Source: ANME-2 cluster archaeon (GTDB lineage: Archaea; Halobacteriota; Methanosarcinia; Methanosarcinales; Methanocomedenaceae). Taken from it: a stretch of DNA of 64,000 nucleotides. Numbering within the stretch: position 1 is the first letter of the stretch; the number at the start of each line of letters is the position of its first letter. Both the position numbers and the translations under genes were made by a program. Location of the stretch: assembly GCA_019429385.1 (NCBI GenBank), contig JAHYIS010000001.1:1-64000 (forward strand), given 5' to 3'. The notes under the pieces are model-generated. The model saw only the letters and a list, made by a program, of their open reading frames with translations, searched no databases and was not told where the DNA came from. Positions 1 through 64,000 of the stretch are shown here, in pieces.

Positions 1-3000
1 CAAGAGCTAGGCCATAGAGAGCATTGCTCTTCACCCGATAAATTGTTCCATCCGGAAGATGCCGCACCAGAAGCAGATTTCCTTGAATGTTAGTACCTTT
101 CTTATTGTACTTCATGGTGTATCCAAAGTTCGTTTTCTCACCAGTCTCAGGCCACAGGAAATGACCTCCACCAGTTGTGAAACCTAAGCTTGGATCGTAG
201 ATCACTAGCACGTCTTCGCCCGAACCAGTGTAGTAGCCTCCGTCTACAGTGACCTGCACGGAGTATGTATTGACCTCTACTTCATCGAATTCACAGGTAA
301 TTATTTTGGTAGCATCGTATTCTGTTCCGTCCACATTCCCTGTGCATGTTGATATTGGACTTACACTTGGGCCAGGGCCAACTGGCACAAGACTCATTGA
401 GACTTCTGAGAAGCTGATATCACCTGGGAGTGGAGTCTGAAGAACATCTAAAATGTTATCTGGCAGGGCTTCGGTTACATCTACTTTTAGAGAGAAAGCC
501 CCGGAAATCCCTCCCGGAGAAGCAACTTGAATTGCAACTGAATTTTCACTATTCAAGGCACATGCAGCGTCTTCAGGCTCAACAATGATAGTAGTATATT
601 CTTCACTATTGTCCACTTCATCTGTTACTATGAACGTGAGTTCATAGTTGCCAGCATCGACCTGTGCCTGTCCCTCCAGTATCCAGGTACATGTCACAGA
701 AGCACCATCAATTTCACAACTCTCTGGGTTTTGACTCAGATCAGCAGGAAGGTTTGGTTGTGAAGATCCTCCATCCTTTGTCCAACTCGTTGAAAGTGAA
801 AGGGACGATGAGTCAATGTCAGTTACTGAAACCGTGATGGGAGTTATTCCATCGCTATACTGCACGGTTTGCGAATCTATATCAACGGAGATAACTGGCG
901 GATCATTTACCGGATTAATATCGATGGTTACCAAAGCAGAATCGCATTCTCCATCTATATCGCAGATCTCATAGGTGAAGCTGTCAATACCGAAATAATT
1001 CTCGTTTGGATTATAGGCAATAGTGCCATCACCATTATTCACTAAAGTACCCTGTGAAGGATCGGAAATAACTGTAGTGGTGGAAGGATCGAGATTACCA
1101 TCCACATCATTGTCATTATCTGCCACGTCGATTGTGATCCCTGTATCCTCATCAGTATTAGAAGTGTCATCTTCTGCAACTGGTGGTTGATTTGCTGATG
1201 GTATCCTGGTTAATCCAACATGCAGATCAAATACTGGCGGAGGTATGCTGACAACTATACTATCTGCAGGATAATATCCATCCGATTCAACATGCACACG
1301 ATAAGATCCTTCCAAAACGTCCCATTGATACATTCCATCCACACCTGTAATTTGTGGATTTGTATCAGGCTGCATTATTGCATTCGGGAGAACATTTGTC
1401 GGCACATTTACCCAGTCACCCGCACCATCAGACCATTGCAACCAAACCGTTGCACCAGCTATACGATCTCCTGTAATGATGTCATAGATATATCCTGCTG
1501 GATCGATGTAGATATTAAAGCTAACAGTTGATTGACTACAGCCATAAATTGTATAAGTTATTGTAGCTGTGCCATGTCTTGGATAAAATGGTGCTGCAGT
1601 GTATGTCCACTCGGTTGGACCTCCTGTCATGCTTCCTGTAATGTCAGAACCACCGTCATTTATGTGAATCCTTATATCTACACCAGTTGCAGTATCACAA
1701 CTGTTATATGAATACGTTATTGGATTTTGCCAGTAAACTGAAGGTGTAGTTCCACCGTTGTTAGGTTCAACACTTACATCAGGTGGAAGAGTTGAACCTG
1801 TTACTCTTGTCTGAGCATTTGCATCATTATCGTCGTACCTGACTTCAAGAGTCGAAGTATCTATTCTTGCATTGTTTTGAATAACAGTTTCAACAGCTGT
1901 ATTATCATCAATTCTAACTGTCACTGTCCTATAATCGTGACCAAGTGGGGCAACAGTTCCAATATTCCAAATAACTTTCCTAGTGATTGGATCATAGGTG
2001 CCTCCATTTGATGCTGAAATAAACTCTAACTCTTCTGGTAATGTGTCTTCAAGCACAACGTTTTGAGCTTGTGTATCACCGAAGTTATGATAGTACAAAT
2101 TATACGTCATTGAACTACCATGATCCTTACTTGCCGGAGCCTGTTTGGAGAGATACATGTTGGTACCTGCAAATTGCGGGTACTTAAACTGGATTGCAAG
2201 ACCAGGATTAATTACACGTTCGTTGTATGAATATTGTAGTCCCTGTCCATTAGCGCTTTCAATACCAACAGTAGCGGAGGCACCGTTATCCCAACTATTA
2301 ACTTCGAAATTAACATCTTGGTACTGGAATATTATATTATTGGTACCTTCATAGAGGATTGCTTCAAAAGTTATTCCAGATGGCGAACTAGAGTAATGAT
2401 AATTATCATTCCACTGAACAACAAATTTTCTATTTGGAGCTTCACCAATAGTCTGATAATAAATTGCATCTGCTCCTATCCAATCCCAGGTAACAATATC
2501 ATCCCAGAATGGTGCTATGAAGTTATGAGGACTACTGCTTCCGATAGGTTGATTCGTCCATTGACTTGTCCCGCCACTTGCAAGGGTTAAACCGTTATTG
2601 GTTATGCTGAGCTGACTGTAGTCAGTGCCATAATAATTAAAGAAGAAACCTACCGGGATGTTATTAACATAGCAGTCATCACAATTTGTAATTATCTTTG
2701 TACCTGTTGATGCTATATCTATCCAATCGTAATTGGGACCGCCAACTGAGTTACTGTCTTTGTAGATGTAGCCGAAGTGATCGGGACCACCTGTGCGACC
2801 ACCGATTCGAACTTCAAAGTCTGGACTGGTTTCAGCATTTCCTCCGGCACTGATCCAGGGTCCTGTCGCATCGTTTGAATCCCTTGCTCTCGCTTGCCAG
2901 TGGTACTGCCCGTCAGCCAGACCTGTACAGGTTGCAGAGGCTCGGCTTCCAGAAGCTACTGCAGGATCTGATATGCATGTAGGAGTGTCAGTGAAAGCTG

Positions 3001-4633
3001 TTCCAAGAGGTCTAACTTCTACCTCTAGTTGGACATCGTCATTATCAGGATCAGAAACCACACCATCAAATAAAACCGTGTTTTCATCTGTGATTCCACC
3101 AAGAGGTATTTCAGTTGCGCCCACGGAGTCCCACTGAATAAGAGAAGTAGGCTGATTAGGAGGATTATTAGTGACTATGAAGTCTGGATCACTTTCCAGA
3201 TTTTCACCTGCACTGACCCAGGGTCCTGTGGCACCATAAACATCTTTTACTCTTGCCTGCCAGTGGTATTGTCCTGTAGGTAAGTCCGAACATGTCACAT
3301 AGGCCGTGTTTACAGGAACTACTGCTGGACCTGAGATGCAACTGGGATTATTTTCGAAAGCTGTTCCAACAGCTTTTATTTCAACTTCCAACTGAAGATC
3401 AGGTTCAATTACACCAACGGTTGAACGAGAACCAATACCCAAACTGTCAACCGATGCCTTCAAAACAACATTTCTTTCGTTTGTTATTCCGCCAAATGGA
3501 ATTTCCGTTATACCATCAGAATTGAATTGTTCAAAGAACCATGGTTCTTCAGGAGAATAGCTAATAAAGTCCATTCCATGTCCTTTGAATACATTAGATA
3601 TTATTTCGCCATTAAGGGTTCCGTCATGTATGTTCTCGTTATCATCATCCACTAAAAGCATGTAGTAATGCATCTGTTCAAATGAAACTGGTTGTGAAAA
3701 AATCAAAGTTTCAAATATTAATCGATCAGTTATGTCATGACTCAATTCTTGGCGAATGTCCCAGAGGGTACTGGAAAGTATTTTTGAATTCTCATATTTA
3801 TCACCAGTATCATTCCAAAGTTCCATATCAAAGTGTTCTGATAAATCTCTTGATGTACCTCCCATTCGAGAATCGCCATCGTCATTAATCCCTTCATTCA
3901 TGCTTACGGCAAAATAATCTGCAATCGCCTCTCCTAATGCCGCTTCATTAGGATCACTAATGCGTAGGGTATCATGATAGATATTATTAATTACAGCATG
4001 GGTATATTCGTGAAATATTATATCACTCATCCTAGCATATTCACCAGCTTGAAGATGAATTGTTTGGCTACCAAATGTTACTCCACCTTGATATCCACTA
4101 CCTAAATTATCTAAAATACTTATTTCTACAGGTATCATCTCATATCCGAAAGAATTGAAATATTTATGTGCTACAGTTGCATGATAAAATACATTTATTG
4201 CATCTCCTGCGTCCCAATCTATATCATATGTAAATTCGCCACGTTGATCCCCATAATTATGGTCAATTTCAGGGCCAGCAACTACGTTAATATGCTCACC
4301 CATCAAGTTAGCGAATAAATACACTTCAGCTTCAGGATCTAAAAATGAATCATATCCACTTGTTTCAACCCAACCTGTATCATAATGACCTTGACTATTC
4401 GTTTGTACACGTTTCATTAAATCATTTTTACTCTCTAGATCCCAATCCATTATAGATACATACATATCACTGATAGGGCGCGATTCAGGAGTATCAGTTG
4501 GACTTTTAAGCCAAATATCGCCAGTTACATCTCCAGTTATTTTTATTTGTTCAGCCATTCCTATATCTACAGCTGTAATTATGAATATGACTGCAATCAT
4601 TGCCAGCATCCATTGTCTCATCCCACATTTCAT
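1..4633 (-). CDS. Large secreted multidomain zinc metalloprotease, C-terminal end outside the window
   Basis: An open frame on the minus strand runs from an ATG at 4633 past base 1, more than 1540 residues without a stop. The N-terminus has a hydrophobic signal/anchor (MLAMIAVIFIITAV). A zinc-protease motif HEYTH (3998-4012) is followed about 25 residues later by GEAIADYFA, the third-ligand Glu pattern of thermolysin-like gluzincins. Then come two copies of a fibronectin-like unit (both containing EIPxGGIT and GQYHWQAR), a beta-sandwich stretch (GFFFNYYGTDY), a DUF11-like domain (LEDTLPEELEFISASNGG), a carboxypeptidase-regulatory-like stretch and a cadherin-type Ig repeat (NQPPVAEDD). GGAGGTGA precedes the ATG, and the ATG overlaps the stop of the upstream short ORF. 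Likely an exported surface or extracellular protease; its substrate cannot be read from sequence. Confidence 0.85.
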   Translation of the reverse strand, partial: MKCGMRQWMLAMIAVIFIITAVDIGMAEQIKITGDVTGDIWLKSPTDTPESRPISDMYVSIMDWDLESKNDLMKRVQTNSQGHYDTGWVETSGYDSFLDPEAEVYLFANLMGEHINVVAGPEIDHNYGDQRGEFTYDIDWDAGDAINVFYHATVAHKYFNSFGYEMIPVEISILDNLGSGYQGGVTFGSQTIHLQAGEYARMSDIIFHEYTHAVINNIYHDTLRISDPNEAALGEAIADYFAVSMNEGINDDGDSRMGGTSRDLSEHFDMELWNDTGDKYENSKILSSTLWDIRQELSHDITDRLIFETLIFSQPVSFEQMHYYMLLVDDDNENIHDGTLNGEIISNVFKGHGMDFISYSPEEPWFFEQFNSDGITEIPFGGITNERNVVLKASVDSLGIGSRSTVGVIEPDLQLEVEIKAVGTAFENNPSCISGPAVVPVNTAYVTCSDLPTGQYHWQARVKDVYGATGPWVSAGENLESDPDFIVTNNPPNQPTSLIQWDSVGATEIPLGGITDENTVLFDGVVSDPDNDDVQLEVEVRPLGTAFTDTPTCISDPAVASGSRASATCTGLADGQYHWQARARDSNDATGPWISAGGNAETSPDFEVRIGGRTGGPDHFGYIYKDSNSVGGPNYDWIDIASTGTKIITNCDDCYVNNIPVGFFFNYYGTDYSQLSITNNGLTLASGGTSQWTNQPIGSSSPHNFIAPFWDDIVTWDWIGADAIYYQTIGEAPNRKFVVQWNDNYHYSSSPSGITFEAILYEGTNNIIFQYQDVNFEVNSWDNGASATVGIESANGQGLQYSYNERVINPGLAIQFKYPQFAGTNMYLSKQAPASKDHGSSMTYNLYYHNFGDTQAQNVVLEDTLPEELEFISASNGGTYDPITRKVIWNIGTVAPLGHDYRTVTVRIDDNTAVETVIQNNARIDTSTLEVRYDDNDANAQTRVTGSTLPPDVSVEPNNGGTTPSVYWQNPITYSYNSCDTATGVDIRIHINDGGSDITGSMTGGPTEWTYTAAPFYPRHGTATITYTIYGCSQSTVSFNIYIDPAGYIYDIITGDRIAGATVWLQWSDGAGDWVNVPTNVLPNAIMQPDTNPQITGVDGMYQWDVLEGSYRVHVESDGYYPADSIVVSIPPPVFDLHVGLTRIPSANQPPVAEDDTSNTDEDTGITIDVADNDNDVDGNLDPSTTTVISDPSQGTLVNNGDGTIAYNPNENYFGIDSFTYEICDIDGECDSALVTIDINPVNDPPVISVDIDSQTVQYSDGITPITVSVTDIDSSSLSLSTSWTKDGGSSQPNLPADLSQNPESCEIDGASVTCTWILEGQAQVDAGNYELTFIVTDEVDNSEEYTTIIVEPEDAACALNSENSVAIQVASPGGISGAFSLKVDVTEALPDNILDVLQTPLPGDISFSEVSMSLVPVGPGPSVSPISTCTGNVDGTEYDATKIITCEFDEVEVNTYSVQVTVDGGYYTGSGEDVLVIYDPSLGFTTGGGHFLWPETGEKTNFGYTMKYNKKGTNIQGNLLLVRHLPDGTIYRVKSNALYGLAL

Positions 4634-4842
4634 AAACTCACCTCCATCTGCTCACTCATAAAAACCGCGCCGCCATCCACACTCAGTACCGCCGCGCCCG
4701 CTGTTCTTGTACAACCACATTCCTGCAACATCAGCGGCAGAGGGCGAGTTATACTACCCCCTGTGTTTTTTGTAAAAATATCCATAATGCATTTACGCCT
4801 TGCGGGAATAACGTTTACGTTATAATTCTGTTTGCTTTTCAT
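4630..4842 (-). CDS. Short ORF translationally coupled to the secreted protease
   Basis: 70 codons, starting MKSKQ with GGAGG seven bases upstream. Its TGA overlaps the ATG of the protease (ATGA), so the two are probably translationally coupled. It resembles the short ORF at 6011-6229: both begin MK(S/N)KQ, have an IPA(R/K) stretch near residue 12, and carry the pattern GxCTxxAGAAxLxVDGxAV near the end. No known family is recognised. It could be a small protein in its own right, a leader peptide, or a degenerate N-terminal module. The paired conservation and the good ribosome binding site favour translation. Confidence 0.55.
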   Translation of the reverse strand: MKSKQNYNVNVIPARRKCIMDIFTKNTGGSITRPLPLMLQECGCTRTAGAAVLSVDGGAVFMSEQMEVSL

Positions 4843-4870
4843 TTATGTTTCCTCCTATTGGTTCTATTTC

Positions 4871-6007
4871 TCATGCCACATATTCCATAAATCCTTTCGA
4901 TGTGTACGAAACAGGTTTCCCATCTATGCATCCATTGACCACGTAGGTCCCGGTCATTTCCCATATTACCAGATATTTGTTAACTCCAATCCATATTGGA
5001 AGCGGGGTGACGTCTTCGGTACTAAAGCTAATAACCATGCTGTTCTCACCATCACTGGCAGTGAGGACTGTTACCCATGGGAATGAATTGTTCTGGAGTA
5101 TAGGTATTTGAGGTAGTATGGTCATATATTCGTGCTGGATCTGTATCTCCCCATCCTCGAATCCCGCAATTATCTTTTTATTCTTCCATATATTCAGGAC
5201 CGCCCCTCTTGATTTGTTATGTCCATTGTTGGTAACGTTCCCAAAGCAAAATGCATATTTACCCACATCATTTCCATCCAGGTGGTTCCTGCTCTCGCTC
5301 GCCTGTCCCCAGTCCCATCCGATATCGTCCTGCCACAGCCAGTAGCCCCAATTATGATCATGGTAACCTCTTGTGTTTTCCAGAGTGTATGTCTGTTCCA
5401 GCTCCGTTCCTTTCCTGATGGTAAGTGTACCATCTACCTTCATCTTAGGTGAGGCAACCAGCCAGTTGATCACCCGGTCCTGTCCATACTGTTCATAAGG
5501 TGCAACAAAAAGCGGGGCCGGCTCGGTAAATGGTTTGAACAGGGCATCAAAAACCGTCTGGCGATCAGCAGATTCGACATGTACATGGTATCCTTCATCT
5601 GTCAGCGTGACCGTACTGCTGTTGATTCGAAGATCGGGCATTTCATTTGAATATTCCGCCAGCAACATTGGGTAGGGATCTACGGTCATATTTGAACCAC
5701 CCGGTGTGGAATAGCTTAATACAACAACAGCTGTTCCGTTTAAAGGATTGTATAGATCATATATATTCCCGCATAATCTCAATGTAGTCATGAATGAAAG
5801 GTCCTGTTCTTCATCGATCACATTGAAGTAGTGCCATTCGTTATACATCATGATTCCCGGATCATCGGCCGCCGGCGGGTGGAAGGAATCGATCTCTGTC
5901 AGTTCATTGATCAAGCTGCCCTGTCCCTTTGCATAAACTGCATTCGAAGCCGCTGAGAACAGCAGCAATGCAGCAACGATTGTAATAATTATTGATCTTG
6001 TCCGCAT
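4871..6007 (-). CDS. Secreted AttH/CrtC-like lipocalin-fold protein
   Basis: 378 residues with a clear signal peptide (IIITIVAALLLFSAASNAVYA). The central motif YHDHNWGYW and an early WHYFN resemble the conserved motifs of the CrtC/AttH-like family (hydroxyneurosporene synthase and related lipocalin-like proteins). Archaeal members are usually exported and of unknown substrate. The start at 6007 lies three bases after the stop of the upstream short ORF (6011-6229), whose last codons supply the GAGGTG ribosome binding site. Binding or hydration of a hydrophobic ligand is the family expectation; the actual role is unknown. Confidence 0.7.
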   Translation of the reverse strand: MRTRSIIITIVAALLLFSAASNAVYAKGQGSLINELTEIDSFHPPAADDPGIMMYNEWHYFNVIDEEQDLSFMTTLRLCGNIYDLYNPLNGTAVVVLSYSTPGGSNMTVDPYPMLLAEYSNEMPDLRINSSTVTLTDEGYHVHVESADRQTVFDALFKPFTEPAPLFVAPYEQYGQDRVINWLVASPKMKVDGTLTIRKGTELEQTYTLENTRGYHDHNWGYWLWQDDIGWDWGQASESRNHLDGNDVGKYAFCFGNVTNNGHNKSRGAVLNIWKNKKIIAGFEDGEIQIQHEYMTILPQIPILQNNSFPWVTVLTASDGENSMVISFSTEDVTPLPIWIGVNKYLVIWEMTGTYVVNGCIDGKPVSYTSKGFMEYVA

Positions 6008-6010
6008 AAC

Positions 6011-6229
6011 CTACACCTCATCTGTTATTTTATTCAGTAAACACATTCTGTTAGTGATTGCCTTCTGTTGGACCGCACTGCCATCCACCCACAGCGCCGC
6101 TGCGCCCGCCGCTGCCGTACAAACGCCAGCCTTCAGCATCGACATCCAGCGGTGAATTATGCTATTCTCGCTTCTTTTTACATTTTTTGCAGGAATATAC
6201 TTGACATTACCACCCTGCTTATTTTTCAT
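6011..6229 (-). CDS. Short ORF coupled to the AttH-like secreted protein
   Basis: Starts MKNKQ at 6229 (an in-frame ATG at 6241 gives four more residues). It ends just before the AttH-like gene and resembles the 70-codon ORF at 4630-4842: MKxKQ start, IPA(K/R) near residue 12, and CTAAAGAAALWVDGSAV against CTRTAGAAVLSVDGGAV. At DNA level the stretch encoding this motif is also visibly alike. Function unknown. That the same short ORF precedes two unrelated secreted proteins suggests a role in their expression or export; this is inference. Confidence 0.5.
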   Translation of the reverse strand: MKNKQGGNVKYIPAKNVKRSENSIIHRWMSMLKAGVCTAAAGAAALWVDGSAVQQKAITNRMCLLNKITDEV

Positions 6230-6241
6230 CTTGCAATCCAC

Positions 6242-6745
6242 CCATGGAATTCCAATTATGAAATTGAGTAAATACCGAAATCACCCTGATGATTTTGTTC
6301 AAGATATTTTCTGGATATTTGGTTATTCATCAAAAATCATGACTTATTAATCTTTTGATGTTTCTTTAATATTTTTATACAAATATATTCATAATTTTAT
6401 ATACCCGCGATAAGCGACCAATAACAAAGGAAGGCACAATCACAAAAATATGCCCAAAGGTTCTCATGTTGGAAAAAAAAGCACTTGATTCAAGGAAAAT
6501 CTGTATCCACTTCAAATCTAAGGATAATTTGAAAATTATTAGACCGGATTAACAGGATCGACAAAATGAGTCACTTGCGATATTTCAGCAAATGCTAGAA
6601 GATGGTTTCTGGCTTGCCCCGAACACAGCAGTAGAGTTCGAAAAGACATTGTTCGAATTGTGAAAACTCGTAACGTTATTCCCCCAATTATCACAGGCGC
6701 CACAAAAGACAATATCAACAATATTGCATTCGAAATTGTTTCACA
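6242..6745. other. Intergenic region without a recognised gene
   Basis: About 500 bases between the short ORF and purB, AT-rich, with several A/T-rich promoter-like stretches around 6355-6410. The only long frame is a 60-codon one on the minus strand with no ribosome binding site and no recognisable family. The stretch near 6540-6600 is richer in GC and could be eroded coding DNA, but I cannot identify it. Confidence 0.5.
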
Positions 6746-8083
6746 TTAATCCTTTTTCCTCAACCGCCCCACCACAGCCTCAACCTGCTCCACTGCGGTC
6801 CCGATATACCCCTCCGGGTCCATAATCCCCTCGATCTCATCAGCACTGATATATTCAGTAACCTCAGGCTTTGACACCAGTACATCCTTCATATGTTTCC
6901 CTGATTCATGGGCCTCCATGGCACTGCTCCTCACTATCTCGTGGGCCTCCTGCCTGCCTACACCACGCTTGGCCAGCTCTATCATCACTGCCTCACCCAT
7001 GTTGAGCCCCTTCATAAGGTTGAGGTTCCGCCTGATGTTCTCCGGATAGAACCGCAGATTGGTAATAATCCCCTCTGCCAGTTTCAGGATATGGTCGGTG
7101 AGCACGCAGGTTTCCGGGAAAATGATGCGCTCGCTGGAACTGTTGGTCAGGTCCCGCTCATCCCACAGGGTGTTGTTCAACAACTCAGGTTCGACCATGG
7201 CCCGGACTATCCGTGCCAGTCCACACACCTGCTCGCTTTTGATGGGATTGCGCTTGTGAGGCATGGTGGACGACCCCACCTGCTTCTTGCCAAAACTCTC
7301 CTCAACCTCGGCTATCTCGCTGCGCTGCAATGTGCGCAGCTCCACGCATATCTTATCCAGCGTGGTAACAGTATTTGCCATCCACATCACGAACTCTGCA
7401 TGCCGGTCCCGCTGTATTATCTGGGTGGATACCTCAACGCTGCCCAGCCCCAGGTATTCCATGGTACGGCGCTGTATCTCGATACCATCCTTTCCGAAAG
7501 CAGCCTGGGTACCCACTGCCCCGGTCATCTGGCCCACGGTCGCGCGGGGTGTGAGTTCGTCCAGCCGTGTGAGGTGCCGGTCCATCTCGCTGGCCCATAC
7601 CGCAAACCTCAGGCCGTACGTTGTGGGTACACCGATCTGGCCGTGGGTCCGGCCCACGCAGACCGTATGTTTGTGCTCATCGGCCCGGTTGACCAGAGCA
7701 TCCCTGACCGCTATTGTTTTGCTGCGTAGCAGTTGTATACTGTCCCGTATCTGAAGGGCAAGCTGGGTATCAAGCATATCATTTGACGTGGCACCGAAAT
7801 GCACCCATTTTCCCTCATCATTGCATTGCTCTGACAATGCCAGCACCACAGCCATCATATCATGGTGGATCTCATCCTCGATCTCGTTCACCCTTTCCAG
7901 CTTTACATTTTCCTTCGCTGCCAAAATCTCCAGGGCCGCGTCTTTGGGGATCATACCCACATCGGCTTCGGCCTTTGCGAGGGCTGCCTCTGCCTGGAGC
8001 AATTTCCTCAGTTTAGACTCTTCACTCCATACCTGCTTCATCTCAGCAGTACCGTAGCGGAATTCAATCGGATGTATTGCCAT
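6746..8083 (-). CDS. purB: Adenylosuccinate lyase
   Basis: 445 residues. The fumarase/aspartase-superfamily signature SSTMPHKRNP lies at about residue 272, and the catalytic His region (HDMMA, GRTHGQ) is present. It catalyses two fumarate-releasing steps of purine synthesis: SAICAR to AICAR and adenylosuccinate to AMP. Length is normal. It stands alone between the secreted-protein cluster and a divergent beta-propeller gene; purL lies 1.2 kb away on the same strand. Confidence 0.96.
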   Translation of the reverse strand: MAIHPIEFRYGTAEMKQVWSEESKLRKLLQAEAALAKAEADVGMIPKDAALEILAAKENVKLERVNEIEDEIHHDMMAVVLALSEQCNDEGKWVHFGATSNDMLDTQLALQIRDSIQLLRSKTIAVRDALVNRADEHKHTVCVGRTHGQIGVPTTYGLRFAVWASEMDRHLTRLDELTPRATVGQMTGAVGTQAAFGKDGIEIQRRTMEYLGLGSVEVSTQIIQRDRHAEFVMWMANTVTTLDKICVELRTLQRSEIAEVEESFGKKQVGSSTMPHKRNPIKSEQVCGLARIVRAMVEPELLNNTLWDERDLTNSSSERIIFPETCVLTDHILKLAEGIITNLRFYPENIRRNLNLMKGLNMGEAVMIELAKRGVGRQEAHEIVRSSAMEAHESGKHMKDVLVSKPEVTEYISADEIEGIMDPEGYIGTAVEQVEAVVGRLRKKD

Positions 8084-8229
8084 ATCACTTCACCTGTGAC
8101 TGGATAATGGAGTTAATAAACTTAAATGCCACCAGTATGATTAGGTTTATAAGGTACTATATCCAATGTTACTGTAGGCTTTGAAAAATATTACGGATTT
8201 ACTGTTCATTACAATAAAGTTGGGAAACT

Positions 8230-9261
8230 ATGAGGTCAATCGAAAAAACAATTGTCTTATTTTTAATCCTGATAGTGTTTGCACAATCAGCGACCTGTGA
8301 AAATCCACCGACATCACCTGCCCAGTTAAAGCTTACGGACAATATTGCATATGAATACGATGCAGCATGGAGTCCTGATGATTCCTCCATTATTTACGGA
8401 ATGGATGGTATGTACGGCAGTGAGCTATGGATACTGAATACCGACACATTAGATAAGAGACTTTTATTGCAGAGCACTGACTGGGTGGGCGAGCCGGACT
8501 GGGGTGAAAACGGTATACTATACACTTCGCAGTATTCATTCAAGCGGGACAGGCATCTTGACATCTGGATATATGATATGAATGAAAATTGGTCCCGCCA
8601 GCTGAGCACCAACAAGACCGACCAGAAGAATCCCAGCTGGAATAATGACGGCACGAAAATACTCTATCTGGGTCGAGTGAACTATGATTACGAGATATGG
8701 ACCATGAACCCGGATACATCAAATAATTCCCGGCTGACCTTTTTCCAGACTATCGTGAAGACACCGGCATGGAGCCCTGATAATAAAAGAATAGCCTACT
8801 CATCCGATGGTGATATCTGGATCATGGATTCGGATGCCACAAATATAATTCAGCTGACCAATGACGAGTTTGAACAAAAGGACCCCACCTGGAGCCCTGA
8901 AGGGAACTGGATAGCATATGCAACTGATGAGCAGGGCGACTTTGATATCTGGGTGATGAGACCTGACGGGACTGATAAATCTATTCTCATCAATGAATCA
9001 AGGGACCAGACCGATCCTGACTGGAGCCATGATGGTAACAAGCTGTTATACACATCCTACCAGGACCTGAATAAGGACATCTGGGCTGCAGCCATATACA
9101 TTGAACCTAAACCCACACCGACACCTACACTGTTGCCAACCCAGATAATAGTGGATGTGGATACAAAGAAAAATCTGTCCACGATGACCATCGTTGCTGC
9201 AGTGATTGGGATCCTTGTAGTGCTGATCTTTATTCGTAAGATTATCAAAGGCAGGAACTAA
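8230..9261 (+). CDS. Exported TolB-like beta-propeller protein with C-terminal membrane anchor
   Basis: 343 residues. An N-terminal signal (IVLFLILIVFAQSATC) is followed by about six repeats of the PD40/WD40-like type (AAWSPDDSSIIYG, PAWSPDNKRIAY, PTWSPEGNWIAY, PDWSHDGNKLLY), then a Pro/Thr-rich linker and a single C-terminal transmembrane helix (IVAAVIGILVVLIFI) ending in basic residues. The topology is a propeller displayed outside the cell and anchored at the membrane, probably as a protein- or ligand-binding platform. It is divergent from purB and convergent with purL. Confidence 0.85.
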   Translation: MRSIEKTIVLFLILIVFAQSATCENPPTSPAQLKLTDNIAYEYDAAWSPDDSSIIYGMDGMYGSELWILNTDTLDKRLLLQSTDWVGEPDWGENGILYTSQYSFKRDRHLDIWIYDMNENWSRQLSTNKTDQKNPSWNNDGTKILYLGRVNYDYEIWTMNPDTSNNSRLTFFQTIVKTPAWSPDNKRIAYSSDGDIWIMDSDATNIIQLTNDEFEQKDPTWSPEGNWIAYATDEQGDFDIWVMRPDGTDKSILINESRDQTDPDWSHDGNKLLYTSYQDLNKDIWAAAIYIEPKPTPTPTLLPTQIIVDVDTKKNLSTMTIVAAVIGILVVLIFIRKIIKGRN

Positions 9262-9272
9262 AAAAAAGGAAT

Positions 9273-11417
9273 TCAATCCATCATCATGTGTGAAATGCTC
9301 TTACCTGCCTCTTGAATTTCTGATCTGCTAAGGTGGATCTCATGGTCATTTACCTGAATGACCAGGTCTTCCCCGCCTGTTGTTCCAAGCTGTTTACACG
9401 GAATACCCGAGAGCATGTCTATCACCCTGTGCGGCTGTGAAGTAGTAATAAGAATTCTGGCAAGTGACTCGGAAAAGAGGATATCGTCAGCCTGGGGCAA
9501 TATCCCCGATACATCCACCTGTGCACCCGCCTGACCCACCATTTCACACAGGGCAATTGCCAGTCCGCCATGGGATATGTCATGAGCCGATGTCACAAGA
9601 CCTGACTCGATGACACGTATCAAAGTATTGACCGTTCTTTCCAGTTCTTCAGGAACCGAAGGAGGCATACCTTTCTCCTTTTCACCCAGCATCGCATAGT
9701 ATTCACTGGCGCCCAGTTCGTCCTTTGTGTCGCCGACCAGTATCACTGCATCACCGGACTGCCGGAACGTACTTCCGGGAATCTGCCCCAGGTCTTCCAC
9801 CCAACCCACCATACCAATACTGGGTGTCGGTGCTATGGCAGTATCAAACTCGTCACTTTCATTGTAGAAAGACACATTTCCGCCCACCACCGGTATTCCC
9901 AGCGTCCTGGCCGCATCGCCAATACCCAGGGCCGCCTGCCGGAACTGTTCGAAAATTTCAGGGCGCTCGGGATTGCCGAAGTTCAGGCAATCCACCAGTG
10001 CCAGCGGGCGGGCGCCAACAGTGGCAAGGTTCATGACATTCTCGATGACTGCACCTGCACCGCCGCTATACGGGTCGACCTCAACATGGGCCGGGTTGCA
10101 GCCGCATGAGAGGGCAAGTCCTTTTTTGTCATCGATGATCCGAAGCACACCCGCATCATGACCCGGCTTGACCAGGGTGCGTACCTGTACTTCATGGTCA
10201 TACTGGCGGTATACCCATTCCTTGGATGCAATATTAGGTCTTGCAAGTAACCTGAGGATGATACCTTTCAGGTCTTTGGGTACTGGTGGTTTGCGGGTAT
10301 CCGGCTGCCTCCGCACGGACCGGGATTCAACATGAGATGAGGGAGCACCCCCGCACAGGAACAGAATGGGGATATCTGCCACCACTTCACCCTTATACTC
10401 TACAAGGTACCGGGTCTCCCGGGTGAACTCGCCGATAAGGTTAGCTTTCAGGTCATACTTCTCTGCTATTGCCAGTACAGCATCCACATTACCGGGTTCC
10501 ACTTCCAGAACCATGCGTTCCTGTGACTCTGAGATCAGTATTTCAAATGGTGTAAGGGTATCGTCCCTGAGATGCACGTTATCAGCGATGATATGGATGC
10601 CCAGTTCACCTTTGGCCGCCATCTCACTGCTGGCGCCTGCCAGTCCGGCTGCACCAAGGTCACGGCATGCCAGTACCAGTCCCTTATCCACGGCTTCAAG
10701 AGTGGCCTCCATGACCAGTTTCTCTGTGAACGGGTCGCCTATCTGTACGCTGTGCCGCTCCTGGGATTCAGATTCCTCGCTCAGGTCCCTTGACGCGAAC
10801 GATGCACCGCCCAGACCATCCCGTCCCGTGGACGAACCCAGAAGTACTACCTTATTACCGGCTTTCTGTGCTGTGGCAGTTACCACCTTATCCTCGCGGG
10901 CCAGTCCCACACACACCACATTGACCAGGGGATTGCCGCTGAAACTCTCATGGAAATACGCTTCTCCCCTGACCACCGGTACACCGATACAGTTCCCGTA
11001 ACCGGCAATGCCCATGATCACGTGTTCGAAGAGGTAGCGGTTCTTTTCATTATCCAGCGGCCCGAAATAGAGGGGGTCCATAAGGGCTATGGGCCGGGCG
11101 CCCATTGAGATGACATCACGCACGATACCGCCGACACCTGTGGCTGCGCCGTTGTACGGGTCCACATAGGAAGGATGGTTATGGCTCTCCATACCTATGG
11201 CCAGCACCCAGCCGTCCTCAAGGCGCACGATAGCAGCATCGTCCCCGGGACCGATGATGACCCGCTCACCTGTAGTGGGAAAGGTCTTCAGCACAGCTGC
11301 ACTGGAGCGGTATGAACAGTGTTCGCTCCACAGGTTTAAAAAACATCCCTGTTCGACGTATGTGGGTTCTCTTCCAAGCGTTTCTGTTATTATCTTCAGA
11401 TCTTTTTCAGGCAGCAT
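9273..11417 (-). CDS. purL: Phosphoribosylformylglycinamidine synthase, PurL subunit
   Basis: 714 residues, the normal length for the small archaeal/Bacillus-type PurL. The N-terminal WSEHCSY motif, the GPGDDAA stretch and two PurM-like halves (SHNHPS near the N-terminus; GGGNP-type loops later) are visible. With PurS and PurQ it converts FGAR to FGAM using ATP and glutamine-derived ammonia. The gene shares direction and close spacing (25 bases) with the HTH-CBS regulator upstream, so the two are probably cotranscribed. Confidence 0.96.
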
Positions 11418-11441
11418 ATCGGGATTTCCTTTTCGTTTACA

Positions 11442-12008
11442 TCATCCTTTTTTCTGATGGACCAGCTTCATCACATCGTGCCGGGTGACCACACCCACCA
11501 CTTTACCATGTTCCACCACCAGCACGGCATGGCTCTGTTCAAGCAGGTGGGAGATGGTGATTACCACCGCATCTTTTGAGACTGTGGGAAATGAGCCGGA
11601 CATAATCTCCTTTACCTGCATATTGGACAATTTTTCAGTATTCCTCTCTGTCATGGAATGCACAACCCGGTCAGAAGAAATACTGCCCACAGGCACACCG
11701 TTCTCAATAACAGGCACCTGGGAAAAACCTTCCTTCTCCATAATATCCACAGCCTCTTCAACTGAAGAGTCAGGATGAGTATGTATCACTGGTGTGTGCA
11801 TGAGGTCTACAGCCAGGACTCTCTCTTTTTGTGTGCCTTCAAATGCATTATATATTTTATTCAACGTGGATAACCTGGGGTCTACATCACCGGCTTCTAT
11901 ACGTGCAATAAGGGGCTGGCTCACACCAGCAAGTCTGGCCAGTTCATTCTGGGTAAGATTGAGGCTTATCCTCTGTTTCTTAAGATCTTCTGGTGTAGGG
12001 AGGAGCAT
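11442..12008 (-). CDS. HTH transcriptional regulator with two CBS domains
   Basis: 188 residues. An N-terminal XRE-type helix-turn-helix (LTQNELARLAGVSQPLIARIE) is followed by a tandem CBS pair (about residues 70-185; MHTPVIHTHPDSSVEEAVDIM and a second VVTRHDVMKL end). CBS pairs bind adenosine nucleotides or SAM, so this is a probable ligand-sensing DNA-binding protein. Its position directly upstream of purL suggests control of purine genes by nucleotide level, which is inference from context. Confidence 0.88.
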   Translation of the reverse strand: MLLPTPEDLKKQRISLNLTQNELARLAGVSQPLIARIEAGDVDPRLSTLNKIYNAFEGTQKERVLAVDLMHTPVIHTHPDSSVEEAVDIMEKEGFSQVPVIENGVPVGSISSDRVVHSMTERNTEKLSNMQVKEIMSGSFPTVSKDAVVITISHLLEQSHAVLVVEHGKVVGVVTRHDVMKLVHQKKG

Positions 12009-12113
12009 GGTCGATGTACCTTTTTAATTATACTGTGACTTGATTACTCAGAGTAATATCATCCATTTGATATTAAATTTTTCTAAGTATTCCAGGTGCA
12101 GGATTATTTTACT

Positions 12114-12368
12114 TCAGTGATTGTCCTCATCCCGGGACATTCCAATAACCTCATACTTATCTCCGCCATACAGTATGATAGCCTTCTCAATACCAATAAG
12201 TATCATCTGGATGCTGTTTTCTCCAGATTCCAGTTCAGCCACCCGGTCAAAGGTCTTACGGGTCAGGTCCATCTCTGCCGATTCATCGCCAGATGCCACT
12301 CCCTGGTCGTAGGCCTCAAAAAAAGCCTCTCTTGAAAAGCCTACAATATTTTCAACATAATTGAACAT
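12114..12368 (-). CDS. Small conserved-looking acidic protein, function unknown
   Basis: 84 residues, acidic and mostly helical by composition, starting MFNYVENIVGFS. It lies 17 bases downstream of the P-loop gene at 12386-13561 in the same direction, so the two probably form an operon. No family is recognised. The regular codon pattern and tight spacing support a real gene. Confidence 0.6.
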   Translation of the reverse strand: MFNYVENIVGFSREAFFEAYDQGVASGDESAEMDLTRKTFDRVAELESGENSIQMILIGIEKAIILYGGDKYEVIGMSRDEDNH

Positions 12369-12385
12369 GGTGATGCATAATGGTT

Positions 12386-13561
12386 CTACGTATTCTGACC
12401 ATCGTTCGCTTTGAACTCCTGGAATGCTTCATACATATATCGGTCCAGTTTTTCCACCCGTTCAGGGTCAGATGATTCAATCTTACCGTCAGTATCAACC
12501 ACGGTAACAGTGATGCCGAACCTCTCGGCAGCTGAGGTATCGGCCTGGGACAACAATCCGGCTGCGATAGCCTTATCTTCTTCGGTAAAGTAGTCCAGGT
12601 TCAGGCCCATCAGCTGCTTCAACCCTACTGCTTCCTGCAACTTGGGTGTGAAAGAGTGTATGACTTCAACACGCCCATCAAGGCATCCCTTATAGGCCTG
12701 GTACATAGAACGGTTCTGCCTGTACCCTACATAAACCTCAAGTAACGTGACACCTATCATGGAATTTTCTTTTTTCCCTACCACAAGGTCACTGATGATC
12801 TTCTGTGTCCCATCCTTTGCATGCAGCACCAGGAATCCGGATTCTTTACCTTCTTCGTTGGATATTTCCACCATCTTGAGCAGGCACTGTCCCAATGTCA
12901 TATCCCTGGTTGGTATTAAACGGTCGAAATCCTCTACCGTCCTTGAGAACTGCCCGTCATCGTATTTACCCACGCCTTCTCGGCCGATAATATCCAGTAC
13001 CTTTGCACCCTGGATACCGAACAGGTTGGATTTGATGCCGTATTGTTTCTCCTTTCGCAGCAATTCCTCGAGCCGCTCGGAAGCGTCCATATGGCGCTCC
13101 AGCCGCCGCCTCACCAGGATATCCTCATCAGCGATCACCTCAAGGTTCCTGGGCACTACGCCAATCGGGGCTAATAACTGCTCCATATCAGTGTTTAACT
13201 TTTCCTCACCGAGTTCCATCAGGTCAAATACCGATTCGATAATGTACGTGAGCTTGTCCAGCATTGTCACGTCAACATATACCGGCTCGTCCCCGTCAAA
13301 GATAGGAAGTTTGCGGTGTTCCACGATCTCCTGCTCCATCCTGTCCAGCAAATCGCGCCGGATCATTATGACCGGCTGCGCTGCCCGTGCCCTTCCTTCA
13401 TAGATGGCACCCACGTTCTCATCTGCCATCATAATGCTCAGGCTGGTCTTTCCACCACCCTGGGGGCCTGTGAGATACAGGAAAGGATGCTCTGAAAGTT
13501 CCTTTTTCAATATCTCGATTGATTCTTCCTTTGTATGTTTTGATGTGTCGAGTATTTCCAC
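12386..13561 (-). CDS. P-loop ATP-binding protein, unrecognised family
   Basis: 391 residues with a Walker A motif GPQGGGKTS at about residue 32 and an acidic, helical central part. I do not recognise the family beyond P-loop NTPase. The middle (residues 90-190) is rich in charged residues, like a coiled region, and the C-terminal half contains a beta-rich segment. A TATA-like element lies just upstream. It ends in TAG and is followed at once by the small acidic protein, its likely partner. Confidence 0.6.
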   Translation of the reverse strand: MEILDTSKHTKEESIEILKKELSEHPFLYLTGPQGGGKTSLSIMMADENVGAIYEGRARAAQPVIMIRRDLLDRMEQEIVEHRKLPIFDGDEPVYVDVTMLDKLTYIIESVFDLMELGEEKLNTDMEQLLAPIGVVPRNLEVIADEDILVRRRLERHMDASERLEELLRKEKQYGIKSNLFGIQGAKVLDIIGREGVGKYDDGQFSRTVEDFDRLIPTRDMTLGQCLLKMVEISNEEGKESGFLVLHAKDGTQKIISDLVVGKKENSMIGVTLLEVYVGYRQNRSMYQAYKGCLDGRVEVIHSFTPKLQEAVGLKQLMGLNLDYFTEEDKAIAAGLLSQADTSAAERFGITVTVVDTDGKIESSDPERVEKLDRYMYEAFQEFKANDGQNT

Positions 13562-13621
13562 GGGAATGACCTCCCGGAATTATATCTTAGCAGTAGAATA
13601 TTCCAGTTCTTAACAGTTACG

Positions 13622-13640
13622 CGTGTGTATATAAAAAGAA
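13622..13640 (-). promoter_or_regulatory. Archaeal TATA-box region for the P-loop operon
   Basis: Read on the minus strand this is a T-rich stretch followed by TATATA, 60-80 bases upstream of the ATG at 13561. That fits an archaeal TATA box with a leader of some 30-50 nucleotides. Called from composition only. Confidence 0.4.
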
Positions 13641-13676
13641 AGGCTGTGCCGGATGGCACAGCATAATGTATGGTAT

Positions 13677-15323
13677 TTAATAATCCATATCCATATCTGG
13701 CATACCACCGGGTGGCATTCCGCCTGGCGGCATACCCGCAGACCTCGTGGATGCAATTACATCATCTATCCTCAATATCATGGTGGCTGCTTCGGTTGCA
13801 GAGTTCAGTGCCTGGGTCTTGACCCGCAGGGGTTCGACGACACCTTCGTTCCACATATCAATTACTTCACCGGTAAATACGTTCAGACCTGCTGCTTTAA
13901 TACCACGCTCGTGCTGGCTGCGCATTTCCACCAGTTTGTCGATGGGGTCCAGACCGGCATTCTCTGCCAGGGTGCGGGGTACGATTTCCAGTGCTTCGGC
14001 AAAGGCATTGACAGCGAGCTGTTCCCTGCCCTTGAGAGTGGCTGCATATTCTTTGAGGCGCAGGGCAAGTTCCACTTCCGGAGAGCCTCCACCGGCTAAC
14101 AGTTCCCCGTCCTCGATGACCACACCTACTACACGCGTTGCATCTTCAAATGCGGTCTCAACACTTTTCACCACGTGCTCGGTACCACCGCGCAGTATCA
14201 CAGATACGGCTTTTGGATTATTGCACTTTGTGATAAAAGTGGTGGGTTCTCCGCCTACTTTTCGCTCTTCCACCAGACCGGCAAAGCCAAGGTCTGATTC
14301 AGATATTTCTTTCATGTTATTGACAACGGTCCCGCCTGTAGCCCGTGCCATCTTCTCCATATCGCTCTTCAAAAAGCGGCGTATGGAGAAAATACCGGCT
14401 TTGGCCAGGTAATGCTGTGCCATATCATCGATACCTTTCTGGCAGAACAGCACATTTGCACCGCTGGCAACTATGAGGTTCACCTTGTCCCTGAGCATTT
14501 TTTCTTCCTGGTCCAGGAACAGCTGTAACTGGTCAGGAGAAGTGATATTGATCTCGGCGTCGACTTCGGTCTTCGAGAGTTCGACCGCACTGTTGAGCAG
14601 CAGTATCTTTGCATTCTCAACCTGCCTGGGCATATTATCATGAACCCTGCCTTTATCCACTATCATCCCTTCGATGAGTTCCGAATCCTCAACACTGGCT
14701 CCAACCTTGGTTTGCAGTTTGATATCATCACGGTCAACGGTCTTCTTGCCGTTTGTGGTCTCGACCACGGAGCGCACTGCTGCTACTGCTAGTGCTGCAA
14801 GTTTATCTTTTGCGCTTTCTGCACCCTTGCCTGTGATGGCTGTACCTGCTATTTTCAACAACATGTCCTCATCGTCCTCTGATACCTTATGGACCATTCC
14901 GGCAAGTATCTCTTTGGCCCTCTCTGAAGCCATCCTGTACCCTGATGCGATAATGGTCGGGTGGATATTCTGGTTGAGCATTTCCTCTGCTTTTTTGAGC
15001 AGTTCACCTGTCAGAATTGTAGCTGTGGTGGTACCGTCGCCGACCTCATCATCCTGGGTCTTTGCAACCTCTACCAGCATCTTGGCTGCCGGATGCTCGA
15101 TATCCATTTCTTTCAATATCTGGGCACCGTCGTTTGTAATGACGATATCGCCCATCGAGTCTACCAGCATCTTATCCATTCCCTTGGGACCCAGGGTTGT
15201 GCGAACCGCATTGGCCACTGCCCTTGCTGCCATGATATTACTGTTCTGTGCTTCCTTGCCCCGAGAGCGCTGCGCCCCTTCCCGCAGAATGTATATTGGC
15301 TGTCCTCCTAACTGTCCTGCCAT
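13677..15323 (-). CDS. thsA: Thermosome subunit (group II chaperonin)
   Basis: 548 residues with the group II chaperonin landmarks [29 protein letters not shown] and [13 protein letters not shown], and the flexible Gly/Met-rich tail [20 protein letters not shown]. It forms the double-ring ATP-driven protein-folding cage of the archaeal cytosol. A strong ribosome binding site (GGAGGAACAAT) precedes the ATG. The AT-rich 190-base gap upstream, shared with a divergent gene, should hold the promoter. The letter of the symbol (A, B or C) cannot be fixed from one subunit. Confidence 0.97.
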
Positions 15324-15511
15324 ACCTATTGTTCCTCCTATTGCTAATGATTATTATTAAATCGATTCGGTTTTACATGTTTGTACTTCTATATGAATTT
15401 TGCGGGCAAACAGACAATAAATAATTCTTTAGGCCGGTTGAAATAAATACTCAAATTACTCGTTCTCTCCAGTAAAAAATGTTAACTAACTTGATGACAA
15501 ACACGTAAACC

Positions 15512-15961
15512 ATGCAGGAGATTCATGTATTGGCACATTGCCTGTTAAACCCGTCTGTCCGGTTGAAAGGCTTAAAACCACTAAAGTACCCCCACCCTAC
15601 AGATAATATCATCCAGCTTCCCTGTCCGGAGTTTATCTTTATGGGACCCAAACGCTGGGAAATAACGAAAGAACAACTTGATATCCCTCACTACCGGCGG
15701 TTCTGCCGTCAGATAATCAAGCCTGTGGCTGATACCATCGAGATGCTCTATCGATTGGGGCATTCTTTTACCCTGGTAGGAGTGCCTGGCAGTCCATCGT
15801 GCGGAGCCCAGACCACAAGTACAGGAATGGAAGGCGGGCGAGTGCATGAAGCAGAGCATACACATATTCAGGGCAGCGGTATTTTTTTTGAAGAGGTAGT
15901 CTGTGAACTGGGAGAGAGGGGGATAAAATTTAATACGATGGATTTAAATATTACCAATTGA
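15512..15961 (+). CDS. TudS/DUF523-related putative desulfidase
   Basis: 149 residues with the cysteine pattern of TudS-related (DUF523, CD3072-like) proteins: HCLLNP near the start, LPCPEF in the middle and GSPSCG at about residue 93, three cysteines placed to bind an iron-sulfur cluster. Relatives remove sulfur from thiouracil or are uncharacterised. It is immediately followed by the metalloprotease gene, whose in-frame upstream TTG overlaps this stop. Confidence 0.7.
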   Translation: MQEIHVLAHCLLNPSVRLKGLKPLKYPHPTDNIIQLPCPEFIFMGPKRWEITKEQLDIPHYRRFCRQIIKPVADTIEMLYRLGHSFTLVGVPGSPSCGAQTTSTGMEGGRVHEAEHTHIQGSGIFFEEVVCELGERGIKFNTMDLNITN

Positions 15962-15978
15962 ATAATATTGGAGTAAAG

Positions 15979-16770
15979 ATGGCCGAATCGGTGTTAAAAA
16001 CAGTTGTTATTTATACATTCGTTCTGGTAACAGCCCTGGCTATTGCCACCGCGTTCATTTTCATACCTGCCTATGTCCACCATGTTGAAAGCCATGTACC
16101 AGGCGGGTTTGACAGCCTGTACCTTTCAAAATATTCACCTTACAGCACCATTGTGGTGGAAGTAGACTACCAGCCGGGTATGGAACCAGACCCAAAAGCC
16201 ATGGCTGCATTGCAGGAAAAATTGGAACTGTATTCCCAAAAGCAGGTAGTGATATACCTGAACCAGGAGATCGGATACGATGAAGTCCCTATCCTCATCT
16301 CAGGGAATGACCTTTTTGATTTGACCAATAACCTGAAGCAGGCACACCGTGATTACCGGACAGGATGGCTGGGAGGAAATATCACCCTCTATATCATGTA
16401 TCTGGATACCGTGTGGCAGCCCGATAATTCAGAATATTCCAGTAACATGCCGGCATACCAGTACATGACCAACACCAGGGTGTACTCGGCAGGTGTGACA
16501 TATGCTGCTGATTCTATGATCATATTCAGGGATGCTCTTACCCAGGAAGATACGGAAACCACCATACTGCTGCATGAACTGGGGCATATATGGGGACTTG
16601 ACCATTCCAACGTGTCAGGTGATGTAATGAACTCAGAGTTCAATGTTTATAATAGTGTACCGCTAAACCATGAATCTGGCATTAACCAGTTCCCTACAAA
16701 TTACTCTTCAGGGGATACATTGAGACTTACCCGCCTGCATGAAAGTCTCCATATCCTTCCTTTCTTTTAA
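15979..16770 (+). CDS. Membrane-anchored matrixin-like zinc metalloprotease
   Basis: About 263 residues from the ATG at 15979, chosen because GGAG lies five bases upstream; a longer frame would need a TTG at 15958. One N-terminal transmembrane segment (VVIYTFVLVTALAIATAFIFI) leads to an extracellular domain with the metzincin motif HELGHIWGLDH, and VMNSEF supplies a Met-turn-like element after it. This is a probable externally facing protease. Its last four bases overlap the convergent gene at 16767. Confidence 0.78.
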   Translation: MAESVLKTVVIYTFVLVTALAIATAFIFIPAYVHHVESHVPGGFDSLYLSKYSPYSTIVVEVDYQPGMEPDPKAMAALQEKLELYSQKQVVIYLNQEIGYDEVPILISGNDLFDLTNNLKQAHRDYRTGWLGGNITLYIMYLDTVWQPDNSEYSSNMPAYQYMTNTRVYSAGVTYAADSMIIFRDALTQEDTETTILLHELGHIWGLDHSNVSGDVMNSEFNVYNSVPLNHESGINQFPTNYSSGDTLRLTRLHESLHILPFF

Positions 16771-17819
16771 ACCTGCAAATGGTCAGGGATGTCCATGTTA
16801 TTGAAAGGAATCCCGGATTCAGGATACCATGACTCCAGGAAGGTTAGCATGTGGTATTTCATGAACACGGGTACGGGTACTGATACCAGCAGGGCAAATA
16901 TGATCATTACTATAAATGCCACTATTCCGAACGGGACCATCACTACCCAGAACATGGCATCGTCTGCACCCAATCCTGCTCCCGACGTTAAAAGCAGGTA
17001 CAAGCCAAGGCCAAGCACGGCAAATATCCCTAATAGAACTAATAACAGTATCAATGCAATGATGAACAAAATGATGCCAGCTACTAATCTGATGAAGAAC
17101 CTCACAAACCAGTAGACTAGTATCTGTCCCCAGTCGGACTTGAACCTGCCAAACACGGCCCTGAACGCCGCAATGATACCCATGTTCTGGTACATTGCCA
17201 GGGGTATTGACAGGTTAATGAATGACTGGATTATCCCGCTTATAATGAAAAGTATGAACAGGACACCCAGGAACATGAGAATGCCCCCGAAAAACATTCC
17301 AACATCTAAATTTTCAATAGTATCGAGCGAGTTCAGTACCGGTAATAGTACCGGCAGCATAGCAGCTATGACGAGCAGTAAAAATATGAGTCCAAGCACG
17401 AACCTGATGATGAACAAATGAAAACCCTGGCGCAGGTATTTTCGGGAATATTCCCAGAATGCTACCGTGCCTGTCACAAGTGAATTCACAAATACGAATT
17501 CCATGACATTGGAGATGTATGAAAAAAGCAGGATCAATCCCACGAAAAAGAATACACCCAGCAGGATGAACAATAAATACTCTTGCAGGAACTGGCTGGC
17601 CGTTTCGTCAAAGCCCTGGAGTTCCTGTAACCAGCCCGGTTCTTCACCACCGTATTGCCGAGACGGATTGCTAAAGTTTGGGCCGCCTCCTCCACTGCCA
17701 CCCAGCAGGAGGATGATAATTCCAAGTTTTATCCATTTCCAGAAACTTAAAGGTTCGAACAGGGTGATTTTGGTCCTTTGCAGTGCACCGTCCACTGCGT
17801 CTATACTAAACCAGCTCAT
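16767..17819 (-). CDS. Multipass membrane protein, function unknown
   Basis: 350 residues with about six to seven hydrophobic helices separated by short loops and a Gly-rich patch (LLLGGSGGGGPNF) after the first helix. The layout resembles the DUF4013 and glycerophosphodiester-phosphodiesterase membrane-domain type proteins that archaea carry in several copies. A protein of similar architecture is encoded at 36038-36955. No catalytic motif is seen. Confidence 0.65.
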   Translation of the reverse strand: MSWFSIDAVDGALQRTKITLFEPLSFWKWIKLGIIILLLGGSGGGGPNFSNPSRQYGGEEPGWLQELQGFDETASQFLQEYLLFILLGVFFFVGLILLFSYISNVMEFVFVNSLVTGTVAFWEYSRKYLRQGFHLFIIRFVLGLIFLLLVIAAMLPVLLPVLNSLDTIENLDVGMFFGGILMFLGVLFILFIISGIIQSFINLSIPLAMYQNMGIIAAFRAVFGRFKSDWGQILVYWFVRFFIRLVAGIILFIIALILLLVLLGIFAVLGLGLYLLLTSGAGLGADDAMFWVVMVPFGIVAFIVMIIFALLVSVPVPVFMKYHMLTFLESWYPESGIPFNNMDIPDHLQV

Positions 17820-18007
17820 AATAAATAATACATATATATCTATTAATTGTTTACTTTTTACGTTGAAATCTGGTTAATGTAACGATAATAAGTGATTTAC
17901 CAGATATGGTATCAAAATGTTTATGCTCATACCTGCTGAATCTTATTCCAGGGTTAGTATCTCATTCCTCTTAAGAAGGAGATTTAGTATCCAGGGGGTT
18001 CAGCTAG

Positions 18008-18130
18008 ATGAAAGTAACCATGACCTTTATTGCACCTGAAAAATTAGAAAGGCTTAATGAAATACAGCGTGCAAAATATGAATTTGAACATCTGGAAAAG
18101 CCATCTCACGAAAAACCAAAACGGAAATGA
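18008..18130 (+). CDS. Possible 40-residue protein
   Basis: ATG at 18008, stop TGA at 18128-18130, giving a basic peptide (MKVTMTFIAPEKLERLNEIQ...). It fills the gap between the membrane protein and the marker-8 gene and abuts the stop of the latter. The upstream AGAAGGAG lies about 25 bases away, too far for a strong ribosome binding site. The start is reminiscent of a ribbon-helix-helix protein, but this is weak. Confidence 0.3.
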   Translation: MKVTMTFIAPEKLERLNEIQRAKYEFEHLEKPSHEKPKRK

Positions 18131-18982
18131 TCAATCTTTTAATGGTCTGGGTTGTTTGTCTTCAGGTAGGACCGCCAGAGCCATAGTATTTACCAGTATT
18201 GGTGATTCTATCTCTTTTGCCCGCTCGATGAGAATAGACTTACCCTTTTCAGTTAACCCGAACAGGGGAATGGCAGTACCTACCTGTATGAGCGGTCTTA
18301 CCAGTTCTCTCACGTTCCCTGAAGCGCAACCCGTGACCACATCCACCAATGATACCAGTTTTTTGGTCTCCTCCCGCCCTATTCCAGTCAGGTGGGCTGC
18401 CATCAATATCGCGTCTGCCCCCACCTCATCTTCCATGGCCCGCAACCGGGATGCAGATACCACATCCACCACAGAAACGGCAATCTTCCTGTGGCCCTGC
18501 CCGGCAGCTAACAGGAATCCGGCAACCTGGTCGATCCTGGCGGTTTCGGGGTCCAGTACCTGCCCCCCCATCCGGTGTATAGCAGCTATCACTTCCGGAA
18601 TTGGTTCGGTCTCGACCAGCCCGGATATCTGGGCGCTCATACCTTGCACCAGGTCGGGAGCGGACGTGACCACGGTACCTGCCCCGTCACATACCGTTAC
18701 CGTGGAATCGATACAACCTCTGCGCAGCGCGGTCATCAGTATCTCTGAGATGCCAAAACTGGCGAACACGCCCAGGTCAAGCCTGCGCTGCGGGGTGAAC
18801 ATGCCGAATTCCCGGATGCGCTGCTCCATATTATGCCTGGCCGTTTCGGTTGTAATATCTTCAATCCCCGAGACTTTGTTCCAGAGGGGACACCACTTGA
18901 CCTGGGGCTCGCCCACTTCCACTACTTTGCCGTCCTTGACCACTACTCTTGTCTTACCCAGTATCTCCATGATGTGCGGCAT
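18131..18982 (-). CDS. Methanogenesis marker protein 8 (DUF2099)
   Basis: 283 residues that I recognise as the DUF2099 / methanogenesis marker 8 family. Clues are an early VKWCPLW, GMFTPQRRLDLGVFASFG and VTVCDGAGTVVTSAP, with conserved cysteines. The family is restricted to organisms with methyl-coenzyme M reductase, and its biochemical role is not settled. It starts two bases after the upstream 110-residue gene, whose end supplies GGAGG. This gene is the clearest sign that the host belongs to methanogens or anaerobic methanotrophs. Confidence 0.85.
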   Translation of the reverse strand: MPHIMEILGKTRVVVKDGKVVEVGEPQVKWCPLWNKVSGIEDITTETARHNMEQRIREFGMFTPQRRLDLGVFASFGISEILMTALRRGCIDSTVTVCDGAGTVVTSAPDLVQGMSAQISGLVETEPIPEVIAAIHRMGGQVLDPETARIDQVAGFLLAAGQGHRKIAVSVVDVVSASRLRAMEDEVGADAILMAAHLTGIGREETKKLVSLVDVVTGCASGNVRELVRPLIQVGTAIPLFGLTEKGKSILIERAKEIESPILVNTMALAVLPEDKQPRPLKD

Positions 18983-18983
18983 G

Positions 18984-19316
18984 TTATTCCTCCTTGATGT
19001 AACCTAAGAATTCCACCAGGTCGTCGGCTTTTTGAGGTGAGATGTCCCTGCGTATCTTATCCAGCAGTATTTCCAGATATTCATCTGCAAGACAGGTCAG
19101 GCACTCTTCTCCCAGGAAGATAAGGTCTGTGAGGTATGAAAGTTCAGGACCTGACAATCTGTCAAGTCTTTGACAAAACTCGCTGGCAGAGCTGCTGAAG
19201 TGCTTGCTGATGGGGGATAATAATGAGCGATACCCGGGTTTGGAAATATCCGTATCCAGTTCCGGTACCATCTTTACCAGGAGCTCCAGGTCCCTGGAGG
19301 ACAGGATTCGTGCCAT
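18984..19316 (-). CDS. Small helical protein upstream of methanogenesis marker 8
   Basis: 110 residues, rich in Leu, Glu and Lys, predominantly helical in appearance, with a Cys pair (EECLTCLADEYLEILLDKI). No family recognised. The stop TAA and the following ATG are two bases apart, so it is almost certainly cotranscribed and coupled with the marker-8 gene and may act with it. Confidence 0.65.
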   Translation of the reverse strand: MARILSSRDLELLVKMVPELDTDISKPGYRSLLSPISKHFSSSASEFCQRLDRLSGPELSYLTDLIFLGEECLTCLADEYLEILLDKIRRDISPQKADDLVEFLGYIKEE

Positions 19317-19431
19317 AGTAGTACTCTTTTGGAGCAGAGCTGATATAATTGATTTGGTTGGGGGTGGGTAAAATACTTACCTCTTATTCACCACTAATGC
19401 AGTAGTAACATACCACAAAGGAATCCCTGAT

Positions 19432-20217
19432 ATGACCGATACATACTCAAAGAAGGTTGCTGTGGAACAGTTCGGCAGGCGGTCGAATGCCTATGCAGCC
19501 TGCGGTACCCTGATGGACCAGGCTGACCTTGACACAGTGGTGGAACTGCTGGACCTTAAGGGAACTGAGACTGTGCTGGACGTGGCTACAGGCACGGGTT
19601 ACCTGGCAATGGCCCTGTCGCCCCACGTGAATAAGGTCATAGGTATTGATATCACACCCAGGATGCTGGAGCTGGCTGTGCAGGCCACCAGGGAGAGAGG
19701 GTTGGAGAATATCGATAATATGGTGGGGGATGTAGAGCACCTGCCTTTTTGTGGGCCCCGGTTCGATGTTGTGTCGGCCAGGTTCTCATTCCATCATTTC
19801 CCGGAGCCACGGGAATCATTGTTAGAAATGACCAGGGTATTGCGAACGGGTGGCAGGCTGGTTATTGAGGATATGGTCTCGTCTGAGGATGCCATGAAAA
19901 GTGAGTACCAGAATACCATGGAGAACCTGAGGGACCCTTCACATATCAGGCATTACCGTGCATCTGAACTTGAGCAGATGATGCAGGATGCGGGGCTGGA
20001 GGTTGTGGGCAGGGCCGGAGAGGGTTCGGTTTTTGACCTTGACCACTGGCTCGGGATGGCTGACCCACCAGCCGGAAATGTGGAGAGGATACGGGAAATG
20101 ATGAGGGATTCGATGCAGGGGGACCTGTCAGGGTTGAATGTGAGGATTGAGGAGGGACGGGTGGTGTTTACCTATGCTACGGGGATAGTGGTGGGGATGA
20201 AATACCAATCAGTTTGA
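19432..20217 (+). CDS. Class I SAM-dependent methyltransferase (UbiE-like)
   Basis: 261 residues. Motif I is VLDVATGTGYLAMAL (residues 43-57), followed by the acidic post-I residue (IGID) and FDVVSARFSFHHFPEP, typical of the Methyltransf_11/UbiE group. AAGGA lies upstream of the ATG. The substrate is not evident; possibilities are a quinone, a small metabolite or arsenite-type acceptors. It lies ahead of msrA in the same direction. Confidence 0.85.
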   Translation: MTDTYSKKVAVEQFGRRSNAYAACGTLMDQADLDTVVELLDLKGTETVLDVATGTGYLAMALSPHVNKVIGIDITPRMLELAVQATRERGLENIDNMVGDVEHLPFCGPRFDVVSARFSFHHFPEPRESLLEMTRVLRTGGRLVIEDMVSSEDAMKSEYQNTMENLRDPSHIRHYRASELEQMMQDAGLEVVGRAGEGSVFDLDHWLGMADPPAGNVERIREMMRDSMQGDLSGLNVRIEEGRVVFTYATGIVVGMKYQSV

Positions 20218-20245
20218 ACTGTCAAGGATAATTGAGGCTTCACGT

Positions 20246-20788
20246 ATGAATCAGGTAAACCAAACCGCAACACTGGGTGGAGGATGTTTCTGGTGCCTGG
20301 AGGCCATCTTCGATAACCTGCGAGGGGTCGAGAAGGTTATATCAGGTTACTCCGGAGGCAGTGTGCCCGCTCCTTCCTATCGCGAAGTATGCACCGGGAA
20401 CACCGGCCACGCAGAGGTCATCCAGATAACATTTGACCCCCGGACCATCTCCTTCAAGGAACTCCTCGAGGTCTTCTTCACCGTCCATGACCCCACAACA
20501 TTCAATCGCCAGGGTCCTGATGCAGGTACACAGTATCGTTCGGTGATATTCTATCACACGTCGGAACAACATGAGGTTGCCAGAGAGGCAATAGCTGAAT
20601 TCGAGGCAAAAAAAATCTGGGACAGACCCATAGTAACCGAGATCACCCCCTTTGAAGCATTCTACCCGGCAGAGGAGGAACATCAAAAATACTTTATGCG
20701 TAACCCTGGGAACCAGTATTGCAGTTTGGTGATTGCGCCAAAGGTGGCTAAGTTCAGGAAGTACTCTCTATCCAGACTTAAGACATGA
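20246..20788 (+). CDS. msrA: Peptide methionine-S-sulfoxide reductase
   Basis: 180 residues with the MsrA active site GGGCFWCLEAIF at residues 10-21 and the downstream YSGG, HAEVIQITFDP and GTQYRS motifs. It reduces methionine S-sulfoxide in oxidised proteins or free methionine, with thioredoxin-type reductants. GAGG lies eight bases before the ATG. It is consistent with an oxidative-stress function in an otherwise anaerobic archaeon. Confidence 0.97.
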   Translation: MNQVNQTATLGGGCFWCLEAIFDNLRGVEKVISGYSGGSVPAPSYREVCTGNTGHAEVIQITFDPRTISFKELLEVFFTVHDPTTFNRQGPDAGTQYRSVIFYHTSEQHEVAREAIAEFEAKKIWDRPIVTEITPFEAFYPAEEEHQKYFMRNPGNQYCSLVIAPKVAKFRKYSLSRLKT

Positions 20789-20816
20789 GGTTCCCTACTA
20801 TAATAAGGTGGAAGAT

Positions 20817-21227
20817 ATGGATGAATATATTCTTGTTGAACGTCTGGCAACTGTCGAGGAATATCAAAGGTTACGCGAATCAGCAGGGTGGATCTGCCAG
20901 GACTCCAGATCAACGGAGATTGGCTTGCACAACTCTCTTTTTTCTGTTTGTGTTACGTACAGGGACAAAGTCATTGGGCATGGAAGAGTAGTAGGTGATG
21001 GAGGTATTTACTTCTCTATCCAGGATGTTATCGTTCTGCCTGAGTTCCAGGGAAAAGGGATAGGAAAGCGGATCATGAATGCTATCATGGACTATTTGAA
21101 AACAAACGCCCGTCACAATGCCTTTATCGGTCTGATGGCAGCAAAGGGAGTTTCAGAATTCTATGAACAATTTGAATTCAAAAAACGACCTGACGATAGT
21201 CCGGGGATGTTAAAGATAGGGGAATAG
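20817..21227 (+). CDS. GNAT-family N-acetyltransferase
   Basis: 136 residues from the ATG at 20817 (AAGGTGG four bases upstream). An earlier in-frame start at 20733 would overlap msrA and add residues unlike the family. The acetyl-CoA binding motif VLPEFQGKGIGKRIMNAI and the preceding GDGGIYFSIQDV strand are typical. The C-terminal FYEQFEFKKRP matches the usual GNAT end. Substrate unknown. Confidence 0.88.
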   Translation: MDEYILVERLATVEEYQRLRESAGWICQDSRSTEIGLHNSLFSVCVTYRDKVIGHGRVVGDGGIYFSIQDVIVLPEFQGKGIGKRIMNAIMDYLKTNARHNAFIGLMAAKGVSEFYEQFEFKKRPDDSPGMLKIGE

Positions 21228-21245
21228 CCGAAGGGGAGAGTCGAA
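21226..21245 (-). other. Possible tRNA 3'-end fragment
   Basis: On the minus strand these 20 bases read as a T-loop (TTCGACT), the 3' half of a T-stem (CTCCC) and an acceptor-like end (CTTCGGCT). The 5' half of the T-stem is absent, and upstream bases do not pair, so there is no intact tRNA. Such remnants can be left where an element integrated at a tRNA end; chance similarity cannot be excluded. Confidence 0.25.
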
Positions 21246-21252
21246 CCGGCAT

Positions 21253-22335
21253 TTACTTTTCAGTAGAATATCCAAGCTTATTCCAGCCTGCCATTCCGCC
21301 ATCCAGATTATATATGTGTTTGAACCCTGCCTGCATCAGTATCTGGGCTGCAGTATGGGAACGTCCACCTGAACGGCACACGGTCACGATCTCTTTATCT
21401 TTATCCTCTTCCAGTTCAGAAAGACGTTTTGCAAGGCTTCCAATAGGAATATGTGTTATTCCTGGTAAATGGCCCAGTTCGGCAGAAAGTTCTTTCTCTT
21501 CCCTTACATCAAGGAGGAGGGGAGCATTCCCTGCGTCCAATCTCCATTTGAGCTCTGCGGCCGGGAGCCCGGCAACCTGGATGTCATTGACCCCATGCTC
21601 AAGGGTACCTTTTACTTCACAGGCAGGTACATCTACGGGGACCCAGGCAGCTTTTGGGTCGCGAGCACATGCATAATTCGCACTCAGGACATCTTTCATC
21701 CATTCAGCCGAACCGAGTTTCAGGTCTTCAAGATATTTTACGAATTCCTGCTTCGACCTGGGTTGGAGATGAGGATTCGTGATCTTCTGGTTTCCCAGAC
21801 TCGAAGGCGGGCGATCTCTGTAATCATGTGCAGGATAGACGATGAGATGGTCAGGAAGTTCCATAATACGCTTCAGGCTTTCCCAGTGCGCCCCGGGGTC
21901 CCCGCCGGGAAGGTCATCGCGTCCCGCCCCGCCATCATCCAGGAAAAGGGTGTCACCTGTCATGATACGGTCCGGTAGTATCAGGCATAGGGAATCTACC
22001 GTATGGCCAGGGGTATGCATTACTTTAACAGGAAGACCATCAATATGCCATTCAAAGCTATCGGTGACACGCAGACCGACGCAATGGGCCGGTGCACGGG
22101 GATGCATCACATATTCACAGTCGGTGAGGTCTTTCAGGGCAGAACAACCCGAAATATGGTCGGCGTGGGTATGTGTATCAATAACATAGGTGAGCCTGAA
22201 TTTCTCTTTCCTGAGCAGCTCGAGGTATTCTTCCAGATGTTCCAGTACGGGGTCGATAAGGACCACGTTGTCCGAGTCTTTCGGGCCTATAAGATATGTT
22301 TTGCATGAATGCGGGTTCAACTGACGAAAAATCAT
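21253..22335 (-). CDS. MBL-fold persulfide-dioxygenase-like protein with C-terminal rhodanese domain
   Basis: 360 residues. The N-terminal metallo-beta-lactamase domain has THTHADHISG (metal ligands) and HTPGHTVDS, the arrangement of ETHE1-type persulfide dioxygenases. The C-terminal rhodanese domain (from about residue 255) ends in a loop with the active-site cysteine CRSGGRS. Such fusions process persulfide or thiosulfate sulfur. The AT-rich 100-base region upstream probably holds the promoter. Confidence 0.9.
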   Translation of the reverse strand: MIFRQLNPHSCKTYLIGPKDSDNVVLIDPVLEHLEEYLELLRKEKFRLTYVIDTHTHADHISGCSALKDLTDCEYVMHPRAPAHCVGLRVTDSFEWHIDGLPVKVMHTPGHTVDSLCLILPDRIMTGDTLFLDDGGAGRDDLPGGDPGAHWESLKRIMELPDHLIVYPAHDYRDRPPSSLGNQKITNPHLQPRSKQEFVKYLEDLKLGSAEWMKDVLSANYACARDPKAAWVPVDVPACEVKGTLEHGVNDIQVAGLPAAELKWRLDAGNAPLLLDVREEKELSAELGHLPGITHIPIGSLAKRLSELEEDKDKEIVTVCRSGGRSHTAAQILMQAGFKHIYNLDGGMAGWNKLGYSTEK

Positions 22336-22570
22336 ATTCTCCTCCCCTTTATGGTCAGGAACGTCCTGACATATAATTAGATTTCTTCAAACCTGGGTAT
22401 TTCCGGTTTTCGTATTCCCACATTCTATTTTATTCTATTTTTAATAAAGCTATTGCATTGAAGTAGGTATCTTTGTGAATTTTAAGGTTTCAGGATGTTG
22501 TTTTTCCACCTGCCATCCTGGTGGAGAGATATTATTATGTGCTGGTAAAAATAACGAATACATGCGATCT

Positions 22571-23101
22571 ATGAAACTCATTATTCTATCAGATACCCAT
22601 ATTAAATCCGGGCAGTCGCTGATCGAGCTCCTTCCGGACGAACTGGTCATCATTATCAAAAACAGTGATATCATTATCCATGCAGGGGATTTTGAGTCGC
22701 TGGAATGTTATCATGAACTCTCAGGTCTGGGAAGTCTTGTGGCAGTCCATGGAGATACCGATGTACCGGAATTGATGGAACTCCTTCCCGAGAGAGTGAC
22801 AATAGAGGTGGAAGGTGTCAACATAGGGATTGTCCACAAAGGACAATTGACTTCAGACCATGTGGACGGGCTAAGTTATCTGGCAAAGGAGATGGATGTG
22901 GATGTCCTGGTATTCGGACATTTCCACCACCCGATCATTGAACAGACCGATGTGTTGCTGCTCTCACCAGGTAGTGCGATCGTCCCGGGAATTTCTGAAC
23001 CAAGTGCTATACAACTTGAAATATTTGGAAAACAGGTCAAAGGCAGGGTAATTAGATGTACCGGGGATGTATGCAGTTATTTTGAATACTCGAAACATTG
23101 A
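22571..23101 (+). CDS. YfcE/MJ0936-type metallophosphoesterase
   Basis: About 176 residues from the ATG at 22571 (MKLIILSDTH). The earlier ATG at 22562 adds three residues, and a frame from 22475 adds an unlikely leader. The calcineurin-like motifs are in order: SDTH, HAGDFE, HGDTD and FGHFHHP. This family has two-metal phosphodiesterase activity on artificial substrates; the natural one is not known. Confidence 0.88.
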   Translation: MKLIILSDTHIKSGQSLIELLPDELVIIIKNSDIIIHAGDFESLECYHELSGLGSLVAVHGDTDVPELMELLPERVTIEVEGVNIGIVHKGQLTSDHVDGLSYLAKEMDVDVLVFGHFHHPIIEQTDVLLLSPGSAIVPGISEPSAIQLEIFGKQVKGRVIRCTGDVCSYFEYSKH

Positions 23102-23335
23102 CGCATTTTTCCCCCGGTCATTGCCATAAATCGTAGTGGTAATATTATCTGTGATACTGGCGGTTTACGTCATCGACCCAGGACCCGATGTCCGAAGGTA
23201 TCAGGATAGTGCATGAGTTTTCAAGATCGCTTATGTGTTGTTGTTGCTTCCAATGGTAAGACAGAGCAAGGAACTGGTATAATGAAATACTATGAGCTAT
23301 GGATATCCTGTTTTTCGGTTAAAGTAGGTATGACC

Positions 23336-24327
23336 TTACAACAGTTCCGGTGCCAGCAAGACGATATTGCCGATTACCTTTCCGCTTTCAAACAGTTCAT
23401 TGGCTTTTGCGGCTCCCAGAATGGGAAACTTCTTCGCAATGATGGGTTTGATTTTACCTTCTTCCAGCAGCTTGAAGAGTTCCTGCCAATCTTCCTTGAG
23501 CAGGTTACTATCAACTCTATGAGTTCCATATCCCTTTATTGCCTTTCTATTCGGCAGCAAATAGAACACAATAAGCTTGGCGATAAGAAGAAAAAAGCGC
23601 GACAAACTCTGCGGTCCACCATAATGCACGAACGCGCCGCCACGCTGCAACACATTTAATCCGCGCTCGATGTATTCCTCACCCATCCCATTGAAGACGA
23701 AATCAAGGCCATTGGGTTCCGATTGCCGGATTACTTCTACAAAATCCCGTGTATGGTAATCGATCAGTGTCGCCCCGTATTCAGCCAGTACATTGTGTTT
23801 GTCTGGGGAGGCCAGTCCATACATTTTGAGAGAGGCTAGCTTGCCAAGTTGCAGGAAAGCAGTTCCAACACCACCGCTCGCGCCTATAATAAGTACCTTA
23901 TCGCCTGACTTAACTTTTGCCAAACGATGGAGCACCTGGTAAGCGACCACATAGTTCAGGATGAGCAGTACAGCTTCTGCGGGATCAAGGTCTGCAGGAA
24001 CGAGAACAGGTTTTTCTGCATCCAAAAAAATGAATTCGGCATAGCCCCCGAGGTTCGTCAGGGCTGCTATGCGGTCACCCACGTTGAAATTCGTGACTCC
24101 TTTGCCGGTGGCATCCACCACACCAAGGATGCTGTAACCCGGTACAAACGGTATACGAGGCAGGAAGGGCCGGTTGCCAACACGGGCCGCGATGTCGTCC
24201 TGACATACAGGAGTGGCCAGGATTTTGATACGCACTTCGTTGGCTGATGGTGCACGCAGGTCATTTTCGATGATCCTGAGGACATCTGGTGAGCCTCTGC
24301 CGGTTGCGATAACGCTTTTATATACAT
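23336..24327 (-). CDS. Zinc-type alcohol dehydrogenase / quinone oxidoreductase (MDR family), probably frameshifted at the start
   Basis: The main frame (299 codons from a GTG at 24235) gives an MDR protein with the Rossmann motif GASGGVGTAFLQLG and a groES-like N-terminal part. About 30 family-typical N-terminal residues (KSVIATGRGSPDVLRI...) lie upstream in the same frame but without a start codon. An ATG at 24325-24327 begins M-Y but is two bases out of frame, in the stretch ATGTATATAAAAGC. Removing one TA would give M-Y-K-S-V-I-A. The gene is therefore either broken by a dinucleotide expansion or contains a sequence error; a shortened GTG-initiated protein is the alternative. Confidence 0.75.
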
Positions 24328-24430
24328 CACATCTTTTTACAATGTCTAAAGTTACCGTTTCTGAAGTTATTGTATCCTCTCCTATTTCACCTCTGTCTGG
24401 TCAGTCAATCTGGATTCTGGGTGCATGTGA

Positions 24431-24835
24431 CTATAAACGTGAGGGCCACTGCAGTAAAAGCACTGCAACCAGTATCGCGAAGTTGATCAGAATGCCAACC
24501 CCTCCTTTATCATCCCACTTTTGCCAATTTCCATCCTAGAAAAAAATAAAGATAATGGTAGATAAAACAGCCGAACCCACGACGACCGGGCTCCCCCAGG
24601 TCTGGCCTGTGAGCAGTCCGATACCTCCAGCCACGAAACCGATGGCAGTCAATACGCAGGAAGTGCTCGCCAGCATTCTTGTTGTTTCATCTCCGAGATG
24701 TTTTGAGAAAGCCCGCGAGCCATCAGGCCAGACCATCCCTGGTTGAAGCTCAAAGAGTCTCCGGCTCTGTCCGACGTAAAACAAATGAACCCGGCCATGC
24801 ACTACGATAAATACGCCAAATATCAATCCCAGCAT
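24431..24835 (-). pseudogene. Small membrane protein interrupted by an in-frame UAG
   Basis: From the ATG at 24835 the frame encodes 99 residues with several transmembrane helices and a conserved-looking core (FELQPGMVWPDGSRAF). It then meets TAG at 24536-24538. The same frame continues for 34 sense codons (DGNWQKWDDKGGVGILINFAILVAVLLLQWPSRL read in pieces: DGNWQKWDDKGG then GILINFAILVAVLLLQWP) to a second TAG at 24431. The extension contains another membrane helix, so the intact protein was about 134 residues. The simplest reading is a TGG (Trp) to TAG change. Readthrough with pyrrolysine is possible but less likely. Confidence 0.6.
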
Positions 24836-25138
24836 GGGATTATACCTCCCTCTCCTTGTTGATATCCGAAATTCTGGTCTATTATACCATCTAAAAATTG
24901 GAGTATAAATAAACTCTGTTTCCCCATATTTTATATTTCTTCGTGCCCCGATTTTAGAACCACAAGTGGTATTCTAAATTGAGCTTTTCAAAGGATGCAT
25001 ATAATCTTCATCCCGCAGTCAATGACCCCGAATAGAATTCGGAGGGCATCAACGACAATGCTCGATGGTTTGCTTTTCTTATGGTTTGTTGGATTTTAGC
25101 ATGCACATCGAGGCGCAGGTTTACTGCAAAAATGTTTC
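24836..25138. other. Intergenic region with a repeated motif
   Basis: No gene is seen. The stretch 25016-25064 resembles 55758-55808: both begin CAGTCAAYGACCCCGAAT and end ATGCTCG. Within it, CCGAAT and ATTCGG form a small hairpin. Both copies lie beside toxin-antitoxin pairs. Confidence 0.4.
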
Positions 25139-25549
25139 TTAAATAAACTCTATAAGTTCTTTTGTCGTGTATATTTTTACAATGTTCTGTAGCTGAAATC
25201 CTTTATCTTCGCTCCATATCCCGTCAACCTTAGTTTTCAACGCAAGTGCCAGGAAGGGTGTATCATCTGGATCGATATCTTTCATGATATCCTTAGCTTG
25301 TCCATAGTAATCAGAATATTCGTCTTTTGGATAGATTGTGATTCGTGAAAATAATGTATCCATAACATACTGGATATCCTTAGATGTGAGTTTTGACTTC
25401 TTTTTTATAATATCGGAATGATTTGAGATTTCAGTAAGACTGTATTCAGGTGTTATAAATTCGATATTTGAATTTATTAAAATATATCGCCGGGTGGAGT
25501 TAGATATGAGGGAGGATATAATAATATTGGTATCTATTACCAGTCTCAT
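25139..25549 (-). CDS. vapC: PIN-domain toxin (VapC-like)
   Basis: 136 residues. Begins MRLVIDTNIIISSL, with the first catalytic Asp, and carries DPDDTPFLALAL plus IWSEDKGF, supplying further acidic residues of the PIN active site. It resembles the COG1569-type PIN proteins. Expected activity: Mg-dependent RNA cleavage held in check by the antitoxin encoded nine bases upstream. Confidence 0.85.
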   Translation of the reverse strand: MRLVIDTNIIISSLISNSTRRYILINSNIEFITPEYSLTEISNHSDIIKKKSKLTSKDIQYVMDTLFSRITIYPKDEYSDYYGQAKDIMKDIDPDDTPFLALALKTKVDGIWSEDKGFQLQNIVKIYTTKELIEFI

Positions 25550-25558
25550 TTTCCCAAC

Positions 25559-25783
25559 TCACTCGATCTCATGCTTTACTCGTATTGACTTTTTTATGAG
25601 TTTTCCAATATCAACAGCATCTTTCTCTGTTAATTCACTTTTTTCCAGTATGCTATCGACTAACTGTATTTTTCGGGCATACTCCCACATAGCATTTCTG
25701 GCAATGACGCTCCATTTTATTTCATTGTGTTGTTTTATAACTGTGTAGAGGTCCTCTGGGACAGATAACGTCATGGTTGGCAT
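25559..25783 (-). CDS. vapB: Antitoxin paired with the PIN toxin (VapB-like)
   Basis: 74 residues. It begins with a short beta strand and helix (TMTLSVPEDLYTVIKQHNEIKWSVIARNAM) in the manner of ribbon-helix-helix DNA-binding antitoxins, followed by a charged helical C-terminus for toxin binding. It lies nine bases upstream of the PIN gene, the standard order for VapBC. An AT-rich promoter region precedes it. Confidence 0.75.
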   Translation of the reverse strand: MPTMTLSVPEDLYTVIKQHNEIKWSVIARNAMWEYARKIQLVDSILEKSELTEKDAVDIGKLIKKSIRVKHEIE

Positions 25784-25860
25784 GGATATAATATATGTGC
25801 GAACACATATTTATGTTTATTTATCTATTCAATACTCATTTTTCTTAAAACTGTTTTTAA

Positions 25861-26031
25861 TTTGAATTCTTTGACAAAATCAGCGTACTTGAAATTAATA
25901 AGGCGCCTGAATTTGAGCATATTAACAGTTTTTTGGATTCTATCGCCTTTCGGGAGAATGAGGATTCTATCGCGGACAGTCACCGACCCCGGGTTGTTTC
26001 GCAAAATCCGGGGCATCTCATGGGTGCATAG
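25861..26031 (+). pseudogene. 3' gene fragment without a start
   Basis: After a TAA the plus strand is open for 56 codons to TAG at 26029-26031, with protein-like composition (FEHINSFLDSIAF, DSHRPRVVSQNPGHLMGA) but no start codon or ribosome binding site. It looks like the C-terminus of a larger protein I cannot name. The minus strand also has an open frame here (25825-26016, starting MPRILRNNPG), so the coding strand is not certain. It sits between two toxin-antitoxin pairs. Confidence 0.35.
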
Positions 26032-26154
26032 GCAAAATTTTAAAAATATTTCCTTTTTTCAAGCAAAAATCATGAAAATAGTATGAAAAGCAACTATAAT
26101 ATTTATATGATAGAACCATATAATTATTAATAAGATTAAATCCTAATTTATCCT

Positions 26155-26484
26155 GTGCCAATTAAATTCATTAAAGAAACTCGAATACTTGCTGAAGATG
26201 AGATCATCGATATATCATTGACCCAAGTTCCAATATCATCAGAAATCCCTCATGGAGTAAGATACAGTTTCAATTATCGAGTTATGACAAAGGAGGGATG
26301 GAGTACTGTATTCCGTTTCGATAACGCTCATACAATAAAGGGGCATAATAAAAGAGACCATAAACATTTGATTAATAATGAAGTGCAGGAAATCGAATTT
26401 AACAATCCAAAAGAGCTGATTGATGATTTAATGAAATTAATAGAAGATAATCGGAGGATTATGAATGAAATTAAAAGACGTTGA
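26155..26484 (+). CDS. TumE-like toxin (DUF6516)
   Basis: 109 residues from a GTG. The motif FRFDNAHTIKGHNKRDHKH resembles the R-x-D-NAH...GHH-x-H pattern of the DUF6516/TumE family, toxins of a type II system first described with a helix-turn-helix antitoxin. It overlaps the downstream gene by 20 bases, so the pair is cotranscribed. Activity is inferred from the family. Confidence 0.7.
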   Translation: MPIKFIKETRILAEDEIIDISLTQVPISSEIPHGVRYSFNYRVMTKEGWSTVFRFDNAHTIKGHNKRDHKHLINNEVQEIEFNNPKELIDDLMKLIEDNRRIMNEIKRR

Positions 26485-26845
26485 AATTATAGTCATGAAT
26501 GATGAAGAATATGGGGATCATTTGAATAACTTATTTGAAAGAGTCAAGGAAGGCAAGATAAGTGAATCTGAACCTCACAAAATTGTCTCTCGCACAACAG
26601 AGGATATTGGAAAAATATTAACCCGTGAAAGGATCCGCTTACTTTATATAATAAGGGAAAAGAAACCAGAATCCATAAGCGAACTTGCAAGGATATTGGA
26701 ACGGAAAGAGTCAAATGTGCACAATGACCTTACGTTCCTCGAAGGGATTGGCCTACTTGAAATAAAGAAGGGGAAAGATCATGTTAAGAAAGTCCCCGTT
26801 GTTGATTACGATGCACTACATATTACTGTGCCTTTGACTGCATAA
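26465..26845 (+). CDS. Winged-helix antitoxin (TumA/HVO_A0114-like)
   Basis: 126 residues. The C-terminal half is a winged helix-turn-helix (RIRLLYIIREKKPESISELARILERKE in pieces: RIRLLYIIREK and ISELARILERK) with recognition-helix neighbours NVHNDLTFLEGIGLLE. GGAGG lies six bases before the ATG, inside the toxin gene. It probably neutralises the TumE-like toxin and represses the operon. Confidence 0.75.
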   Translation: MKLKDVEIIVMNDEEYGDHLNNLFERVKEGKISESEPHKIVSRTTEDIGKILTRERIRLLYIIREKKPESISELARILERKESNVHNDLTFLEGIGLLEIKKGKDHVKKVPVVDYDALHITVPLTA

Positions 26846-27189
26846 CTTATTTTATTAAATATCCAAATCATGCCAGTATCTAATCAACTAAATTTTTATT
26901 TCGAAATCTTAGGATGCACAGAATAGCTTTTCGCAAGTCACAGTATACCCCGTACAAATGTACCGGGCCTGTATATAGTGATTTTGGGATTATTATCGAT
27001 AATGTTCATGCGAATTATGTGCTGTAATATACACCTCGACAACATCCCATCCATCCTTCACAGAACCAGGATACTAACTTAATTCTCCCGGATGAACTCC
27101 ATATCATCCCTTCAAGGCGGGAAATATGGTTCTGGATTATCTACTACTTCTCTGTTTTATTATAAATGATATAAAACTTTCGGATTATG
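26846..27189. other. Intergenic debris region
   Basis: About 340 AT-rich bases. A 37-codon frame on the plus strand (26913-27026, starting MHRIAFRKSQYTP) is the only notable one and may be a gene remnant. No ribosome binding site or family is recognised. The ends blend into the frameshifted small gene on the minus strand. Confidence 0.35.
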
Positions 27190-27502
27190 CTATAAATGCC
27201 TCACTTCATCAAGAAAAGCGGGCCGGCTTCTAAATTCAGATTTCAGGTCAGAAAAACGTTTATGCCACGTCGTTTCATCCTTTAGGATATCTATGTAGAT
27301 ATTTTTCACTTCGTCCAGATTTTTGGCCGCGATCCTATATGATTTCCTGATTTTCTTTGAACCATTCCAGGACCAACTGGTATAATTCGGGTTTCTTGTC
27401 CATCAAGGTATGATACAGATCATAAAAATCTGCATTTTCAAGAGCTTGTAATCTTTCTTCTACCTGGAATTTTGTAGTTTGGGTATTGTTATTTGCTGCC
27501 AT
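27190..27502 (-). pseudogene. Small helical protein gene, apparently frameshifted
   Basis: From an ATG at 27502 with GGGGAGG upstream, the minus strand encodes MAANNNTQTTKFQVEERLQA..., a charged helical protein, and stops after 51 residues. A different frame takes over at about the same point and continues with equally protein-like helical sequence (AAKNLDEVKNIYIDILKDE ... FLDEVRHL) to TAG at 27190. Joined, they would make a protein of about 100 residues. One small indel around 27335-27345 would explain this. Two overlapping small genes are the alternative. Family unknown. Confidence 0.45.
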
Positions 27503-27774
27503 TATCATTACCTCCCCAAATCGTGTATTGTTCGTGATCTTTTATTGCTATAATTCATAATTGCCTTGAGTACGCGCTTTATGAATAGATTTTTTGTAGT
27601 ACATAAAATATATCTTTATGGAATCAAGGTAATCCGAACGTAGCGAGGATTTTCTTGTTTTACGTTTTATCAGCGGCAATTAAATGTGAAAAAATTCTGC
27701 CAATATATTTATAAAAACAAGATTTGTGTTAAATACAACGAACACATTGTCCAATTTTGTATTAACCAGAATCA

Positions 27775-27999
27775 TCACCCTTGCTGCAAAATCCTCTCAT
27801 ACCACCCACACCACCGACCGTACACCTCACCCAGATCAACGCCCCCATCCCCATCCTGCAGTTCATTCATCGGCAACCAGAACATATTATTCGCCTGCCC
27901 CACCCTGTCAGCTTCCACCAGTTCGCCCCTGGTCCTGCCAGCATCGGCGATCATCCCTTTTATCTGTGCCATCACCTTGATTTTCAGGAGCACCTCGTC
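27775..27999 (-). pseudogene. Duplicated 3' end of the secretion-ATPase gene
   Basis: This stretch matches 28955-29190, the last 70 or so codons of the secretion ATPase. Shared peptide pieces include AQIKGMIA, VEADRVGQANNMFWL and ELQDGDGGVDLGEVY, and both end WCGWYE-x-ILQQG and stop. About 16 differences in 220 bases, half of them changing the amino acid (for example WLPMN against WLLMN). It has no proper start and is cut off near 28000. It lies on the far side of the HicBA pair from the intact gene. Confidence 0.85.
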
Positions 28000-28146
28000 A
28001 CCAAGCTTAATATTTTTGAGGAGGCGTCCATTGAGCCGCATCTGCTGGCCCGGGCGTGTAATGATGTGCGAGGGGTGGGGCGGGATGTTCCTGTGCTGTT
28101 GGCTGTGGGGGAACTGAAGCGGCGTTGGAGGAAAAGGGGGAGTTGA
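28000..28146 (+). pseudogene. 3' fragment of an unidentified gene, joined head to head with the ATPase fragment
   Basis: GC-rich and protein-like on the plus strand, ending in TGA at 28144-28146 (pieces: EEASIEPHLLARACNDVRG, VPVLLAVGELKRRWRKRG). It has no start: upstream it runs directly into the ATPase fragment of opposite orientation. Two 5'-truncated genes therefore meet near 28000, which is the signature of a rearrangement junction. The parent gene is not recognised. Confidence 0.45.
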
Positions 28147-28179
28147 TTTATGCGGTTAATAGGAACACCAAAGGTTGAA

Positions 28180-28398
28180 TCATTCTTTCAACCATTCTTC
28201 TCGTGATATTTTTGCATGTTTTAAAATTCGGGATAATAATTCCACTCCAATAGTAGATTTATGAGGATTGGGAATAGTCAATACCAGGTCATTTTTTACC
28301 ATGAATGGATGTTTACCACCAGAATAGGGTCCCTCAAAACCCAATTTTCGAAGACGTTTGACTAGAAAATTCCATGTTACCGGAATAAGTTTAGGCAA
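28180..28398 (-). CDS. hicA: HicA-type mRNA interferase toxin
   Basis: 72 residues from a TTG at 28398, which overlaps the end of hicB and gives the family-typical start MPKLIPVTWNFLVKRLRKLGF. A longer frame begins at 28437 but would overlap hicB heavily. The HicA/YcfA features are all present: GGKHPFM with the catalytic His, LTIPNPHKSTIGVELL and the C-terminal ISREEWL. It is a dsRBD-fold RNase that blocks translation when unneutralised. Confidence 0.88.
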   Translation of the reverse strand: MPKLIPVTWNFLVKRLRKLGFEGPYSGGKHPFMVKNDLVLTIPNPHKSTIGVELLSRILKHAKISREEWLKE

Positions 28399-28642
28399 CT
28401 GCAATTTCTCCAATTGTCTCAAAATTAAAATTTCCAATAGGAGGTATGGTTAATCCTTTTTTCAATCTTATTATTATCCATTCATCTATTACTTCTTCTA
28501 GATTCTTTCTGCATTCTTCAAGAGTATTTCCGCTTGCCCATACACCTTGAAGTTCAGACACTTCACCATAATATGGTTCTTCATCATCTATTATTTCATA
28601 ATTGGCATGTTCAAGAGCTGCCTGAATATATTGAATCAACAT
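28391..28642 (-). CDS. hicB: HicB-type antitoxin
   Basis: 83 residues with the HicB partial RNase H-like fold pattern: YYGEVSELQGVWASGNTLEECRKNL followed by VIDEWIIIRLKKG. It stops at 28391 inside the hicA start, giving tight coupling. The antitoxin-first order is common in HicB-HicA pairs of this type. It lacks an obvious C-terminal DNA-binding domain. Confidence 0.86.
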   Translation of the reverse strand: MLIQYIQAALEHANYEIIDDEEPYYGEVSELQGVWASGNTLEECRKNLEEVIDEWIIIRLKKGLTIPPIGNFNFETIGEIAVA

Positions 28643-28954
28643 GTCGAATACCTCTTTTAGTTTTATTGTGGTCTATTATATTATCTTTTTGGCACCCGAT
28701 TTCCTAAATATTGGAAAAAAAGTATGGGATTTATTGGCCTTTCCGAGCATGAATAACTATCTTCGTACTGATAGTACAAGTTTTTCCTATACTTAATACT
28801 CAGATAAAACGATTTGTTCCTTTGCATCCTGGTTATTAGTTATTTATCGAGAGTATGTAAACATGAAATTATTTTCGTTCCTTCAAACCCTGTAATTTTT
28901 GTCTCGCAAATCCAGTCATTCTCCCATTATCGGATATTTCCCTTACCCCAATAA
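28643..28954. other. Intergenic region between hicB and the secretion ATPase
   Basis: About 310 AT-rich bases. The part nearest hicB (28650-28700) contains TATA-like sequence for the toxin operon. No gene is seen; the stretch at 28740-28950 carries no recognisable feature. Confidence 0.4.
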
Positions 28955-31228
28955 TCACCCTTGCTGCAAAATCCCCTCATACCACCCACACCACCGCCTG
29001 TACACCTCACCCAGATCAACGCCCCCATCCCCATCCTGCAGTTCATTCATCAGCAGCCAGAACATATTATTCGCCTGCCCCACCCTGTCAGCCTCTACCA
29101 GTTCGGGCCTGGTCCTGCCAGCTTCGGCGATCATCCCTTTTATCTGTGCCCGCATCTTGATATTCAGGAGCACCTCATCAATACTCACACCCCACCTGTC
29201 CGCGATCCTGCCGATCAGTTCAGACTGCCCCATATCCAGCAGGTCAGTAGGCTCGATCCTGTCATTACCCGCATCGAACATCATCAGGTCATTGAAGAAC
29301 GTGCTCGTACCATCCCAGTTGCCCGAAGTAACCTCTGAAACCTGCACCAGCCGCTTCTTCTTCCGCATACTCCCGCTTATCCTGATATTGGAGCATACCA
29401 CCACCGCATCCGTGGCCCTGAACGACTGCTCGGGCACGCCAAGCGCCCCTACAATGCGCTCGTACACGGTCTGGGTGGACGAACCGTGGATCGTACCCAG
29501 CACCGAATTCCCGGCAGTGCCCACCTGCATGGCCTCGTACAGCATCCTGGTCTCGGGACCCCTTACCTCGCCGATGGCCAGCGTGGAATTACCCAGGCGC
29601 AGCGCCGCCCTCAGTGCAGTATCGGGCGCTATCTCAGATTCAGAGCCCGCAATGGCAGAGCGGGTGTTCATACCCTGCACCTTCCAGCCAAGACGCTGCA
29701 GGTCCCTCAGCGGCAGCTCGGGCGTATCCTCAATGGTAAGGATGCGATACTTCTGCGGCACCTCCAGCAACAGGGCCGACAGCAGCGAGGTCTTGCCAGC
29801 ACCCACGCCGCCCGCTATCAGGATGGATGAATGCCCGTCCACAAGGAAACTCAGCAGTCCGGCTGCCAGCGGCGTCATGGACCCCTCGTTTATGAGCCTG
29901 GGCAGGGTCCAGGGTGTTTGGGCATGTTTGCGAAACGCATACGCCAGCCCGCCTGAGCTCAAGGGATTGCCGATACACGAAACCCTTGTTCTGTACTCGG
30001 CCAGGTCCATATCAAGGATAGGATTCGCCTCTCCGAAGGGACGGCCGCTCAATGCCCTGAACCGTGATATCATGGTATCCACATCATCCTGGGACAGGTA
30101 GATATTACTGGAACACTCCTCCCCCTCGATGACCACATGGACCGGATTGGTATCCACAGGCGCGTTTACGTATACGTCAGTGATCCGCGAATCGGATAAC
30201 ACATCTTCCAGGATACCCAGGCCCGTCGTATATTTCGCCAGGATATCAGCGAACACCGTTATCTGGTCCGGTCTGAGTTTCATATCCTTGAGGGCAGCTT
30301 CCTCTGACAGGATTTGCTGGCTGCGCCGCCTGAAATACTCCCTGCTGTTCACGGGGTCGGCAAAATTGAGGTCATCGGGGCGGTGCCGCATCAGGCGCGA
30401 GCGTACCGATTCGAGCAATCCCAGTTCCTCCGGACGCAGGTTATATTCGGGAGGGATCAGGAAGTACAGGCTCTCGGGCCGGTCAGACAGGCTGTACAGG
30501 GAAACCTCCATAGCCCGTCCGCCGCTCCTTTGCACATCATATCCCTCAAGGAACACAGCGTTATCAGGAGGCTCGGTATAGATGCGGGATGTGGAGAACT
30601 TTGGCCTGGTATAGGGTTTGATGACCCTGGTGTAATATTCCTCCGGCGACAGGGTAGCATCCATACGCTCTCCCAAGCCGCGGGTACATTCCCTCATACT
30701 GGTAAGCATCCGGATATAATCATCCGTACATACCTGTCCCTGTTCAGGGTCGCTCTTTTGGCAGGATGCACCTGAGTCCACCTTCGCTGCTAGTCTGGAA
30801 TATGCCTCGATCGGGTCATGCAACCCCGTCCCCAGTACACCTGAAATGAACTCCTGCCGCTCCGAAAGACAATTTCCACATGCAGCAGGTACTTCGACAC
30901 CAGAAAACACCCCCAGGTTGTCAATGAATCCTGCCAGGAGATAGAGTAGCCCAAGACTCGCTCCTTCATAATCCCTGTCGTACAGGTGGGACAGTACCAG
31001 CCTGTCCACCATGGGCTCCCTGATCATTATCTGGAAGATGTTTTTTCGGCAGACCTGGTCATCCAGCCCTGAATTACCGGTAGTGCATCCCTTGCAATCT
31101 ATAATTAAGGATTTCTGGCTATCTGTGAGACGGATCTTGTACATGCAAAGTCTGTTTTCTGCTTTTTTCTTTGAGAAGAATCTGAATATGGTGTCAGGAT
31201 TCAATTTATTTGGTCTCATCATATTCAA
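28955..31228 (-). CDS. Type II/IV secretion system ATPase (TadA/FlaI/CpaF-like)
   Basis: 757 residues. The C-terminal ATPase has Walker A GGVGAGKTSLL, the Asp box LTIEDTPELPLR, Walker B-like LAIGEVRGPET and the His box GTIHGSS. These proteins power assembly of archaeal type IV pili or related secretion. The long N-terminal part holds several Cys pairs (CKGCTTG, CGNC) that may bind metal. No TadC/FlaJ membrane platform protein or pilin gene lies next to it, which is unusual. Its last 220 bases are repeated beyond the HicBA pair. Confidence 0.9.
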   Translation of the reverse strand: MNMMRPNKLNPDTIFRFFSKKKAENRLCMYKIRLTDSQKSLIIDCKGCTTGNSGLDDQVCRKNIFQIMIREPMVDRLVLSHLYDRDYEGASLGLLYLLAGFIDNLGVFSGVEVPAACGNCLSERQEFISGVLGTGLHDPIEAYSRLAAKVDSGASCQKSDPEQGQVCTDDYIRMLTSMRECTRGLGERMDATLSPEEYYTRVIKPYTRPKFSTSRIYTEPPDNAVFLEGYDVQRSGGRAMEVSLYSLSDRPESLYFLIPPEYNLRPEELGLLESVRSRLMRHRPDDLNFADPVNSREYFRRRSQQILSEEAALKDMKLRPDQITVFADILAKYTTGLGILEDVLSDSRITDVYVNAPVDTNPVHVVIEGEECSSNIYLSQDDVDTMISRFRALSGRPFGEANPILDMDLAEYRTRVSCIGNPLSSGGLAYAFRKHAQTPWTLPRLINEGSMTPLAAGLLSFLVDGHSSILIAGGVGAGKTSLLSALLLEVPQKYRILTIEDTPELPLRDLQRLGWKVQGMNTRSAIAGSESEIAPDTALRAALRLGNSTLAIGEVRGPETRMLYEAMQVGTAGNSVLGTIHGSSTQTVYERIVGALGVPEQSFRATDAVVVCSNIRISGSMRKKKRLVQVSEVTSGNWDGTSTFFNDLMMFDAGNDRIEPTDLLDMGQSELIGRIADRWGVSIDEVLLNIKMRAQIKGMIAEAGRTRPELVEADRVGQANNMFWLLMNELQDGDGGVDLGEVYRRWCGWYEGILQQG

Positions 31229-31454
31229 TTGCCAAAACTCCAGGGAAATATGGCAATTGTAAAATCTTACGCACTATATTAATGTTACGAATTTCAGTAT
31301 CGTGGAATATTCCAGGGAAATCTATAGTATATAATCGTTACATTTAAATAGGAGGCACAAGTTACTACCAGCACTATTTGACATCCAAATGTTCGGAACA
31401 TGCATACAGATCAGCATGTCCAAACATCGTTATCACTAAAAAGGAGAGAATATC

Positions 31455-31778
31455 TTGTTGACGGAAAAACCTAAAAACAGGACTTTGATTACAGTAGTGA
31501 ATAACAAAAATACCGTAGAAGACATATACTTCGAAGATTGTTCCCATTGCACAGAGAAGATCCCTGTTGTGGGTGCATGTTCCACATGCGGGACAGACTA
31601 TACGCATATGCGTACCTTTGAAGATTACGAGACAGGATTTATTCACTTCATATACACCTGTTCAGGCTGTCCTGAAGACCAGCGCAAGGCCAAAAAAGTA
31701 GTCAAGATATACGAAGGCAACGGCAATGGTGAAGCGACCAGTAAGGCTCATGATCTGGCCCGGAATTTCCTTAATTAA
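31455..31778 (+). CDS. Small putative zinc-binding protein
   Basis: 107 residues from a TTG with AAGGAGAG upstream. Four or more cysteines in CxxC-type pairs (CSHCTEKIPVVGACSTCG, then CSGC) suggest a zinc ribbon. The rest is charged, with a helical C-terminus. I do not recognise the family. It is divergent from the secretion ATPase and stands alone. Confidence 0.6.
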   Translation: MLTEKPKNRTLITVVNNKNTVEDIYFEDCSHCTEKIPVVGACSTCGTDYTHMRTFEDYETGFIHFIYTCSGCPEDQRKAKKVVKIYEGNGNGEATSKAHDLARNFLN

Positions 31779-31922
31779 ATTGGATCAGACACTATACCCT
31801 CTGTGGTTTATTGCTCATACCTTTTTGTAATGTGCAGTTAATGAGTAAATATTGATTTGTTTTTCACTATAAAAAAGAACGTAATTCAGGTATTCGATCT
31901 CCCGTTGAACAATAAAAATAAA

Positions 31923-32022
31923 AGCCAAGGTCCGGATTCGAACCGGAGTGTAACCGCTTACTGCCAGCACATGATCATGTGCTTATCTGCAGGCGATTGC
32001 GTAGCCGCTCCGCCACCTTGGC
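31923..32022 (-). tRNA. tRNA-Cys (GCA) with an intron
   Basis: The minus strand folds into a cloverleaf: acceptor GCCAAGG/CCTTGGC with discriminator U (characteristic of tRNA-Cys), D-arm, T-arm TCCGG-TTCGAAT-CCGGA, and a five-base variable loop. The anticodon loop reads CTGCAG with GCA at 31988-31990, then is interrupted by about 27 bases before the 3' half of the stem (GCGGT, pairing with ATCGC). The insert lies at the canonical position after base 37 and contains a palindrome (GCACATGATCATGTGC), so it can fold as an intron for the archaeal splicing endonuclease. Confidence 0.93.
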
Positions 32023-32120
32023 ACGTTGATGGCTGTAAATATGCATTATAGTAAATAATTGTTTTGATACTGGCAAGGGAATAGAATCAACATGACTCAT
32101 ATTATTTGAGCTGCTCAGAC

Positions 32121-32135
32121 TTATATTTTATATAC
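32121..32135 (+). promoter_or_regulatory. TATA box for the ferredoxin-oxidoreductase operon
   Basis: A TTATATTTTATATA stretch about 40-55 bases upstream of the ferredoxin ATG, correctly spaced for a transcription start near 32160. Confidence 0.45.
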
Positions 32136-32175
32136 GATTAATCGCTATTTTCATCATAAATCTTACCGGGGTAAC

Positions 32176-32340
32176 ATGATAATCAGTACAGAATGTGTAG
32201 GATGCGGCCAGTGTGTAGTATTCTGTCCCAGCGAAGCCATCTCTGTTTATGGCAGGGCAAGTATCAGTGACAAATGTACCAGGTGCGGTATCTGTATGCC
32301 ATATTGCCCGTTGGGTGCCATTAAGGAGGATGAGCTATGA
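32176..32340 (+). CDS. 2[4Fe-4S] ferredoxin
   Basis: 54 residues with two clusters of cysteines, CVGCGQCVVFCP and CTRCGICMPYCP, each able to ligate a [4Fe-4S] cluster. The ATG is preceded by a GGGGTAA ribosome binding site. Its TGA overlaps the ATG of the oxidoreductase (ATGA), so the two are coupled, and the ferredoxin is the likely electron partner of that flavoprotein. Confidence 0.92.
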   Translation: MIISTECVGCGQCVVFCPSEAISVYGRASISDKCTRCGICMPYCPLGAIKEDEL

Positions 32341-33584
32341 AAGCCCTGATAGTAGGCGGCGGTTTAGGCGGACTGCTCATCGGAGCACGGCTGGTCAGGG
32401 AAGGGCACACGGTAGAAATATTTGAGCGCCTGCCCGTAATCGGCGGACGGTTCATCAACCTGGACTACAAAGGTTACCAGCTGACAACGGGCGCCCTGCA
32501 CATGATACCCCATGGCAACAAGGGTCCGCTGGCAACCATGCTCAGGCAGCTGGATACTGACGTGAATATTGTTCCTTCGTCACCAATGGGTGTGCTCAGG
32601 ATACCTGATAATGGCGGTACTAAGGACATATCATTCTATGACTTCTCCAGCCCCCTTTCCTGGACCAACAAGCTGAAATTGACCTACCTCACCTTCAAAT
32701 CCAGGATCGTAAAACCCACGAAAGGTTCATTTAAAGACTGGTTCTCTCCATTCATAAACGACCCCTGGCTCGTTAAACTGGCGGATGCGTTTTGCGGCTG
32801 GGCATTAAGTATGCGCAGTGAGGAGGTGTCTGCAAGTGAGACACTGGCAATTGTCGAGAACATGCGCCGGTATGGCGGTCCCGGGATACCAATAGGGGGA
32901 TGCAGTGCCATCATTGACGCCCTGGAGCAGGTCATACTTTCTGGCGCTGGTACTATCCATACCAACCGGCAGGTGGACAGGATATTGATAGTGGACGGCA
33001 GGGCTGTGGGCATGGAAACGGGCGGCGAGACCATTCTCGGGGATGTGGTCATCAGTGATATCGGGCATAAGGAAACAGCCCGGTTATATGACCACCCCGG
33101 CACCAATGAGTTCAGGGAATACATGCGAGCAGTGGAATCAACCATGCCATCTGCAGGTATCAAGATCTGCCTCGGGGCACCCAGGCCGCTGATAGGGCAT
33201 AGCGGTGTATTGTTCACACCCTATGCTCAAAGGATAAATGGCATCAACGAGGTCACCAATGTTGACCCGGCCCTGGCTCCGGAGGGAAAACATCTCATCA
33301 TGTCACACCAGGCGCTGCAATCCGATGATGTCCAGTATGAGATCGAATTGGGGCTCAAGGACCTTGAGGAGATATTCAAGGGCAAGGAATACGAGGTATT
33401 GATGATCCAGAGCTACCGGGACGGATGGCCCGTGAACCGGGCGGAATCAGGTTCATGCACTGGCAACTCCACACCTATAAGAGGACTGTACATTGTGGGG
33501 GATGGCGCTAAGGGCAAAGGCGGTATCGAGGTTGAGGGTATCGCTCTGGGAGTCAAGAACACCCTGACACTGCTCAATATCTAA
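32337..33584 (+). CDS. FAD-dependent oxidoreductase, phytoene-desaturase-like
   Basis: 415 residues. The N-terminal dinucleotide-binding motif GGGLGGLLIGARL with the acidic end of the second strand (EIFERLPVIGGR) is typical of the CrtI/amine-oxidoreductase superfamily, and the C-terminal FAD loop (GLYIVGDGAKGKGGIEVEG) is present. Coupled to the ferredoxin gene upstream and convergent with a polyprenol-kinase-like gene, so a role in isoprenoid reduction or desaturation is plausible but not shown. Confidence 0.85.
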   Translation: MKALIVGGGLGGLLIGARLVREGHTVEIFERLPVIGGRFINLDYKGYQLTTGALHMIPHGNKGPLATMLRQLDTDVNIVPSSPMGVLRIPDNGGTKDISFYDFSSPLSWTNKLKLTYLTFKSRIVKPTKGSFKDWFSPFINDPWLVKLADAFCGWALSMRSEEVSASETLAIVENMRRYGGPGIPIGGCSAIIDALEQVILSGAGTIHTNRQVDRILIVDGRAVGMETGGETILGDVVISDIGHKETARLYDHPGTNEFREYMRAVESTMPSAGIKICLGAPRPLIGHSGVLFTPYAQRINGINEVTNVDPALAPEGKHLIMSHQALQSDDVQYEIELGLKDLEEIFKGKEYEVLMIQSYRDGWPVNRAESGSCTGNSTPIRGLYIVGDGAKGKGGIEVEGIALGVKNTLTLLNI

Positions 33585-34192
33585 ATTCCCGAGGATACCA
33601 GCATCAACATCGCTGAAACCAGAGGAATCGTCAGATTATCATCGAACACGTGTCCGCGTATCTGCCAGGGTACCCCGTCAGCCAGCGTGGCACCAAGGGC
33701 GCCCAATGCCAAAGAATAGACTGGCAGGGGTGCCAGTCCGGGCGCATTGGCTGCAAGATATCCGGTTGAAAAACTTACCACCAGCATTACCAGCAGTATG
33801 GGTTTCGGTTTTATCGGCAGGCTCATCTGTCTCACATCGGCTTTTTTACCCCAAACCGCACCGGCAATACCCGAAGAAAAGTCACCCAGGACTGCCATCG
33901 TTATTGCAGCGATGGCAATGGTCTTCGGGAACAGTGCAATGACAATAAAGGCTGCAGTTGTTGAATAAACATAACCTGCCACCCTGTGCTCTTCAGACGG
34001 GCGCAGAAGGACCGCAGGATAACTGATATATCCGCGCAGTCTCATCCATTCGAACTGCAATATCACGATCACTATCAGGCTGAGCCAGAACAGCAGGGTA
34101 AAGCGGTCTGTGAAATAGTATATTGCAGGGAACAGCATCCCTGTCAGGTGAATGGATTTACGCAATAACTCTTTTGAGAGGATGACCGACAT
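33581..34192 (-). CDS. Membrane polyprenol/phytol kinase-like protein (SEC59/VTE5 type)
   Basis: 203 residues with about six transmembrane segments. The pattern RKSIHLTGMLFPAIYY near the start and LGDFSSGIAGAVWG in the middle are characteristic of the dolichol/phytol kinase and cytidylyltransferase-related family. It probably phosphorylates a polyprenol or acts on archaeal lipid precursors. It overlaps the stop of the convergent oxidoreductase gene by four bases. Confidence 0.75.
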   Translation of the reverse strand: MSVILSKELLRKSIHLTGMLFPAIYYFTDRFTLLFWLSLIVIVILQFEWMRLRGYISYPAVLLRPSEEHRVAGYVYSTTAAFIVIALFPKTIAIAAITMAVLGDFSSGIAGAVWGKKADVRQMSLPIKPKPILLVMLVVSFSTGYLAANAPGLAPLPVYSLALGALGATLADGVPWQIRGHVFDDNLTIPLVSAMLMLVSSGI

Positions 34193-34242
34193 AACTATAC
34201 ACTATTATTCAACCGGAGTACCTTAATTCGTTCCCGGCGCCA

Positions 34243-35991
34243 TTATGCGATCAGGGTGCCGGCATCTTCCAGCCTGATAGTGCCGTGTATAAGGTCGTGT
34301 ACGGTATCTGCGATAGTATCAACGGGAGAGCGGACCTGTTTCATGGAATCGCGGTCGCGGATAGTGACGGTACCGTCCTCAAGGGTTTCGTAATCCACGG
34401 TAATGGAATACGGTGTGCCTATCTCATCGTTCCTGCGGTAACGCCTGCCAATCGTACCGGAATCGTCATATTCTGCCATCACGCCTCTGTGCTTGAGTGC
34501 TGATTCTATTTCCCTTGCCGGTCCTTTGAGTTCATCACGGGTCAGGAGCGGCAGTACAGCGGCCTGCACCGGTGCAACTTCGCCCTTCAGTCCCATGACG
34601 ATCCTGCCCTCTTCCTCGCCTTCCACTTCTTCTTCCCTGAAGGCGTGTTCCAGGATTGCATAGATGATCCTGTCGATCCCGAAGGAAGGTTCAATGACAT
34701 GGGGCACGATGTTTTCTCCGTTGATGGTCTCGGTCAACTGCCGGACTTCGAACATATCAGGTGATATGGTCACCTCTTCCCCGTCGACATTGATTGTTAT
34801 CGCATCACCGGACAGGTTTTCGGCATCCATTGAATTCAATGCATCTATCACGGCTTTTGCCTGGCCTTTGAACACAGGCCCTATCTTGCCCATATTCGGT
34901 TTGACCGCCGTTCTCTCAATGACCCCGGGCTTTGCGTACTCCACGTACACTGAAAGGTCGGTCTTGCTGACCCGGCTGTGGGCCTTGAGGTCATAGTCGG
35001 TACGGTCGGCGATACCCACTATCTCCACCCAGCCGAACCTGTCTGATAGAATCTCGGCATCCCAGCAGTCCACTGCATAATGTGCCATCTCATCTTTCAT
35101 GTGCTGCCTGAACCGTAACCTGTCAGGGGATACGCCCACTCTCAGCAGGAACTGCTGGGTCAGGGAAAGGGCATATGCCAGGAACTGGTGGGCAATGGTA
35201 CCCTGCTCCACGGCTTCGCCCAGGGTCATTTCCCTGCTGTCCTGGCCTGACGACTGGGCCGGGTCTGAATATAATGTTACTGTATGGTCCCTGATGCTGT
35301 CAAAGCCGGGATGGCTCTTGTCCCTGGGGTCCACGAAGATCTCGGCCTCTGCCTGGGTGAATTCCCGTAGTCTAATAACACCCTGGCGCGGGGAAATTTC
35401 GTTACGGTACGCTTTTCCTATCTGGGTGACGCCAAAGGGCAGTTTGTCCCTGTAGAACCGCAATAATCTGGGGAAATCCACAAACATACCCTGCGCGGTC
35501 TCAGGGCGCAGGTAACCGATACGCTTGGAACCGGGACCGATCTTGGTACTGAACATCAGGTTGAACTCGTACACGGCGCCCAGTTCGCCTTCACATTCGG
35601 GACATTTGATGGTATTGTTTTGTATGATTCCAGTAAGTTCATCAGAGGACAGCGTATCAGGGTTGCTGGTAACATCCACGACCAGGTGGTCGGCCCTGAA
35701 AGATTCATGACATTTCTGGCATTCGGTCAGGGGGTCTGAAAAGCCGCCAACATGTCCCGAAGCCACAAAAATATCTTCTATACCTATGGTCGGTACCTCT
35801 ATCTCGTAGTATCCTTCGTTGATGACAAATATATCACGCCAGATGTTCTCCACCCTGCGTTTCAGCATGGCACCCAGGGGCCCGTAATCGTAGAACCCGG
35901 CCGTGCCACCATAGATCTCAAATGAATTCCAGAGGTAGCCCCGCCTCTTTGCCAGTTCGATAACACTGTCGTATTTATCCATATCCATCAC
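34243..35991 (-). CDS. glyS: Glycyl-tRNA synthetase, archaeal/eukaryotic alpha2 type
   Basis: 582 residues, normal for this class II enzyme. Motif 2 region (RNEISPRQGVIRLREFTQAEAE in part) and motif 3 (EPSFGIDRIIYAILEHAF in part), an early GGTAGFYDYGPLGA and a zinc-ribbon-like insertion (CQKCHES ... CPEC) are visible. It attaches glycine to tRNA-Gly. The C-terminal anticodon-binding domain begins with VAPVQAAVLPL. Confidence 0.97.
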   Translation of the reverse strand: MMDMDKYDSVIELAKRRGYLWNSFEIYGGTAGFYDYGPLGAMLKRRVENIWRDIFVINEGYYEIEVPTIGIEDIFVASGHVGGFSDPLTECQKCHESFRADHLVVDVTSNPDTLSSDELTGIIQNNTIKCPECEGELGAVYEFNLMFSTKIGPGSKRIGYLRPETAQGMFVDFPRLLRFYRDKLPFGVTQIGKAYRNEISPRQGVIRLREFTQAEAEIFVDPRDKSHPGFDSIRDHTVTLYSDPAQSSGQDSREMTLGEAVEQGTIAHQFLAYALSLTQQFLLRVGVSPDRLRFRQHMKDEMAHYAVDCWDAEILSDRFGWVEIVGIADRTDYDLKAHSRVSKTDLSVYVEYAKPGVIERTAVKPNMGKIGPVFKGQAKAVIDALNSMDAENLSGDAITINVDGEEVTISPDMFEVRQLTETINGENIVPHVIEPSFGIDRIIYAILEHAFREEEVEGEEEGRIVMGLKGEVAPVQAAVLPLLTRDELKGPAREIESALKHRGVMAEYDDSGTIGRRYRRNDEIGTPYSITVDYETLEDGTVTIRDRDSMKQVRSPVDTIADTVHDLIHGTIRLEDAGTLIA

Positions 35992-36037
35992 ATGTCCTGT
36001 TTATACGGCTCATTGATGTCGGCCGGATAAATAGTAT

Positions 36038-36955
36038 TTACCCCCACGGCTCGATAAGCAGTTCATTGATGTATATGTTTTTTCCTGTTTTCACCATATA
36101 CAGCCGGGTCCACCACACGATTATCAACGGGTGCAGGGTTACCAGAAGAATGAACTGGCTGCCAAAGGACCATGCAATATTCAGGCTGTCACTGCCTGTC
36201 AATGCAATGAGATTGCCGGTGATGTAAAATACAAAACCAACAACAGCAGATACTACAAAAACAATAAACCACATAATGAAAACACTTACCTTATTGTCTA
36301 AAAAGAACCTGACCCCTTCAGTGATACCGTCCAGCGCGCTTACGTGCTCTATTACGATCACATAAATAATCACTGAGAACAGTAAACCCAGTATCAACAG
36401 GTAGAGTAACCATATTAGCATACCGATGAACAATAGCAGTATTCCGCCTGCAAACTGGCTGGAATCAATAAGCTCCCAATTGTTCCTGACCAGAATTGCG
36501 CCCGGTACCACGAACACGATGCCGGCAAGTTCTACCAGAACAATGATCACGTTGGCCATGAAGACATTCATGAAGTTACTGCCGGCCGCGTTGAACATAT
36601 CTGCAATCGAGGTATCACCTCCGGCAATGGCACTCTGGCTCATACCCACCGCTCCTGCAAAAAAGTAGGATTGGAAGAGTTGCAGAACAACAAAGACCAG
36701 GATGACCAGGACAACGAATGTCGCGATGTTCCCACCGATAGAGGCCGACATGAGTTGTAACAGTTCGTTGTCATCCATAGTAGCAATACTATCGAGAGAA
36801 CTGGTTCCAAACAATATCAATATCCCGACCACGGCAGCTATAAACATGACAACCACCTGTAGTAGGTAATTAACAATAAGAGGGATACAGATGTTCAGGT
36901 TGCGGCTCCATACATGAAATCCTTTGCTGATGATATTTTCCAGACTCTCGCTCAT
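36038..36955 (-). CDS. Multipass membrane protein, function unknown
   Basis: 305 residues with about six long hydrophobic helices. Architecture resembles the protein at 16767-17819 (short soluble N-terminus, paired helices, no catalytic motif) and the DUF7847/DUF4013-like archaeal membrane proteins. It is divergent from rps15. No function can be assigned. Confidence 0.65.
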   Translation of the reverse strand: MSESLENIISKGFHVWSRNLNICIPLIVNYLLQVVVMFIAAVVGILILFGTSSLDSIATMDDNELLQLMSASIGGNIATFVVLVILVFVVLQLFQSYFFAGAVGMSQSAIAGGDTSIADMFNAAGSNFMNVFMANVIIVLVELAGIVFVVPGAILVRNNWELIDSSQFAGGILLLFIGMLIWLLYLLILGLLFSVIIYVIVIEHVSALDGITEGVRFFLDNKVSVFIMWFIVFVVSAVVGFVFYITGNLIALTGSDSLNIAWSFGSQFILLVTLHPLIIVWWTRLYMVKTGKNIYINELLIEPWG

Positions 36956-37109
36956 GTATACTAATCTACAATCTCACTATAAGAATTATACGGATGAAGT
37001 ACGGGCTGAGAATGTCAGGATAGAGACAGCGGACACGCATTTCAAGCCCATCTATCCCTTTGAATATCAGGGGGGTCCCAATAATAATGAGACGTTCAGG
37101 TATACACAA

Positions 37110-37124
37110 CATATATATTATATC
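37110..37124 (+). promoter_or_regulatory. TATA box of the rps15 operon
   Basis: ATATATATTATAT about 90 bases before the rps15 start, in an otherwise mixed sequence, spaced for a leader of some 60 nucleotides ending in the GGAGG ribosome binding site. Confidence 0.45.
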
Positions 37125-37209
37125 GTGTGGTAATAAGTCCACTTTGCCACGCCACAACAAATAACCAATAGAGAATATTTCAACATTATTATAATCGGAG
37201 GAACAATAA

Positions 37210-37668
37210 TTGGCAAGAATGCATACCCGGAGAAGGGGACAGTCAAGATCAACAAAACCACTGAGAAAAGAAGCACCAGAGTGGATCACGTTATCAGCAG
37301 ATGAGATCGAGAAAAAAGTAGTGGAACTTTCCAAACTGGATAATTCCACCAGTAAAGTAGGCATTATCCTGAGGGACATGTATGGTGTTCCTGACATCAC
37401 CTTGTCAACAGGTAAAAAGGTTAGCAAGATACTAAAAGAAAATGATGCTGCACATGAATTGCCTGAAGACTTCACTAACCTGGTGACCAAAGCCTTGAGA
37501 CTCAGGAAACATTTGATCGCTAACCACAAGGACCAGCACAACAAGAGAACCCTCAACACTACCGAAGCAAAGGTAAGGCGCCTGGGTAAATACTACCGCC
37601 GGTCCGGTGTTTTGCCTGTAGATTGGAAATACGATCCCAAGACTGCAGAGCGTTTAATCATCCAGTAG
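37210..37668 (+). CDS. rps15: 30S ribosomal protein S15
   Basis: 152 residues in the archaeal S13e/S15 form: N-terminal extension MARMHTRRRGQSRS, then the S15 core with GVPDITLSTGKK and the basic end TEAKVRRLGKYYRRSGVLP. Begins at a TTG with GGAGG eight bases upstream; the internal ATG at 37219 is less likely. It leads the rps15-recJ-pcc1-serS operon, a common archaeal arrangement for the first three genes. Confidence 0.97.
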   Translation: MARMHTRRRGQSRSTKPLRKEAPEWITLSADEIEKKVVELSKLDNSTSKVGIILRDMYGVPDITLSTGKKVSKILKENDAAHELPEDFTNLVTKALRLRKHLIANHKDQHNKRTLNTTEAKVRRLGKYYRRSGVLPVDWKYDPKTAERLIIQ

Positions 37669-37724
37669 TTTTAGTTGATGGTATATCCATCAACTATTTC
37701 ATCTATTTTTACTATTATCCCTTA

Positions 37725-39032
37725 ATGACTTCAGCGTTGCTTTCTCTTGGACATAAGGTAGCAAAGGCCATTGAAGATTACCGTTTTATACGGATCATTT
37801 CCCACAACGATGCGGATGGTATAACGGCTGCAGGTATCATGTCCATAGCATGCCTGCGGTCCAATATTATATTCCAGACAAGTATTGTCAGTGCTCTCAA
37901 CCAGCAGGTCATAGACAGGGTCAATTCGCATGTGTATGAAAAGGGCGGTGCTGTCCTGTTCTGTGATATGGGCAGCGGCCAGCCCGAATTACTGGAACAG
38001 GTACAGGACGATGTAATAATTATCGACCATCACCAGATAGTGGGGGATCATAGCGGGCGCGTCCAGATCAACCCGATGATGGTGGATATAGACGGTTCAC
38101 GATTTTTATCAGCATCAGGTACAGCCTACTGTGTGGCTCGCGCCATGAACGACAATGTTGACCTGGCAGGGCTGGCACTTACCGGTGCCATCGGGGATAA
38201 GCAGACAATGGAAGGGGCCAACGCAGAGATAGTACGGGAGGCTGTGGATGCAGGAGTTGTCTCCGTTAAACCGGGTCTTCGGATCATGGATGGTGATGTG
38301 AGGGAGGTGTTACAGACAATGACCGAGCCCTACCTGGACACGGCAGGCGACGAGGATGCTACCAGGCAGTTCATGGATGAACTGGGGATAAGCGGTACCC
38401 TGCAGGATATGGGATTGGAAGAACAGACCAGACTGGCCTCGGCCCTGGCGCTGAAAATCGCTCCCCGTGCAGAACCGGGAGCAGTGCAATCGCTGGTCGG
38501 GGATGTGTTCATACTGAACCGGGAAGTGGTTTCGAACATATACAGCCTTGAATGGATGCTTAACTGTTGCGGGAAAATGGACCAGCCTGCTCTGGGTATT
38601 TCCCTGTGCATGAGGGATGCAAATGTGGTGGCTGAGGCGCGGGTATTATCGTCCAGATACCAGAAAACAATAGTGGAACAGGTACGTGCGGCGCAGTCCC
38701 TGGTAAAGGAAATGGAACATATACGGTACGTGGTCCTGGAAAATGTAACGGGTACCGGTATCATCAGCGGTACATTGATACGGTATGTGTACCCGGACAA
38801 GCCTTTCATTACATTGAACAAGGTGGAGGACATGGTCAAGGTATCGGCACGGGGCACCCGGGATCTGGTGGATGGCGGGTTGAACCTGGCTGTAGCCATG
38901 CGCGAGGCTGCCATAAGCGTGGGGGGACAGGGGGGCGGTCACGATATAGCCTCTGGGGGAAGTATACCTCCCGGAAAAAGTGAAGAGTTCCTGGGTGTTG
39001 TGAACAGTATCGTGGGAGGTCAGCTGGCATGA
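37725..39032 (+). CDS. RecJ-like DHH-family phosphoesterase
   Basis: 435 residues from the ATG at 37725; the frame is open back to 37623, but that part overlaps rps15. The DHH-family motifs are seen: RIISHNDADGITAAG, LFCDMGSG and IIDHHQ, followed by a C-terminal DHHA1-type domain ending in GGQGGGHDIASGGSIP. Archaeal homologues include the GINS-associated nuclease. It overlaps pcc1 by four bases. Confidence 0.9.
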   Translation: MTSALLSLGHKVAKAIEDYRFIRIISHNDADGITAAGIMSIACLRSNIIFQTSIVSALNQQVIDRVNSHVYEKGGAVLFCDMGSGQPELLEQVQDDVIIIDHHQIVGDHSGRVQINPMMVDIDGSRFLSASGTAYCVARAMNDNVDLAGLALTGAIGDKQTMEGANAEIVREAVDAGVVSVKPGLRIMDGDVREVLQTMTEPYLDTAGDEDATRQFMDELGISGTLQDMGLEEQTRLASALALKIAPRAEPGAVQSLVGDVFILNREVVSNIYSLEWMLNCCGKMDQPALGISLCMRDANVVAEARVLSSRYQKTIVEQVRAAQSLVKEMEHIRYVVLENVTGTGIISGTLIRYVYPDKPFITLNKVEDMVKVSARGTRDLVDGGLNLAVAMREAAISVGGQGGGHDIASGGSIPPGKSEEFLGVVNSIVGGQLA

Positions 39033-39292
39033 GGATAAGGGGGAAGATCGTGATAAAGAGCGAGAATGCACCTGAAGTGGCTGAAATGATAATCCGCTCA
39101 ATTGAGCCCGACAACCTGAAAAACACCACTACCGAGTATGGAGAAAAATCGGTGACCACATATTTTGAGGCAGAAAAAATAGGAACGTTAATTGCCACTG
39201 TGGACGATTATATTATGAATGCAAGGATAGCGGACGATATTATAAGAGCAGTCAAAAAAGATACAAAAAAGGATAGCGAGGATGATGATTAA
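39029..39292 (+). CDS. pcc1: KEOPS complex subunit Pcc1
   Basis: 87 residues, matching the small dimeric Pcc1 family (SIEPDNLKN near the start; [14 protein letters not shown] at the end). In the KEOPS complex it supports t6A37 modification of ANN-decoding tRNAs. ATG overlaps the stop of the RecJ-like gene, and its TAA overlaps the serS ATG (TAATG), so all are translationally coupled. Confidence 0.85.
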
Positions 39293-40800
39293 TGGAACTT
39301 CGGTTCAGGATTAAAGGAACGTTTAGGACCAGTGCCGACCCCGGTCCGGCAAAGGATGAGATTTTGGAGCTGCTGGAAAATGCCAGGACTACCATTTTGT
39401 CTAAAGGAGCACCCGAGGGTAAGGGTGCCGAGATAACATCGGTGGAAGTGAATGATAACGGTATTGAACTGGAGATAACATCCGGCAGGTTCGTAAGAGT
39501 ACACGATGCCATGCTGCGGCTTCGAAAACCTCTGGCTGAACTGCTGGGCAAGGGACATCGTATCGGAATCAGGGGTATTGACATTGCAGAATACACGGTT
39601 ACTATTCCATCAGAGAAACCGCTGAAGGCATTGAAGATACCGTATGTGAGCAGCATGGAATACATTGACGGCGCCATTGTGCTTTCACTGGATGTGGGGG
39701 AGTCTGAGATAGAAAAACGCATCCCCGACCGTATCATCACTCTTATCGAGGATAAGGTGGCTGCCCAGTCCTACGGTGGTAAGGGCGAGCACTGGAACCT
39801 GCTGTGGGAGAGCGGCAAAAAGGAGCATGTGTTCACCGATGACCCTACCCAGGAGATGATGAAACGGGGCTGGATAAAGCGGGGAGCCAGCAGGGGCCAG
39901 TGGATACACGGGCCGCAGAGCGTTGCTGTGTTTCGGGCATTTGAGCGTATCGTTATCGAGGAGATCGTGAAACCGCTGGGGTACAGGGAGATGATATTCC
40001 CCAAACTGGTGACCTGGGATGTGTGGCAGCGTTCAGGTCATGCCAAGGGTGTGTATCCTGAGATATACTATGTATGTCCGCCCAAGACCCGTGACCCCGA
40101 GTTCTGGGAAGAGGTGGCTGACCATTATAAGGTGACCCTGGAAGTACCTCTTGACAAGATAGCAGAGAAGATCGACAAGCCTATTGGCGGACTATGTTAT
40201 GCCCAGTGCCCGCCGTTCTGGCCGTTCCTGCAGGGTGAGACCATGCCTGATGACGGGCTGCCTCTGTATGTGTTCGACCGCAGCGGCACGTCACACAGGT
40301 ATGAGAGCGGGGGCATCCATGGTATGGAGCGGGTGGATGAGTTCCACCGTATCGAACTGGTGTTCCTGGGTACCCCTGACCAGGTGGTTGCTCATTCCGA
40401 GGCTATGCAGGAGCGGTACAAGCATATTTTCAATGATATATTGGACCTGGAGTGGAGGACTGCCTGGGTGACACCATGGTTCATGGCGCAGGAAGGGCTG
40501 GCCGGGCTAGCAACCGAGACGAGGGTGGGTACTATAGATTACGAGGCTGTAATGCCGTACCGGGGCGAGGACAGCGAGTGGCTGGAATTCCAGAACATGA
40601 GCGTGAACGGGGATAAGTATCCGAAAGGGTTCAATGTGAAGTGCCAGAGCAACCAGGAGTTGTGGTCGGGATGCAGCGGTATCGGGCTTGAGCGCTGGGC
40701 GAGTGCTTTTTATGCCCAGAAGGGGCTGGACCCGGATAAGTGGCCGGATGCTTTCAGGGAGATTGTGGGGGAATTGCCTGAGGGGATACGGTTCCTTTAG
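39292..40800 (+). CDS. serS: Seryl-tRNA synthetase, methanogen-type (type 2)
   Basis: 502 residues, matching the rare SerRS form confined mostly to methanogens. It has a divergent N-terminal tRNA-binding domain, a class II core with the zinc site typical of this form (conserved Cys in [12 protein letters not shown] and in [15 protein letters not shown]) and motif 2-like FEYRFD/YESGG equivalents ([10 protein letters not shown]). It charges tRNA-Ser. The final 149 bases, including the stop, reappear beyond the PIN toxin pair at 41523-41672. Confidence 0.93.
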
Positions 40801-40804
40801 GATG
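40656..40804 (+). repeat. Direct repeat, copy in the intact serS 3' end
   Basis: Last 49 codons of serS plus the next four bases. It pairs with 41523-41672. There are six differences within the coding part: five synonymous (GAG/GAA, TTG/TTA, GGG/GGT, GAA/GAG, CCT/CCC) and one Gln/Arg. Confidence 0.9.
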
Positions 40805-40861
40805 GGATTATGTCGATAACCTCACACAACTATTTAAACAACAAGAATAAAAATAAGATTC

Positions 40862-41083
40862 ATGGCAGATGGTGAGATTATCGAGAAAATAGCATCTATA
40901 GACGAACAGGTACATGACTTAAGAAAGATGGTTCTCGAAAGCGGTAGTGGCATAAATGAAGAGGAAACTAAATCCGCAGCAAGAGCATGGCTTACTGAAG
41001 CAAAAAGGCTCGAAACGAAATGGCCCAAAACAGCCCCGCCTGTCCTTGAGATGACAAAAAAGGACAGGAGACATAATGAATGA
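40862..41083 (+). CDS. Putative antitoxin of a PIN toxin pair
   Basis: 73 residues, charged and helical (EKIASIDEQVHDLRKMVLES...), overlapping the PIN gene by four bases. I see no clear DNA-binding fold. Position and size are those of a VapB-like antitoxin. A promoter-like TTTAAA lies in the 60-base gap after serS. Confidence 0.65.
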   Translation: MADGEIIEKIASIDEQVHDLRKMVLESGSGINEEETKSAARAWLTEAKRLETKWPKTAPPVLEMTKKDRRHNE

Positions 41084-41502
41084 AACCGATTTGCATTGAT
41101 GCAAATGTTTTTATTGCCTCAATAAAAGGGGAAGAGACTTATTCTTCTGATTGTAGACGAGTAATACAGGCAGTAGCTGATGGTAAATTCTATCTTATTG
41201 AGCCTGCGATCTGCTTAACTGAGGTTATACGAAACATTTCAAAGTACTTAGGAATGGAAGCAGGAAAGACTTTGGAGAACAACCTCCTGCGCATGGTCTC
41301 TATATGGGAATTGTGTGACGTTCATTTCTGTACTAATGCAGGTTATACGGGGGCGCTATACGGGACTTATGCATTGGACTCTATTTATTTTGAAACCGCC
41401 CTGAAGCACCAAGCAGTCCTTGTAACACTGGACGATAAAGATTTTTTACAAAGAATAAAAGGACGGGTTGGGATAGAAGTATGTCACCCAAAAGAGTTTT
41501 AA
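41080..41502 (+). CDS. vapC: PIN-domain toxin (VapC-like)
   Basis: 140 residues. Starts ICIDANVFIASIKGEE with the first catalytic Asp; a conserved Glu follows in CLTEVIRNI; the later acidic pair is in YALDSIYFETALK and TLDDKDF. A typical type II toxin ribonuclease. Its last codons (HPKEF, stop) lie at the edge of the repeated serS sequence, where weak similarity to serS (YPKGFN) can still be seen. Confidence 0.85.
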   Translation: MKPICIDANVFIASIKGEETYSSDCRRVIQAVADGKFYLIEPAICLTEVIRNISKYLGMEAGKTLENNLLRMVSIWELCDVHFCTNAGYTGALYGTYALDSIYFETALKHQAVLVTLDDKDFLQRIKGRVGIEVCHPKEF

Positions 41503-41522
41503 TTTGAAATGCCAGAAGAAGT

Positions 41523-41672
41523 AGGAATTATGGTCGGGATGCAGCGGTATCGGGCTTGAGCGCTGGGCGAGTGCTTTTTATGCCCGGAAGGGGCTGGACC
41601 CGGATAAGTGGCCGGATGCTTTCAGGGAGATTGTGGGTGAGTTGCCCGAGGGGATACGGTTCCTTTAGGATG
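41523..41672 (+). pseudogene. Displaced 3' end of serS (direct repeat copy)
   Basis: Reads in the serS frame from a point equivalent to residue 454 through the stop and four bases beyond, about 95 percent identical to the end of serS. It has no start. The differences are nearly all silent, so it was part of a working gene until recently or came from a related strain. Confidence 0.9.
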
Positions 41673-41747
41673 CGGGAACTTAATTCCTAAACCAAACACT
41701 TAATCCAATACCTGAAGATTAACCTGGTGACAGCTATCCAAATAGAA

Positions 41748-42344
41748 TCACCAGGTAACCACTTCCCATAATATAAGCGCAACAATGGCAATTTCAAGTA
41801 AGATGTTCAGTCGTTCGGTGGAAAATTGCCTCGCCATATTGTAAAGCTCCTGCAGGGTATCAATCTTATGCTGCACAACTTTTTCAAAATCCCACACCTT
41901 AAGCGTATTGAGCATCCTCATATACACAGACTGATAGTACCAGTCAGGACTGATCTTATGGGGGTTCATCAGGTCTTCAATATCATCAAGGATAACAAGT
42001 TCGATCTCGCTTACCCTGAGCAATGATTTCTCAAATTTCGGTGCCCATGATAAGGTGTAAAACCTTGAACTTTGGAGTTTTTTAATTGCTAAAAAAGCAT
42101 TTGCAATCTCCGAATCAATTTTGCGGTCATATATCTGGAATAAAAGTAAAAGCGAAATCGAAAGTTCAAGCAATTCCCGAAGATCCTCTTGATAATCCTC
42201 ACAGCCCAGGATGAAAGCACCCTCTGATGAAACAAGATACAGATCTTCATCATAATACGAGAGGTCAGTTCCCATTTTTTCTGCGATCTCTTTACCATGC
42301 AATGCACGAATGGACGTTTCCCCTGAGAGGAAACGAGTGATCAA
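41748..42344 (-). CDS. C-terminal half of a DUF155/RMD1-like membrane-anchored protein
   Basis: 198 residues from a TTG. The region SEIELVILDDIEDLMNPHKI and the final transmembrane helix (NILLEIAIVALILWEVV) resemble the C-terminus of the DUF155 (RMD1/YagE) family. The frame is continuous with the upstream ORF (42354-42848) apart from one TAA, so this is probably the second part of one interrupted gene. GGAG only two bases from the TTG makes independent initiation doubtful. Confidence 0.6.
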   Translation of the reverse strand: MITRFLSGETSIRALHGKEIAEKMGTDLSYYDEDLYLVSSEGAFILGCEDYQEDLRELLELSISLLLLFQIYDRKIDSEIANAFLAIKKLQSSRFYTLSWAPKFEKSLLRVSEIELVILDDIEDLMNPHKISPDWYYQSVYMRMLNTLKVWDFEKVVQHKIDTLQELYNMARQFSTERLNILLEIAIVALILWEVVTW

Positions 42345-42353
42345 TTCTCCATA

Positions 42354-42848
42354 TTATTCTTTTAGACCTTTTTCGTCCAGTCTGGGCAAATAATCTCGTA
42401 TTTTCAGGGTGATATATCGGTTTATGACGGGATGATACGATATCTTCTTTCCCGGATTGAGTTTTTCACGGACTTCATTTATCTTTTTATTGGTAAAGGA
42501 ATGAAAATCAAGCCCATCAAGAATGATCTTAATGGAATGAATTGCATCCATTATGCTATTGATGATAATACGGTCCCTTATCTCCACTTCAATACGTACT
42601 ATCGAAACACCTGCGATAAAAATATCAGTAGATATATTAGCATGACATTTGATGATATCATTGCCTGTAGTAATAAACGCTACAACTTCTGACGTATCAA
42701 ATACAATGGGCTTATTCCATCTTTCTGCAATAACTTCAGAGCCCAATAGTTCTGTAAGATGAGTTTTCTCCACTTCCCCGCCATGCCCAAATGCAACCAG
42801 TATGGTGAGCCTGCCATTTATCAGAATTAGATCATCTATAGGTTCCAT
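42354..42848 (-). CDS. N-terminal half of a DUF155/RMD1-like protein
   Basis: 164 residues, mixed alpha/beta, with an early strand-rich part (DDLILINGRLTILVAFGHGG, IVFDTSEVVAFITTGND). The N-terminal half of DUF155-type proteins is similar in size. It stops at TAA (42354), and after YGE the same frame goes on in the next ORF. One CAA-to-TAA change would explain the split. A true two-gene arrangement is possible. Confidence 0.6.
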   Translation of the reverse strand: MEPIDDLILINGRLTILVAFGHGGEVEKTHLTELLGSEVIAERWNKPIVFDTSEVVAFITTGNDIIKCHANISTDIFIAGVSIVRIEVEIRDRIIINSIMDAIHSIKIILDGLDFHSFTNKKINEVREKLNPGKKISYHPVINRYITLKIRDYLPRLDEKGLKE

Positions 42849-43309
42849 ATAAAAAAATATATTTGTTATCTATATAAATTCTCTTAAGTATGGTTGCCTG
42901 GTGCTCTGTCAATGAGACAGTAGTTAAACTCTCTTGCCATTCTTTTCTTTTCTTTTCTTTTCTCTTCCCTTCCCTTCATCCAGGTGGTCATCCCGAACTG
43001 CTCTCACTCTATTTTATGGGGGTTGGCAGGTGTTTAAATGATATTGTGCATATTACAGGGATATCACTGGAGGACCTCCTTATCTCCTGCATCAATGTGC
43101 CATCACAAACCTGAAACATCGAAAGACCAACGACACCTTCCTGACGTAATCCTCATTCGTCTCATTGAACTCAATCCGGCTTATAACTGCAATCTGGTTT
43201 TTATCATTGTGTTCCATTTTTACATTTCATTTTTTACCAGTAGCCAGTACTGTTCCCGGTCGCATCAGCAGTTATTTTAATAGGATAACATCAAAATATA
43301 GGTAAGAAA
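42849..43309. other. Intergenic region with a pyrimidine tract
   Basis: About 460 bases between the DUF155-like gene and the HD-domain gene. It contains the TTTTC repeat at 42937-42977 and AT-rich promoter-like sequence close to both genes (42850-42885; 43270-43300). The frames present have no ribosome binding sites, and I recognise no gene. Confidence 0.45.
42937..42977. repeat. Polypyrimidine tract, short tandem TTTTC repeats
   Basis: Some 40 bases made of C and T, mostly CTTTT units followed by CCCTT units. Such homopurine/homopyrimidine tracts are slippage-prone and can form unusual DNA structure. Confidence 0.7.
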
Positions 43310-43966
43310 ATGTCTCGTATAATGAAACAAATCGAAAACGCGGCCAGAAGTATTCTGGAAAACGCACCCAGTGCAGGTCACGATATCACCCACTCCTTGC
43401 GTGTCCGGGACCTGTGCCTGTATCTTGCTCAGGAAGAAGGTGGTGATAGTCAGGTCCTTGAAGCTGCTGCCCTGTTACATGACATCGGCCGCCCTGCCGA
43501 GTTCAAGGACCCGGATACTGACCATGCTGTCATATCCGCACAACTGGCACCCGGTATACTCAGCGGTGCAGGATTTCCATCCCGGAATATTCCTGCCGTG
43601 GTCTATGCAATAAAGCATCACCGCCATAGTTCAGGAGTAGTACCGGACACACTGGAAGCCAGGATATTGCAGGACGCAGACAGGCTGGACATTTCGGGAG
43701 CTGTGGGGGCAGCCATGACCTTCGCATATTCGGGTGCAATGAACCGTTCACTGTACCATTCCGGCGACCCCCTGGGAGAGCACAGGCAACTGGACGGGGA
43801 TGAATATGCACTGGACCATATCCTCTCAAAACTTACCCATCTCCCACGCACAATGCATACCGTCACTGCCCGCCAGATGGCTGAGGAGCGCAGCAGGTTC
43901 CTGAACGGATTTGTGGAGCAACTGGCAGGCGAAATAACATGTTGCAGGAGGCAGCAGGATGAGTAA
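43310..43966 (+). CDS. HD-domain phosphohydrolase
   Basis: 218 residues. The HD signature is complete: HDITHSLRV supplies the first His, LLHDIGRP the His-Asp pair, and HHRHSS and DADRLDISG the later ligands. It resembles the YedJ/PF1503-like small HD hydrolases acting on nucleotides or related phosphoesters. GGTAAG precedes the ATG. It overlaps the NUDIX gene by eight bases, so the two hydrolases are coupled. Confidence 0.9.
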   Translation: MSRIMKQIENAARSILENAPSAGHDITHSLRVRDLCLYLAQEEGGDSQVLEAAALLHDIGRPAEFKDPDTDHAVISAQLAPGILSGAGFPSRNIPAVVYAIKHHRHSSGVVPDTLEARILQDADRLDISGAVGAAMTFAYSGAMNRSLYHSGDPLGEHRQLDGDEYALDHILSKLTHLPRTMHTVTARQMAEERSRFLNGFVEQLAGEITCCRRQQDE

Positions 43967-44384
43967 ACCCCAAACCCCCCTCCTGACCGTGGACATATTG
44001 ATCGTGTCAACCGGGAAGCTCGTTCTTATTCGCCGCAGGAATCCCCCGTTCCAGGGCCACTGGGCATTGCCCGGAGGGTTTGTTGAGGTCGGTGAGACCG
44101 TGGAAGAGGCTGCTATGCGTGAAGCACACGAGGAGACAGGTCTCAGTGTGGATTTGAAGGGGCTGGTGGGCGTGTTCTCTGAACCGGGCCGCGATCCCAG
44201 AGGACATACTGTTAGCATCTGCTTTGCTGCAATAGGCCATGGTACCCTGCAAGCATCCTCGGATGCACAGGATGTAGCGCTGTTCGACCTTGACGACCTG
44301 CCCCCCCTGGCCTTTGACCATCTTCAGGTCATTAATACGGGGCGGCAGAAAATACAGGAACTTATGCATCAAGTTCTGCATTGA
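43959..44384 (+). CDS. NUDIX hydrolase (ADP-ribose pyrophosphatase-like)
   Basis: 141 residues. The Nudix box GGFVEVGETVEEAAMREAHEETGL (in pieces GGFVEVGETVE and AAMREAHEETGL) is intact, at residues 40-62. Likely hydrolyses ADP-ribose or a related nucleoside diphosphate derivative. It is coupled to the HD-domain gene and overlaps the convergent DUF5806-like gene at its 3' end. Confidence 0.92.
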   Translation: MSKPQTPLLTVDILIVSTGKLVLIRRRNPPFQGHWALPGGFVEVGETVEEAAMREAHEETGLSVDLKGLVGVFSEPGRDPRGHTVSICFAAIGHGTLQASSDAQDVALFDLDDLPPLAFDHLQVINTGRQKIQELMHQVLH

Positions 44385-44835
44385 TGCGACGCAGTACCTC
44401 TAACATCATACCCTGCACATCTTCGGCATGGTTTTCACTTTTGTTCCCGTCTTCCATATCCAGCAGGACGCTTATGTTTGTCGTGATCTTTTCCAGTATG
44501 TCAAGCATCTCGTTCTTTGAAATTAGCCCGCTGTAATATGAATAGAACAATGTGGTGCCTGAGCGCTCAAGTTTATTCTTGAACGAAGCCCTGGCATTGG
44601 AAACCTCCTGCCTTGAATACGGTTCATTGCAAAAAGGCACAAGCTCAGGCAGGTTCTTTCCGATCCAGGTCATCTCGCATCGCCCCCCCGCATTCTTGAA
44701 ATCTGCACAGAGCCGGGCAATAACCCATTCCCTGGCCGTGAGATGCGTTGTCTGTTTTAACAACCTTGTGACCTGTGAATGGTCTTTTTTATCCATTTTC
44801 TTGAATTTTTCGTACTTCATGGTCTTCCCGTCCAA
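44362..44835 (-). CDS. DUF5806-like protein
   Basis: 157 residues with the pattern KYEKFKKMDKKD, TAREWVIARLCADFK and GKNLPELVPFCNEPYSRQEV, which I associate with the archaeal DUF5806 family. Helical and soluble; function unknown. Its end overlaps the NUDIX gene by 23 bases on the opposite strand. Confidence 0.7.
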   Translation of the reverse strand: MDGKTMKYEKFKKMDKKDHSQVTRLLKQTTHLTAREWVIARLCADFKNAGGRCEMTWIGKNLPELVPFCNEPYSRQEVSNARASFKNKLERSGTTLFYSYYSGLISKNEMLDILEKITTNISVLLDMEDGNKSENHAEDVQGMMLEVLRRINAELDA

Positions 44836-44878
44836 TGTATGACAACCATTGTATTACATCTAATCTTACTTCATATGA

Positions 44879-44891
44879 TTTAAATATATTA
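44879..44891 (+). promoter_or_regulatory. TATA box of the universal stress protein gene
   Basis: TTTAAATATATTA 21 bases before the ATG at 44912, implying a very short leader. Confidence 0.45.
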
Positions 44892-44911
44892 TGGATAACA
44901 ATTAAAGTCCG

Positions 44912-45322
44912 ATGAAAATACTGCTCCCCATAGACGGGTCTGAATATTCTAAAAGGGCTGCACAGGTAGCTTTGAGAATAGCTAAACTGCACTCAGGCCA
45001 GATTTTTCTTTTACATGTAATAGCTCCCTCTGGCCAGGAAAGGAAAAAGTGGATGGAGGAAGGAGCTCAAAAACTGCTTCAGGTCTACAAGGAATCAATG
45101 ATTAACGAGGGTCTGGATGAAGCCTGTATCACCACCCTTATTGAGAATGGAGACCCTGCAGACCAGATAATCGACACCGCGAATCTAAGGGGTGTGAACA
45201 GGATAATCATGGGCACACATGGCAAGACCGGACTGAAGAAGCTGGCAGGCAGTGTTACCGAAAAAGTGCTTCGTAATTCAAAGGTGCTGGTACTGGGAGT
45301 ACCGCCCAACTATGAGATATGA
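44912..45322 (+). CDS. Universal stress protein UspA family
   Basis: 136 residues, starting MKILLPIDGSEYSKRA. The ATP-binding end motif GTHGKTGLKKLAGSVTEKVLRNSKV (G-x2-G-x9-G-S/T type) is present. A single-domain, ATP-binding-type stress protein. It is followed 18-33 bases later by the ROK kinase gene. Confidence 0.93.
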   Translation: MKILLPIDGSEYSKRAAQVALRIAKLHSGQIFLLHVIAPSGQERKKWMEEGAQKLLQVYKESMINEGLDEACITTLIENGDPADQIIDTANLRGVNRIIMGTHGKTGLKKLAGSVTEKVLRNSKVLVLGVPPNYEI

Positions 45323-45354
45323 AGGACAATGTTAGATAAATGGAGTTCGTTACT

Positions 45355-46362
45355 ATGACCGGACCGTATCTGGCTGGTGTGGATATTGGCGGCACAAAAA
45401 TAACCGTAAGTCTGGCAAATGCCGGGGGGATCCCAGTCAAGGTCTACCAGCATACCAGGCTCGAAGGCACCCATACGGTAATACCTGAGCAAGTTGATTT
45501 TCTGTTAGGATATGCCTGCGAACAATCAGGAGTTCAGCCGGATACTATCATGGCTGTGGGTGTTAGTTCCTGCGGTCCTTTTGTGAAAGAAACGGGCCAG
45601 GTGCAATTGGTGGCGCCCAACCTGTGTGGCGGGCTTGTAAAAGGCAAAGGCATCATTTCCAATAACTGGACCCGGATACCACTGGAAGCTGTATTATCAC
45701 GCCGGTGGAGCACTTTGAAGATAGAGAATGATGCTGTGGCTGCAGTAGTGGCCGAAAGGCTGTTCGGTGCAGGCAGGGGCGAAGATGACCTGGTATATAT
45801 CACCTGGAGCACGGGAATTGGTAGTGGCGCCTATAGTGACGGCAGGTTGATACATGGTAAGAACGGCAATGCTCCTCATATCGGGCACATATACCTGGCA
45901 GAGGGCGGTCCCCGGTGTGGTTGCGGTAATTTCGGGGACATGGAATCCCTGGTGTCCGGGGTGGCCATTGCCCGGGATCTTGGTGGGGGTGGGACCGCAG
46001 AGGACGTGTTCAATGCTTGCCGGAGTGGGGACCGGAAGGCCAATGAGATCATCAGCAGGGCCGTGAGGAACTTTGCCAGGGGCCTGGCCTCCCTGAATGC
46101 CATACTGGATACAAAGGTTATTGTTATCGGGGGTAGCGTGTTCATGAACAACATTGATATCCTGCTACCTGCCATCAGGGACGAGTTCTACCGGTCGTTC
46201 CCTGTGCTCTCAGAAGAGGTGGATATAAGGCCATCCGCACTTGGCTCCTACCTGGGGGATATGGCTGCGTTAAGCCTTGTCATGCCTGGTGACTGGATAC
46301 GGGAATGGCAGGATAAGAGACTGTGGGAACATGCACCTCCGGTGATCATGCTGGACAGGTAG
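45355..46362 (+). CDS. ROK-family sugar kinase (glucokinase-like)
   Basis: 335 residues from the ATG at 45355, preferred over 45340 because GGAG is suitably placed and the family starts near GVDIGGTK. The phosphate loop (GVDIGGTKITVSL), the sugar and ATP site motifs (STGIGSGAYSDG, NAPHIGHIYL), and the ROK zinc motif CGCGNFG with the preceding His are seen. It phosphorylates glucose or a related hexose with ATP. Confidence 0.85.
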   Translation: MTGPYLAGVDIGGTKITVSLANAGGIPVKVYQHTRLEGTHTVIPEQVDFLLGYACEQSGVQPDTIMAVGVSSCGPFVKETGQVQLVAPNLCGGLVKGKGIISNNWTRIPLEAVLSRRWSTLKIENDAVAAVVAERLFGAGRGEDDLVYITWSTGIGSGAYSDGRLIHGKNGNAPHIGHIYLAEGGPRCGCGNFGDMESLVSGVAIARDLGGGGTAEDVFNACRSGDRKANEIISRAVRNFARGLASLNAILDTKVIVIGGSVFMNNIDILLPAIRDEFYRSFPVLSEEVDIRPSALGSYLGDMAALSLVMPGDWIREWQDKRLWEHAPPVIMLDR

Positions 46363-46379
46363 CTGCAGGGTACACTACC

Positions 46380-48020
46380 TTATCTTTTAATTGAATCGAC
46401 TATCTCTTTTTTGAGTCCCGGATACCGTGCCAGGTACTCAACACGTTCTTTGTTCAGTGTGTCAGCCATCGCTTTGATCTCCCCGGCAGTATAGTAGGTT
46501 TCCGGACTGAAACGCTCCAGGTCCACACCTTCTATTTCCCGTGCTACCATGGTACCGAAAAGAGGTTCATCTGCCCATTCTATAGTACCGCGGACGATGT
46601 TGCGGATAATGGACGCCATCTCGGGTATCTCTATCCGGTTGACCCTCTGTTTGATGACCTTGCGGCCGTTATCATCCACTTCTACAATCTCACCCGAGCC
46701 ACCGGTATTGAGAAGGTAGCACTGCACGCTATTCCTGTTGTTCCTGAGAAAATCATAGAACCAGTTGCCTTCGTCCTCTTCATTACCGACAATGAACGGA
46801 TTGGTCCCGACGACGCGCACGGATTCGCCCGCCCGGGTAGGGTCTCCTGCAGAGGTCTCGATGGATTCGCCAAGCATGAAATATGCAGCCGCCTGTTCGG
46901 TTGTCAATCTGGATGCCATTGGTACTATGGTATTCCGGCGGGTGATGAAAGCAATGATCATGCCATCGATTTTGCTCAGTGGCGGGAGGTTAATTGAATC
47001 AGTGATGTTCTCCTCACCCAGGTCGGTACGCTGTATCACACCGCGTCCGTTACCGGTCAGGGTATCATCCAGGAACCCTACCTTACCGGTATAATCCACC
47101 ATCACATTCTCGAACACTGCTTCACGTCCTTTGACTGCCCGGTATATCAGCGGCTGATGCTCTGGATAAATATCGGTCTTGAGGTAGAAACCCTTTTCAG
47201 TACCCAGGGCAGACCCGTCCTTTTTAAGCAATACAATATCATCCTGGACTATCTCGACACCTTCCCCCTCGCCCAGCAGGCCATGGTCGTGGCATGAATG
47301 CGTGGTCTTGCCAGTCCCTGACAGACCGAAGAACAGCATGCTGTACTGTTTAAGACTGCCCTCAGGCGTCCTGGCCCGCACCATCTTGGCGCCTGCATGG
47401 ATGCCAAGCATATCATGAGCTTTGGCAAACCACATGGCCATTCGTAAAAATCCCTTCTTTGCCTCACCCAGGTAATCCGAACCCAGTACGAATGTGACCC
47501 CGACCTCAGGGAAAACGAGTATCTGCCTATCCTTCTCCTGCCATTCAGATACATAAACAAGGTTCAATTTCGGGCTGATGGCTGTCTTTGGGATGGTATT
47601 GGCATCGAACAACAGTTTGGTCCACATATAGGCAAGCCTGATAGAATCCTTCCTGTAGGTCGAGACATACATGGTACATTCGGGACTGTATTCATTATTG
47701 TCGCACATCTTGCGTTTTGTGCACACAATAGGTGCTCTTTGAAGATACGATGATAATGTATCCAGAGTGTTGGAAAGGTTATCCAGTATCTTTTGCTGCG
47801 CATTCTTTCCTGTCCGCAGTTGCACTTCCGGACTACCTATATGGACAGTCACCCCGGCACTCCTGCCTTTGACCGATGTCGAAAAATTGAAATTGCCAAA
47901 TTCAGTTATGTTCCCTACTTTTTCGGCCAGGTTCTGCAATTCCTGGTCTGTGGGGAAGACCACATTCGCCTGGCTTTGAAGTCCGGTAATGATCCTTGTT
48001 ACTTCTCCAAGTACTTCCAT
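46380..48020 (-). CDS. pckA: Phosphoenolpyruvate carboxykinase (ATP)
   Basis: 546 residues. The nucleotide-binding P-loop GLSGTGKTTHS, EIVQDDI and FITRRNTIVPMASRL are the ATP-type PEPCK motifs, and LGSDYLGEAKKGFLRMAM resembles the kinase-1a region. It interconverts oxaloacetate and PEP with ATP. Many methanogens make PEP by other routes, so the presence of this enzyme says something about carbon flow in this host. It is convergent with the ROK kinase. Confidence 0.93.
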   Translation of the reverse strand: MEVLGEVTRIITGLQSQANVVFPTDQELQNLAEKVGNITEFGNFNFSTSVKGRSAGVTVHIGSPEVQLRTGKNAQQKILDNLSNTLDTLSSYLQRAPIVCTKRKMCDNNEYSPECTMYVSTYRKDSIRLAYMWTKLLFDANTIPKTAISPKLNLVYVSEWQEKDRQILVFPEVGVTFVLGSDYLGEAKKGFLRMAMWFAKAHDMLGIHAGAKMVRARTPEGSLKQYSMLFFGLSGTGKTTHSCHDHGLLGEGEGVEIVQDDIVLLKKDGSALGTEKGFYLKTDIYPEHQPLIYRAVKGREAVFENVMVDYTGKVGFLDDTLTGNGRGVIQRTDLGEENITDSINLPPLSKIDGMIIAFITRRNTIVPMASRLTTEQAAAYFMLGESIETSAGDPTRAGESVRVVGTNPFIVGNEEDEGNWFYDFLRNNRNSVQCYLLNTGGSGEIVEVDDNGRKVIKQRVNRIEIPEMASIIRNIVRGTIEWADEPLFGTMVAREIEGVDLERFSPETYYTAGEIKAMADTLNKERVEYLARYPGLKKEIVDSIKR

Positions 48021-48176
48021 TCATGTATTCCTTGAACGCGTACTATTTTATTGTGTCGGTTTTCAATCATTCCATTGTATCGGTTGAATTACTCATTAAA
48101 GGGTAACCAGGATATTCTTACTGAATAAAATATCATTCCAAAAAATAGATTAAAATAATAACCCAATAGAAGAAAC

Positions 48177-48230
48177 GTGCCAAAAAAGTACCACTCACGA
48201 ATAAACCGCGAGTGGTAAATTTTCTGGCAC
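48177..48230. repeat. Nested inverted repeat
   Basis: Outer arms GTGCCA/TGGCAC and inner arms ACCACTC/GAGTGGT with AT-rich internal loops, in the 230-base gap between pckA and the membrane-protein cluster. The RNA would fold into a two-step stem. It could be a terminator for the cluster, an RNA element, or a binding site. Confidence 0.65.
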
Positions 48231-48253
48231 AAAAGAGATGCTTTAAGCTAACA

Positions 48254-48610
48254 TCATTTCCTTGGCCTTATCATGAGATACATAAACAACAACGAGACCA
48301 ATATCGTCAGTGCAGACACCGCTTCCATAACTTCGCCAAAGTTGCTAAGCGGAGTATAGAGGGGATTGGATGATTCAATAAAAATCCTTCTTATTGCTCC
48401 CAGCAACTTCCAGAACAAAAAGGGAAGCAGACCGATTGTCAGGCCCCACAGTCCTTTTGCTGTTGGGCCTTTCTTTACTATTTTTACATTAGTATGTATC
48501 AATATTCCAATAATAATTAATAATAGAATTGCTGAAATCGAATCTTCAGCCACCCTGAGATTATTTATGGATGTTGTTAAGAATTCTGTAGCAAGTGCCA
48601 TGTTAATCAC
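48254..48610 (-). CDS. Small membrane protein of an unknown cluster (last gene)
   Basis: 118 residues with three hydrophobic helices (SAILLLIIIGILIHTNV, GLLPFLFWKLLGAI, LTILVSLLFMYLMI). No family recognised. Overlaps the next upstream gene by eight bases, so they are cotranscribed. The nested inverted repeat lies just downstream. Confidence 0.6.
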   Translation of the reverse strand: MINMALATEFLTTSINNLRVAEDSISAILLLIIIGILIHTNVKIVKKGPTAKGLWGLTIGLLPFLFWKLLGAIRRIFIESSNPLYTPLSNFGEVMEAVSALTILVSLLFMYLMIRPRK

Positions 48611-48908
48611 TCTCTCCGAACATTCTTTTCAATACAGATTGGTAGTTCAGGAATCCTAAAAATAAGATGATTATTCCTATAATGCCAAGGGAATATCGTG
48701 CAACCTGCAACCCATAACTGTCAGAAAGTTCCGGGAAAAAGGTCTTGAAAATGACTCTTAGACCTATCAGGAACAATCCCCCCGCTATAAGTTCCCATGC
48801 TTTGGTACCTGTATCTTCACTGAAACTTAATTTTTGTACATATGAAGCAAAATATATTGCAAACATTATACAAGCAAACCATGATATCGCCTGAATGCCA
48901 GGAGACAT
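48603..48908 (-). CDS. Small membrane protein of an unknown cluster (middle gene)
   Basis: 101 residues with three hydrophobic helices (SWFACIMFAIYFASYV, IAGGLFLIGLRVIF, LGIIGIIILFLGFL). Architecture matches the 118-residue neighbour, with which it overlaps, suggesting a heteromeric membrane unit. Function unknown. Confidence 0.6.
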   Translation of the reverse strand: MSPGIQAISWFACIMFAIYFASYVQKLSFSEDTGTKAWELIAGGLFLIGLRVIFKTFFPELSDSYGLQVARYSLGIIGIIILFLGFLNYQSVLKRMFGESD

Positions 48909-48935
48909 TAAAATTTCAACTATTTCGGACTTATT

Positions 48936-49175
48936 TCACACCTTCATATCATTTAGAAACAAACTTGAAGATTTCCCGCCCGCCATCATGTTGAGCCTTT
49001 TTGATAGTATACTGACGCAATTATCTATTACGTCCTGTGGAAGAGTATCAGAATCATTAAAACTGGATAATTGATGTTTTTCCATTACGTTGACAGTTGC
49101 TTTGGCGTTAATACCTGTCAAATATTTGGTAAGGTTTTTTTTGCATTTAGATACGAATGAAGATTTCGACTCCAT
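48936..49175 (-). CDS. Small soluble protein upstream of the membrane pair
   Basis: 79 residues, helical, no cofactor motif. It shares direction and close spacing (27 bases) with the membrane pair and is preceded by a very AT-rich promoter-like region (49185-49225). I do not recognise it; it may be a regulatory or accessory subunit. Confidence 0.55.
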   Translation of the reverse strand: MESKSSFVSKCKKNLTKYLTGINAKATVNVMEKHQLSSFNDSDTLPQDVIDNCVSILSKRLNMMAGGKSSSLFLNDMKV

Positions 49176-49354
49176 GACATCCCCTCAGTAATATATATAT
49201 TATTGAATATAAAATTATTATATCTAGCTACATATAGCGGCAACAATCCCGCAACATTCAAAAAATAATTCCATCCAGCATGCTATGACAAAAGTTGAAG
49301 AGCTACTGATAAAATAAAAATAACGTATAGTGCCACATAAGAACAGATAATATC

Positions 49355-49723
49355 TTATCCCGGCACGTTACTTAATGATCTGGTTGTTTTAATCCCAAAT
49401 TCTGTCAGGAAATATATCTGGAAATTTCCTTCGCGTTTTGAGCCAACCAGCTCCGCATCTTTGAGCAGCTTGAGGTGATAGGAAAGGGCAGGATATTTGT
49501 AGTCGGTAATCTCGACAAGCACGCACACGCACAGGTCGCATATTTCCAGCGCTTTGAGAATTCTGAGCCTGACAGGGTCTGCAAGCACTTTGAACAGGGA
49601 TGCTGCTCTCGTGACATCCTCATGCATTGCTTTTTTTACGCTGGCGTCCATTTCAGATGAAAGTTCGTAAGGAATAATACACCCCTTTTTTTCCGGACCA
49701 TTGGTCGTAACAGTTCCAGCCAT
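49355..49723 (-). CDS. ArsR-family transcriptional regulator
   Basis: 122 residues. A winged helix-turn-helix with LFKVLADPVRLRILKALEI, then the helix bearing DLCVCVL, the two-cysteine motif used by ArsR-type sensors to bind arsenite or other thiophilic ligands, then YPALSYHLKLLKDAELV as recognition helix. It is likely to regulate the neighbouring genes in response to metal or redox state. Confidence 0.88.
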   Translation of the reverse strand: MAGTVTTNGPEKKGCIIPYELSSEMDASVKKAMHEDVTRAASLFKVLADPVRLRILKALEICDLCVCVLVEITDYKYPALSYHLKLLKDAELVGSKREGNFQIYFLTEFGIKTTRSLSNVPG

Positions 49724-49792
49724 TTACTCAATCATCTCTTGTATAGGGATTCAGTTTGAAGGGTAAATAACCTTGCAATCAAAAGATGGATT

Positions 49793-50146
49793 TCAATCAT
49801 TTTCCAGCAATTCCTTTACCTTCACGGAAAGATTACTTATTTGCATAAATAGCGGACCCAGAATCGATTTTTCATTGGTAAGAACCATAAGCAGGGCTTT
49901 TTGACCTGCACTTACAATGATAATATTGTTACGTTCACATTCAATTACCACGCGGTATGCACTATCTTTATTGATCTGACTTGTCAAAATATCGGCAGCA
50001 TTTTGCAATGCAGAACTCATGGCTGCCAGTGTGTCAGGATTGGCTTTTTGCGGGACCGATGAAGCAATATTGATACCGCTGCGGCTTGTAACAACGACTG
50101 CTTCTATGCCTTTCATGGTATTAAAACCGATAAGCAGTTCCCTCAA
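49793..50146 (-). CDS. Roadblock/LC7-domain protein
   Basis: 117 residues covering a single roadblock fold (GIEAVVVTSRSGINIASSVP, then RVVIECERNNIIIVSAG). In prokaryotes these proteins regulate small GTPases or act in polarity and motility. The start is a TTG without a clear ribosome binding site, so it is uncertain. No partner GTPase gene is adjacent. Confidence 0.82.
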   Translation of the reverse strand: MRELLIGFNTMKGIEAVVVTSRSGINIASSVPQKANPDTLAAMSSALQNAADILTSQINKDSAYRVVIECERNNIIIVSAGQKALLMVLTNEKSILGPLFMQISNLSVKVKELLEND

Positions 50147-50392
50147 TTTGGTAATAGTGCTGTTGCCATATCTCCAACCAAATAGTATCCATTTATGGGT
50201 ATCAATGATACATTCAAGTAATTATGAGTGTTTTTAGTAATGCATTCTCACTGGGAATGTATATAATTCTGACCTTTTAATTATTAACATAATAACTACA
50301 TCTATCAATATAATTATAAGTTTTGCATATTACATATCATTGATGCAGGTAATATAGGTGAATGGACACATTCCATGAGGGGATGAATTACA

Positions 50393-52009
50393 TTGGCAAA
50401 AGATTCAATAGGCATAATTTATGGAAAAACAGGGACACATGATTTCAGGTTCGCTGTGCCCAATAGCAGCGAGGTAAAACGTACGGATTACGTAAAAGTC
50501 TGGCATGAGAACGAAGGCTGGACACTTTCCCAGGTCATATCAATGACCCGCAGCAGTGACGATTTCAAACTGGACGAGGCCGTTGATGCTGCTGGTGGTG
50601 GAAAGATGGAGAGCCCCAACAGCAACCTGGTCGCTGAAGCCGCAGTAATAGGCAGCAGGGGCGATGATGGATTGCTCAGGTCGCCCAGAACCCCATTTAT
50701 TCCGGGAGATAAAGTATTCGCTGCGGACCATCAACTGATACGTTCGACCCTGGGACTGTCCCATGGTGATGTATATATGGGCCTGCTTGAAGGACACGAC
50801 ATCAAAGTCACCCTTGATATGAACAGTCTCATCCAGAAGCATTGCAGCATCCTTGCCAAGACGGGCAGCGGGAAATCATACACTGCGGCTGTTATCCTTG
50901 AAGAGATACTGGAACAGGATGTACCGCTTCTTATCATTGACCCTCACGGGGAATACAGTTCGCTCAAAGAACCGGGGGCCGGAAGCCAGGAAGGTTTGTA
51001 CACTAAATTCGGCGTATCGCCCAGAGGGTATGCCTCAAAGATAACGGTGTACACGCCTGCCAACAAAGTGCTGAATCCTGACGCGGATGATGTTTTTCGG
51101 CTGGACGGCATGAACCTGTCTCCCCAGAACCTGATACAGATACTCCCTGATGAAAAATCCAGTAACATGCAGGGTATCCTGTTCGAGGCTATTAGCAAGA
51201 TACGGGCCGAGATGGAGCATTACAGCCTTGATGATATCATATTCGAAGTGGGGAATAGCAAGAGTAAACTGAAATGGAACGTCATTGCATCCCTGGAATC
51301 GATCCGGGATGTGAACATACTGTCTGATAAACCCACCACCCTGGATGAACTGTTCAGCCGGGGCAGGGCTGCTATCATAGACATGAAAGGTGTAGCTCCC
51401 CAGTTACAGTCCATGATCGTTGCAAAGCTGTGTGGTGACCTGTTCGAAGCAAGGAAGATGGGGATTGTGCCGCCCGGTATGCTGGTGGTTGAGGAAGCCC
51501 ATAATTTCTGTCCCGAGCGAGGATTTGACAAGACCCAGAGTACTGAGATATTGCGTACCATTGCTTCCGAGGGGCGCAAGTTCGGGCTGGGTATGATGGT
51601 TATCAGCCAGCGTCCGGCCCGGGTTGACAAGAACGTGCTGAGCCAGTGCAATACCCAGATAATCATGAAGATGACCAATCCCAATGACCTGAAGGCTATC
51701 AGCAAGGGGCTGGAAGGTGTGAGCAGCGAGGTGGAAGAGGAATTAAAGAGGCTACCGCCCGGTGTTGCTATGCTGGTATCCAATGACATTGAGCAGCCGA
51801 TATTGGTGGATATCAGGGTGCGCAAGAGCAGGCATGGCGGCGAGTCGGTAAATATCGCAAAACCTACAGGCCAGCGAAAGACGGTACCAAAAGAAGTAAA
51901 ATTACCTGCTGAAAGTCGGGCACCACCTGCGCAACCGCCACGCAAGGAATCGCCTCCAAAGCCTCAGGGTGGGGGTTTGTTCAAAAAGGTCTTCGGGTCA
52001 AATAAATGA
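50393..52009 (+). CDS. HerA-like DNA-translocating ATPase
   Basis: 538 residues. The HAS-barrel type N-terminus is followed by Walker A AKTGSGKSYTAAV, Walker B LLIIDPHGEYSSL, and the signature ISQRPARVDKNVLSQCNTQII (in pieces ISQRPARVDKN and LSQCNTQI) of the HerA/FtsK group. The C-terminal tail is Pro/Lys-rich. HerA works with the NurA nuclease in DNA end resection; nurA, mre11 and rad50 are not adjacent here. The start is a TTG with GAGGGG upstream. Confidence 0.9.
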   Translation: MAKDSIGIIYGKTGTHDFRFAVPNSSEVKRTDYVKVWHENEGWTLSQVISMTRSSDDFKLDEAVDAAGGGKMESPNSNLVAEAAVIGSRGDDGLLRSPRTPFIPGDKVFAADHQLIRSTLGLSHGDVYMGLLEGHDIKVTLDMNSLIQKHCSILAKTGSGKSYTAAVILEEILEQDVPLLIIDPHGEYSSLKEPGAGSQEGLYTKFGVSPRGYASKITVYTPANKVLNPDADDVFRLDGMNLSPQNLIQILPDEKSSNMQGILFEAISKIRAEMEHYSLDDIIFEVGNSKSKLKWNVIASLESIRDVNILSDKPTTLDELFSRGRAAIIDMKGVAPQLQSMIVAKLCGDLFEARKMGIVPPGMLVVEEAHNFCPERGFDKTQSTEILRTIASEGRKFGLGMMVISQRPARVDKNVLSQCNTQIIMKMTNPNDLKAISKGLEGVSSEVEEELKRLPPGVAMLVSNDIEQPILVDIRVRKSRHGGESVNIAKPTGQRKTVPKEVKLPAESRAPPAQPPRKESPPKPQGGGLFKKVFGSNK

Positions 52010-52035
52010 ATTAATATTATCAGGGTTTCGGGGCG

Positions 52036-53274
52036 CTACTTTGCGCGATACCGTGAGGCTGACTCTTTGAGCCCCTCGATACCAGGCAATTTCTCACCGG
52101 CCAGGAAATCCAGACATGCCCCTCCACCGGTACTTACGTGGTCAATTCTGGCTTCTATACCCAGCTTGTACAGGGCGGCTGCAATGTGACCTCCGCCAAT
52201 GACACTGAAACCTGATTTTGTAGCAGCTTCAATAAGTTCCATGGTACCCAGGGAGAATATCTCATTCTCGAACACACCGGCAGGCCCGTTCATGATCACG
52301 GTCTGGGCATTTTGTATTTCCTTTGAGAACGACACAATGGTCTCCAGTCCTATATCATGGATAGGCAGGTTTGAGTTATGGTTCGTGTTCAAAAGTTCAA
52401 TGGATTCTTCCACCCGTCCCCCATCCTTGTTCAGGGCAACATCTATGGGCAGCCCTATATGATTATTGAACCTGTCCAGCAGTTGTTTTGCCTCTGGTAT
52501 GAGGTCTGCATATCCCTGTGACCTGATGAATTCCATGTTGGGTTTGCCTATGTCGACTCCTTTTGCAGCCAGGAAGATGTTCGCCACCACACCTGTTAGC
52601 AGTACCCTGTCAGCTTTTTTATTTGCCAGTACGTGCTCGGTCACTTTGAGCGAGTCGTCTACTTTGGCCCCGCCCAGCACATACACACAAGGACGGGTGT
52701 TGTCTTCACACCCCCGGCTCAGAGAAGTAATTTCTTTTTCCATCAGCCTGCCTGCTATGCTGGTGAGTAGGGGGGTGAATCCCATGATGGACAGGTGCGA
52801 GCGGTGGGATACCGCAAAGGCATCGTTCATATAGAAGTCCATTAATGGGGACAAACGCTGTACCATGACTGACCTGGCATGTTCCTGGGCAGAGCGTATC
52901 ATGCTTTCTTCTGAAAAGAACCTGACATTTTCCAGCATAAGGACGTCGCCGTCCTTGAGTTTCTTTATCTCTGAGACGGCACGGGAGCCGAAGATATCGT
53001 CAATGTACTTCACTTTCCTGCCGAGTAGTTTGGATAATTGCTTTGCATGGGGCTCCATGGTGGTAAAATCCTGTTTGCCGGGCCGGCTCTGATGGCTCAT
53101 GAGGACCAGGCGCGAATCTTCCAGTTCATTCAGCGTGGTCAGTGAACTCCTGAACCGCTTGTCGTCAAGGATACCCTGGTCAGGGGTCATGGGTGAGTTC
53201 AGGTCAAGCCTGCATAGAATCGTTTTACCTGATAAGTTAAAATCGTCAATGGTAAGATAGTCTCTGGTTGACAA
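52036..53274 (-). CDS. pgk: Phosphoglycerate kinase
   Basis: 412 residues. Begins at a TTG (GAGGT eight bases upstream) with the substrate motif CRLDLNSPM, then SHQSRPG, LGGAKVDDSLKV, GPAGVFE and the final GGGHIAAAL ... STGGGACLDFLAGE. It makes ATP from 1,3-bisphosphoglycerate, or the reverse in gluconeogenesis, consistent with pckA nearby. Convergent with herA. Confidence 0.97.
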   Translation of the reverse strand: MSTRDYLTIDDFNLSGKTILCRLDLNSPMTPDQGILDDKRFRSSLTTLNELEDSRLVLMSHQSRPGKQDFTTMEPHAKQLSKLLGRKVKYIDDIFGSRAVSEIKKLKDGDVLMLENVRFFSEESMIRSAQEHARSVMVQRLSPLMDFYMNDAFAVSHRSHLSIMGFTPLLTSIAGRLMEKEITSLSRGCEDNTRPCVYVLGGAKVDDSLKVTEHVLANKKADRVLLTGVVANIFLAAKGVDIGKPNMEFIRSQGYADLIPEAKQLLDRFNNHIGLPIDVALNKDGGRVEESIELLNTNHNSNLPIHDIGLETIVSFSKEIQNAQTVIMNGPAGVFENEIFSLGTMELIEAATKSGFSVIGGGHIAAALYKLGIEARIDHVSTGGGACLDFLAGEKLPGIEGLKESASRYRAK

Positions 53275-53500
53275 GTGTATGTACCTCGGTCCTATTTTCC
53301 TAAAATATCTGCTCTGAATTATGGTGTGGGGGTAATTTAACCTTTTTGTAATGGTTGGTTTTGTGTTATGGTAAAAAGATTGAACTCATTTAAATCATCT
53401 TACCTCCCAACATTTTCAGGGAAAAATATATCAATGCATAAGTGTTTACACAATTTATACGTTGAAGTTGGTTCATTAAACGTATGAAGGGGGAAATCGT

Positions 53501-54391
53501 ATGGTTACTACCTGAGGTTTAACCAGGGTATTTAATTCTACACAGAAAAGAATAGAATTAAATGATTCTACAAAAATAATTCTATTCAGTGATATTCATC
53601 GTGGAGTAGGGGATTGGTCAGATGATTTTGCAAATAATAAGTTACTTTTTTCTCATACCTTGAACCATTATTTTCATAGAGATTACTCCTATGTAGAAAT
53701 TGGGGATGGTGATGAACTCTGGGAGAATAACTATTTCAGTGACATCAAGACAGAATATTATGATATGTTCGGATTAATGGTTCAATTTGCCAAAAAAGAC
53801 AGGCTGACTTTGATCTGGGGTAATCATAATAGTTACTGGAATAACGATGAAAATGTTCAAAAAGAGCTCGAAGAACTTGTTGGAATAACGAAGGTATATG
53901 AAGGAATTACAATAGGGGATAAAATATTCGTAGTCCATGGCCATCAAGTAGAGTTCTTATTTGAACATTGGCTGGGAAGAAATGTCTCACGGTTCATATT
54001 GAAACATATCTGGAAATTGCTGCAAAATGTGTTCGGGTATAATGACCCCACCAGTCCTGCTAAGAATTTCGGAACTCGAAATAAAGTAGAGGATAAAATT
54101 TTCAATTAGGCTAAAGAACATCATTTGCTTGTTATTGCCGGTCATACACATCGGCCAATGTTCAACTCTCTATCTAAAGAGGGCAGGATACATAAAAAAG
54201 AAGAAAAGCCTTATTATTTTAATGACGGAAGTTGTGTTCATCCTCGATGCATAACCGGAATTGAGATTGAGGGTAATTGTATCCGATTGGTCAAATGGTT
54301 TAACAATGTGGGTGAAGAGGATGTGAGGGTATTTGTGGATAGAAAAATACTGGAACAGGGAGAACTTAATAAAATTATGGAGCACCTTTGA
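53501..54391 (+). pseudogene. Calcineurin-like phosphoesterase with two in-frame stops
   Basis: From ATG 53501 (GGGGGA ribosome binding site) the frame hits TGA at codon 5 (53513-53515). It then encodes an unbroken protein with the metallophosphatase motifs ILFSDIHRG, GDGDELWEN, WGNHNSYWNN and VVHGHQVEF up to TAG at 54107-54109. The same frame continues with LVIAGHTHRPMF, the last metal-binding motif, and ends at 54391. Both stops are one G-to-A step from TGG. Without the C-terminal GHTH no full active site can form, so the gene is probably inactive unless both stops are suppressed. Confidence 0.75.
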
Positions 54392-54484
54392 CAATACGAT
54401 GTCTCGATCTGACAAAATGGTAATTTATCTCACTTTCCGCAGGTATCTACAGAAAATCAATAATTTCTTGTGATAACGGTTCTG

Positions 54485-54641
54485 AAAATTCCCACCTAAA
54501 ATTGACCCACTTTTCCCATTGAAAATTGACCCACCCTATTTACTAAAAATCTTCCCATTTAATAGCAGGAGGATTTTGGGGTGATCTGAATGGAAGATTA
54601 GATAATAATAAGGAATCTTAAGAAGCGAAATCCCAAAATGG
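54485..54641 (+). mobile_element. Truncated left end of an IS21-type element
   Basis: Repeated AAAATTGACCCAC units with TTCCCA between them (54490-54535) are the multiple terminal repeats typical of IS21-family ends. They are followed by GGAGG and an ATG at 54589 beginning M-E-D, TAG, then IIIRNLKKRNPKMG, which resembles the first residues of an IstA transposase. The reading breaks off at about 54641, where the GHMP-gene fragment begins. No istB is present. Confidence 0.6.
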
Positions 54642-54812
54642 GAGCAGGGTGCTTATGGAACAGGCATGAGTTCGTTCGGGCGGGCGGTCTATGCTGTGGC
54701 TGAGGGGGCTGGGGGAGTGAAGAAAGCTGTGGCCGAATTTTTGGGTTCAACTATCGGAGGGCAGGTTTTTGATATTGAGGCGAGGAATAGGGGGGGCGGA
54801 AATAGTTGTTAA
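54642..54812 (+). pseudogene. 3' fragment of a GHMP-family gene (beta-RFAP synthase-like), first copy
   Basis: Encodes EQGAYGTGMSSFGRAVYAV and onwards to a natural-looking end (GGQVFDIEARNRGGG) and TAA at 54810. The motif GMSSFGPxVYA is characteristic of the beta-ribofuranosylaminobenzene 5'-phosphate synthase/GHMP kinase end. There is no start; it is fused to an IS21-type remnant. It is a direct repeat of the sequence near 55913-56060. Confidence 0.65.
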
Positions 54813-54987
54813 ATAGGGTGAAATGTCATCCGCATTCCACCCGTTAACTAAGATAAAGATTGTCCCTCTTTGTCAACGACCTCTTTTTGGAAAAACGGGG
54901 CATAAAGTGGTTACATAGGATTGGATTGAAATAGTTATTTTCAAAAATTGTAATCAAAAGAAAGGGCACACATTAATGAGACAATTT

Positions 54988-55212
54988 TCAAATTATGCTA
55001 TGCCATTCATCTCGCGTGATCTTAGCATCTTTAATAATCTTTCTAATCATCCCTTTGCTAATTTCTTCACCTGGATGAACAGTAACAATGGTGGTCCGTC
55101 CATCAGGATGACGTAAAAACAGATGGCTTCCCTTTTGTCTTATCTGTTGGAACCCTATCTTCTCAAGAGCCTTGATGACTTTACTGGCAGGAAGAGGTTT
55201 GATTTTATCCAT
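54988..55212 (-). CDS. hicA: HicA-type toxin
   Basis: 74 residues with all HicA landmarks: PLPASKVIKALEKIGFQ, KGSHLFLRHPDG with the catalytic His, VTVHPGEEISKGMIRKI and a C-terminal ITRDEW. It follows its antitoxin gene by two bases. It is distinct from the HicA at 28180-28398, closer to the bacterial YcfA type. Confidence 0.93.
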   Translation of the reverse strand: MDKIKPLPASKVIKALEKIGFQQIRQKGSHLFLRHPDGRTTIVTVHPGEEISKGMIRKIIKDAKITRDEWHSII

Positions 55213-55214
55213 CT

Positions 55215-55436
55215 TTATACAACTACTTCGACCTTCTGGATGCCTACGAATTCTAATGGCACTTCATCAACGAGGTCTGATTCAACTTCGAGATAAAGCT
55301 CAATAGCTTCTTTCATTCTTTCTTTTAATTCGTCAAGAGTTTTTGCCTGTGTATGGCACCCTTCAAGCTCTGGAACGGATGCAACATATATGCCATCTTC
55401 ATCCTGTTCAATGACTATTGTGAATTGTTTGATCAT
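55215..55436 (-). CDS. hicB: HicB-type antitoxin
   Basis: 73 residues with the HicB fold pattern FTIVIEQDEDGIYVASVPELEGCHTQ (in pieces IEQDEDGIYVASVPELEGC and HTQAKTLDEL) and an amphipathic helix KERMKEAIELYLEV. No separate DNA-binding domain. Immediately upstream of hicA; an AT-rich promoter-like region (55437-55500) precedes it. Confidence 0.93.
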   Translation of the reverse strand: MIKQFTIVIEQDEDGIYVASVPELEGCHTQAKTLDELKERMKEAIELYLEVESDLVDEVPLEFVGIQKVEVVV

Positions 55437-55828
55437 ATCTTTTTACACTTTCCAGATTTATTATTATATTAGTTTGTTATCAACATTAAGAACCTATCGA
55501 TAAAAACAATAAATCATGAATTACCTTTCTGGCATTTTTTTATCCGATTGGTGTTATTGTGCTAAACTTTCCGACTCTTTCCAAAGCTAGAACCCCTTCG
55601 CTACCGAACTCCGCACAGCACATCACGATGCTGCACTTCCCGTCCTCTTCGTCCAGGGGCAGACACAGACGGCGGGATTTTAACCCGCAGTGGGACATAC
55701 TTTCTTTTCTCCAATGTCCTGGTTGTTCATCATTCTCTTTTACGCTTCAAGGCACGCCAGTCAACGACCCCGAATCGTAAATCCGACAGGCGTCAGATTG
55801 GATGCTCGTGTTTTGTTTTTTGATTGCG
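55437..55828. other. Intergenic region with possible element remnants
   Basis: About 390 bases. The first 100 are AT-rich and probably hold the hicBA promoter. From 55600 to 55700 the minus strand has a short protein-like frame (KCSIVMCCAEFGSEGVLALERV) of unknown origin. The stretch 55758-55808 repeats the motif seen at 25016-25064. No intact gene is recognised. Confidence 0.4.
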
Positions 55829-56147
55829 ATGAACCGCATCCAGGAAGTGAGATTCAAGGAGCGGGGAGTGGGCCTGCAGTCTGATGAGATCAGGTGCTGT
55901 ATGGATAGTATGAGAGAGCAGGGTGCCTATGGAGCAGGCATTGAGTTCGTTCGGGCCGACGGTCTATGCTGTGGCTGAGGGGGCCGGGAGAGTGAAGAAC
56001 GCTGTGGCCGAATTTGGGGATTCGACTATTGGATGGCAGGTTTTTGGTAGTGGCAGGAGGATTGAGAGGAGTCACTATACCCCGTACTTGAAGGATCCGG
56101 GGCTTGTTAACGTTTTTTGGCATATGAACGTTTCTATTTATCCTTAA
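55829..56147 (+). pseudogene. GHMP-family gene fragment (beta-RFAP synthase-like), second copy, frameshifted
   Basis: Begins further 5' in the parent gene than the first copy (QEVRFKERGVGLQSDEIRCC, then MDSMREQGAYGAG). One extra T in GGCATTGAG shifts the frame. After that the other frame gives SSFGPTVYAVAEGAG, close to the first copy. The normal C-terminus is lost after WQVFGSG, and the remaining sequence runs to the IS200-type transposase gene. Clearly non-functional. Confidence 0.65.
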
Positions 56148-56544
56148 CTGAACAGTCTTGAGTTGAAATATATTTCTCAACTACCTCCCATCCCTGCCAA
56201 ACAGACCCGTGATAACACCCTGGTGACCACAGATGATCTTCACACCATTCTTTGAGATGTGGAACGTTCTGTCTCAATATTCTGCTCGAACGTCCTTTGA
56301 TCTTCTTTGCAATAAAACGTACGGAATATTTTGGTGGGTATTGAATAAATAAATGGACATGATCAATATTCACGGAAATATCTATGATCTTGATATCCAT
56401 TTCTTTACACGGTTTTCTGATTATAGCTTCTGTCACCAGGCCAACTTCTCCAACAAGGATCTTCCCCCGATATTTCGGGGTAATTACCATGTGGTCGGTG
56501 AGTAACGAAACAGTATGTCTGTCAAGTCTCAATTCTTTTTTCAT
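56134..56544 (-). CDS. tnpA: IS200/IS605-family Y1 transposase TnpA
   Basis: 136 residues from the ATG at 56544. The HUH motif is in NIDHVHLFIQYPP, the catalytic Tyr in VVEKYISTQ, and LLTDHMVITPKYRG is the usual first strand. It mediates single-strand peel-and-paste transposition. No tnpB is adjacent, so this is an IS200-like solo element. Terminal hairpins were not located with confidence. Confidence 0.9.
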   Translation of the reverse strand: MKKELRLDRHTVSLLTDHMVITPKYRGKILVGEVGLVTEAIIRKPCKEMDIKIIDISVNIDHVHLFIQYPPKYSVRFIAKKIKGRSSRILRQNVPHLKEWCEDHLWSPGCYHGSVWQGWEVVEKYISTQDCSVKDK

Positions 56545-56725
56545 GGTTTGGCATTTTATAGTAAGCAATAGTAAATAATCGGCGAGAGCTCAGTGAAAGT
56601 ATTATGTGATGTTTAAATGAATTACAGATACACCCGGAATAACTCGTTTGAAAGTCGGAATATCTATCCGGGTACATCCATGCACCCTGATGTGCAGGTG
56701 GAAAGGTAGATGAACAACACCATTA

Positions 56726-56740
56726 AAACCTTTATATCCT
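56726..56740 (+). promoter_or_regulatory. TATA box of argB
   Basis: AAAACCTTTATATCC about 50 bases before the argB ATG, in the right place for an archaeal promoter with a short leader. Confidence 0.45.
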
Positions 56741-56784
56741 TCCATAACATATAATCCCCAGAAAAGTAAGGAGCACCCGCAATC

Positions 56785-57666
56785 ATGAACATCAGCCGCG
56801 AGCAGATATTGATAGAAGCCCTCCCGTATATCAGGGAGTTCCACGACTCCATCATGGTCATCAAGGTAGGAGGCCATGCCATGGTGGACCCCGGGCTCAT
56901 GGAGGACATTGTGCAGGACGTGGTACTCCTGCGCTATGTGGGCATCCACCCCATCATTGTCCACGGCGGCGGACCCGAGATAACCCAGAAAATGGAAGCG
57001 ATGGGCAAGAAAAGCGAGTTCGTGGCAGGACTGCGTATCACCGATGACGAGACCATGGAAATAGCCCGCATGGTACTGGTGGGTAACATCAACACCCGCA
57101 TCGTGTCTGCCATCGGCACCTTTGGCGGTAAAGGGCTGGGGCTATCAGGCAAGGACGGCCGGCTCATTGTTGCCAGAAAGAAAGCCCTCCAGCACGTCAC
57201 CGTGGAAGGCAGGGAACATGACGTTGACCTGGGCTGGGTGGGTGATGTGGAAATTATAAATCCGGAGATACTCTTAATAGCGGCGGGCAAGGGTTATATT
57301 CCGGTCATTGCTCCTATTGCAGTTGATGAGAAGGGCAACAGCCTGAACATCAATGCTGATACCGTTGCCGGTGACATAGCCGCAGCCATGCGGGCCAAGA
57401 AACTCATACTCATGACCGATGTACCGGGTGTACTGGAGGATCCTGCCAACAAATCCACCCGCATCTCCCGTATACAGTTGGAAAATATCGAGGACATGAT
57501 AGCGGATGGCACCATTGCGGGGGGAATGATCCCAAAGGTACGTTCAGCAGCGAGCGCAGTGGAAAAAGGTGTGGAAAAAGTACATATCATTGACGGTAGC
57601 AAGTCCCATAGTATACTGCTCGAACTGTTCACGGACCAGGGTATAGGGACCATGATATTCCATTAA
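56785..57666 (+). CDS. argB: Acetylglutamate kinase
   Basis: 293 residues. Amino-acid kinase family with VIKVGGHAMVD, IVHGGGPEITQKMEAMG, GLSGKDGRLIVARK and ILMTDVPGVLEDP, and GGMIPKVRSAASAVEKG near the end. Phosphorylates N-acetylglutamate in arginine synthesis. A purine-rich AGTAAGGAG lies upstream. It stands alone between the debris zone and the EMC6-like gene. Confidence 0.96.
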   Translation: MNISREQILIEALPYIREFHDSIMVIKVGGHAMVDPGLMEDIVQDVVLLRYVGIHPIIVHGGGPEITQKMEAMGKKSEFVAGLRITDDETMEIARMVLVGNINTRIVSAIGTFGGKGLGLSGKDGRLIVARKKALQHVTVEGREHDVDLGWVGDVEIINPEILLIAAGKGYIPVIAPIAVDEKGNSLNINADTVAGDIAAAMRAKKLILMTDVPGVLEDPANKSTRISRIQLENIEDMIADGTIAGGMIPKVRSAASAVEKGVEKVHIIDGSKSHSILLELFTDQGIGTMIFH

Positions 57667-57750
57667 AAATGTATCCTGTTTTACCACAGTTAAGCATATA
57701 AGGTATCCGAAGTCTATTAGGTCAAATCGTATTGTCTGGAGTAGCGACCA

Positions 57751-58221
57751 TTGAGTAAAAAGACCAAAAGCGCAAAGAAAGGATTCTGGGAGCGGGCCAA
57801 AGAATCAGCGGCACAGCAACAGGCATTGGCAGAGCGTGAGAAAGCTGCAAAGCAAAAAAAAGGGACTGAAAAATCTCCCTCAACTCCATCCCTATCAGTT
57901 CCTTCTCCGCCAGTGGAAAAGACTCCTGAGGAGAAGCAGAAGCTCCACAAACTCGGCATTATTAAGACAGTGGTTCCTGCCTTAATAGGGGCACTTGCCG
58001 GATTCATTAGTTTTTTTAACATGGGGGATGGTACCGAATATCCCTGGCTTTCTATTATTCTGTTCGTGGCAATCTTCTCATACTATGCCCAGCGTATTAT
58101 ATATCCTATACTAGGGCTGGATATGAAAGAATTCGGTAAGAAGGACTGGTTCTATGTTGAGTTCATGACAATCATTTTCTGGCTTGTGGTCTGGACACTA
58201 TTACTGAACCCTCCCCTTTGA
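57751..58221 (+). CDS. EMC6-like membrane protein
   Basis: 156 residues from a TTG. A basic, Ala/Lys-rich N-terminal half (SKKTKSAKKGFWERAKESAA) is followed by three transmembrane helices (VVPALIGALAGFISFF, LSIILFVAIFSYYA, FMTIIFWLVVWTLLL). The layout fits the archaeal EMC6-like family linked to membrane-protein insertion. It overlaps the open frame leading into rli, so the two are probably cotranscribed. Confidence 0.65.
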   Translation: MSKKTKSAKKGFWERAKESAAQQQALAEREKAAKQKKGTEKSPSTPSLSVPSPPVEKTPEEKQKLHKLGIIKTVVPALIGALAGFISFFNMGDGTEYPWLSIILFVAIFSYYAQRIIYPILGLDMKEFGKKDWFYVEFMTIIFWLVVWTLLLNPPL

Positions 58222-58244
58222 ACCATTTTTCAGGTGTGATCTCT

Positions 58245-60023
58245 ATGAGGATAGCCATCGTTAAAAAAGACAGGTGCCAGTTCAAGAAATGCGGTCGCGA
58301 ATGCATTCATTTTTGTCCCAGGGTACGTACCGGGGACGAGACCGTAGTTATCGGTGAGGATAGCAAGGCTGTAATATCAGAAGAACTCTGCGTAGGCTGT
58401 GGCATCTGTGTAAAGAAATGTCCTTTTGATGCAATCATGATAATCGGGCTGCCCGAGGAGCTGGACAACCCTGTGCACAGGTATGGACCCAACGGGTTTG
58501 CGCTCTACGGGTTGCCAACACCGGTACAGGGTAAGGTCACGGGTATCCTTGGCCAGAACGGGGTGGGAAAATCAACAACCGTCAATATCTTAAGTGGTAT
58601 CATGATGCCTAACCTGGGTAAAGACAACACTACCTGGGATGAAGTGCTGGAGATTTATTCCGGCTCAGGTATGTACGATTATATGCAAGCCCTCTCGGAA
58701 GGTAATATCAAAGCTTCCCATAAACCGCAGTATGTGGATAACATCCCCAAAGCAGTGAAAGGCAATGTATCTCAATTGCTCAGTAAAGCCGATGAGCGGG
58801 GTATCATGGATGAAATGGCAAGCAAGCTTGAGATAGAGCATGTGCTGGGAAGGGACATTAAAGAGCTTTCCGGAGGTGAACTTCAAAGGGTGGCACTGGC
58901 TGCATGTGTGAGCAGGGAAGCTGATTTCTATTTCATTGACGAGATCAGTCCTTACCTTGACATTTACCAGCGCATCAATTCGGCGCGTATCATTCAGGAA
59001 CTTGCAGAAACCAGTGCAGTGATGGTGATAGAACACGACCTGGCCCTCCTGGACCTGCTGGCAGATACCGTACATATCGCTTATGGTATTCCTGCAGGTT
59101 ACGGAGTGATAACTCAGCCAAAAGGTGTGAGGGTTGCCATTAACCAGTACCTCCATGGATTTCTGGCTGAGGAGAACATACGATTGCGCACCGAAGCCAT
59201 CGAGTTCGAGGAACATCCGCCGCGGGAGCAAAAAGCTATCCCTACTTTGCTTGAATTTGGCAGGTTCACCAAGAAATATGGCGAGGATGGATTTGAACTG
59301 GTAGTTGGAAGTGATACCATCGGCAGTGTAATAAAAAAGGGCGAGGTCATAGGTATTGTGGGACCCAATGGGATAGGAAAAACAACATTTGTGAAAATTC
59401 TGGCAGGTGACGAAACACCTACAACAGGCAATCTTGAGACTGAACTTACCATCGCATACAAACCCCAGTACTTGAAGGGCGACTATCCAGTTACCGTGAG
59501 GAGCTTTCTACGGGGTATTAACACCAAGTTCGATACCAGTTATTACCAGACCGAGATAATCAAGCCGCTGCAGCTGGACGGCCTGATGGACAGGACGCTG
59601 ACTGAACTTTCGGGAGGTGAACTGCAGCGTGCTGCTATTGCTGCCTGTCTTGGCAAGAATGCTGACCTGTATATCTTCGACGAACCCAGCGCACACCTTG
59701 ATGTGGAACAGCGTTCCCTGGCAACCAGGGTTATCCGCAGGTTCACAGAAAATAATAATGTGACTGCCATGGTAGTGGACCATGATATTTATTTGATTGA
59801 TATGCTGGCCGAGAGGCTTGTAGTGTTTGAGGGAAACCCGGGAGTAATAGGAGAGGTCCACGGTCCCTTTAACATGCGTGAGGGTATGAACCTGTTTTTG
59901 AAGAACCTGAATATCACATTCAGGCGGGATGATGAAACCCGCAGGCCCAGGGTAAATAAAACAAATTCAAAGTTGGATAGACAGCAAAAGTCTGTGGGTG
60001 AATATTATTATGCTTTGGAATAG
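58245..60023 (+). CDS. rli: ABCE1/RLI ribosome-recycling ATPase
   Basis: 592 residues from the ATG at 58245 (GGTG upstream). Two N-terminal [4Fe-4S] sites (CQFKKCGRECIHFCP and CVGCGICVKKCPFDA) precede tandem ABC domains: GQNGVGKSTT with LSGGELQRVALA, then GPNGIGKTTFV with LSGGELQRAAIA. It splits post-termination ribosomes with aRF1/Pelota. Length is normal. Ends in TAG. Confidence 0.97.
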   Translation: MRIAIVKKDRCQFKKCGRECIHFCPRVRTGDETVVIGEDSKAVISEELCVGCGICVKKCPFDAIMIIGLPEELDNPVHRYGPNGFALYGLPTPVQGKVTGILGQNGVGKSTTVNILSGIMMPNLGKDNTTWDEVLEIYSGSGMYDYMQALSEGNIKASHKPQYVDNIPKAVKGNVSQLLSKADERGIMDEMASKLEIEHVLGRDIKELSGGELQRVALAACVSREADFYFIDEISPYLDIYQRINSARIIQELAETSAVMVIEHDLALLDLLADTVHIAYGIPAGYGVITQPKGVRVAINQYLHGFLAEENIRLRTEAIEFEEHPPREQKAIPTLLEFGRFTKKYGEDGFELVVGSDTIGSVIKKGEVIGIVGPNGIGKTTFVKILAGDETPTTGNLETELTIAYKPQYLKGDYPVTVRSFLRGINTKFDTSYYQTEIIKPLQLDGLMDRTLTELSGGELQRAAIAACLGKNADLYIFDEPSAHLDVEQRSLATRVIRRFTENNNVTAMVVDHDIYLIDMLAERLVVFEGNPGVIGEVHGPFNMREGMNLFLKNLNITFRRDDETRRPRVNKTNSKLDRQQKSVGEYYYALE

Positions 60024-60076
60024 AATTAACTATTATTAATTAAAAAAATGATTGGCAATAAATTAAAATAACAAGT

Positions 60077-60086
60077 TTTATATAAG
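60077..60086 (+). promoter_or_regulatory. TATA box of the multihaem cytochrome operon
   Basis: TTTATATAAG about 35 bases before the first start codon of the operon, after the end of rli; consistent with an independent promoter and nearly leaderless transcript. Confidence 0.5.
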
Positions 60087-60114
60087 AAATTCTTATTATC
60101 AAATGTGGTGAGTA

Positions 60115-60372
60115 TTGTTGGATTCAAAAGACATTAAATTCATATTGTCATTGATACTTCAAATTCCTGTATGGTTCACAGGTGTTTACTGGGGAATATA
60201 CTGGATGTTCAACTGGATATTGGGTGCTAATGCCCATCCGGGTGAATCAGGACTGACCCGGATAGGAGGCACTATAATATGTGCATTACTGGTTTACGCA
60301 ATTATGTGGTTCACATACGGTTTCCTGGCGTATTCATTCAACCTGCCAAAACCATTTTGTAAAAAAACGTGA
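60115..60372 (+). CDS. Small membrane protein, first gene of the cytochrome operon
   Basis: 85 residues from a TTG (GGTGAG nearby), with two hydrophobic helices (FILSLILQIPVWFTGVYWGIY and TIICALLVYAIMWFTYGFLAY in part). No haem motif. Being tightly clustered with two multihaem cytochromes it may anchor them or pass electrons from the membrane quinone pool, but no cofactor ligand pattern is clear. Confidence 0.7.
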   Translation: MLDSKDIKFILSLILQIPVWFTGVYWGIYWMFNWILGANAHPGESGLTRIGGTIICALLVYAIMWFTYGFLAYSFNLPKPFCKKT

Positions 60373-60453
60373 TGGTTAAAAGGTGAGACAAAAGTAAAAG
60401 AGATTCAATTATTGAATATATCGACTGGCAAAAATAAAAATGAGGGCAAGGGT

Positions 60454-61095
60454 ATGAGTTTAAGAAAGCTGGTTCCGGGTGCGTTAACTATTCTGACACT
60501 GGTCTTTTTTTCAATCGGATTGATCACTTCTATGACAACGACCTTAATTATTGAAGAGGATTGCAATACCTGTCATCAAGGTAGGGAATTATCTGAACAG
60601 GCTGCAAATATACATGTGGCCGGTGGTCTTGTAAACAGGGATTGTACAAACTGTCATGAAAGTATTGAACTATCACATGGTGGTTTTGAACTGGACGAAT
60701 GTGACCACTGCCATACTACCGACAGAGGCACGGCAATGGCATATACTGTATGCAGTTCCTGCCATGCAAAAGACCCTCATGAGGAAAAGATGTCTACGAA
60801 CGAGTGTATGGTTTGCCATTCAACATGTTCGACATGTCACAATGTTGCGCAACCTACCCTTGCCGGGGGCAGACATCAGACCTTGCAGTGCGAAGGGTGC
60901 CATATTTATCACCTCTATAAACCCGAATGTACAAGCTGTCATATGAATGTAGTAGGATTGCATGAGAACGTGACTGATGTAGGTTATAGTACCCAGACAT
61001 GTATTACATGTCATGGACCTGCACATGATCATACCGTTGCCCAGATCCAGGAAAAAGTTCAACGTGAGTATACATGGCATTATACTGAAGAGTAG
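60454..61095 (+). CDS. Nine-haem c-type cytochrome, membrane-anchored
   Basis: 213 residues from the ATG at 60454; a TTG at 60412 would add 14 residues. One N-terminal transmembrane helix (LTILTLVFFSIGLITSM) is followed by nine CxxCH haem-binding motifs (CNTCH, CTNCH, CDHCH, CSSCH, CMVCH, CSTCH, CEGCH, CTSCH, CITCH) in about 170 residues. The domain would face outward. Probably carries electrons between the membrane and outer acceptors. Confidence 0.93.
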   Translation: MSLRKLVPGALTILTLVFFSIGLITSMTTTLIIEEDCNTCHQGRELSEQAANIHVAGGLVNRDCTNCHESIELSHGGFELDECDHCHTTDRGTAMAYTVCSSCHAKDPHEEKMSTNECMVCHSTCSTCHNVAQPTLAGGRHQTLQCEGCHIYHLYKPECTSCHMNVVGLHENVTDVGYSTQTCITCHGPAHDHTVAQIQEKVQREYTWHYTEE

Positions 61096-61121
61096 GCAAA
61101 AACACATATGGTGAATTATTT

Positions 61122-62225
61122 ATGGTTGATACGAGAAAGGTGATTGTTACAGTTATTATGCTGTTTTTCGTTTTGATTGCGGTATTTGTATTTATTGATG
61201 CATCTCATTTTGTAAGAAATAACAGTTTTTGCATGGTATGCCATGAAAAAGAATACGATTCCTACAATGACCCCGGGGATTCACTGGATTACGCCCATTC
61301 GCATTATGATATTTCATGTGCAGGATGTCATGAGGGACATGATCATGTGGCATACACGGGCCTTTTGACCAAAATGATGGTTCGTGACGTGCTCGGAACG
61401 CATCCTCCTGAGAACAAAGAGGATACTAAACTGGAGAATAAGGAACGATGTCTGGTATGTCATGAGAATTACAAGATAATACTGAATGATCGGCCGCTTG
61501 ATCCCCATGCAAACGTAACTGACTGTGCATCATGTCATTCAGGCCACACACGAGGAATGCCTGAAAAAACATGTGCATCGTGTCATCCGATACCATTTAC
61601 TTCATTAGAAGAGAAGGGGGGCAAGCATTCCAAGAAAGGTTGCGCATTCTGCCATCCATCACATGGTTATGTCATGGAATGCGTACAGTGTCATGGTTCA
61701 TTCCATCAAGGGGTATTTGTGGATTGTAAAGAATGCCACAGCGACGCCCATAAACCTGCGGATATTGAATTCACCGAGGTGGCTATTAATAAAAGTCTGT
61801 GTATCAAATGTCATTACAATGTTAATGTAACTTTCAATGTACAACCATCGAAACACTCTAATCTGGACTGTATAATGTGTCATCCATCCCATGGCCAGAA
61901 ACAGCAATGTTCCAAATGCCATAAACCGCATGGTGAGGAATCTACCCAGGCAGATTGTTTTGTTTGCCATAGAGGGCATACTCCCAGGAATGTAAAATAT
62001 TCGGGCAATACACCGACATCATTATGCCTTGAATGCCATGAGCAGACCGGGAATAATTTATTGAATAGTAATACTCGGCATGCCCAGTTAAAATGTGTCA
62101 AGTGTCACCCTAACCACGCTCAGGTTCCGACCTGTATGGACTGTCATGGTACACCGCACACCAGTACCACAACTGATTGCAAACGATGCCACATTTCAGC
62201 ACATGAATTATGGATTAAAGAATGA
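61122..62225 (+). CDS. Sixteen-haem c-type cytochrome, membrane-anchored
   Basis: 367 residues. N-terminal transmembrane helix (VIVTVIMLFFVLIAVFVFI) then sixteen CxxCH motifs, the first CMVCH at about residue 40 and the last CKRCH near the end; several are followed by distal His residues (HPSHG, HSGH) suggesting bis-His ligation. This density is usual in extracellular electron transfer chains of methane-oxidising archaea. It is 26 bases downstream of the nine-haem gene. Confidence 0.95.
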   Translation: MVDTRKVIVTVIMLFFVLIAVFVFIDASHFVRNNSFCMVCHEKEYDSYNDPGDSLDYAHSHYDISCAGCHEGHDHVAYTGLLTKMMVRDVLGTHPPENKEDTKLENKERCLVCHENYKIILNDRPLDPHANVTDCASCHSGHTRGMPEKTCASCHPIPFTSLEEKGGKHSKKGCAFCHPSHGYVMECVQCHGSFHQGVFVDCKECHSDAHKPADIEFTEVAINKSLCIKCHYNVNVTFNVQPSKHSNLDCIMCHPSHGQKQQCSKCHKPHGEESTQADCFVCHRGHTPRNVKYSGNTPTSLCLECHEQTGNNLLNSNTRHAQLKCVKCHPNHAQVPTCMDCHGTPHTSTTTDCKRCHISAHELWIKE

Positions 62226-62237
62226 GGAGAGATGTAA

Positions 62238-62477
62238 ATGATACCTGCAATATTAAAATCTGACGTGATTTTGTATTATGTGGCTGTGTTCTTTGGTATA
62301 ATTGCCGTGACAATGTTGCTGATATTTATTCCTTTCAAGTCAGTTGCCACTCTGATGATGATGGTATCTGGATTGGGCATATTGAGCTTAGGTTTATTGA
62401 TATTGTGTGTGGCGATACTATGGGATTTAAAGAAGAAATACCTTGATAAAGAGCATACTTCCGTCCATAATCACTGA
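62238..62477 (+). CDS. Small membrane protein, last gene of the cytochrome operon
   Basis: 79 residues with two hydrophobic helices (ILYYVAVFFGIIAVTMLLIFI and GLGILSLGLLILCVAIL). It starts 12 bases after the sixteen-haem cytochrome, with GAGGAGA upstream, and closes the operon. Function unknown; likely a membrane subunit of the cytochrome complex. Confidence 0.7.
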   Translation: MIPAILKSDVILYYVAVFFGIIAVTMLLIFIPFKSVATLMMMVSGLGILSLGLLILCVAILWDLKKKYLDKEHTSVHNH

Positions 62478-62495
62478 TTTCATGAACGTAAGTTG

Positions 62496-62783
62496 TTAGA
62501 ACATGAGTTCCAGTGCTGCCTGCCCGGTCATTCCCTCTTGAATTCCCAGGTTTTGGGCAGCTGTTGTGGATTCTACCACAGTGGCCGCCAGCACATCATT
62601 AAAACTGCCGACACCAGTTACTTTTACGGCCACATCACCCAGACGCTCGGCTGTGTCAATGTGCAGGTAGCCGCACATGACAAAACCTTTTGGTGCCTTA
62701 ATGACAAGCAATGGAGCATGTTCCATATCGATTTTCAACCCCACAGCTGTACCATTTTCAAGTTCGATGGGTTCAATGAGCAT
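62496..62783 (-). CDS. DUF1805 protein
   Basis: 95 residues. Pattern PLLVIKAPKGFVMCGYLHIDTAERLGDVAVKV (in pieces LLVIKAPKGFVMCGYL and RLGDVAVKVTGVG) is that of the DUF1805/YunC family, small alpha/beta proteins of unknown function common in archaea. It starts two bases after the stop of the zinc-ribbon gene, so the two are coupled. Confidence 0.85.
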   Translation of the reverse strand: MLIEPIELENGTAVGLKIDMEHAPLLVIKAPKGFVMCGYLHIDTAERLGDVAVKVTGVGSFNDVLAATVVESTTAAQNLGIQEGMTGQAALELMF

Positions 62784-62785
62784 AG

Positions 62786-62944
62786 TTAATCCATCTTCTT
62801 GAGGTCAGTGGACTGGCAGGTCGGACAGGACAGTTTGGAGCCCATACCCTTGAATTTATTACCGCATGCATTACATTTATAACCTGACATTGCAGCACCA
62901 CTCATGTCAACGCTATCCGCAGTACTCGAATCAACAAAACACAT
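62786..62944 (-). CDS. Small zinc-ribbon protein
   Basis: 52 residues, with GAGG eight bases before the ATG. Two CxxC pairs (YKCNACGNKF and LSCPTCQST) form a zinc ribbon or rubredoxin-like knuckle. It leads a two-gene unit with the DUF1805 protein; an AT-rich promoter (62960-62990) lies upstream. Confidence 0.82.
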   Translation of the reverse strand: MCFVDSSTADSVDMSGAAMSGYKCNACGNKFKGMGSKLSCPTCQSTDLKKMD

Positions 62945-63007
62945 AGTAATTACCTCAATGAATAGAATTCTATTATAGGTTATAAAATTACTGCCTGTGT
63001 GCCAAAC

Positions 63008-63020
63008 ACTTATATACCCC
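63008..63020 (+). promoter_or_regulatory. TATA box ahead of the ribosomal-protein cluster
   Basis: ACTTATATACCCC about 30 bases before the ATG at 63048; it should drive the SPOUT-like gene and the ribosomal protein genes that follow. Confidence 0.5.
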
Positions 63021-63047
63021 TAATGTTATCATAACCGGAAAGTATAG

Positions 63048-63941
63048 ATGATACCTTCACCAGCGGTTAAAGAAAGATCAGGCCTGACAATACTTATACC
63101 TTCATCCCTGACATCAGAGACAAGGGATGAGAGAATAAGGACCTACAAGGTCGGCCAGGTCGCGAGGGCAGCATCGGTGTTTCGGGTTGATAATATTATT
63201 ATCTACCGGGATCCGCAGTTCGATGACAGCAGGTTCATAGACCTGTTACTGAGATATGCAGAAACTCCCCAATACCTGCGCAAACACCTTTTCCCGCTTC
63301 AGAAGGAGCTGAAGTACGCCGGAATATTACCTCCGTTGCGTACACCACATCATCCAACAGCATCAAAATCATCTGACCTGAACGATGGAGAATTCCGCGT
63401 TGGGGTCGTGGTCCCAGGACCAAAGAAGAGCGAGATAAAAGTCGGATCTGACACAATCACATGGGTCGATATCGGTATAGATAGCCCGGTTCCCCTCAAA
63501 CCTTCCTCAAGGAAGGTGCGAATGGGTGAACGTGTCAATGTCAGGATCTTTTCGCGACGACCGATACAAGTTGAACTTGTAGAAACGGACAATATCCCTG
63601 TGTACTGGGGATACCGGACAGCAATTGTAGACAGCCTTGCAGGGGCACTGGATATCGTATCCGGACAGGATGCCCTGATATTGGCCACCTCACGGGAGGG
63701 CCGGGTACTTGATACCCGGTTCCTTGAGGAATTGGGCAGGCAAATAAGGTTAAAGTCTTATACTGTTGTTGTATTCGGTTCACCCAGGCAGGGCGTGGAG
63801 TCCATATTAGCAAGAGAGGGTACAGACCTCTCAAAATATCAGTGTGAATCACTGAATACCGTACCTGAACAAGGCACAGCCACTGTAAGGACAGAAGAAG
63901 CCGTGTGGGCCACACTGTCAATGCTGAACCTCGTCAGGTAA
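63048..63941 (+). CDS. Putative SPOUT RNA methyltransferase (DUF171 type)
   Basis: 297 residues. Matches the archaeal family encoded just upstream of rpl3: start with SLTSETRDERIRTYKVGQVARAASVFRV (in pieces ETRDERIRTYKVGQVAR and ASVFRVDNIIIYRD), a central OB-like insert (YAGILPPLRTPHHP onward), and a SPOUT knot-type C-terminus with VVVFGSPRQG. Expected to methylate rRNA, possibly at uridine N3 near the peptidyl-transferase centre. Position before rpl3 agrees. Confidence 0.85.
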   Translation: MIPSPAVKERSGLTILIPSSLTSETRDERIRTYKVGQVARAASVFRVDNIIIYRDPQFDDSRFIDLLLRYAETPQYLRKHLFPLQKELKYAGILPPLRTPHHPTASKSSDLNDGEFRVGVVVPGPKKSEIKVGSDTITWVDIGIDSPVPLKPSSRKVRMGERVNVRIFSRRPIQVELVETDNIPVYWGYRTAIVDSLAGALDIVSGQDALILATSREGRVLDTRFLEELGRQIRLKSYTVVVFGSPRQGVESILAREGTDLSKYQCESLNTVPEQGTATVRTEEAVWATLSMLNLVR

Positions 63942-63996
63942 GGTTGGAAATAAATCGCGATAAATAGCATATTCCAGGAGATTAAGGAGGAAAACA

Positions 63997-64000
63997 ATGG
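63997..64000 (+). CDS. Start of the next gene, probably ribosomal protein L3
   Basis: AAGGAGG followed by AAAACA and ATG at 63997, at the edge of the window. Only the start codon is visible. Identity is inferred from the usual gene order after the SPOUT-like gene. Confidence 0.45.

Follow-up and report, generated by a model that had tools for sequence, protein, structure and literature searches.

Two similar short open reading frames (ORFs) on the minus strand of the window, that is, the 64,000 nucleotides of an ANME-2 cluster archaeon analysed here, each stand directly before the gene of a secreted protein. The two secreted proteins are unrelated, which raises the question of what is being conserved in front of them: a small protein, a regulatory element, or the reading of a short frame ahead of another gene. 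Along this strand the order is a putative promoter/5' UTR block, copy 2 (W2), the AttH-like gene, copy 1 (W1) and the gene of a very large secreted protein (Table 1). The two copies can be aligned end to end, with 45% identity once aligned and an in-frame gap of 7-8 codons, and have in common MKxKQ, IPA(R/K) and a CT..AGAAxLxVDGxAV block; the 2.4 Mb genome has no further copy, and a single-sequence search of it pairs the two at E = 9e-4. This likeness is not due to chance, since a profile built from the two copies matches the leaders of relatives at E values down to 1e-38. The original prediction had described two similar short ORFs before unrelated secreted genes, each overlapping or ending within three bases of the next start and each supplying the ribosome binding site of the next gene, and all of this is confirmed; the end at 6241 given there for copy 2 corresponds to an upstream GTG.

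Table 1. Features of the leader locus within the window.
Feature	Position	Strand	Description
Leader ORF copy 1 (W1)	4630..4842	-	70 aa; ATG start; inside operon; own Shine-Dalgarno sequence (SD) AGGAGG
Leader ORF copy 2 (W2)	6011..6229	-	72 aa + stop; ATG start; at operon start; profile E 1e-32 to 1e-41
Copy 1 junction	4631..4645	-	GGAGGTGA SD within leader; ATGA stop/start overlap
Copy 2 junction	6008..6018	-	GAGGTG overlapping stop; TAG, 3 nt, then ATG of next gene (6007)
Putative promoter + 5' UTR block of copy 2	6230..6403	-	AT-rich TATA-like stretches; core CAATTTCATAATTGGAATT (6248-6266)
Secreted AttH-like protein	4871..6007	-	378 aa; signal peptide; GYHDHNWG motif
Very large secreted protein	1..4633	-	at least 1544 aa, runs off the window; DUF11, Big_9/cadherin repeats

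Both downstream proteins of the window begin, by inspection, with a signal peptide. The very large one contains a metallopeptidase-like region (HEYTH...GEAIADYFA), a Pfam search of this 'metalloprotease' matching no peptidase model, and the label AttH-like is based on the GYHDHNWG motif alone, the protein having no match in Pfam, NCBIfam or the PDB. Using the profile, we searched the genomes of the family, those of the order and named genomes. Copies were found at 12 places in 5 of 17 family genomes, the own genome included (10 further places in 4 of the 16 others), with one copy in another Methanosarcinales family (L021) and a further copy, L050, in a named genome of metagenome origin filed as 'bacterium'; in the scan of named genomes most copies came from uncultured Methanosarcinales. 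About 13 copies are informative, and their source genomes are fragmented metagenome assemblies. Weak order-wide matches (E of 1e-3 to 1e-2) were rejected, none of those inspected having a leader-like ORF at the junction. The leader is accessory, since near-complete genomes of the same genus are without it in the profile search. The search of relatives proposed with the original prediction has thus yielded further copies, in which the junction is kept and the secreted gene coupled to the leader differs from copy to copy.

Wherever the downstream DNA is readable, the copy leads into a protein whose N-terminus indicates export or into another coupled short ORF (L009, L021). The downstream products comprise NosD/beta-helix, LamG-Amidase-PA14-cadherin, BACON and PKD/HYR proteins, the AttH-like and metalloprotease-cadherin ones, and two versions of a small lipoprotein-like gene; by position in the genomes, the leader is found before at least six unrelated downstream families. 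Two arrangements are more elaborate. At L021 (1808-1890, reverse-complement coordinates) a 24-aa ATGA-coupled ORF comes next after the leader, and a PKD/HYR surface protein starts a few nucleotides on. At L053 (2247-2381) a second short ORF (44 aa, ...SDSGGADYVRVQAEGKA) stands after the leader and is ATGA-coupled to the next ORF, forming a chain of coupled short ORFs. The AttH-like gene itself is informative on what the leader belongs to. Its orthologues are 78-81% identical and have the same leader in genome G005 and a broken one in G003, and its diverged paralogues (39-43% identity) with readable upstream DNA (L092, L094) have none; the leader is therefore a part of the cassette rather than a trait of the protein family. 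The G003 leader (L014) is truncated, ending about 60 nt upstream, and the AttH-like gene is intact, which indicates that the lead-in is not indispensable. In the dead copy L013, leader and first downstream gene are both broken.

The original prediction had missed about 200 bp of DNA that usually travel along with the short ORF. In most copies the DNA homology comprises some 200 bp of putative promoter/5' UTR and the ORF, at roughly 67-86% identity each, and the block of copy 2 shares 77% identity with the G003 cassette. We infer that the block upstream of the leader acts as a promoter. In L011 the promoter part is cut short, and in W1 and L015, which lie inside operons, the block is missing with ORF and junction retained: the 200 bp upstream of W1 show background identity to the other copies and its ORF 49-63%, most pairs that involve the ORFs of W1 or L015 being at 54-63% against a background near 40%. 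The ORF is thus conserved on its own. A promoter half without leader, apparently a relic, occurs at L075 (1500-1590), before what by inspection is an apparent PIN-type toxin-antitoxin pair.

The downstream limit of the unit is the junction, where homology ends, identity between leaders dropping to about 40% directly past the stop, except where the downstream genes are themselves related. In copy 1 the stop (4632-4630) and the start of the next gene (4633-4631) share the ATGA, and this overlap is found at 10 of the 12 junctions examined (W1, L007, L008, L009, L011, L012, L015, L016, L050 and L021), the remaining two (W2 and L006) having TAG, 3 nt and ATG; the 12 are not fully independent, many copies being of recent common ancestry. 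The sequence after the ATGA differs between copies, and in several cases so does the sequence before it. For comparison, a -4 overlap occurs in none of the 22 same-strand pairs of window ORFs of at least 100 aa. A second-cistron SD inside the leader is clear at some junctions only. In copy 1 the duplex is strong (-15.2 kcal/mol) and matched by 0.5% of shuffles, so that W1, together with L015, provides the clear cases (p 0.005); GAGGTG serves as SD in W2 (-9.5 kcal/mol), L006, L007 and L009, and the SD is weak in L008, L011 and L012 and absent in L050. The conserved C-terminal Q..EV of the leader corresponds to CAGnnnGAGGTG, the SD of the following gene. Occlusion of the downstream SD, relieved by the ribosomes of the leader, was considered and rejected, as the downstream start regions are no more structured than flank-shuffled controls. 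The signal peptides after W1, L009 and L015 begin alike, with M...M(K/R/G)(R/Q)(W/S)M(L/I) (window positions 4576-4633), hinting that the cassette may extend into the signal peptide that follows it.

A second line of evidence is the reading frame. Frame 0 is free of stops in 9 of the 10 tabulated copies, the other two forward frames having 4-9 stops each (6 each in copy 2). In a neutral simulation along the tree joining the 11 open copies, with the column consensus as starting sequence, 28.6 stops were expected (minimum 8 in 1000 runs) and none was observed, and about 1.5 of the 11 copies were expected to be open where all 11 are. As the broken copies, L014 (truncated) and L013 (frameshifted), were left out of the simulation, the fair count is 11 open frames among 13 full-length copies. 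Constraint on the amino acids is weak: dN/dS is mostly 0.4-0.8, with changes near-even over the three codon positions, the fast-evolving AttH-like gene next door having 0.37-0.48. Amino-acid identity is 0.48 against 0.35 in the stop-free neutral simulation, an excess in part explained by lower nucleotide divergence, which indicates that some protein-level constraint remains. Protein-level constraint, on which the original prediction had been made to depend, is thus present as a protected frame and weak in the amino acids. Our reading is that the leader would be selected for being translated, and its exact product only weakly.

Taken with the junctions, these observations make it moderately probable that the small ORF is a portable translated leader cistron, which would matter more for being read than for the exact sequence of its protein. 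Ribosomes would translate the leader, starting under the cassette's own promoter/UTR where this is present, would end at the junction and would reinitiate there on the secreted gene; the leader would in this way set the expression of the secreted gene whatever that gene's own 5' sequence. Of the original prediction, the translational lead-in to unrelated exported proteins is borne out by the repeated copies and the kept coupling junction, whereas the protein-specific roles offered with it (chaperone, signal to the export machinery or regulatory peptide) find little support, given the weak constraint, a hydrophobicity below that of signal peptides and the lack of a predicted fold.

A protein role is unlikely, though the most probable of the alternatives: the leader would encode a small protein that acts either in trans or on the neighbouring product, such as a secreted peptide or an export helper associated with the membrane. 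The purifying selection that remains (dN/dS below 1 and identity above neutral), the near-invariant Leu and Cys, the constant vicinity of exported proteins and the retention of the ORF without its promoter in W1 and L015 are all consistent with it. However, its distribution is patchy down to absence from near-complete genomes of the genus, and a genome may hold several slightly different copies, all placed before other genes and none alone. The polypeptide is not suggestive either, as its hydrophobic stretch is rather weak (KD19 of 1.0-2.1, versus 2.3-2.7 for the signal peptides of the neighbours), no credible Pfam or NCBIfam match places it in a known family, and its AlphaFold model, with one low-confidence helix at 24-46 and a mean pLDDT of 50, is uninformative.

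The genomic neighbourhoods bear on how the copies arose. The purB gene or its 3' end adjoins W2, L053, L013, L050 and L055, and PEBP sequences adjoin several copies. Directly after the leader/AttH cassette of G005 lies an additional purB 3' fragment (L055, 1841-2293), suggesting a tandem duplication around purB. At L050 (2828-3037) a chimeric ORF begins as a PEBP (YbhB-like) gene, continues in frame into the final codons of a leader and is ATGA-coupled to a NosD-type gene of at least 1222 aa; it is an apparent product of recombination, which swapped the leader body for the PEBP gene start and kept the leader end and the ATGA. No other observation hints as clearly that the coupled end is more important than the body of the leader. 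A transposon or virus origin was rejected, as we found neither terminal inverted repeats nor flanking repeats fitting the cassette, and no leader match in the viral contigs and plasmids searched; a recent horizontal transfer of the AttH cassette was rejected as well, the adjoining purB (near 83%) being about as similar as the cassette (80-84%). Duplication and homologous recombination, partly at the purB/PEBP neighbourhood, are the simplest route by which the cassette would have spread before secreted genes.

Considerations of origin also raise the possibility, which we regard as rather improbable, that the leader is a decaying relic, namely a duplicate of the beginning of a gene for a secreted beta-helix protein (with signal peptide and VDDSGGADYxxIQAAV). 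Two copies are broken, the amino acids are weakly constrained, and the leader C-terminus in L015 and L009 resembles the NosD-type starts of the genes downstream of L007 and L050, with p <= 0.003 against shuffled leader ends for segments that were picked by eye and compared after being seen. Open frames are nevertheless far above the neutral expectation, and copies in two families retain frame and junction. As a lead, the leader may derive from the start of NosD-type proteins, and such an origin may hold even if the present role is coupling.

The nature of the downstream genes brings to mind a role of the nascent chain. It is conceivable, as a speculative proposal, that the leader serves in cis as a checkpoint of export, the nascent chain taking the polysome to the membrane or sensing the availability of the translocon. 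If so, surface proteins that are unrelated to one another would be made only at times and places that permit their export, which would be a counterpart of SecM-type regulation in archaea, on the side of the substrate. That it is a nascent-chain sensor proper, like SecM, MifM and VemP, with export or membrane insertion of the leader controlling translation of the secreted gene, we regard as quite improbable. In favour of such a sensor, the N-terminal half of the leader is positive, a moderately hydrophobic helix comes after it, and the leader stands directly before exported proteins. Leader and arrest peptides share a short upstream ORF, the theme of export and a patchy distribution (PMC7897499, PMC10987492), but the known arrest peptides precede components of the protein localization machinery (PMC7897499, PMC10987492), and the genes following our leader encode substrates of export. 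Further, the C-terminus of the leader is variable in sequence and length, with no conserved arrest sequence, the part that is conserved being accounted for by the SD, and the hydrophobicity stays under signal-peptide level. Finally, a conserved regulatory element in the DNA or RNA (an operator or a 5' UTR riboswitch) with an incidental ORF is very improbable: the UTR core CAATTTCAnAATTnGAATT is almost invariant and common to 10 copies, one of them from another family, yet W1 and L015 keep the ORF without it, the frame is protected, and a conserved RNA structure is not supported (covariation term of +0.63, one compensatory pair). The core may act in addition, as part of a shared promoter; as a genome-wide regulon it was rejected, its other matches, apart from the promoter-only L075, being chance-level or unrelated repeats.

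The portable leader cistron can be compared with known systems. In bicistronic design, one promoter and a first SD drive a short first cistron, which contains the second SD and overlaps by its stop the start of an interchangeable downstream gene. The leader would resemble a natural version of this arrangement; there the leader cistron is synthetic and coupling is used on purpose (PMC5995908, PMC6302717), whereas ours, known from its sequence, is natural, 60-104 aa long, diverged, usually provided with its own putative promoter and tied to secreted proteins. Termination-reinitiation has been demonstrated for overlapping gene pairs in archaea (Huber et al. 2019, PMC6728339; PMC10666635), and ATGA/TGATG coupling of archaeal and bacterial genes shows the same stop/start overlap of co-directed genes with an SD near the junction. 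Such pairs, however, are ordinary genes, often of one complex, while here a homologous short first cistron is reused before unrelated exported proteins. Attenuation leader peptides likewise are short translated ORFs in a 5' leader, as ours would be, but we found neither a regulatory codon run nor alternative RNA hairpins, and the stop codon of our leader directly overlaps the next start.

Discussions of translational coupling usually concern ordinary neighbouring genes, in many cases those of one complex. If our reading is correct, a homologous leader placed before many unrelated surface proteins would constitute a natural modular expression cassette in archaea, and selection on short ORFs could act on their translation instead of on their product. 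It would also explain how these Methanosarcinales bring surface proteins that are new or recombined under a single control.
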